The position numbers were made by a program, and so were the translations under genes. The notes beneath the pieces are model-generated. The model was given only the letters and a program-made list of their open reading frames with translations. It was not told where the DNA came from and did no database searches. From IMG/VR virus record IMGVR_UViG_3300042402_005693, positions 1 through 23,325 of that record: 23,325 nucleotides of DNA; one strand, 5' to 3'. The DNA comes from a virus. Below are positions 1 to 23,325 of this stretch, in pieces (positions within the stretch are counted from its first letter, which is position 1; each line of letters opens with the position of its first letter).

Positions 1-34
1 CTAGACCAACAGCAAAAATTTGTTTCAGTTTCAT
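1..34 (-). CDS. Start of a second outer-membrane porin gene (partial, runs off the left edge)
   Basis: Only the first 11 codons are in the window, reading MKLKQIFAVGL. This closely matches the first residues (MKLKQLMLAPVAL) of the complete porin encoded just upstream and looks like the start of a signal peptide. The sequence before the ATG (ACTTTTTATGAAACTG) also resembles the porin leader (ACTTTTATGAAACTC), and neither shows a Shine-Dalgarno sequence. I infer a tandem porin paralogue with its own promoter at 71-99 and separated from the first porin by a terminator. Only the N-terminus is visible, so the rest of the protein and its integrity are unknown. Confidence 0.6.
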   Translation of the reverse strand, partial: MKLKQIFAVGL

Positions 35-70
35 AAAAAGTTTTTTGGAAGTGAATTGACTTCGTAAGTA

Positions 71-99
71 ATCATACTGGAAGTAAACCTTAAAGTCCA
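71..99 (-). promoter_or_regulatory. Sigma70-like promoter for the left-edge porin gene
   Basis: On the minus strand a -35 box TGGACT (94-99) and a -10 box TATGAT (71-76) are separated by exactly 17 bp, about 37 bp upstream of the partial porin start. A perfect 9-bp inverted repeat (85-93 with 111-119) brackets the -35 box, which sits in its 17-nt loop. The boxes match consensus at 4/6 and 5/6 positions. Confidence 0.6.
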
Positions 100-130
100 C
101 TAAGATTTGGTTAAGGTTTTCATTACCCAA

Positions 131-160
131 TAAAAAAGGTCACCCCTTTTGGAGTGACCT
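131..160 (-). terminator. Rho-independent terminator after the porin gene
   Basis: Read on the minus strand, AGGTCACTCC and GGGGTGACCT form a 10-bp stem (one G-U pair) with an AAAA loop, followed directly by a run of T residues (132-137). It lies 22 bp after the porin stop codon and before the promoter of the next gene, so it should end the porin transcript and possibly read-through from the glycan operon. Confidence 0.9.
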
Positions 161-182
161 AACTCAACTTATGAGTATGTTA

Positions 183-1649
183 TCAGAACTTAAAGGTTGT
201 TTGTAAAATTCCTCCCCAATTTGAGGAGTTATCAGCAAGGCGCTGATTGTCGCTACCGTAGATGATAGCAGGAGTGATGCTGATGTTATCAGACACTTGA
301 TACTTGTAGAAGATTTCAAGAAGAGTGGACTTCTCAAGGTTTTCGCCAGTGGGTGCCTGACCGACAGCAACGCCAGCGGTGTTACCCTTAGCAAACACAT
401 CTGCCCACTGCAGACCTGCCATCCAAGATTGACTGTTGGTAGCAGCACTCTCAGTGCCACTTACAGTGTTCCAACCATAACCAGCAGAGATTGAAGGAGC
501 CCAACCAGAGGTCTTGGGTTGCCAGTATGCGTTCAGAGCATAACCGTTAGAAGTTTGACCTGGAACAAGAGCACCAGAAGCACCGTTCAGACCATTGTAG
601 GTGCGAACACGAGTGCCTTCAGTACCATAACGATAACCAAATGCGATACCATAGTTATCACCACGATAACCGATTTGTGCCAGAGTGTTTAGAGCGCCAG
701 ACTCATCAAACTCACCACGGGTGCTATCTTGACCTGCTTGTGCAACATAGTTGATACCAGCAACAAGACCTTTCTTGCCATACTGGATACCGAAACCAGA
801 ACCAACTGCCTTGTTATAAACACCAGGAGTACCGCCTACCTGGAAGAAATCAAGGATCTTGGATTCATATGCGGAAGGAACCCAAGCGATTTCAGTGTTA
901 CGAACAAGAGCACCAGCAGTAATGGTGGTGGTGTTATTGAACGCGGGGAATGAATAATACAGACGGTCGATAACTACGTTGTTACCAACTTCGCTGGTGG
1001 TGTTATCTGCCTTATCCAGTTTAAAGATTGAAGAACTGGAACCGAAAGGATCACCACTGAAGTTGGATGAACGCAGACGAGTGCGAAGTAGATCCTTACC
1101 AGTGAATGAGGTATCCAGGTTCAGGCGGAGGTCATAGTTGAACGCAGTGCGAGTTGTATCACCACCCTTAGTGCGGTAATCATCAACACCACCAAGAACA
1201 AAGTTTGCTTCACCACGCAGTTTGGTAGTAGTGGAGAATTGAGTTGCCTCAAGTTCACCAACCTTTGCTTCCAGTGTATCTACACGACCACGAAGAACAG
1301 CAAGTTCTTGTGAGAATTCTGCTTGGAGACGCTTGAGTTCATCGGTAACTTCAGTTACACGATCCAGGCAAGCATTAAGAAGTGCTGCTGCTTCATAACG
1401 ACTTAGAGCACGACCACCAGCAAAGGTGCCGTTAGGATAACCAGCAACACAACCATAACGCTCTACGAGGTTGCTGAGTGCCTGATAAGCCCAATCGGTA
1501 GGACGGACATCAGAGAATTGAGTGACGCTTGTGACCTGCTCGGCGGAAGTGTATTGGTTGACTCCATTCATATTAAGGTCTGCTGCAATCGCAGCAGGAG
1601 CAACCATTCCCAGAGCAACAGGTGCAAGCATCAGTTGTTTGAGTTTCAT
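183..1649 (-). CDS. SLH-domain outer-membrane porin of cyanobacterial (SomA-like) type
   Basis: A 488-residue protein with the full layout of a cyanobacterial porin. It has a signal peptide (about 1-23, ending in an AIAA-type cleavage site), an S-layer homology domain (about 44-97, with FSDVRPTDWAYQAL and AGYPNGTF...LSRYEAAALLN) and a coiled coil (about 98-137). A long polar beta-barrel region runs to a C-terminal phenylalanine (KF), the usual outer-membrane insertion signal. In this family the SLH domain anchors to peptidoglycan-linked polymer and the barrel forms a diffusion channel. No Shine-Dalgarno precedes the ATG. The gene has its own consensus promoter, a structured leader and a terminator, and looks richer in G+C than the glycan genes before it. 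It is probably of host origin. In a phage it may replace host porins during infection, alter uptake, or change a phage receptor; those roles are inference. Confidence 0.88.
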   Translation of the reverse strand: MKLKQLMLAPVALGMVAPAAIAADLNMNGVNQYTSAEQVTSVTQFSDVRPTDWAYQALSNLVERYGCVAGYPNGTFAGGRALSRYEAAALLNACLDRVTEVTDELKRLQAEFSQELAVLRGRVDTLEAKVGELEATQFSTTTKLRGEANFVLGGVDDYRTKGGDTTRTAFNYDLRLNLDTSFTGKDLLRTRLRSSNFSGDPFGSSSSIFKLDKADNTTSEVGNNVVIDRLYYSFPAFNNTTTITAGALVRNTEIAWVPSAYESKILDFFQVGGTPGVYNKAVGSGFGIQYGKKGLVAGINYVAQAGQDSTRGEFDESGALNTLAQIGYRGDNYGIAFGYRYGTEGTRVRTYNGLNGASGALVPGQTSNGYALNAYWQPKTSGWAPSISAGYGWNTVSGTESAATNSQSWMAGLQWADVFAKGNTAGVAVGQAPTGENLEKSTLLEIFYKYQVSDNISITPAIIYGSDNQRLADNSSNWGGILQTTFKF

Positions 1650-1657
1650 AAAAGTGT

Positions 1658-1708
1658 TTTAGTACTAAACGACATTTAGATTGTTAAGAATTACTACAGA
1701 ATTCTTAA
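1658..1708 (-). promoter_or_regulatory. Structured 5' leader of the porin mRNA
   Basis: Two symmetric elements lie between the porin promoter and the ATG. One is a perfect 9-bp inverted repeat with a 7-nt loop (1684-1692 with 1700-1708). It would fold at almost the extreme 5' end of the mRNA, because the predicted start is near 1712. The other is a 12-bp palindrome, TTTAGTACTAAA, at 1658-1669. The first could protect the 5' end, as the ompA leader does. The second could be a protein site or part of an alternative fold. No ribosome-binding site is apparent. Confidence 0.5.
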
Positions 1709-1718
1709 GTACTTATTT

Positions 1719-1747
1719 AGTATAGCATGAACCTCTAAGAGAGTCAA
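1719..1747 (-). promoter_or_regulatory. Sigma70-like promoter of the porin gene
   Basis: TTGACT (1742-1747) and TATACT (1719-1724) on the minus strand have 17-bp spacing, 5/6 matches in each box. The -35 box overlaps the stop codon of the GT25 gene. A 7-bp inverted repeat (1730-1736 with 1747-1753) encloses most of the -35 box. The predicted start is about 1712, giving a leader of roughly 60 nt. This promoter lets the porin be made apart from the upstream glycan operon. Confidence 0.75.
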
Positions 1748-2544
1748 GAGGTTTGTTGTGCTGCGGAATTTTCGGTTATCCGACCAAGATATGGATCGTA
1801 ATTCATATATTCTTTGATATTAATATCCACTCCATTCTGTTCCCAGAAATTCATCAAAGCATCGTGAGGTGCTTTGTGGAAGATGCCAAGATGTTCTGGA
1901 TGAATTGCAGATCCCATTTCTAGATTATACAAGAACAATGGAATAGTATATGTTTTACCAGTTTCTAAAATAGTATCCTCAGAAACTGCTCTAGGTTTTA
2001 CTCCATTATCAAGTTTATACTTATCTCCGCGAACATGATATTTCATCATTTTTGCAGCATGATGGCGTGTAATCAAATAAATTGCAGCAGAAAAATCATT
2101 AATAAATTTAAGATGCAGTTTTACATGAATGTCACCTGTACAAATTGTGGTTAATTGTACACAATCATAATCATATGGAACTTCAGAAAAGAAATCAGTC
2201 CAGGTAAAGTTCCAATGTTTTACAATATCAAAGTTAACATCATCTTCTAGAATTAAGCAATAATCTGCATCACTATTTTCATAGAAATGTTTAATTGCTT
2301 TGAGATGAGACATACAACATCCCAACTCATTCTGAGATACGTTATCAGGAATTCTTCCTTTCAAATGACTTGAGACATCATCCTCTCTACCATCATATCC
2401 AGAAATACGTGTATGATTTTCGATTTCCCAATATTTAAACTGTCTCTCCATATACTCACGACGATGAGTATCTGCATCCAAGTTTAACCAGTAAATATGA
2501 GGAATACCTTTAAGTTTAAAGGCAGACTTATTCTTGTCCATCAT
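1744..2544 (-). CDS. Glycosyltransferase family 25 (LPS-type)
   Basis: A GT25-type enzyme of about 266 residues. Family hallmarks are the N-terminal IYWLNLDADTHRR strand with basic residues, ELGCCMSHLKAI (about 73-84) and the acidic LILEDDVNF (about 97-105), which corresponds to the metal/sugar-nucleotide-binding ExD region. GT25 enzymes usually add galactose or another hexose to lipopolysaccharide; the acceptor here is unknown. I chose the ATG at 2544, one of two adjacent ATGs, because a GGA lies 9 nt before it. An upstream in-frame ATG at 2562 has no visible ribosome-binding site and would deepen the overlap with the preceding gene. It is the last gene of the glycan operon, and its stop codon lies inside the porin promoter. 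Confidence 0.85.
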   Translation of the reverse strand: MMDKNKSAFKLKGIPHIYWLNLDADTHRREYMERQFKYWEIENHTRISGYDGREDDVSSHLKGRIPDNVSQNELGCCMSHLKAIKHFYENSDADYCLILEDDVNFDIVKHWNFTWTDFFSEVPYDYDCVQLTTICTGDIHVKLHLKFINDFSAAIYLITRHHAAKMMKYHVRGDKYKLDNGVKPRAVSEDTILETGKTYTIPLFLYNLEMGSAIHPEHLGIFHKAPHDALMNFWEQNGVDINIKEYMNYDPYLGRITENSAAQQTS

Positions 2545-3352
2545 TAATTCGGATCCAGTCATTTGGAATTAAATCTTTAGTGTTGTGATCTTTTGTATAT
2601 CCAGTTTTTCCAAACCACTGGACAGGTGCAATAACTTTTTTATTTTTATTCTGAGAGAGCCATGCTCCCCACCAAGAAAAAGAAGAGTTTGCAATGATGA
2701 AGTCATCACAAAGAGTCATCAAGCAAAGATCTACTCGGTTATCAGTGTTCTCAGAAATCATAAACCGATCATCTGAAAACAATTCTTGTTCTTGGCACCA
2801 AGTAGGATCATCAGAGAAAACAATAACATTTCTATCTGAATCAAAATGTTTCAGTGCTGCTTTATAATATTCAAGAGGAAGATTGAAATGATTTTCACTA
2901 TTAGAGAGATAATCAGTTCGACGAACGTGCAAAGCAATTGGGTTTTCTACTGAAGAAATCATTTCTTTGCAAGGTTTCAAAATTTCATCCTTAAAAGTAA
3001 AGTCTTCGCGAATCTCTTGTTCAATATTTTTAAAATATTTTTCTGATTGAAAATAACCTTGAAGAGTTACATGATCTGGACAAAGACTAAAAAGTTCTTC
3101 ATCAAAATGAAAAAATCTTTCTACAACTACCGGAGCATGTCCATTATTTAATAGACCGATATTAACATTTAAATCAAAAGAATCAAATAGTTCAGTTCTG
3201 AGTTTATTACCAATTCCATCATCAACTGCTTGATTATGATTTGGAATACAAAAATCAACTCCAGTATTTCTAGCAATTCCTTTAAGAGAAGCATATTGAA
3301 ACATTTGATTGGCAAATCTTCCCATTCGCCCAAGTGCATTAAATCCTATCAT
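2528..3352 (-). CDS. Glycosyltransferase family 11, alpha-1,2-fucosyltransferase-like (copy 1)
   Basis: The 274-residue product carries the GT11 signature: an N-terminal GRFANQMFQY motif (11-20), the GDP-fucose-binding HVRRTDY (142-148; HxRRxDY in the family), FSDD (179-182) and the C-terminal ANSSFSWWGAWL (221-232). Members transfer L-fucose from GDP-fucose in alpha-1,2 linkage, often to galactose. It overlaps the previous gene by ATGA, implying coupled translation. It is clearly related to the gene at 4152-5021, and the two flank a GT2/GT7-like gene. A GDP-mannose 4,6-dehydratase upstream in the operon gives the precursor of GDP-fucose. In the paralogue the binding motif is HIRRGD, so T in place of G here may affect specificity. 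Confidence 0.9.
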   Translation of the reverse strand: MIGFNALGRMGRFANQMFQYASLKGIARNTGVDFCIPNHNQAVDDGIGNKLRTELFDSFDLNVNIGLLNNGHAPVVVERFFHFDEELFSLCPDHVTLQGYFQSEKYFKNIEQEIREDFTFKDEILKPCKEMISSVENPIALHVRRTDYLSNSENHFNLPLEYYKAALKHFDSDRNVIVFSDDPTWCQEQELFSDDRFMISENTDNRVDLCLMTLCDDFIIANSSFSWWGAWLSQNKNKKVIAPVQWFGKTGYTKDHNTKDLIPNDWIRINDGQE

Positions 3353-4155
3353 TTCATTTGTTCTTTACGTGTTTTTAGATAGTCTTGATTCTCATAATAA
3401 TTCATTAACTGTTCTTTGTCAAACGTTTTAATAGTGTTCCAGAGAATCCAATTATTATTAAAGTTTGGATTACTAAACCAAGAATTATGTGTTCTTGAAT
3501 GCTCCAAATGATAGACATAACTATCAATTCTACCGATACGATTTCCAAGAATGCTCATACGATAATAAAATTCATCGTCTTCACATCCCCAAGAAATAAA
3601 GTTTTCATTCATCATATAAGACTCAACATATTTCTGACGGTTTACGAATTGAGTCCATCCTATCGTAGAATTGGAAATTGTTTTCTTTTTATCAAGAACA
3701 GATATATCAAGTTGATTTACAAACTCTTCGTAAATGTCTTGATTATATTCAGCACGCCACTGGTAGATTCCACAACCATATGGATACACCACATCTGCTT
3801 GATTATCATTAATTGCAGAATATGCCTGATAATAAGACTCTAAAGGAAGAATACAATCTGCATCATAATTTGCAACCACTTTAGTATCTGCAGCAACGAT
3901 CAAATCATTAAGAACTTTACTTTTACAAAACAAAGGTTCTTGAGTTTCTTCGTAGAGATAAGTCAGATTAGAAGTATCTGCATATTTTCTAATCTCAGGA
4001 ATTGCTCTAAATTTGAACGTTGGATGATTGGAAACTTCTTTTACAATTACCTTCGCAGGTATATGTCTAAGAAGATAAGAGACTGAAGATATGATGTTTC
4101 TTAGTCTATCTTCTGTCTCTATTCTAGTTGGTATGAGAAACGTTAGGTTCATCAT
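3349..4155 (-). CDS. Glycosyltransferase, GT-A fold (GT2 with GT7/galactosyltransferase-like C-terminus)
   Basis: 268 residues. The N-terminus has a typical nucleotide-sugar-binding strand (LTFLIPTRIETEDRLRN). NYDADC (96-101) supplies the DxD metal site. WGCEDDEFYYRM (189-200) matches the WGxEDxEFxxR motif of the galactosyltransferase C-terminal domain, whose acidic pair includes the catalytic base. It probably forms a glycosidic bond from a UDP- or GDP-sugar at the membrane or in the cytosol; sugar and acceptor cannot be read. ATGA overlaps link it to both GT11 neighbours. Two adjacent ATGs exist; I took the first because it makes the ATGA junction. Confidence 0.82.
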   Translation of the reverse strand: MMNLTFLIPTRIETEDRLRNIISSVSYLLRHIPAKVIVKEVSNHPTFKFRAIPEIRKYADTSNLTYLYEETQEPLFCKSKVLNDLIVAADTKVVANYDADCILPLESYYQAYSAINDNQADVVYPYGCGIYQWRAEYNQDIYEEFVNQLDISVLDKKKTISNSTIGWTQFVNRQKYVESYMMNENFISWGCEDDEFYYRMSILGNRIGRIDSYVYHLEHSRTHNSWFSNPNFNNNWILWNTIKTFDKEQLMNYYENQDYLKTRKEQMK

Positions 4156-5021
4156 CTTTGAATCCTCTCATCAGGAATTGTTTCAACAATCCAAGACTCG
4201 GGAATAAGATCTTTAATATTATTAAAAGAAAGTCTTTCACCAAACCAAGGACTTTGAGTAATAACTTTTTTGTTTAGATTCTTTTGTAACCAAGCTCCCC
4301 ACCAAGAAAGAGAACTATTTGCAATAATGGCATCACTGCACAATGACATCATGCACAGATCATAAAATGGAACGAGTGATTTTTCCATCTGACCTGCTCC
4401 ATTTAGCACTTCTTTTGGATAGTAAATTCTTGTTTCCGAAAGGTAAAAACGGTCACCTTGGAAAAGTTTCTGATCTTTTACCCAATCCAAATCATCAGAA
4501 CAAATAAGAACTGGTTGATTATCACTGAAATGTTTTTCAAGTAGATATTCATAGTGATCCACAGTTGGCATTGGATACCAATCTGGACGACCTACGTTAT
4601 CACCCCTACGAATATGAAGAAGAACAATGTTTCCATTGAACTGACTCATAAACTCATTACAAGTTTCATAAATCTCATCTTTAAATTCATAGTCTTCACG
4701 AATCGAATCTTCAATGTGTTTGAAGTATTTTTCAGATTGGCGATAACCATCAATATTCACATTATCTGGACAGTTATTAAAAATCTCCTCATCAAACTCA
4801 AATCCAGGTTCATCATGTGTTGGACCATTTACAAGACCAGTGTGTTTGAGATTCTTGAGTTTAAACGCATCAAAGAGTCCATAGTTAGCATAAGTTGGCG
4901 TATCCTCTGAAGGAATACACCAATCCAAATTATTATTTGCAGCAATACCTCTCAGTGCTGCGTATTGAAACATCTGGTTTCCTAGGCGACCATTTGTTCC
5001 AAGGCGGTTATATCCAATCAT
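4152..5021 (-). CDS. Glycosyltransferase family 11, alpha-1,2-fucosyltransferase-like (copy 2)
   Basis: 289 residues with complete GT11 motifs: GRLGNQMFQYAALRG (11-25), HIRRGDNVG (136-144), CSDD (174-177) and ANSSLSWWGAWL (234-245). This copy keeps the classical HxRRGD and is probably a competent GDP-fucose (or closely related deoxysugar) transferase. It is about 15 residues longer than copy 1, mainly in a segment around 198-215 (YYPKEVLNGAGQM). It overlaps the dehydrogenase gene upstream by ATGA. Two divergent fucosyltransferases side by side suggest two different acceptor positions. Confidence 0.9.
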   Translation of the reverse strand: MIGYNRLGTNGRLGNQMFQYAALRGIAANNNLDWCIPSEDTPTYANYGLFDAFKLKNLKHTGLVNGPTHDEPGFEFDEEIFNNCPDNVNIDGYRQSEKYFKHIEDSIREDYEFKDEIYETCNEFMSQFNGNIVLLHIRRGDNVGRPDWYPMPTVDHYEYLLEKHFSDNQPVLICSDDLDWVKDQKLFQGDRFYLSETRIYYPKEVLNGAGQMEKSLVPFYDLCMMSLCSDAIIANSSLSWWGAWLQKNLNKKVITQSPWFGERLSFNNIKDLIPESWIVETIPDERIQR

Positions 5022-6160
5022 AAATCAATCCAAAATACTTCTTCATTGGGAATACCAAAAATTAGTCCATTACCATATAGTGCCTCTAATCTATCTCTTA
5101 CTTCAACATCAATCATATCATAGTCAGTAACATAAACCTTATAATTCTCACCAATCAAATCATGACATAAACGATACTGCTGACTTTCTGTAAGAATATC
5201 TGTACCTTTCTTATAGGTAATATAATGAAAAGCAAAAGGTAGATTTTGAGTGTTCTTTTCAATAAAGTAATTCTTCAAAAACTTTGAGTGTTCATTATTA
5301 AAATTATCTGTGGTCATTCCAAGATTATATTCCAATCCAAGTTTTTCTGCATAGGCAGCAAAAGAACGATTATCTCTTGGTAGGCACGGACCCCCAAATC
5401 CATATCCATATTTTAGAAACTTATTTCCAATTCTGGAATCATTTCCAATAGCAGATAGAACATTATCAATTTCACTTTCCAATCCAGATTTAGTTAAAAC
5501 TTCACCTACCATGTTAGCATAACTAATCTTTGTAGTTAGATAGCAGTTAATTGCAAGTTTTACAACTTCAGCAGCAGTCAAAGACATAAAATTAATCTTA
5601 GGTTCTGTTACCTGAATTTTATGATAAATTTCTTCTATTAAACTTTTAGTGTCTCCTTCTGGTCCGCCAACCAAAACCATATCAGCATATTGGAGATCTC
5701 TTACAATTGTTCCCTGAGCAATAAACTCTGGATTATAAAACACATCTACACCGAAAGCATTCAGTTGAGATTGAAATTGTTCACAATCACCGGGATTGGT
5801 AGTGCATCCGACTACAAGAGATTTTCCATGTACTGGATGATCACACTCCTGAAAATCATTTACAACTTGCCAAACAGAACTTACATCATAACTACCGTCA
5901 GGCAAAGAAGGAGTTGCGACTAGAGTATAAATTAAATCACATTCTAGAATAACTTCTTTGTTGTCAGTCGTTGCTCTAAAGTTCTTAGCAGACTTCAGAA
6001 GATTTTCTACCTCAGATTCGCGTGTATTAATCTCTCTTTCGTTCAAACTATTCACATAATCTTCACGAACGTCTGAAACCAGAACCTCATATCCTGCTTT
6101 TTCTAAAAGAAGTGCGAAACAGATTCCAAGTCTGCCTGCACCAATAACTCCAATTTTCAT
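5018..6160 (-). CDS. UDP-glucose/GDP-mannose 6-dehydrogenase family protein
   Basis: 380 residues. An N-terminal Rossmann motif GAGRLG (7-12) is followed by NPEF (143-146) and the central helix KLAINCYLTTKISYANMVGE (201-220), which holds the conserved Lys and Asn. GFGGPCLPRD (254-263) contains the catalytic cysteine, Cys259. The C-terminal domain has the family's KKGTDILTESQ segment. These enzymes oxidise C6 of a nucleotide hexose to a uronic acid with two NAD+. The family usually has PKD where this has PRD, and NPEFLREG where this has NPEFIAQG, so the substrate may not be UDP-glucose. It overlaps the nadE-like gene by ATGA, which fits a demand for NAD+. Confidence 0.87.
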   Translation of the reverse strand: MKIGVIGAGRLGICFALLLEKAGYEVLVSDVREDYVNSLNEREINTRESEVENLLKSAKNFRATTDNKEVILECDLIYTLVATPSLPDGSYDVSSVWQVVNDFQECDHPVHGKSLVVGCTTNPGDCEQFQSQLNAFGVDVFYNPEFIAQGTIVRDLQYADMVLVGGPEGDTKSLIEEIYHKIQVTEPKINFMSLTAAEVVKLAINCYLTTKISYANMVGEVLTKSGLESEIDNVLSAIGNDSRIGNKFLKYGYGFGGPCLPRDNRSFAAYAEKLGLEYNLGMTTDNFNNEHSKFLKNYFIEKNTQNLPFAFHYITYKKGTDILTESQQYRLCHDLIGENYKVYVTDYDMIDVEVRDRLEALYGNGLIFGIPNEEVFWIDL

Positions 6161-6930
6161 AGTTTAAATGTAGGAATAGAAACCATTTTATGTTTATTTT
6201 GATTATGAAACTTTTTATAAACGTTAACTGCTAAAGTTTGTTCTTCACTCAGGAACATAGGATCTTCGTTGAGACCATCTTCCATTACCCATTCTAACAT
6301 TTCATAAGAAGTACCGATTTGATCTTCATCAGTTCTTCCATCATCCCATAAACCATCAGTAGGAGAGGCATCAATAATGCGTTGATCTACACCAAGATGC
6401 CTGCCAAGTTCCCATACTTCAGTCTTATAGAGATCTGCGATAGGAGCAATATCAACTCCACCGTCACCATATTTAGTATAAAATCCTACACCATAATCTT
6501 CAACTTTATTTCCAGTACCAACAACAATACCACCAACAGAAGTAGAAACTTGATAGAGAGTTACCATCCGAAGACGGGAACGACTATTTGCTAGTGCAAG
6601 TTTATTTGCACCAAATTCTTTTACTGAAAACTGAAAAGTATCAAATACTTTAGTAAGATCAAACTTATTAATAATAACATTACTAAAGTTTGATTGCAAC
6701 CAATTAAGGTGAGCATCAGAAAGTGTTTCTTGTTCTTCTTTTTGATGAATTGGCATTCCAATCGCATATGTTGGAAGACAAGTTTTTGCGGCAAGAGTTG
6801 ACGATACTGCGGAATCAATTCCACCAGATACACCAATAACTAGTGCTTTGATGTTATTAGTATCTGCATATTCTTTTAACCACTGTACTATTCTATTTTC
6901 TAAGTTTGTATAATCAGTAATCCTATTCAT
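6157..6930 (-). CDS. nadE: Ammonia-dependent NAD+ synthetase (NadE family)
   Basis: About 257 residues. The N-type ATP-pyrophosphatase loop SGGIDS (about 35-40) is followed by RSRLRM (about 117-122), GTGNKVEDYG (138-147) and TKYGDGGVDIAPIADLYKTEV (152-172), all hallmarks of NadE, which adenylates nicotinate-adenine dinucleotide and amidates it with ammonia. No glutaminase domain is present. I start at the ATG at 6930; the in-frame upstream TTG at 6939 is less likely. No Shine-Dalgarno is apparent. A NAD synthetase inside a glycan operon is unusual. It could supply NAD+ for the adjacent dehydrogenase, or be a relative used to amidate a sugar acid. The strong match across NadE motifs favours the first. 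Confidence 0.85.
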   Translation of the reverse strand: MNRITDYTNLENRIVQWLKEYADTNNIKALVIGVSGGIDSAVSSTLAAKTCLPTYAIGMPIHQKEEQETLSDAHLNWLQSNFSNVIINKFDLTKVFDTFQFSVKEFGANKLALANSRSRLRMVTLYQVSTSVGGIVVGTGNKVEDYGVGFYTKYGDGGVDIAPIADLYKTEVWELGRHLGVDQRIIDASPTDGLWDDGRTDEDQIGTSYEMLEWVMEDGLNEDPMFLSEEQTLAVNVYKKFHNQNKHKMVSIPTFKL

Positions 6931-6953
6931 TGGAATCAAAAAAACTTTTAACT

Positions 6954-6962
6954 ATTATAACA
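6954..6962 (-). promoter_or_regulatory. Possible internal extended -10 promoter before nadE
   Basis: In the 36-bp gap before the nadE start, the minus strand has TGTTATAAT, a perfect extended -10 (TGn plus TATAAT). There is no good -35 box at 16-18 bp. If active it would boost the downstream half of the operon. Confidence 0.4.
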
Positions 6963-6966
6963 TAAA

Positions 6967-7314
6967 TCAGTTATTCCTACCATAATCATCTTCAAGTCTT
7001 TTAATATCAGACTCTTCACACTTATCACCCATCTGAACTTCGTAAAATAATATACCTTCAGGACCTGCTTTCATGCGGTGTATTTGCTTTACTTCAATTT
7101 TAAACTTATCACCAACATAGACTGGAAAAGAAATTTTGTCTAAGGTTATAAATCCACTACCTTCAACAATCATCCAATGTTCTTCTCTATGATCATGATA
7201 CTGAAGAGAGAACTGCTGATTCGGATTTACATAGATTTTTTTAAGTTTATAACTTTCTCTTTCCTCTATGGTTTCAAACCATCCCCAAGGTCTTTCCTCT
7301 CTATTCATTTTCAT
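6967..7314 (-). CDS. Mannose-6-phosphate isomerase-type cupin
   Basis: A single cupin domain of about 115 residues, matching the isomerase (C-terminal) half of bifunctional ManC/AlgA enzymes. It has ERPWGWF (7-13), the metal-binding LQYHDHREEHW (37-47) with His40, His42, Glu45 and His46, a second histidine at IHRM (78-81), and EVQMG...ESDIKRLEDDYGR at the end. Such stand-alone domains interconvert fructose-6-P and mannose-6-P, feeding GDP-mannose synthesis, which the GMD and GME enzymes here need. The chosen ATG (7314) has a GGA 5 nt upstream; an in-frame codon further upstream (7341) would overlap the neighbour more. No mannose-1-P guanylyltransferase half is present, so GDP-mannose formation relies on the host or on genes outside the window. 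Confidence 0.82.
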   Translation of the reverse strand: MKMNREERPWGWFETIEERESYKLKKIYVNPNQQFSLQYHDHREEHWMIVEGSGFITLDKISFPVYVGDKFKIEVKQIHRMKAGPEGILFYEVQMGDKCEESDIKRLEDDYGRNN

Positions 7315-8041
7315 AAATCCAATTAGGGTTTCTATACACAAGATTTATCTCGTTATGATATGTATGTTCTTGGTTTGGATGCCTTCTTTGATACATATGA
7401 ATTTCATTATTATGGCAATATTTGTCTATGAGATAACAAATAGATGTACCAACTGTATGAATTTCTGATGCATTTTCAAATGCCTTTATCCAATCAAAAA
7501 CATTAAATCCATTAGATTTATCTTGATGAAGATTCATATAATGAACTTTCTTATCTGTATTCACAGTAAAATTATCAGAGTCATCTGGATCAGTACCAAA
7601 TGCACGATTAACAATTACATAATCACCAGTAAGTTCATAGGTTTTAATTAATTCATTTTCTCTTTCTTCATCTCGAATAACATCAAATGATTTTCTATAA
7701 TCTGAGATAGGAATAGAAAGGAAATAATACTTTGCTGCCATTACTGAACATCTTGGCAAATACCTATCTGCAAAACTTGCAGGAACATAAAGTTCATTTT
7801 CGGTTTGATGAATATTAACGGTTCCATAATACTGCTTTAAAGGAAAATCATCAGATTCTCTAACCCAAATTAAATTATCTTTTTTCAGATACTTTACAAT
7901 CAAGTCATAGTAAACATCGCCTACAGGATAATAAACAGTATATCCTTCATTAATAACCACATCAACAAGTTTTTGGAGCCACAAAACATCACCAAGTCCA
8001 ACTGGTTGGTAGATGAGACAGGTTTTATTTGTAGTAGTCAT
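7301..8041 (-). CDS. GT9/heptosyltransferase-like protein, function uncertain
   Basis: 246 residues. The N-terminus (CLIYQPVGLGDVLWLQKLVDVVINEGYTVYYPV, about 8-40) resembles the first beta-alpha unit of GT9 heptosyltransferases (GxGDxL). Near the C-terminus, ASEIHTVGTSICYLIDKY (191-208) looks like the GT9 strand and helix that bind the nucleotide sugar. It is shorter than true heptosyltransferases (about 320-350 aa), and I see no complete family signature. It may be a reduced GT-B transferase. Two other proteins in this operon (14097-14990 and 14981-15871) show the same type of N-terminus. Confidence 0.6.
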   Translation of the reverse strand: MTTTNKTCLIYQPVGLGDVLWLQKLVDVVINEGYTVYYPVGDVYYDLIVKYLKKDNLIWVRESDDFPLKQYYGTVNIHQTENELYVPASFADRYLPRCSVMAAKYYFLSIPISDYRKSFDVIRDEERENELIKTYELTGDYVIVNRAFGTDPDDSDNFTVNTDKKVHYMNLHQDKSNGFNVFDWIKAFENASEIHTVGTSICYLIDKYCHNNEIHMYQRRHPNQEHTYHNEINLVYRNPNWIYENE

Positions 8042-8861
8042 AACAATCTCTAATTCCTTTTTCTAAACCATCGTATTCTATACATTCAATACTATTTGGA
8101 TATCCACAATATGGATACTCTTCATAATTGCCTTTTTTGATAATTTCGACCTTATGATCTGAAAGATTATTGATCATACTCGCCATTTCGCTGAGATAAT
8201 ATTTGTCTTTATATACGCAATTAACATCATTAATCATGGATCTTTTGCCTATAGATAAAAAATAACTAATAATTTTATACAAGTCATTAGCATAGATAAA
8301 ATCCATTTTTCTATCTTTGAAAATTTCTATATTTCTTTTATTAATATAATTATTAATATTTGTATTAAAAAATCTACTCGACTCCTCATAAGGACCAAAA
8401 CATCCAAAAATGCGAAGATTAATTCCTTTTGGATGATTTAAAACTCTTTTTGATATACAATACTTTGAAAATCCATAGTTATCTCCAGGAACAACTAATC
8501 CAAAATCATTAGGGGATGGTTGCTCCACAGGTGCTGGACGACCATAAGAAGCACCACTATCTAGATTAATAAAAAGTTCAGTCTTCTCAACATGTCTGAA
8601 AATATTTTCAAACATTGCCATATTTTTATAAAAGACACTTGGACCATCTTCTACTTCTCGGCGGCCGCCAATAATAGCTCCGTGAATAATTGCATAATAT
8701 TTTTCATCCGTAAATAAGGAATCTACCTCACTAGTAATTTCCAATCTAACTTGATGAGATCTAGGTCTTACAACTTCCCAACCTTCTTTTTCTAAAAGAG
8801 GAATAATCTGCCGACCAATAAATCCATTGCCACCAGTAAATAAAATTTTATCTCTTTTCAT
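8025..8861 (-). CDS. NAD(P)-dependent epimerase/dehydratase (extended SDR)
   Basis: 278 residues with the SDR cofactor motif GGNGFIG (10-16) and the catalytic Tyr129-xxx-Lys133 (NYGFSKYC). The substrate half is short. This enzyme could reduce or epimerise a nucleotide-4-ketosugar. It is placed directly after the split transketolase and the RfbH-like dehydratase, so it is a candidate for the reductase that completes their product. It is not a close match to classical GDP-fucose synthase, and the sugar specificity cannot be assigned. It starts by an ATGA overlap with the transketolase half. Confidence 0.75.
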   Translation of the reverse strand: MKRDKILFTGGNGFIGRQIIPLLEKEGWEVVRPRSHQVRLEITSEVDSLFTDEKYYAIIHGAIIGGRREVEDGPSVFYKNMAMFENIFRHVEKTELFINLDSGASYGRPAPVEQPSPNDFGLVVPGDNYGFSKYCISKRVLNHPKGINLRIFGCFGPYEESSRFFNTNINNYINKRNIEIFKDRKMDFIYANDLYKIISYFLSIGKRSMINDVNCVYKDKYYLSEMASMINNLSDHKVEIIKKGNYEEYPYCGYPNSIECIEYDGLEKGIRDCYDYYK

Positions 8862-9334
8862 CTTTTTAAATTGATATATGTCGGTTTTTCATTATAAAGA
8901 AAAGATTTAATATCAACATCTTCTGCTGATTGTGGATGATAAACTTCAATACCTGGAAGTGCTTCTAAGACTTTTAAATCTTCAAAAGCATAGTGTGAAA
9001 ATCCACATGGACCATAATCATCATTTCTTCCACTACCAACTAGTTTAACTGGAATTTGTTCATAGTGCAAATAATTACGAATAAACTCAAATGGTCTGTA
9101 AAGAACAAAAGGAGTAATTGAATAGCAAACAGGAATTTTACCTTCTAAAGCAAAACCAACTCCCATACCAATCATGAGTTGCTCTGCAGCGCCAGGATTA
9201 ATAACCCTGTTTGGAAATTCTTCTCTAAGGTGATCGAAAACCTTATAACCAACATCTCCAACTAAAAGAACAATGTTTTCATTATTCTTCATTTCTTCAG
9301 TGAGAAGCTCTTGAAATCTACGTCTCATACTCAT
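8858..9334 (-). CDS. Split transketolase, pyrimidine-binding (second) subunit
   Basis: A 158-residue protein equal to the middle (PYR) domain of transketolase. Glu51 in NPGAAEQLMIGMGVGFALEG (46-64) is the conserved glutamate that activates thiamine diphosphate. YSITPFVLYRPFEFIRN (71-87) matches the transketolase YSTF..R segment. The third, C-terminal transketolase domain is absent, as in other minimal split transketolases. It is joined to the first half by ATGA. The pair is probably a heteromer that moves a two-carbon ketol unit, plausibly onto a keto-sugar in this setting. Confidence 0.85.
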   Translation of the reverse strand: MSMRRRFQELLTEEMKNNENIVLLVGDVGYKVFDHLREEFPNRVINPGAAEQLMIGMGVGFALEGKIPVCYSITPFVLYRPFEFIRNYLHYEQIPVKLVGSGRNDDYGPCGFSHYAFEDLKVLEALPGIEVYHPQSAEDVDIKSFLYNEKPTYINLKR

Positions 9335-9948
9335 AGCGATTCAATTGCCTCCAGATATTGTTTTTCAGTAAAGTTAATATAATGCGCGTCTAATCCACTT
9401 AAACCAAAGTGTTCAACGGAAGTTCTGACAAAATTTACATCAGGATTAAACACTTTAATTCTATCTTCAAGGTAATTTAAATCCACTGGATCATATGCCG
9501 CCCAACCATTTGCATTGACATATATTTTGAGATTAGTAACATTTTTTTCATGAGCGAATCTCAATGCTTCCCAAACAGATCCTTCTGCACACTCACCATC
9601 AGAAATCATACAGTATACATTTCTATTTGGATTTGCTAACGCTCTTCCAACTGCAACGGTAATACCCATTCCCAGACTTCCGGTTGAGCAATAAATCTTA
9701 TCCAATTCATTCCTTTTTGGATGCTCTCCGTATTTTTCAAGAAGGTTTTCAGCATCTAGTCCATAATACTTTTCCAAAATAACATAAAGAGCAACTGCAG
9801 AATGCCCATTAGACAAGATAAAAATATCATCCTCATTCATGGACTGATATATCTTGTCTAAGGTATGTAAGCAAGAAAAGTAACTACCCAAATGATGTAA
9901 TTTATTTCTATAACAAACATCAAGTAGTCTGCGATAAAGAGTTTTCAT
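9331..9948 (-). CDS. Split transketolase, thiamine-diphosphate-binding (first) subunit
   Basis: 205 residues covering the PP domain of transketolase: LHHLGSYFSCLHTL (17-30), ILSNGHSAVALY (44-55; usually SKGHA), STGSLGMG (88-95) and the diphosphate/Mg2+-binding ISDGECAEGSVWEALRFA (115-132), ending near Asn145. The usual GDG is SDG here, a mild deviation; the metal-ligand Asp is kept. It overlaps the RfbH-like gene by ATGA and the second half by ATGA, so all three are probably translated together. Alternatives are 1-deoxyxylulose-5-phosphate synthase-like or sulfopyruvate-type TPP enzymes; TGSLG and EGxxWEA favour transketolase. Confidence 0.86.
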   Translation of the reverse strand: MKTLYRRLLDVCYRNKLHHLGSYFSCLHTLDKIYQSMNEDDIFILSNGHSAVALYVILEKYYGLDAENLLEKYGEHPKRNELDKIYCSTGSLGMGITVAVGRALANPNRNVYCMISDGECAEGSVWEALRFAHEKNVTNLKIYVNANGWAAYDPVDLNYLEDRIKVFNPDVNFVRTSVEHFGLSGLDAHYINFTEKQYLEAIESL

Positions 9949-11252
9949 TTTCTAAAAGACGAAACAACAAAACTAATATATTCAATCATAGCATCACTAA
10001 TAGTAGGTGAACATCCAACAAAAAATACTAGATCAAGAACATTAGAAGCATTTGGATATTTATTATAATCGTCAAGAGACTTATATCCAGGATGCATTAA
10101 AATATTTCCAGCAAAATAATTTCTTGTCTGGATTTTATTATCTTCAAGATGTTTTACAAGTTCTCTTTTAAGATTTTTATCGGAACAGATTATAGGAACA
10201 CCGAACCAACTTGTTTCAGCCTGAGGTAATTCATTTACACTACGAACTCCAGGAATTTTCTCAAAGATTTCCTGCAAACGAACTTTATTAAGTCTACGAA
10301 TATAATGAATCTCATCGAATTTTTCTAATTGCACAGACCCAAGAGCACCCTGAAAATCAAGTGGTTTTAAATTATATCCCATGTGATCATAAACATACTT
10401 ATGATCAATAATCTCATCATAACCAACTAACCACTTATCAAACCTTTTACCACAAACTCCACATGAAAGGAGATTTTGTTGACCAACACAGTAGCAAGCA
10501 CGACCCCACCAGGCAATGCTACGAGCGATGCTAATCAGTTCCTCATCATCAGACGAAACCATGCCGCCCTCACCAGTACAAATGTGATGAGCAGGATAAA
10601 AGGAACAGGACGCTGCAACAGCATGATCAGTTAGATATCTACCATTCCACTTACTTCCAAGTGAATCACAATTATCTGCAATCAAAAGAAGGTTATAAGA
10701 ATCACAAATATCAAGAATTACATCATAATCATAAGGATTTGCAAGAACTGGAGATGAAAAAATTGCTTTGGTTTTAGTTGTTATTTTCGATTCGATTTCA
10801 CTCAAACTCCAGTTTAAGTCACTAAAATCAATATCAACAAAAACTGGTTTCAATCCATTTTGAACAATCGGAGCAATAGTGGTAGGAAATCCAACACAAG
10901 ATACAATAATCTCATCACCATCAACCCATCCAAATCTTTTTTTAAGAGCAGCAATCATTACAAGGTTGGCAGAACTACCAGAGTTTACCATCAAAGAATG
11001 CTTTTTATTAAATTTCTTAGAAAAAGATTTCTCAAACTTGTTTACTTCTTCACCAGATGCAATCCACTTACCAGTAAGGAAAGATTTTAAAATCACTTCA
11101 ATTTCATCATTGTTCCAATATGGACCAGAATAATAAACAGGAGATTTTCCTGGAGTAAATTCTCCACTGTTAGCAAGATATGGAAAAAGATTTTCTTCAG
11201 TAGAAGAAATGTTCTCAAGGAAATCTTTAATTAGACTGTTAATGTTGCTCAT
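9945..11252 (-). CDS. RfbH/DdhC-type PLP and [2Fe-2S] 4-keto-6-deoxyhexose 3-dehydratase
   Basis: About 435 residues of the aspartate-aminotransferase fold. SFYPAHHICTGEGG (about 217-230) has histidine where aminotransferases have the PLP-binding lysine. This is typical of CDP-4-keto-6-deoxyglucose 3-dehydratase (E1), which removes the C3 hydroxyl through a PMP cofactor. A cysteine set fits the E1 iron-sulfur motif CX57CX1CX7C: Cys195, Cys253, Cys255, then Cys264 (one residue further) and Cys267, followed by GKRFDKW as in E1. The start at 11252 avoids overlap with the preceding gene; an in-frame ATG at 11303 exists. No glucose-1-P cytidylyltransferase or CDP-glucose 4,6-dehydratase lies in the window. 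The product should be a 4-keto-3,6-dideoxy sugar once reduced. Confidence 0.88.
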   Translation of the reverse strand: MSNINSLIKDFLENISSTEENLFPYLANSGEFTPGKSPVYYSGPYWNNDEIEVILKSFLTGKWIASGEEVNKFEKSFSKKFNKKHSLMVNSGSSANLVMIAALKKRFGWVDGDEIIVSCVGFPTTIAPIVQNGLKPVFVDIDFSDLNWSLSEIESKITTKTKAIFSSPVLANPYDYDVILDICDSYNLLLIADNCDSLGSKWNGRYLTDHAVAASCSFYPAHHICTGEGGMVSSDDEELISIARSIAWWGRACYCVGQQNLLSCGVCGKRFDKWLVGYDEIIDHKYVYDHMGYNLKPLDFQGALGSVQLEKFDEIHYIRRLNKVRLQEIFEKIPGVRSVNELPQAETSWFGVPIICSDKNLKRELVKHLEDNKIQTRNYFAGNILMHPGYKSLDDYNKYPNASNVLDLVFFVGCSPTISDAMIEYISFVVSSFRK

Positions 11253-11262
11253 AGATGAAAGT

Positions 11263-12114
11263 TTATTTTGTGATTTTATCAATATAGTCCAATGCTTCTT
11301 CACTTACAGCAGTTCTAAACCACTTACGAAGTCCACCACTAGACCGATTTAATTCTGCCGCCAAAGACCCACCTGCTTGGTGCAATACTTTCACTACCAT
11401 TCTATCACCATTTACAGGATCGTCAAGGCATAGTTGTCCGTCTTGAACATACAGGTCTCTCCAACTATCCCAGTGCGTTTCGATTCCCCAAGTATTACAA
11501 ACCCCATAAGAAAGACCCGTTCCCATTAAGTCTAAAATTTTAGTGGAATACTTACCCCAATGAAACAACTGATTTAAAGTATCCTGCTCGTCTCCAAGTC
11601 CATGAAAATATGGGTCAACTTCTGTCTTTATCATATAAGCTTCTTCATTTAAATTATGCCAGTCATACCAGAATTCTTTATTGTTTGATGCAATAAATCC
11701 AGCGTTTATAAATTGCTGAACTGGAATTGGATTCCCATTTCCAAAAGGAGGAAGGTGTGCAATTGTAATTCCTTGATGAGAACTTGCTTTACCTAGTGAA
11801 TTATTATTTCTCACACCGATAATGTCTTCTTCACTCTCAAATAACTCAGTTAAAGGTCCAGTGACAACAGAATCACCATCAATGTGAACAACCATATCAT
11901 AATCATTAATATATGGCATACAAGTTGGAGCCATCATCCAAACGGGTTTGAGCCAAGGGTCTTTTACCTTAGATTCCTCAGTCATTTTTGAGTCAAAAAT
12001 AAAAAAATCAATGTCAGGATGAAAATGTTTAAAGGATTTAACCAAATCCTCAACTCCAATCAAATCAACATAATCATCAGTACACCAAGTAGTGACTGCA
12101 ATTTTTTTAGACAT
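11263..12114 (-). CDS. GT8-like glycosyltransferase (GT-A fold)
   Basis: About 283 residues. KIAVTTWCTDDYVDL at the start and DMVVHIDGDSVVTGPLTELFE (about 73-93) with the DxD metal motif DGD are typical of GT-A retaining transferases related to GT8. FINAGFIASNNKEFW (about 137-151) matches the NSGVxxxN region that lines the donor site. No signal peptide or membrane segment, so it is probably cytosolic or peripheral. The ATG at 12114 lies 2 nt after the previous stop; the TTG at 12120 is in frame but less likely. Donor sugar unknown. Confidence 0.75.
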   Translation of the reverse strand: MSKKIAVTTWCTDDYVDLIGVEDLVKSFKHFHPDIDFFIFDSKMTEESKVKDPWLKPVWMMAPTCMPYINDYDMVVHIDGDSVVTGPLTELFESEEDIIGVRNNNSLGKASSHQGITIAHLPPFGNGNPIPVQQFINAGFIASNNKEFWYDWHNLNEEAYMIKTEVDPYFHGLGDEQDTLNQLFHWGKYSTKILDLMGTGLSYGVCNTWGIETHWDSWRDLYVQDGQLCLDDPVNGDRMVVKVLHQAGGSLAAELNRSSGGLRKWFRTAVSEEALDYIDKITK

Positions 12115-12116
12115 AA

Positions 12117-12488
12117 TCAATTATATTTTGGTAGAATTTTTTCTTCTTTGATTTGACTATTTGTTAATTGATTTATTTGATTTTTTACATAAAAACGTTG
12201 GTCATTATTATGATAAACATCTCTAGCAAGTTGAATGAAAGTTTCATTGAAAACTTTATTTCTTTCACAATTACGAATATCGTCTTCAACGTCCCAAATT
12301 GTTTGGTTAACCTCTCTTAGTGCATCGATCAAATTTTGAGGAACATTTAGTTCTTTAACAATAGGCGTAAGATAGTTAAGTTCATACTCAATATTTTTTA
12401 ATTTTTCATCACTATCGCATTTTTCTTTTTTAATTTCAAGGATTGTCATCTTATCGACAATCTCACCAACCGAAACTTCAATTTTCAT
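12117..12488 (-). CDS. Small helical protein found with glycan genes (DUF6165-like)
   Basis: 123 residues, highly charged and predicted all-helical. The N-terminus MKIEVSVGEIVDKMTILEIKKEK and the segment VEDDIRNCERNKVFNETFIQLARDVYHNNDQR resemble, from memory, a short family of unknown function (DUF6165) seen in polysaccharide loci. No catalytic motif, membrane segment or signal peptide. It is translationally coupled (ATGA) to the FkbM gene upstream and lies 2 nt from the GT8-like gene, so it may be a scaffold or regulator of these transferases. Function not known. Confidence 0.65.
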   Translation of the reverse strand: MKIEVSVGEIVDKMTILEIKKEKCDSDEKLKNIEYELNYLTPIVKELNVPQNLIDALREVNQTIWDVEDDIRNCERNKVFNETFIQLARDVYHNNDQRFYVKNQINQLTNSQIKEEKILPKYN

Positions 12489-13300
12489 AGTGCCATAAAT
12501 CCAGGTGTGTTATTTTGCCAATGCAATTGTTGCGTTCCATCTTGTTGGAATGAACAGTGCTTTTCAAGGTATCCTTTACCCCAAATATCATCTCCAAAAT
12601 TAATATTCATAAATGGAGTGTGTTCTTTATTTTTTCTAACGAAAAGGGAATCACCCCAACCCTGTTGAGAATAAGAAGATGACATTTCTTTAAGATCAAA
12701 TCCTATTTGATCCAACCATTTGACAACATCATCATGAGTACATCCACTTTTATGAGCATCATTAAAAGATGTTTCCATATCAATAACATTAATGTAAGAA
12801 AGATATTTTTCAAATCCTTTAAGAATATCCATTTCCGACCCTTCAGCATCAATATTCAGAAAATCATATTGGTTCATATCAATATTATTTTCTTCAATTA
12901 ACGTTGTAAGTGTTTTTGTTTTTACAGAAATACCATTTGTTTTATTCCACTCCGGTTGTCCCTGATAAAAACTTGATCCTTCTCCTTGAAGATAAAAATC
13001 TTTTTCCTTTCCATCAACATTTGATACACATTCATTTAAAGATAGTATACCCCACTTATCTGCAACTGGATTAGACATATACTTATATGTTCTAGGGTTT
13101 CCTTCAATTCCAATTACATTATTACCAACCAGTTTTGAATAACAAAATATTTCACAAAAGTCCCACATTCCAACATGAATAACGCCTTTTGGTTGAACGT
13201 TAATCCTTTCAAAAATACCAACATACTCTGCAGTTGGATTATCCCAAACAGCATATCCAGTCTCCTTGTTCGAGGAAGCATAAGGACCTAACATACTCAT
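12485..13300 (-). CDS. FkbM-family methyltransferase
   Basis: 271 residues. The SAM-binding first motif is modified (VIHVGMWDFCE, 40-50), followed by GIEGNP (64-69) and the FkbM signature YDFLNIDAEGSEMDILKGF (145-163). It probably O-methylates a sugar in the surface glycan. After about residue 225 there is a tail of some 45 residues rich in aromatic residues, Gln and His that is not part of the fold and may bind the glycan. ATGA overlaps tie it to both neighbours. Confidence 0.85.
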   Translation of the reverse strand: MSMLGPYASSNKETGYAVWDNPTAEYVGIFERINVQPKGVIHVGMWDFCEIFCYSKLVGNNVIGIEGNPRTYKYMSNPVADKWGILSLNECVSNVDGKEKDFYLQGEGSSFYQGQPEWNKTNGISVKTKTLTTLIEENNIDMNQYDFLNIDAEGSEMDILKGFEKYLSYINVIDMETSFNDAHKSGCTHDDVVKWLDQIGFDLKEMSSSYSQQGWGDSLFVRKNKEHTPFMNINFGDDIWGKGYLEKHCSFQQDGTQQLHWQNNTPGFMAL

Positions 13301-14100
13301 GAGAAATAACTCCTGTAAATAAAATCTTCTAAAACTTCCATTTCTTTTGCCTTCTCAAGATTTTCTTTTATGGCATCCATCTTACTATAATAGATTTCAT
13401 CTGAAACTTCAAACTCATCGGTAAGATCAATAATTCCATCCTTATTAAAGTAATTCCCAATATCAGGAGCACCAAGATAAACTGGAATAGTACCTGTAGC
13501 AAAACAGTCTAAAAGTTTTTCTGTAAAGTATGTTTCGTATTGTCCATTTTCAATTGCAACAGAGAACATATAATCACAAAGACCATCTTCCTTATTTGCA
13601 ATCTCATTAAACCCTCGACCATACATATCGACCTGACCCCACAATCTCTCCACCCATTCAAGACGGAGTTTATGTCCTTCACACATGGTTTTATTAGATG
13701 AAATCATAGAAATCATTTTTGACTTCTCATAGATTTTTGGTTCTTTGATCCAAAATCCTTGAGCAGGAACCCACTTAAACTTTGAATCTATTTTTAGGAG
13801 TTCTTGGTTATGAGTAAAAATAGCATCAAAGGTCTCCAAATATTTTTCTGGAAACATTTTTACACTATCTACTATTTGAGGAGTGATGTACTTTGATTCA
13901 AGTAACCATCCATATTTTGGTCCAGAAATATCATCTATCTGTGCTTGACCAAGAGTACTGTCAATATAAAAGGTTGCCTCGCCGCTTCCATCTTTAACCC
14001 ACTCAATATATTTGGATTCTTTACCGTGAACAGAATATCCCTTATTTCCATTAGTAAGATGAGTAAAAGTATTACCAACTAGATTAAATTTTGTTTTCAT
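13297..14100 (-). CDS. Glycosyltransferase family 10 (alpha-1,3/4-fucosyltransferase-like)
   Basis: 267 residues. The C-terminal core YMFSVAIENGQYETYFTEKLLDCFATGTIPVYLGAPDI (177-214) carries the GT10 signature: FxxAxEN, the Y.TEK donor-binding element and G(T/S)(I/V)PVYxGAP. GT10 enzymes move L-fucose from GDP-fucose in alpha-1,3 or 1,4 linkage. With two GT11 genes this makes three likely fucosyl-type transferases in one operon, in line with the GDP-mannose 4,6-dehydratase. A related donor such as GDP-colitose or GDP-L-galactose is also possible. Coupled by ATGA on both sides. Confidence 0.85.
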   Translation of the reverse strand: MKTKFNLVGNTFTHLTNGNKGYSVHGKESKYIEWVKDGSGEATFYIDSTLGQAQIDDISGPKYGWLLESKYITPQIVDSVKMFPEKYLETFDAIFTHNQELLKIDSKFKWVPAQGFWIKEPKIYEKSKMISMISSNKTMCEGHKLRLEWVERLWGQVDMYGRGFNEIANKEDGLCDYMFSVAIENGQYETYFTEKLLDCFATGTIPVYLGAPDIGNYFNKDGIIDLTDEFEVSDEIYYSKMDAIKENLEKAKEMEVLEDFIYRSYFS

Positions 14101-14990
14101 GGAATAATCAAATCAAGAATTTTTGAGTTATATTCAGACATTTTTAACTCAATATTATTTTTGGTGTAAATATCGTTTGCTAAATGACACCATTCATAAA
14201 GAGCTCTTGTCGAATCTAGTCTATTTAGATTTTCCAAATCAGGATAAAATTGTATTTTTCTAAACTCAAAAAACTTTAAGAAATCAAAAATACCGGTTCT
14301 TTGTCCAATCGTTACTAAGTTTTTGTATTGAACCAAATGATCACATAAATCTTGTATTTCAAACTTATCTAATTTTTGAGTGCCTTTAAAGATTTTTTGA
14401 CATGAAAAATTTTTTTTATTTGTCCAATTTACAAATACTTTATACCCTTTATCTTGCATAATTTCAACTATATTTTCCCAAAAAGAATCATCAATTTGAA
14501 AATTATCTCCTGCCTCTGGAAATAAGATACAAGTTTTTTCTTCTATAGTTTTTTCAACACTATCATATTGATGGATTTTTTGTAAGATTCCACTTTCTTC
14601 AAGTTTCTGAATTGCCCACCAATCTCTTGGAGGAAAATGCATTACTTTCAATCTTCTCAAAAGATGTGCATTACCAATACTGTGAGGTCCAAATCCGTTC
14701 TTTGACATGAGGACTTCATCCTGGTCTATAGGATATCCAGACATAATAGGAAATACCTCAACCTCTTGGCATTTTGGAGTATCTACAAAATTATCCAAAA
14801 TGAATTTGACTGCATTGAATACTCCAGGACGACATGAAATTTTATATGGAACTGGAGATTGACTTTCTAGAAAAAGAGTTGCATTAATTGCATCTCCCAT
14901 TCCCCAGTTCATCAAGTACCAGTTTTCAGTCTCAAATTTTTTTGGATTAAGTTGAGATATATCATCAAGTGTTTTATAAATTATTGACAT
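14097..14990 (-). CDS. GT9/GT-B-like protein of uncertain function
   Basis: 297 residues, AT-rich gene. WYLMNWGMGDAINATLFLE (about 24-42) resembles the glycine-rich first loop of GT9 transferases. TCILFPEAGDNFQIDDSFWENIVEIMQDKGYKVFVN (about 152-187) resembles the second Rossmann domain, where GT9 enzymes have a conserved strand followed by W...I..L. NLVTIGQRTGIFDFLKFF then parallels the (I)GxxSGxxH site. I read it as a divergent GT-B glycosyltransferase. It overlaps the next upstream gene by 10 bp. Confidence 0.6.
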   Translation of the reverse strand: MSIIYKTLDDISQLNPKKFETENWYLMNWGMGDAINATLFLESQSPVPYKISCRPGVFNAVKFILDNFVDTPKCQEVEVFPIMSGYPIDQDEVLMSKNGFGPHSIGNAHLLRRLKVMHFPPRDWWAIQKLEESGILQKIHQYDSVEKTIEEKTCILFPEAGDNFQIDDSFWENIVEIMQDKGYKVFVNWTNKKNFSCQKIFKGTQKLDKFEIQDLCDHLVQYKNLVTIGQRTGIFDFLKFFEFRKIQFYPDLENLNRLDSTRALYEWCHLANDIYTKNNIELKMSEYNSKILDLIIP

Positions 14991-15871
14991 AAGATTTTTT
15001 CCAAAATATCAAAACTATCTTTAGTGAAATTTGTGTGTATGTTTTTTGCTTTATAAAGTTTTTTATTGAAAAAGATTTCTAAATCTTTTTTATGAACATT
15101 ATCTTGAGTCTGAGATATAAGAATTTTCTGTGGGTTTTTGACATTACTATCGTGCATTGATATTGCAACAAATGCACCAGAGTTCTTACCAACAATTATA
15201 TCACAGAAAGTACTCAAATATGCATTATGAAATATATCAGATGAATGTTTACCAAAAATTGATGGAGTATGTATTACGTTTTCTTTATCAACTTTTATTT
15301 GTTCTTCGTTCATATAACAAAAATCAATATCTGGATAAAGATCGGCAAGATGAAGGATATTACCTAACCAATCATCATTGTCAGTCTGTCCAGACTTACC
15401 TTTAATGTTAATAAAAAATACTTTTTTTCTTTTACTCTCACCAAACTTTTGAATGGACTTTAAAGACTGTTCATCCAGAATGCTTTCATAATCAAAACTA
15501 ATTCCAATATCGTCTGGTATTTTTACATCAAATCCGTGCTTTCTAAAAATAAAATTCCAAATACGTCTATGAACAAAGAAAACATCTTCTAACCCAGGAA
15601 AAGTTTGATAGTTTTCAGTATTAGGAATACTCATTTCGGAGTATTCTCTATTACATAACCAAGTAGGAATATTAATATCTCCACATATTTCATTTGTAGG
15701 AATAAGTCCAGGAACTGCCTTCATAAAAATTTCAGGAAAGACAGTTCCATGCGATCCATATATGTGCTGATAATATTCATTCTCTGGATATTTCTCAACT
15801 AAAAGTTTGACGAAAGGGGCAGAGAATAAAAAATCACCAAGATGAGCCTCTGTATAAAAACAAATTTTCAT
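14981..15871 (-). CDS. GT9/heptosyltransferase-like protein
   Basis: About 296 residues. The N-terminus MKICFYTEAHLGDFLFSAPFVKLLVEKYP has the GD.L...P...L pattern of GT9 heptosyltransferases. FCDIIVGKNSGAFVAISMHD (about 224-243) parallels the family's xxVGxDSGxxHxA donor-site helix. KVFFINIKGKSGQTDNDDWLGNILHLADLYPDIDFCYMN marks the second Rossmann half. No membrane segments. The ATG at 15871 is preferred over the in-frame TTG at 15877. Probably adds a heptose or similar sugar to the glycan; not a close match to WaaC/WaaF. Confidence 0.65.
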   Translation of the reverse strand: MKICFYTEAHLGDFLFSAPFVKLLVEKYPENEYYQHIYGSHGTVFPEIFMKAVPGLIPTNEICGDINIPTWLCNREYSEMSIPNTENYQTFPGLEDVFFVHRRIWNFIFRKHGFDVKIPDDIGISFDYESILDEQSLKSIQKFGESKRKKVFFINIKGKSGQTDNDDWLGNILHLADLYPDIDFCYMNEEQIKVDKENVIHTPSIFGKHSSDIFHNAYLSTFCDIIVGKNSGAFVAISMHDSNVKNPQKILISQTQDNVHKKDLEIFFNKKLYKAKNIHTNFTKDSFDILEKILCQ

Positions 15872-15873
15872 AA

Positions 15874-16941
15874 TCAAACTGGATGATACATCACAACATC
15901 TTTATACACTTGCTTATTAATCCACTCATAAGTTTTACGAATACCTTCTTCCAATGTTTGAGAATAATCCCAATCAAGTTTCTCACGAATGAGATCATTG
16001 TTGGAGTTACGTCCACGAACTCCAAGAGGACCATCAATATGATTCTTCTCTACATTTTTGCCAGACACTTTTGCAGCAGTATCTGCTAGTTGATTGATAG
16101 TGACCATTTCTTCCGAACCAATATTTACAGGTCCTTCAAAATCAGAATCCATCAAACGACGTGTTGCCTCAATACATTCATCAATATAGAGGAATGAGCG
16201 AGTTTGCTCACCATCACCCCAGATGTCAATGGTTCCTCCCTGTGGAGGCAGTTCAGCAACCTTACGGCACATTGCTGCAGGAGACTTTTCTTTACCACCT
16301 GTCCAAGTTCCTTCAGGCCCAAAGATATTATGATAGCGAGCAATCCTCACTGGAATACCATAGTTGCGACTATAGGAAAGATAAAGACGCTCAGAGAAAA
16401 GTTTCTCCCAACCATATTCAGAATCAGGTCCAGCAGGATATGCATCAGACTCTTTTAGACCTGGATTATCTACATCCATCTGAGCATACTCTGGATACAT
16501 ACAGGCAGAAGATGAATAGAAAATCTTAGTCTTGTTAGTTCCAGTAAAATCATTCAGTTTCCTTACAGAATCCAGAATGTTCAAATTGATAAGTGCTGAG
16601 TTATGCATTACATCAGCATCGTGGTCTCCAGTAAAGATATATCCAGCACCACCCATATCAGCAGCAAACTGATAGATTACATCAAAGGTTTCAATATATT
16701 TTGATGCAACGAAATGATAGTAATTTCCAGCATATCCTTTGAATTGAACAACCTTTTCTACAAAGATTTGGTCCGTTAAATCTCCTTGGATGAATTCGTT
16801 CGCAGCACTCTGAGAGAACTCAGGATATTTAAGATCAACACCACGAACCCAATATCCTTCCTCACGGAGTCTCCTAACCATATAACTTCCGATAAATCCA
16901 CCAGCACCACAAACAAGTGCTGTCTTTTGTTTTTCTTCCAT
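15874..16941 (-). CDS. GDP-mannose 3,5-epimerase-like SDR
   Basis: 355 residues. The NAD-binding GAGGFIG (12-18), AADMGGAGYI (93-102), SSACMYPEY (144-152) with the acid/base Cys147, SEYGWEK (174-180) with Tyr176/Lys180, GTWTGGKEKSPAAMCRK (211-227) with catalytic Lys219, WGDGEQTRSF and GVRGRNSNN together match GDP-mannose 3,5-epimerase of plants almost block by block. That enzyme makes GDP-L-galactose and GDP-L-gulose from GDP-mannose. A segment of about 20 residues (68-87, FKGYAGNYYHFV...) seems inserted before the AADMGG block. A good Shine-Dalgarno AAGGAG lies 9 nt before the ATG. Substrate GDP-mannose is shared with GMD two genes upstream. Confidence 0.87.
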   Translation of the reverse strand: MEEKQKTALVCGAGGFIGSYMVRRLREEGYWVRGVDLKYPEFSQSAANEFIQGDLTDQIFVEKVVQFKGYAGNYYHFVASKYIETFDVIYQFAADMGGAGYIFTGDHDADVMHNSALINLNILDSVRKLNDFTGTNKTKIFYSSSACMYPEYAQMDVDNPGLKESDAYPAGPDSEYGWEKLFSERLYLSYSRNYGIPVRIARYHNIFGPEGTWTGGKEKSPAAMCRKVAELPPQGGTIDIWGDGEQTRSFLYIDECIEATRRLMDSDFEGPVNIGSEEMVTINQLADTAAKVSGKNVEKNHIDGPLGVRGRNSNNDLIREKLDWDYSQTLEEGIRKTYEWINKQVYKDVVMYHPV

Positions 16942-16977
16942 TTGATAACTCCTTTTTAATAAAGTTTATTTAATAGT

Positions 16978-18141
16978 TCAAATATTGTCAAGTATATCAG
17001 ACAAAACTTTCATTTGATCTTGTGTAACAAAATGATTATTGCCGACATAAACACCACTTGTATGTAGAGTCTCTACATTAAGTTTTTCTTTTTGAGTACA
17101 GACTTCATACTTATTAAATGCTGGATGTCTCAAAAGATTTCCACTTACAATAGGTCTGTGCTCAATACCCTTAGAATCAAATATTTCTTTTAGTCTGTTC
17201 ATATTTGAAGGATCTTTACACACTATTGGAAAACAAAAACTGCTATTTCCAACTTTATATTCTGGAATATAAAACTTATGTCCATTACGAGCAATAGATG
17301 AGAAGAAATCTTTATAGTTTCTTCTGCGAATTTCAATCATATCATCAAGTCTTTTTAACTGAGATATTCCAAGAACAGCACATACCTCATGATTTCTAAA
17401 ATTATATCCATCAGTTATAAACAAAAATTGTTTTGAGATATCTGAATTTTCTCTGATATACTGCACAAACCTTTCTGGACTAGATTCTCTTGCCATTCCA
17501 TGACTACGCTTCATACGCATAAGTTCATAGAGATCTTTATTATTAGTGCAAACCATTCCGCCTTCAATAGTAGTCATATGATGACCAAAGTAAAAACTAA
17601 AGGTAGCACCAAGAGAATCTTTTCCTCTACGAATTCCTTGAGTATTTTCTACACCATGAGATTCACAGATATCTTCAAGTATAAGAGCATTTGGAAATAA
17701 CTCTTTATATTTTTCAACGTTAGCAGAAATACCAAGAAGATGCGTGATAAAAATTGCTTTTACATCAGGATGTTGTTCAGAAATATACTTAAGATCATCT
17801 TCATCAAAACTAAAATTCTTAAGATTCACATCACAAAAAATAGGAGTAAGTCCTGCTTGAATTACAGGAGCAACATTCGTTACCCAAGTGCAGGCAGGCA
17901 CAATAACTTTATCTCCATCTTTTAACCCATAGAGTTCTTTTGCTGAAGAGATTAAAAGTGAGTTTGCAGTGCTTCCAGAAGAAACATACAAAGAATATTC
18001 GCAACCCAACCATTTCGACCATTCATTTTCAAACTGCTTTACTTTAGGTCCATTAGTAAGACGACTAGTAAACAACAGAAACTTTGCCATCTTGAACCTA
18101 TCGGCAAAGGTAATGGTATCTTTCATTAAAGGCCAATACAT
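16978..18141 (-). CDS. GDP-4-keto-6-deoxymannose 3-dehydratase-like (ColD-type)
   Basis: 387 residues of the aspartate-aminotransferase fold. SFYFGHHMTTIEGGMVCTN (182-200) has His187/His188 where aminotransferases carry the PLP lysine, the hallmark of ColD. ColD uses PLP and glutamate to remove the C3 hydroxyl of GDP-4-keto-6-deoxy-D-mannose on the way to GDP-colitose. SSGSTAN (54-60) and LLEDxCESHG-like LILEDICESHG (153-163) are the usual cofactor contacts. It has no cysteine cluster, unlike the RfbH-type gene at 9945. A strong Shine-Dalgarno (GGAGG) lies 7 nt before the ATG. It directly follows GMD, its substrate producer. A perosamine synthase (Per) is excluded by the missing lysine. Confidence 0.88.
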   Translation of the reverse strand: MYWPLMKDTITFADRFKMAKFLLFTSRLTNGPKVKQFENEWSKWLGCEYSLYVSSGSTANSLLISSAKELYGLKDGDKVIVPACTWVTNVAPVIQAGLTPIFCDVNLKNFSFDEDDLKYISEQHPDVKAIFITHLLGISANVEKYKELFPNALILEDICESHGVENTQGIRRGKDSLGATFSFYFGHHMTTIEGGMVCTNNKDLYELMRMKRSHGMARESSPERFVQYIRENSDISKQFLFITDGYNFRNHEVCAVLGISQLKRLDDMIEIRRRNYKDFFSSIARNGHKFYIPEYKVGNSSFCFPIVCKDPSNMNRLKEIFDSKGIEHRPIVSGNLLRHPAFNKYEVCTQKEKLNVETLHTSGVYVGNNHFVTQDQMKVLSDILDNI

Positions 18142-18163
18142 TTATTTTCCTCCAATAAAAGAA

Positions 18164-19171
18164 TCAAAACCGTTGCTCATTCAAGCACATATCTCTAACA
18201 AGTTCATCAAAAGAAATTTTAGGTTGCCATCCAAGTTTTTCTCTTGCTTTAGTTGAATCACCAATAAGAGTATCAACTTCAGATGGACGGAAGTATTTCT
18301 CACTTACTCGGATTACAACTCTATCACTTACAGTATCGATACCAACCTCATCAAGACCTTCACCTTCCCAACGAATGTTCATACCAAAGTATGGAGCACA
18401 TTTTTCAACAAACTCACGAACAGAGTGTTGTTCATCAGTTGCAATCACATAATCGTCAGGTTCATCTTGTTGAAGCATCAACCACATTGCTTCAACAAAA
18501 TCTTTTGCATGTCCCCAATCACGTTTTGCATTTAGATTTCCTAGGTGAATACAATCCAATAAACCTGCCTTTACTTTAGAAAGACCAATTACTACCTTAC
18601 GTGTTACGAAAGTTTCACCTCTTCGCGGAGACTCATGATTAAAAAGAATTCCAGAACTGGCGTGAATGCCCATCGATTCACGATAGTTTTTAGTAATCCA
18701 ATGTCCGTATAGTTTTGCCACGCCATATGGAGAACGTGGATAGAATTGTGTGGTTTCTTTTTGTGGAATTTCTTGAACCAAACCAAACATTTCAGAAGTA
18801 GATGCTTGATAGAAACGTACATTTTTCTCCATACCTAAAATACAAAGACTATGGAGAATTCTAACTGTTCCAAGTGCATCAACTTCTGCTGTATATGCAG
18901 GCATTTGGAACGATACTTTTACATGACTTTGTGCAGCAAGATTATAAATTTCAGTTGGTTCTACTTCTTGAATTACGTGAAGAATATTAGTCGAATCCGT
19001 AAGATCTGCATGATGCAAAACTACATCCTTTGATAGATGATCGATTCTAACATTATTAATAGATGAACTCCTTCTTATTGTACCATGTACTTCATATCCC
19101 TTACTTAAAAGAAGTTCTGCAAGATATGAACCATCCTGTCCCGTAATACCAGTAATAAGTGCTCTTTTCAT
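18164..19171 (-). CDS. gmd: GDP-mannose 4,6-dehydratase
   Basis: 335 residues, full family length. [12 protein letters not shown] (8-19) is the NADP-binding loop. STSEMFG (124-130) gives the catalytic Thr/Ser and Glu, and SPYGVAK (147-153) the Tyr149/Lys153 pair. [15 protein letters not shown] and [13 protein letters not shown] are also typical. It converts GDP-D-mannose to GDP-4-keto-6-deoxymannose, the branch point to GDP-fucose, GDP-rhamnose, GDP-perosamine and GDP-colitose. It is the first gene of the glycan operon, driven by a perfect-consensus promoter. No GDP-fucose synthase of classical type is recognised downstream, so the ColD-type dehydratase next to it is the likeliest user. Confidence 0.95.
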
Positions 19172-19191
19172 ACACGAATGCTTTTTTAAAT

Positions 19192-19220
19192 ATTATACAA
19201 AAAAAGGAGGTTGTTGTCAA
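19192..19220 (-). promoter_or_regulatory. Consensus sigma70 promoter of the glycan operon
   Basis: TTGACA (19215-19220) and TATAAT (19192-19197) on the minus strand are both perfect consensus hexamers with the ideal 17-bp spacer, immediately upstream of gmd. The -35 box lies in the loop and 3' side of the terminator hairpin of the previous transcription unit, so the two signals share the same bases. Confidence 0.9.
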
Positions 19221-19227
19221 CCTCCTT
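19199..19227 (-). terminator. Rho-independent terminator between the small-gene block and the glycan operon
   Basis: On the minus strand AAGGAGGTTG and CAACCTCCTT form a perfect 10-bp stem with a 4-nt loop (19204-19227), followed by a seven-T run. It ends transcription coming from the 75-aa gene and tRNA region. It interlocks with the gmd promoter. Confidence 0.88.
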
Positions 19228-19360
19228 AACTATTCAGGCTCGCCACCAATTCTTTAACTGGAAATTGGAAACCAGGCGGGAGAGAGTCCCATCCGCACCA
19301 CTTGCTCTTGGGAAAAGCAAGAAACCATAATGAGGGTCATATTGACTCCACCACTTAGTT
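19228..19360 (-). pseudogene. Possible degraded small gene between the 75-aa gene and the terminator
   Basis: No intact convincing gene. Two overlapping minus-strand frames read like one broken protein: WWSQYDPHYGFL in one frame, then AFPKSKWCGWDSLPPGFQFP...ELVASLNS in another, ending at a stop just before the terminator. A single-base shift near 19310-19325 would join them, but no start codon is seen. Alternatively, a third frame encodes a 28-aa peptide (19254-19340, MTLIMVSCF...) preceded by GGTGGAG 5 nt from its ATG. I cannot decide between a remnant and a tiny gene. Confidence 0.3.
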
Positions 19361-19588
19361 TTAAGAAACTAAGAAAAGTTGGGTTAACTTTGATATCTCG
19401 GTAATACCAAAGAACGCACATAAGAATAGTACATCCCAAAGTTTAAGTTTAATAGCAAAAGGTACTGTGAGTAATCCCCCAACAACCTTTATCATTAAAC
19501 CATATTTAAATTCTCCCCATAGCATAGTTTGATAACCAATTATGAGGAGAATGTTTCCAATCCAACGAAGTAGATCAGATCTAGACAT
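19361..19588 (-). CDS. Small integral membrane protein (75 aa)
   Basis: Two hydrophobic segments (about 9-27, IGNILLIIGYQTML; and about 34-64, KVVGGLLTVPFAIKLKLWDVLFLCAFFGI) suggest two or three membrane spans, with the basic N-terminus MSRSDLLR. No recognised family. A weak GGGAG lies 11 nt before the ATG. It is the last clear gene of the small-gene block before the terminator. Probably a phage-specific inner- or thylakoid-membrane protein of unknown role. Confidence 0.55.
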   Translation of the reverse strand: MSRSDLLRWIGNILLIIGYQTMLWGEFKYGLMIKVVGGLLTVPFAIKLKLWDVLFLCAFFGITEISKLTQLFLVS

Positions 19589-19636
19589 AAGGGGTTTTGC
19601 TCCCGACCAGTGCTGTTAAAGTCCATCCGTGACTAT

Positions 19637-19894
19637 TTACTCATCATCCTCATCGTCTTTAACATAACAAGGTACTCTTTCTGGATCTAACCAAAGAGTA
19701 TAATTAAAGTCCTCCATAGCAGTCATTAACTGCATTTCATTATCGCAGAGATACATATCTCGGTATCGTCCAGTATAAGAGTCTGCTTTTTGAATGCGAC
19801 AATCAGGTTTACCATTAATTTCCAAGGTGCCAACTTGGATATAACGATAAGGAAATCGTTCCATAAGAACGGTTGGTTTCCTGACTACTTTCAT
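19637..19894 (-). CDS. Hypothetical protein (85 aa), acidic tail
   Basis: Basic beginning (MKVVRKPTVLMERFPYRYIQVG), a probable small beta-rich core and a very acidic end (KDDEDDE). No recognised family and no membrane segment. It begins by an ATGA overlap with the upstream 71-aa gene, which supports its being real and co-translated. Function unknown. Confidence 0.65.
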   Translation of the reverse strand: MKVVRKPTVLMERFPYRYIQVGTLEINGKPDCRIQKADSYTGRYRDMYLCDNEMQLMTAMEDFNYTLWLDPERVPCYVKDDEDDE

Positions 19895-20106
19895 GCAACC
19901 TCAACGGATTCAAGATCTGCAAGAACGTATTCCATAAGCATTTCATAGTCATCTAGAGGATCACCAGAAAACACTACACCTTCGTTTTCATAGTAGCGGC
20001 GAACCTTTTTGTAGAGTTTCGGATTCTTTACATCAAGGTAAAAGTCACCGTTTGCTGCACCACGAAGGGTTTGAACGTCTTTCTTGAATTTAGAAATGAG
20101 AGTCAT
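19891..20106 (-). CDS. Hypothetical protein (71 aa)
   Basis: Starts MTLISKFKKDVQTLRGAANGDFYLDVKNPKLYKKVRRYYENEG; a basic N-terminal half and an acidic C-terminal half. The reading frame is open further upstream to 20205, but that stretch contains the promoter and enters tRNA-Met, so I use the ATG at 20106, just after the promoter. No known family recognised. Coupled by ATGA to the 85-aa gene. Confidence 0.65.
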   Translation of the reverse strand: MTLISKFKKDVQTLRGAANGDFYLDVKNPKLYKKVRRYYENEGVVFSGDPLDDYEMLMEYVLADLESVEVA

Positions 20107-20128
20107 TGTTTTGAATGTTGACCTTAGT

Positions 20129-20157
20129 ATTATAAGGGTTTGACTTGGAGAAGTCAA
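20129..20157 (-). promoter_or_regulatory. Sigma70-like promoter for the 71/85/75-aa genes
   Basis: TTGACT (20152-20157) and TATAAT (20129-20134) with a 17-bp spacer on the minus strand, about 20 nt upstream of the ATG at 20106. A 7-bp inverted repeat TTGACTT/AAGTCAA with a 4-nt loop (20140-20157) includes the whole -35 box as one arm. Confidence 0.8.
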
Positions 20158-20160
20158 GGT

Positions 20161-20180
20161 GGACAGTGTTGATTCTGTCC
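20161..20180. repeat. Short inverted repeat just after tRNA-Met
   Basis: GGACAG and CTGTCC form a 6-bp stem around an 8-nt loop, 2 nt beyond the tRNA-Met 3' end. No T-run follows, so it is not a classical terminator. It could mark the 3' processing boundary of the tRNA transcript. Confidence 0.4.
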
Positions 20181-20182
20181 TA

Positions 20183-20255
20183 TGCTCCTTGCGTGGATCG
20201 AACACGCCTCAGGCGAATTATGAGTTCGCTGCATTCACCAGATTGCTAAAGGAGC
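20183..20255 (-). tRNA. tRNA-Met (anticodon CAU)
   Basis: A 73-nt cloverleaf: acceptor GCTCCTT/AAGGAGC with discriminator A, D arm GCA...TGC, anticodon stem GCGAA/TTCGC around CTCATAA (anticodon CAU), 5-nt variable loop, and T arm GCGTG-TTCGATC-CACGC. All stems pair fully. CCA is not encoded. A CAU anticodon could be elongator Met, or Ile2 if the cytidine is lysidine-modified; the first pair is G-C, so it is not a typical bacterial initiator. It lies 4 bp from the class II tRNA and is probably co-transcribed with it. Confidence 0.93.
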
Positions 20256-20259
20256 AAAG

Positions 20260-20347
20260 TACGAGTGGGTGGATTCGAACCACCTCAAAGCCGCTAATCT
20301 GGCGGAAAAGGTTTATAAGACCTCTCTGACTACCAAGTCTCACTCGC
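20260..20347 (-). tRNA. Class II tRNA (long variable arm), identity unclear: UAU by position, possibly Leu
   Basis: An 88-nt gene. Acceptor GCGAGTG/CACTCGT (G-U at the first pair), discriminator A, T arm GGTGG-TTCGAAT-CCACC, and a long variable arm with stem CCGC/GCGG. Anticodon stem GAGGT/ACCTT closes the loop CTTATAA, whose central triplet is UAU (would read AUA, Ile). A long variable arm belongs to Leu, Ser or bacterial Tyr, not Ile. The D region between acceptor and anticodon stems is only 16 nt, shorter than normal. Leu (A73) is the likeliest body type, but a UAA anticodon is not in register. Whether it is functional is uncertain. Confidence 0.7.
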
Positions 20348-20361
20348 TTAAATCCAGATCT

Positions 20362-20390
20362 ATAGTAGCGGATCTGGAACGCTTGGTCAA
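20362..20390 (-). promoter_or_regulatory. Sigma70-like promoter for the class II and Met tRNAs
   Basis: TTGACC (20385-20390) and TACTAT (20362-20367) with a 17-bp spacer on the minus strand, about 15 bp before the class II tRNA. The -10 box lies in the loop of a perfect 7-bp inverted repeat (20354-20360 with 20371-20377). The -35 overlaps the stop codon of the antitoxin gene. The -10 matches only 4 of 6 bases. Confidence 0.6.
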
Positions 20391-20623
20391 GAACCTTCTT
20401 CGTGGTCGGTGTGTATTCGTATCACATCCTCATCCACACATGCATTAGATTCTACTGCAAACTTTATGGTTTCGTTGTATGGAACTATCACTGCGCTTTT
20501 ATTTCCGTCTCGTATAATAAATGATTCTCCACTTTCAACTCTATTCATTAGATTATCAAAATTAGATTGAAATTCTTCGATTGTAAAGGATTGGAATTCT
20601 TCTAGTTCTTTATACATTTTCAT
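20387..20623 (-). CDS. Phd/YefM-family antitoxin-like protein, without a toxin gene
   Basis: 78 residues: SFTIEEFQSNFDNLMNRVESGESFIIRDGNKSAVIVPYNETIKF matches the DNA-binding N-terminal domain of Phd/YefM antitoxins, with the usual pattern of helix, NL...V..GE, strand, then AV(I/L)V..xE. The frame is open further upstream into tRNA-Pro, but the ATG at 20623 (17 nt after the tRNA) is the sensible start; a second ATG is two codons on. No Doc, YoeB or other toxin flanks it: tRNA-Pro lies upstream and the class II tRNA downstream. A lone phage antitoxin may neutralise a host toxin or act as a repressor. Confidence 0.75.
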   Translation of the reverse strand: MKMYKELEEFQSFTIEEFQSNFDNLMNRVESGESFIIRDGNKSAVIVPYNETIKFAVESNACVDEDVIRIHTDHEEGS

Positions 20624-20640
20624 AAAGTGATTTTTATGAG

Positions 20641-20714
20641 TCGGGCATAGAGGATTTGAACCTCTGGCCTTTCCGCCCCAAACGGAACGCGCTACCAAAC
20701 TGCGCTAATGCCCG
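20641..20714 (-). tRNA. tRNA-Pro (anticodon UGG)
   Basis: A 74-nt cloverleaf: acceptor CGGGCAT/ATGCCCG with A73, anticodon stem TTCCG/CGGAA around TTTGGGG (anticodon UGG), T arm AGAGG-TTCAAAT-CCTCT. CCA is not encoded. Its 5' end overlaps the last 10 bp of the HNH gene, so the tRNA must be cut from a transcript that also carries that mRNA. Confidence 0.94.
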
Positions 20715-21079
20715 GTGTAATGTTCTATTCTATGACAATTGGAGCACAGAACTTCACATTTGTTTAGTTCTTTCATAACATTTTCCCAAGACCTACTTCT
20801 TGCTATTACACAAGGTTCGAACTCATCCTTATCATTATTGGGGTGGTGGAATTCAAGTGCTCTATAATCACTATATCCACATCTAGTACAGGATAAGGTT
20901 TTTTTGTATTCTCTAAATTTTTCTATTCTTAAAGAACTCTCTTGAAGTTTTTGTTTAGAATAACAAGGAATACACTTATGTCTATAATATTGAACTCCAT
21001 TTATATTACCAGCAGATGGAAATTCTGTCAAGTTTAGGAGTTTTTCTTTTCCACATTTTTTACATACTCTTGTTTCCAT
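20705..21079 (-). CDS. HNH endonuclease with zinc-binding cysteines
   Basis: 124 residues. An N-terminal zinc knuckle (Cys6, Cys9, Cys36, Cys39) is followed by a classic HNH nuclease: CTRCGYSDYRALEFHHPNNDK (64-84; Cys64/Cys67 for zinc, His78/His79 at the active site) and CEVLCSNCHRIEH (108-120; Cys112/Cys115 and the final His). Free-standing HNH enzymes of this type are common beside phage tRNA genes and may act in homing. The start codon is partly within the stem of a hairpin (21078-21106) and has no Shine-Dalgarno. An early-type promoter lies upstream and a late-type motif overlaps the hairpin base, suggesting timed translation. The 3' end overlaps tRNA-Pro. Confidence 0.88.
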   Translation of the reverse strand: METRVCKKCGKEKLLNLTEFPSAGNINGVQYYRHKCIPCYSKQKLQESSLRIEKFREYKKTLSCTRCGYSDYRALEFHHPNNDKDEFEPCVIARSRSWENVMKELNKCEVLCSNCHRIEHYTGH

Positions 21080-21106
21080 TTGGGAATATTTAATGTGTTC
21101 CCAAAT
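21078..21106 (-). promoter_or_regulatory. Hairpin covering the HNH start codon
   Basis: A perfect 9-bp inverted repeat (21078-21086 with 21098-21106) and an 11-nt loop. The 3' arm on the mRNA includes part of the ATG (21077-21079), so a transcript made from upstream would hide the start. The 5' arm overlaps the late-type motif. Confidence 0.6.
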
Positions 21107-21113
21107 ATTTATG
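21106..21113 (-). promoter_or_regulatory. T4-type late promoter-like motif before HNH
   Basis: CATAAATA on the minus strand matches TATAAATA, the T4-family late promoter, at 7 of 8 positions. By T4 spacing, transcription would start near 21100, inside the 5' arm of the start-codon hairpin, and so would remove most of that arm. The motif also contains the stop codon of the 40-aa gene. A single motif in AT-rich DNA is weak evidence. Confidence 0.45.
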
Positions 21114-21231
21114 GGAGTTTGTTTCTATGTATATACATGATACCAGCAAAAGGAACGACTGTCAACCCCATTCCACAGAGAAAAAGAAAGAATGGATTTG
21201 ATGCTAGTGTTTCGACCAAGTGAAAAATCAT
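21109..21231 (-). CDS. Small membrane protein (40 aa)
   Basis: MIFHLVETLASNPFFLFLCGMGLTVVPFAGIMYIHRNKLP: one membrane span (about 13-33) followed by a basic tail. It starts in an ATGA overlap with the 75-aa gene at 21228, with GAGGAAG nearby as ribosome-binding site, which supports it strongly. The promoter serving the HNH gene lies within its coding sequence. Function unknown; such short single-span proteins are common in cyanophages. Confidence 0.65.
   Translation of the reverse strand: MIFHLVETLASNPFFLFLCGMGLTVVPFAGIMYIHRNKLP
21137..21165 (-). promoter_or_regulatory. Sigma70-like early promoter upstream of HNH
   Basis: TTGACA (21160-21165) and TATCAT (21137-21142) with a 17-bp spacer on the minus strand. 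A perfect 12-bp palindrome ATGTATATACAT (21127-21138) overlaps the -10 edge and the predicted start site, a possible operator. It lies inside the 40-aa gene and would drive HNH and tRNA-Pro. Confidence 0.72.
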
Positions 21232-21455
21232 CTTCCTCTCCAGTTCTTGTATTCATGATAGAAGTATTGATCTACTTCGTCAAGTCCAGATAAAGGGGCA
21301 TGGACATCCCAGTGTGACCACTCAAAACAAAACTGTTTAATATGCATATCATTAAAAGCAGTCCTTACTCCATACATCCTAGAAAATGCAGATAAAGCAA
21401 AAAAATATCTTTGCTTAATGTGCGGTTCCATTTCCCTTATAATCTTTGGAGTCAT
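21228..21455 (-). CDS. Hypothetical phage protein (75 aa)
   Basis: A soluble, aromatic-rich protein (MTPKIIREMEPHIKQRYFFALSAFSRMYGVRTAFND...FEWSHWDVHAPLSGLDEVDQYFYHEYKNWRGR). A strong Shine-Dalgarno GAGGAGG lies 5 nt before the ATG. No known family or catalytic motif recognised. It overlaps the 39-aa gene upstream by 41 bp in another frame and the 40-aa gene downstream by ATGA. Confidence 0.7.
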   Translation of the reverse strand: MTPKIIREMEPHIKQRYFFALSAFSRMYGVRTAFNDMHIKQFCFEWSHWDVHAPLSGLDEVDQYFYHEYKNWRGR

Positions 21456-21534
21456 AGTATCCTCCTCGTGTTCCGAAATAGAGTGTTGCTAAGACAAACG
21501 GAATAGAAATGAAAATAAGTGCTTTACCTAACAT
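21415..21534 (-). CDS. Small membrane protein (39 aa)
   Basis: MLGKALIFISIPFVLATLYFGTRGGYYDSKDYKGNGTAH: a single membrane span (about 4-21) and a polar tail. Its start lies in the end of gnd (11-bp overlap) with a GGTGGA 6 nt upstream. Its end overlaps the 75-aa gene, and the GAGGAGG of that gene is coded within it. The layout resembles the other tiny membrane genes nearby, but the overlaps make it less certain. Confidence 0.5.
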   Translation of the reverse strand: MLGKALIFISIPFVLATLYFGTRGGYYDSKDYKGNGTAH

Positions 21535-22558
21535 GATGTCCACCAAACATATAACGCATACCGTTCAAGATTTTTGCTCCGAATGATCCGAGATTGCGTG
21601 AGTTAAATCTTTCAAATAAGGCAGCAGTAATAACAGGAGCGGGAACCCCCAGATCCACAGCGGCAGAAACAGTCCAACGACCCTCACCGCTGTCGGATAC
21701 GCCCCCAGAGAACTGTTTAAGGCTACCATCCCTGCGTAGCACATCAGCAGTAAGATCAAGTAACCAAGACCCAACCACGCTACCACGACGCCATAACTCA
21801 GCCACCTCAGCAACATCAATATCGTAGCAATAACTTTCTGGGTCTGCCATTGGAGCAACTTCAGCATCTCCTTCTTTAACATACTGAGAACCTGCGTTAG
21901 CGTTCTTTAAAATATTGAAACCTTCAGCATATGCTTGCATAATGCCATACTCAATACCATTATGAACCATCTTCACAAAGTGCCCAGCACCTGGACCACC
22001 ACAATGTAACCATCCAAACTCAGCAGAAGTTACATCCGAGTCAAATTGAGTCCTTGGGGCAGCGTTGATTCCTGGGGCAAGGGCATCAAAAATGCGCGAA
22101 CAAGCGGAGACCGCAGTATTTCCGCCGCCAACCATAAGACAGTATCCACGATCCAAACCATAAACACCGCCGCTAGTGCCACAATCAATATATTGGATAC
22201 CCAGTTTTGCCAGACGTTCTGCTCTTTTCCTACTGTCCTTAAAATTGCTATTGCCATGATCAATAATAATATCTCCTTCACTACAATATCGTAGTAACTC
22301 ATTGATTGTCTCCTCTACAGTTTCAGCAGGGACAACCATTTGAAAAATTCCTGGTTGTACTGTTCCCTTTTTACTTTGCTTAACTACTTTAACAAGATTT
22401 TCAATATTAGTTGCAATTCCATTAACAAATCCCTTCTCAAAGGTTTCGTTTGCTTTTTCATAATTCCTCCGATATCCCCAGACTTCTATACCTGCTTTCA
22501 TCATACGGCGAGACATACCTTCGCCCATTCGGCCTAATCCAATTAATCCTACTTTCAT
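21524..22558 (-). CDS. gnd: 6-phosphogluconate dehydrogenase (decarboxylating), short cyanophage type
   Basis: 344 residues. Rossmann motif GLGRMG (7-12), DHGNS (100-104), DCGTSGGVYGLDRG (125-138) and the catalytic segment GPGAGHFVKMVHNGIEYG (188-205) with Lys196, Asn200 and Glu203. It oxidises 6-phosphogluconate to ribulose-5-phosphate and CO2, giving NADPH. It is the short form (about 300-340 aa) rather than the 470-aa dimeric type. The start at 22558 has a Shine-Dalgarno AGGGGG 5 nt upstream; an open frame to 22600 is ignored. Known cyanophages carry gnd with zwf, talC and cp12 to push the pentose phosphate pathway for nucleotide synthesis. It looks richer in G+C than the glycan genes. Confidence 0.94.
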   Translation of the reverse strand: MKVGLIGLGRMGEGMSRRMMKAGIEVWGYRRNYEKANETFEKGFVNGIATNIENLVKVVKQSKKGTVQPGIFQMVVPAETVEETINELLRYCSEGDIIIDHGNSNFKDSRKRAERLAKLGIQYIDCGTSGGVYGLDRGYCLMVGGGNTAVSACSRIFDALAPGINAAPRTQFDSDVTSAEFGWLHCGGPGAGHFVKMVHNGIEYGIMQAYAEGFNILKNANAGSQYVKEGDAEVAPMADPESYCYDIDVAEVAELWRRGSVVGSWLLDLTADVLRRDGSLKQFSGGVSDSGEGRWTVSAAVDLGVPAPVITAALFERFNSRNLGSFGAKILNGMRYMFGGHHVR

Positions 22559-22566
22559 AAAACCCC

Positions 22567-22653
22567 CTAATATGCGTGAGTGAGTCCCCAGGCAATCCAA
22601 ATTGCCATAATTGAACCATAAATGATGGTTAAAGATAAAAGTGTTTTAGTCAT
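22567..22653 (-). CDS. Tiny membrane peptide (28 aa)
   Basis: MTKTLLSLTIIYGSIMAIWIAWGLTHAY: a single hydrophobic helix over most of its length. The ATG overlaps the end of the 38-aa gene, and the stop is followed at once by the Shine-Dalgarno of gnd. Layout and composition fit a real phage membrane peptide; function unknown. Confidence 0.5.
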   Translation of the reverse strand: MTKTLLSLTIIYGSIMAIWIAWGLTHAY

Positions 22654-22762
22654 CTTCTTCGTCATCCTCATATGTAGACGGTTCTTCAAAAAGTTCTTCC
22701 ATTTTTTGTTGGAAAATTATTTGTTGTAACTGTTCTAGGTCTTTTTCAGTAAATCTTACCAT
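22646..22762 (-). CDS. Small acidic protein (38 aa)
   Basis: MVRFTEKDLEQLQQIIFQQKMEELFEEP followed by an acidic tail YEDDEEDD; probably a helix with an acidic end. It overlaps the upstream 68-aa gene by one base (TAATG) and the 28-aa gene downstream by 8 bp. No family recognised. The tight spacing supports it. Confidence 0.55.
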   Translation of the reverse strand: MVRFTEKDLEQLQQIIFQQKMEELFEEPSTYEDDEEDD

Positions 22763-22968
22763 TAGTTTAAAGTAATTTTAAGAAATGGAAGTAAAGGTGG
22801 AATAACACCAACTAATCTCAAAAGTCCTTCAGCAAATAAAGCAAGAACCACCCAACCGACGCACATACTAATGATAGAAGCATTACGGTTGTGTCGTCGT
22901 ATTGCGGCATTAATCATCTCCTGAACTTCAGAGCGAGTCACATAATCATCATCAAATGGTTCCATCAT
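22762..22968 (-). CDS. Small membrane protein (68 aa)
   Basis: A soluble charged N-terminus (MMEPFDDDYVTRSEVQEMINAAIRRHNRN) followed by a long hydrophobic region (about 31-65), probably one or two spans. It starts by ATGA overlap with the 49-aa gene. Unknown function; no family recognised. Confidence 0.65.
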   Translation of the reverse strand: MMEPFDDDYVTRSEVQEMINAAIRRHNRNASIISMCVGWVVLALFAEGLLRLVGVIPPLLPFLKITLN

Positions 22969-23114
22969 TTTTCATCACCAAGAAACTTTGCCAGTGGATC
23001 TCTTCGGGTTTTTACTATTTCAACTGCTCTTCGGTAAAACATATTATCGGTGTTACCAGAAGACTCAAAAGTTGCCTTGATCTTCACCCAGTTATCATAG
23101 GTGCGTTGATCCAT
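22965..23114 (-). CDS. Small soluble protein (49 aa)
   Basis: MDQRTYDNWVKIKATFESSGNTDNMFYRRAVEIVKTRRDPLAKFLGDEK: a compact, mostly helical protein that looks well constrained (YDNWVKIK, FYRRAVEIV). AGGG lies about 9 nt before the ATG. It is the first gene after the tRNA-Ser-side promoter and is coupled by ATGA to the 68-aa gene. From memory it resembles short conserved cyanophage proteins; function unknown. Confidence 0.65.
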   Translation of the reverse strand: MDQRTYDNWVKIKATFESSGNTDNMFYRRAVEIVKTRRDPLAKFLGDEK

Positions 23115-23125
23115 AGGTTTTTCCC

Positions 23126-23167
23126 TGTGATACTATTATATACTAATCACAGACATTCCAAAGTCAA
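23126..23167 (-). promoter_or_regulatory. Promoter region with operator-like inverted repeat
   Basis: A perfect TATAAT (23135-23140) lies about 20 bp before the 49-aa gene. TTGACT (23162-23167) is 21 bp upstream of it, too far for an ideal pair. TAGTAT (23140-23145) sits 16 bp from the same -35 and could be the real -10. An inverted repeat TGTGAT/ATCACA (23126-23131 with 23146-23151) flanks the -10 region and could bind a repressor. Apart from this, 23168-23229 is AT-rich and featureless. Confidence 0.55.
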
Positions 23168-23229
23168 TTTTTTGTGTTCATATCGTAACACTGTTGAATT
23201 AATTGTTAAATTTGTAACTATTCTTAAAA

Positions 23230-23314
23230 CGGAAAGGGTGGGATTCGAACCCACGGATGCTTTCACATCGCTAGTTTTCAAGACTAGAGCCTTCAACCAC
23301 TCGACCACCTTTCC
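23230..23314 (-). tRNA. tRNA-Ser (anticodon UGA)
   Basis: An 85-nt class II tRNA: acceptor GGAAAGG/CCTTTCC with discriminator G, anticodon stem CTAGT/ACTAG around CTTGAAA (anticodon UGA), long variable arm (GATGTGAAAGCATC), T arm GTGGG-TTCGAAT-CCCAC. All Ser features are regular, unlike the other class II tRNA at 20260. CCA is not encoded. Confidence 0.94.
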
Positions 23315-23325
23315 AAATAGACTTC

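Follow-up and report, generated by a model that had tools for sequence, protein, structure and literature searches.

Four minus-strand genes in the window (the whole 23,325-nucleotide stretch of cyanophage DNA analyzed here) probably encode the later steps in the synthesis of a branched deoxy sugar, a reading to which we assign a probability of about two in three. The features on which the argument is built are as follows.

9945..11252, minus strand: DehH, predicted RfbH/DdhC-type NDP-4-keto-6-deoxyhexose 3-dehydratase of PMP/PLP fold, 435 aa
9331..9948, minus strand: PP, one of the two halves of a split minimal transketolase (TK), carrying the ThDP diphosphate-binding domain, 205 aa
8858..9334, minus strand: PYR, half of the split transketolase with the pyrimidine-binding domain, 158 aa
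8025..8861, minus strand: SDR3, candidate keto-sugar reductase of the extended-SDR type, 278 aa
8862..9948, strand not applicable: swapped segment, exactly PP plus PYR by DNA comparison, in the slot of the YerE-like and PanB genes of L127-type phages
16978..18141, minus strand: second DegT-family protein, ColD-like (Pfam PF01041; motif FGHH with His for Lys; Fe-S cysteine motif absent)
18164..19171, minus strand: GDP-mannose 4,6-dehydratase, GMD (TIGR01472, 525.7 bits against a cut-off of 415)

The quartet runs in the order DehH, PP, PYR, SDR3 with ATGA overlaps at all three joins, and gene calls, motifs, and profiles thus bore out the initial annotation of 8025-11252 as a dehydratase, two split transketolase halves, and an SDR coupled in this manner. 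All four frames were intact and retained their catalytic residues. As the start of DehH, the ATG at 11252 was preferred to the GTG at 11303 given in the open reading frame listing, because the relatives start there too.

In the window and in comparative loci alike, a 3-dehydratase, a ThDP enzyme, and a reductase lie within one operon. The position between DehH and the SDR in phage contigs was found to be occupied by any of three unrelated ThDP classes, namely a YerE-like enzyme (as in L127-L134), a minimal pyruvate-dehydrogenase (PDH)-E1-like pair (L174, L201, L215, and others), or a split transketolase, for each of which the branching of keto sugars is known or has been proposed. The PDH-like pair was not in the first HMM set and was recognized from unexplained 1.1-kb gaps preceding SDR3, while the YerE-like occupant was closest to JanthE (8rph; 377 bits versus 243 for the next). 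Among 80 DehH-anchored viral loci of more than 590, which like the TK and other loci include near-copy contigs and are thus not independent, 43 carried the YerE-like enzyme, 11 the PDH-E1-like pair, 7 the TK pair, 1 two classes, and 18 none, so that a ThDP enzyme was present in 62 (30 of 35 where both flanks were complete). Each of 20,000 random draws gave more loci with two classes than were observed, and the ThDP classes are mutually exclusive in these loci.

As a control, GMD was chosen as the anchor because the RmlB-like gene is linked to the module in its own right; a test anchored on the latter was uninformative, DehH being present in 70 of the 80 loci listed. Among the 80 GMD-anchored loci listed, 4 of the 8 that had DehH carried a YerE-like enzyme or TK pair, against 0 of the 72 that lacked it (Fisher p = 4e-5). 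Co-occurrence of the dehydratase and the TPP pair elsewhere, whose absence had been set beforehand as a refuting test, was observed: 36 of 61 non-cyanophage TK-pair loci contained a strict DehH within 10 kb, 41 an RmlB-like gene, and 32 both. The strict definition required the PAHH motif; the counts were redone in this way because a 200-bit cut-off alone also took four 380-aa proteins lacking it (L084, L087, L097, and L107). DehH, a ThDP enzyme, and an SDR3-family protein thus co-occur in many divergent phages.

The window itself is colinear with the L127-type phages, except that the TK pair stands, gene for gene, where these have their YerE-like and PanB genes. The DNA match to L127 and L128 ends near 9945-9975 and picks up again at 8861-8865, and that to the cyanophage TK loci L047, L048, and L050 begins at 9948. 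The window therefore represents a natural exchange of one ThDP class for another, with borders exact to the gene. Its TK pair is nested in a cyanophage TK clade devoid of DehH (sister, L047), and all 31 other cyanophage-like TK-pair loci were without DehH. Among the nearest 26 TK loci only L023 had the dehydratase, which was also missing from the cyanophage relatives when their contigs were inspected in full; the first view, taken from these data, that DehH is uncoupled from the TK pair was overturned for non-cyanophage loci by wider scans. Contigs of up to 126 kb among these DehH-less cyanophage-like loci had no 4,6-dehydratase, just a GDP-mannose-3,5-epimerase-like SDR. Being the sole combination of DehH and TK seen within cyanophages, the arrangement might be a neutral or non-functional recombinant, in which a TK pair dropped in from such clusters does not cooperate with its neighbors. 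We regard this as very unlikely, since the gene-exact borders preserve the ATGA couplings and the frames and catalytic residues described above, and since the combination recurs in the 36 divergent non-cyanophage loci.

The assignment of DehH was supported by its match to E1 (PDB 3bcx, E = 1.8e-74). The His-for-Lys replacement anticipated earlier was located at H222, the first His of PAHH, which aligned to the Lys-replacing residue of E1, and the anticipated CX57CXC cysteines were present as C195-X57-C253-X-C255. In an alignment of 13 homologues, C195, C253, C255, and C267 as well as His222 were invariant. The spacing to the fourth [2Fe-2S] Cys, X7 in E1, is X11 in DehH (C267), or X8 counting to C264. 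While the score on the NCBIfam RfbH model NF011936 (2e-109, 366 bits) was under the 423-bit cut-off, the DehH of a non-cyanophage relative, L112, cleared it at 467 bits; the DehH of L127 is 82% identical to that of the window. No PF00175 match indicative of a DdhD/E3-like partner reductase was found in 12 DehH phage contigs of 27-230 kb, and a host reductase would be needed, and could serve, as the source of electrons for the Fe-S dehydratase.

PP and PYR matched Pfam Transketolase_N (PF00456, 1.8e-10) and Transket_pyr (PF02779, 2.3e-19), respectively, and are thus of the transketolase type and not, as in YerE, one ALS-like polypeptide that unites three ThDP-enzyme domains. Among solved structures, both had their nearest relative in the split transketolase of Carboxydothermus, one chain matching each half (6yak for PP, 9.9e-27; 6yaj for PYR, 6.2e-26); they share with it the PP/PYR split and the active-site His and Glu, and 6yak was also the top fold match of an AlphaFold model of PP (pLDDT 92). 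In PP, H19, H49, H76, H189, and a DGE...N motif were invariant in 13 sequences, H189 being less certain as the fourth His because the PDB alignment ends before it; according to the alignment columns, PYR has the catalytic Glu E51, H114, and an invariant C-terminal R158. Judged by domains, ThDP site, and His/Glu active site, the pair is a minimal split transketolase. Both halves co-occurred in all 92 loci fetched, as neighbors in nearly all, and their pairing is not a matter of chance. When deposited phages were searched for the pair, the sole matches were remote transketolases that were bacterial in origin or came from human-gut contigs.

In contrast to the Carboxydothermus enzyme (309 + 341 aa), the phage halves are much shorter, have no third transketolase domain, and no longer carry residues of the acceptor side. 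In E. coli transketolase, S385, H461, and D469 are the residues for 2-hydroxyaldehyde phosphate acceptors; their counterparts are replaced in PYR, with G102 for H461 and C110 for D469. The transketolase His and the counterparts of two phosphate-site Arg residues are nevertheless retained, as would be expected if PP:PYR were an ordinary stripped-down transketolase acting on sugar phosphates, whose ketose phosphate product (e.g., sedoheptulose-7-phosphate) feeds an NDP-heptose-like pathway with the SDR as an HldD-like epimerase, DehH merely lying in the same glycan cluster. In line with this, many cyanophages have the order FkbM-PP-PYR-SDR' followed by an HldE-domain-like nucleotidyltransferase and kinase (TIGR02199 and TIGR02198 matches), a HAD protein, and a cupin, and in L075-L080, L086, L091, L096, and L109 the pair lies mostly among KdsC-like, PfkB, and nucleotidyltransferase genes, sometimes fused to an RpiB-like domain. 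However, the HldE-like set is a separate module, because it is also found behind DehH-YerE-PanB-SDR3 without a TK pair (L133 and L134), and it is not in the window. Nor does an ordinary transketolase explain why the pair occupies exactly the YerE slot, and together with the properties of the SDR described below, this makes the alternative unlikely in our view.

SDR3 matched Pfam PF01370 and has the motifs GxxGxxG, S102, and YxxxK (Y129-K133), invariants that were confirmed by homologue alignment. Its top NCBIfam match was HldD, a weak one (40.9 bits), and an HldD role was set lower after the SDR tree and the fold search. Against an epimerase in a heptose pathway, the tree placed SDR3 of the window within the DehH clade (DehH plus YerE) and tracked DehH (4 changes versus 21.5 with shuffled labels) and not the HldE set. 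The predicted structure (pLDDT 93) was nearest to GDP-L-fucose synthase and the MlghC and Cj1428 reductases, a fold closest to that of GDP-4-keto sugar reductases. SDR3 lay directly downstream of the ThDP gene or genes in 65 of 77 TK, 36 of 48 YerE-like, and 9 of 13 PDH-like loci. In one other TK clade, the pair stands beside a PfkB kinase, a KdsC-like phosphatase, and a nucleotidyltransferase, and SDR3 is absent.

GMD, the sole 4,6-dehydratase in the window, may supply the 4-keto-6-deoxy sugar. The ColD-like protein, whose gene also accompanies GMD in L127-L132, is a rival user, and GMD may serve that enzyme instead. Since GMD and a ColD-like enzyme make up a GDP-colitose route, and since some phages have DehH without a nearby ThDP enzyme (S-H68, L135, and L136), DehH and the SDR might also yield a 3,6-dideoxyhexose without a branch, similar to colitose or paratose, with the ThDP enzymes acting on another sugar or on a common precursor. 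This is the least probable of the readings considered here, as SDR3 in most loci directly follows the ThDP gene rather than DehH, and as the mutually exclusive ThDP classes are strongly associated with DehH. Neither CDP-glucose synthesis genes (RfbF, RfbG) nor an RmlB-like gene was recognized in the 23-kb window. The nucleotide may differ from CDP, because the RmlB-like protein of the relatives reached 302 bits with the model for dTDP-glucose dehydratase but 75 with that for the CDP-glucose enzyme.

In the branched-sugar pathway that we infer, a 4,6-dehydratase (GMD here, the RmlB-like protein in most relatives) would generate an NDP-4-keto-6-deoxyhexose, which DehH would convert into the NDP-4-keto-3,6-dideoxyhexose by removing the hydroxyl at C3. 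The PP:PYR heteromer would then transfer a two-carbon ketol (hydroxyacetyl) unit from a ketose phosphate or hydroxypyruvate to the C4 ketone, resulting in a tertiary alcohol, SDR3 would next reduce the new ketone of the branch, and glycosyltransferases of the cluster would pass on the sugar, probably to a phage-encoded surface glycan. Of this scheme, the sequence shows the families, the catalytic residues, the exchange in the slot, and the co-occurrence; donor, acceptor, nucleotide, sequence of steps, and fate of the sugar are proposals. As regards the branched 3,6-dideoxy sugar first envisaged for these genes, the co-occurrence, interchangeable ThDP classes, and precise swap give its pathway logic strong support by comparison, while the DehH-less TK relatives (31 of 31), the TK pairs beside sugar-phosphate genes, and the lack of an RmlB-like gene in the window weigh against it. 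We slightly favor the more specific proposal that PP:PYR would be a ketone-accepting transketolase leading to a 4-C-(1,2-dihydroxyethyl)-branched sugar, and that phages would swap three ThDP modules (the PDH-like pair, the split TK, and the YerE-like enzyme, the last either alone or together with PanB) to change the branch of a surface glycan.

The arrangement resembles the yersiniose pathway of the Yersinia O-antigen (DdhC/E1, YerE, and a ketoreductase), where an Fe-S His-for-Lys 3-dehydratase likewise yields the 4-keto-3,6-dideoxy sugar on which a ThDP enzyme places the C4 branch before a reductase acts; the substrate of YerE is CDP-3,6-dideoxy-4-keto-glucose (PMC12247030). YerE is, however, one ALS-like chain acting on pyruvate, whereas the window has a two-gene minimal transketolase in a phage-borne cluster in which neither CDP-glucose genes nor an E3 reductase were recognized. 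The erwiniose/caryophyllose-type YerE-like enzymes (ErwE, MMAR_2332) and JanthE find their likeness in the L127-type relatives, where PanB could provide the sort of hydroxylated 2-oxo acid on which ErwE acts, and not in the window, where the TK pair fills the slot. The aKADH2 pairs branch antibiotic sugars (PMC12247030). The PDH-like pairs of the AviB1/AviB2 type (avilamycin, paulomycin), two-subunit ThDP enzymes for a C4 acetyl branch, are akin to the PDH-E1-like pair of L174, L201, L215, and others, a class different from that of the window. Also comparable are the split transketolases of the miharamycin and amipurimycin clusters, likewise encoded by split genes and proposed to transfer hydroxyacetyl branches to keto sugars; their function is putative, the 13 named sequences are all from Streptomyces, and no RfbH-type partner is described (PMC12247030).

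In the main texts of the open-licence literature, we found no report of a phage RfbH with a transketolase, or of phage branched sugars. One marine AMG catalogue excluded LPS-island contigs before analysis (PMC11360552), and such pathways would therefore be missed in it. Ketone-accepting transketolases have been proposed from Streptomyces clusters only and never demonstrated in vitro (PMC12247030), and the phage loci add dozens of natural candidates of small size for which a keto-sugar partner is likely, along with an exchange experiment performed by nature. These observations suggest that marine phages encode branched-sugar pathways, probably for a surface glycan, a little-noticed kind of phage sugar chemistry in which the carbon-adding enzyme would be a swappable part among related phage clusters.

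The 23.3-kb window is a fragment of an IMG/VR virus, and its gnd, tRNA, GDP-mannose 4,6-dehydratase (GMD) and porin regions resemble those of Synechococcus cyanomyophages. Open reading frames and family matches bore out the four-gene set of the initial annotation, an RfbH/DdhC-like dehydratase, two transketolase halves and an SDR, all linked by ATGA joins:

11252-9945, minus strand: DehH, RfbH/DdhC-like
9948-9331, minus strand: PP, a split transketolase half
9334-8858, minus strand: PYR, a split transketolase half
8861-8025, minus strand: SDR with an intact Gly motif, S102, Y129 and K133

The phage DNA also carries an SLH-domain porin-like gene (183-1649), which has near relatives in loci L007-L010 and L015 of our comparison set and is matched by a gene annotated as porin in Synechococcus phage S-SRM01. 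Within the sugar cluster lies an NAD+ synthase gene (6157-6939; TIGR00552, above the cut-off), retained by the L127-type relatives described below, whose product we infer may be an ATP-dependent amidating enzyme rather than one of NAD synthesis.

The best solved relative of DehH was Yersinia E1 (3bcx, 1.8e-74), and alignment of DehH His222 with the E1 residue standing in for Lys agreed with the His-for-Lys replacement noticed initially; C195, C253, C255 and C267 are putative Fe-S cluster ligands. PP and PYR each matched a different chain of the Carboxydothermus split transketolase (9.9e-27 and 6.2e-26, respectively), 6yak being the top fold match of an AlphaFold model of PP (pLDDT 92). H19, H49 and H76 of PP were aligned with conserved transketolase active-site His residues, and E51 and H114 of PYR with the catalytic Glu and an active-site His, all invariant across 13 divergent sequences; H189 is probably the fourth His of PP. 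R4 and R158, both invariant, occupy the positions of two phosphate-site Arg residues, and the equivalents of E. coli H461 and D469, which we take to be acceptor contacts, are G102 and C110 in PYR. The roles of all these aligned residues are assumed here from general transketolase knowledge. The retained His, Glu and Arg residues together with the two replacements thus suggest that PP:PYR looks like an enzyme of ketol transfer from a ketose (phosphate) with an altered acceptor side. The SDR model (pLDDT 93) was nearest in fold to GDP-L-fucose synthase and the Campylobacter heptose C4 reductases MlghC and Cj1428.

In a first comparison of the 26 viral loci with the nearest PP-PYR (TK) pairs, most were cyanophage clusters ordered FkbM methyltransferase - PP - PYR - SDR, in which, as in their searched contigs, DehH was not found; L023 was the only DehH-bearing locus. 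A wider scan by PYR alignment gave 12 genome-labelled and the best 80 viral loci, in which PP and PYR were both present (92/92) and nearly always adjacent, with one gene between them in L079 and L089. Co-occurrence of the dehydratase and the pair elsewhere, on which the initial proposal hinged, was indeed seen: of 61 loci that fell outside the cyanophage-like group, 36 had DehH with the PAHH motif (His for Lys) within 10 kb, 41 had an RmlB-like 4,6-dehydratase and 32 had both; these counts, like the locus counts below, overstate independent events since many loci are near copies. Clusters like the phage loci occur on MAG contigs labelled Planctomycetaceae, Euryarchaeota, Maricaulis and Thaumarchaeota (L035-L037, L041, L042, L044), some of them (Planctomycetaceae, Euryarchaeota) colinear with cyanophage clusters, and these contigs are probably viral and mis-binned with cells. 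DehH, PP and PYR are also adjacent on a Candidatus Actinomarina single-cell contig (L039:7963-10468); this copy bears a host label and may belong to a bacterium, not a virus.

Searching with DehH as anchor and retaining the best 80 viral loci revealed a slot for thiamine diphosphate (ThDP) enzymes, situated amid or alongside DehH, the RmlB-like gene and the SDR. It held a YerE-like single chain in 43 loci, a PDH-E1-like pair in 11 and a TK pair in 7, with two classes in one locus and none in 18, mostly short contigs. One class was present in 30 of the 35 loci with complete flanks, and none of 20,000 random draws gave so few double-class loci. Among the best 80 control loci anchored on GMD, a YerE-like or TK enzyme was present in 4/8 with DehH versus 0/72 without it (Fisher p=4e-5); a later PDH model also matched one control locus, L327. 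The two other occupants were arranged as follows:

L174:11320-12491; L201:11317-12473; also L215, L152, L154, L159, L163: minimal PDH-E1 alpha/beta-like pair before SDR3 (the family of the window SDR)
L127:11305-13858; L123:10486-13200; also L141, L144, L151, L157, L160, L162: YerE-like protein, then a ketopantoate hydroxymethyltransferase (PanB) family protein, between or beside DehH and SDR3

At about 207+177 aa, the PDH-E1-like pair is far shorter than known E1 subunits. The L127 YerE-like protein had as best solved relative JanthE (8rph; 377 bits versus 243 for the next), a characterised YerE-like carboligase using ketones (PMC12188165, PMC12247030). PanB (TIGR00222, 285 bits in L127, over the cut-off) could supply a hydroxymethylated 2-oxo acid like the donor preferred by ErwE, whose donors are 4-hydroxy-2-oxobutanoate and longer (PMC12247030). 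L123 has the TK pair, the YerE-like protein and PanB together.

The sugar-branching ThDP enzymes known or proposed are exactly YerE-like enzymes, PDH-like aKADH2 pairs and split transketolases (PMC12247030). YerE acts on CDP-3,6-dideoxy-4-keto-glucose; split transketolases are proposed to attach the hydroxyacetyl branch of miharamycin and amipurimycin, and 13 further putative ones, all from Streptomyces, have putative functions (PMC12247030). Since the slot classes coincide with these three, a joint four-step pathway is the best-supported reading: 4,6-dehydration would first give a 4-keto-6-deoxy sugar, DehH would then catalyse 3-dehydration, PP:PYR would transfer a ketol unit onto the C4 ketone, and the SDR would finally reduce the product. 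Families, residues and exchange are read from sequence; the donor, acceptor, nucleotide and product of this pathway we infer.

The exchange is seen most directly in L127-L132, clusters that match the window in nearly every gene (best matches mostly 82-98% identical) but have DehH - YerE-like - PanB - SDR where the window has DehH - PP - PYR - SDR; L133 and L134 carry the same cassette in more divergent clusters. DNA similarity between the window and L127/L128 ends at the end of DehH and restarts at the start of the SDR, and similarity to cyanophage TK loci starts at the first base of PP. In trees, the window SDR was nested in the DehH+YerE clade; the TK pair of the window fell within the clade of cyanophage loci lacking DehH, with L047 as sister. 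The simplest reading of these sequences is that DehH and SDR were kept with their sugar and the carbon-adding enzyme was exchanged. The SDR tree tracked DehH (4 changes versus 21.5 with shuffled labels) and did not track the HldE-like nucleotidyltransferase/kinase set, and SDR3 immediately followed the ThDP gene(s) in 65/77 TK, 36/48 YerE-like and 9/13 PDH-like loci.

Several observations bear on the first step and on other uses of these enzymes. An RmlB-like gene was not found in the window, whose sole 4,6-dehydratase is GMD (525.7 bits). GMD lies beside a ColD-like protein (FGHH, His for Lys, no Fe-S cysteine motif; both genes together span 16978-19171), which it may feed in a putative GDP-colitose-type route of the same cluster; the phage thus has two different 3-dehydratase candidates. 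An E3-type reductase was not found in 12 DehH phage contigs. In L135 and L136 (DehH 75% identical in protein to that of the window) and Synechococcus phage S-H68 (L030; 69% DNA identity over one third of the query), no ThDP enzyme was recognised alongside, and DehH may therefore have a further role in making an unbranched 3,6-dideoxy sugar. As a 4,6-dehydratase was not found in TK-pair cyanophage contigs of up to 126 kb, that lineage of the pair must act there without any keto sugar of phage origin, perhaps using sugar phosphates or a sugar of the host. Ordinary transketolase use fits one group of loci (L075-L080, L086, L091, L096, L109), in which the pair stands mostly beside a kinase, a KdsC-like phosphatase and a nucleotidyltransferase. 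In L020 (6829-9108), L021 and L075-L078, genes for a PfkB kinase and a KdsC-like phosphatase precede a fusion gene that codes for a sugar nucleotidyltransferase with an RpiB-like isomerase domain (recognised by eye), and the TK pair comes next; the set is possibly an NDP-sugar route from sugar phosphates.

The kind of pathway favoured here for the window, an RfbH-type dehydratase, a ThDP branching enzyme and a reductase, is already known from yersiniose. We found no earlier report in the open-access literature, a narrower basis than a full literature search, of what appears new: a split transketolase as the branching enzyme beside an RfbH-type dehydratase, the spread of this combination among phages, and a ThDP module exchanged between three classes.
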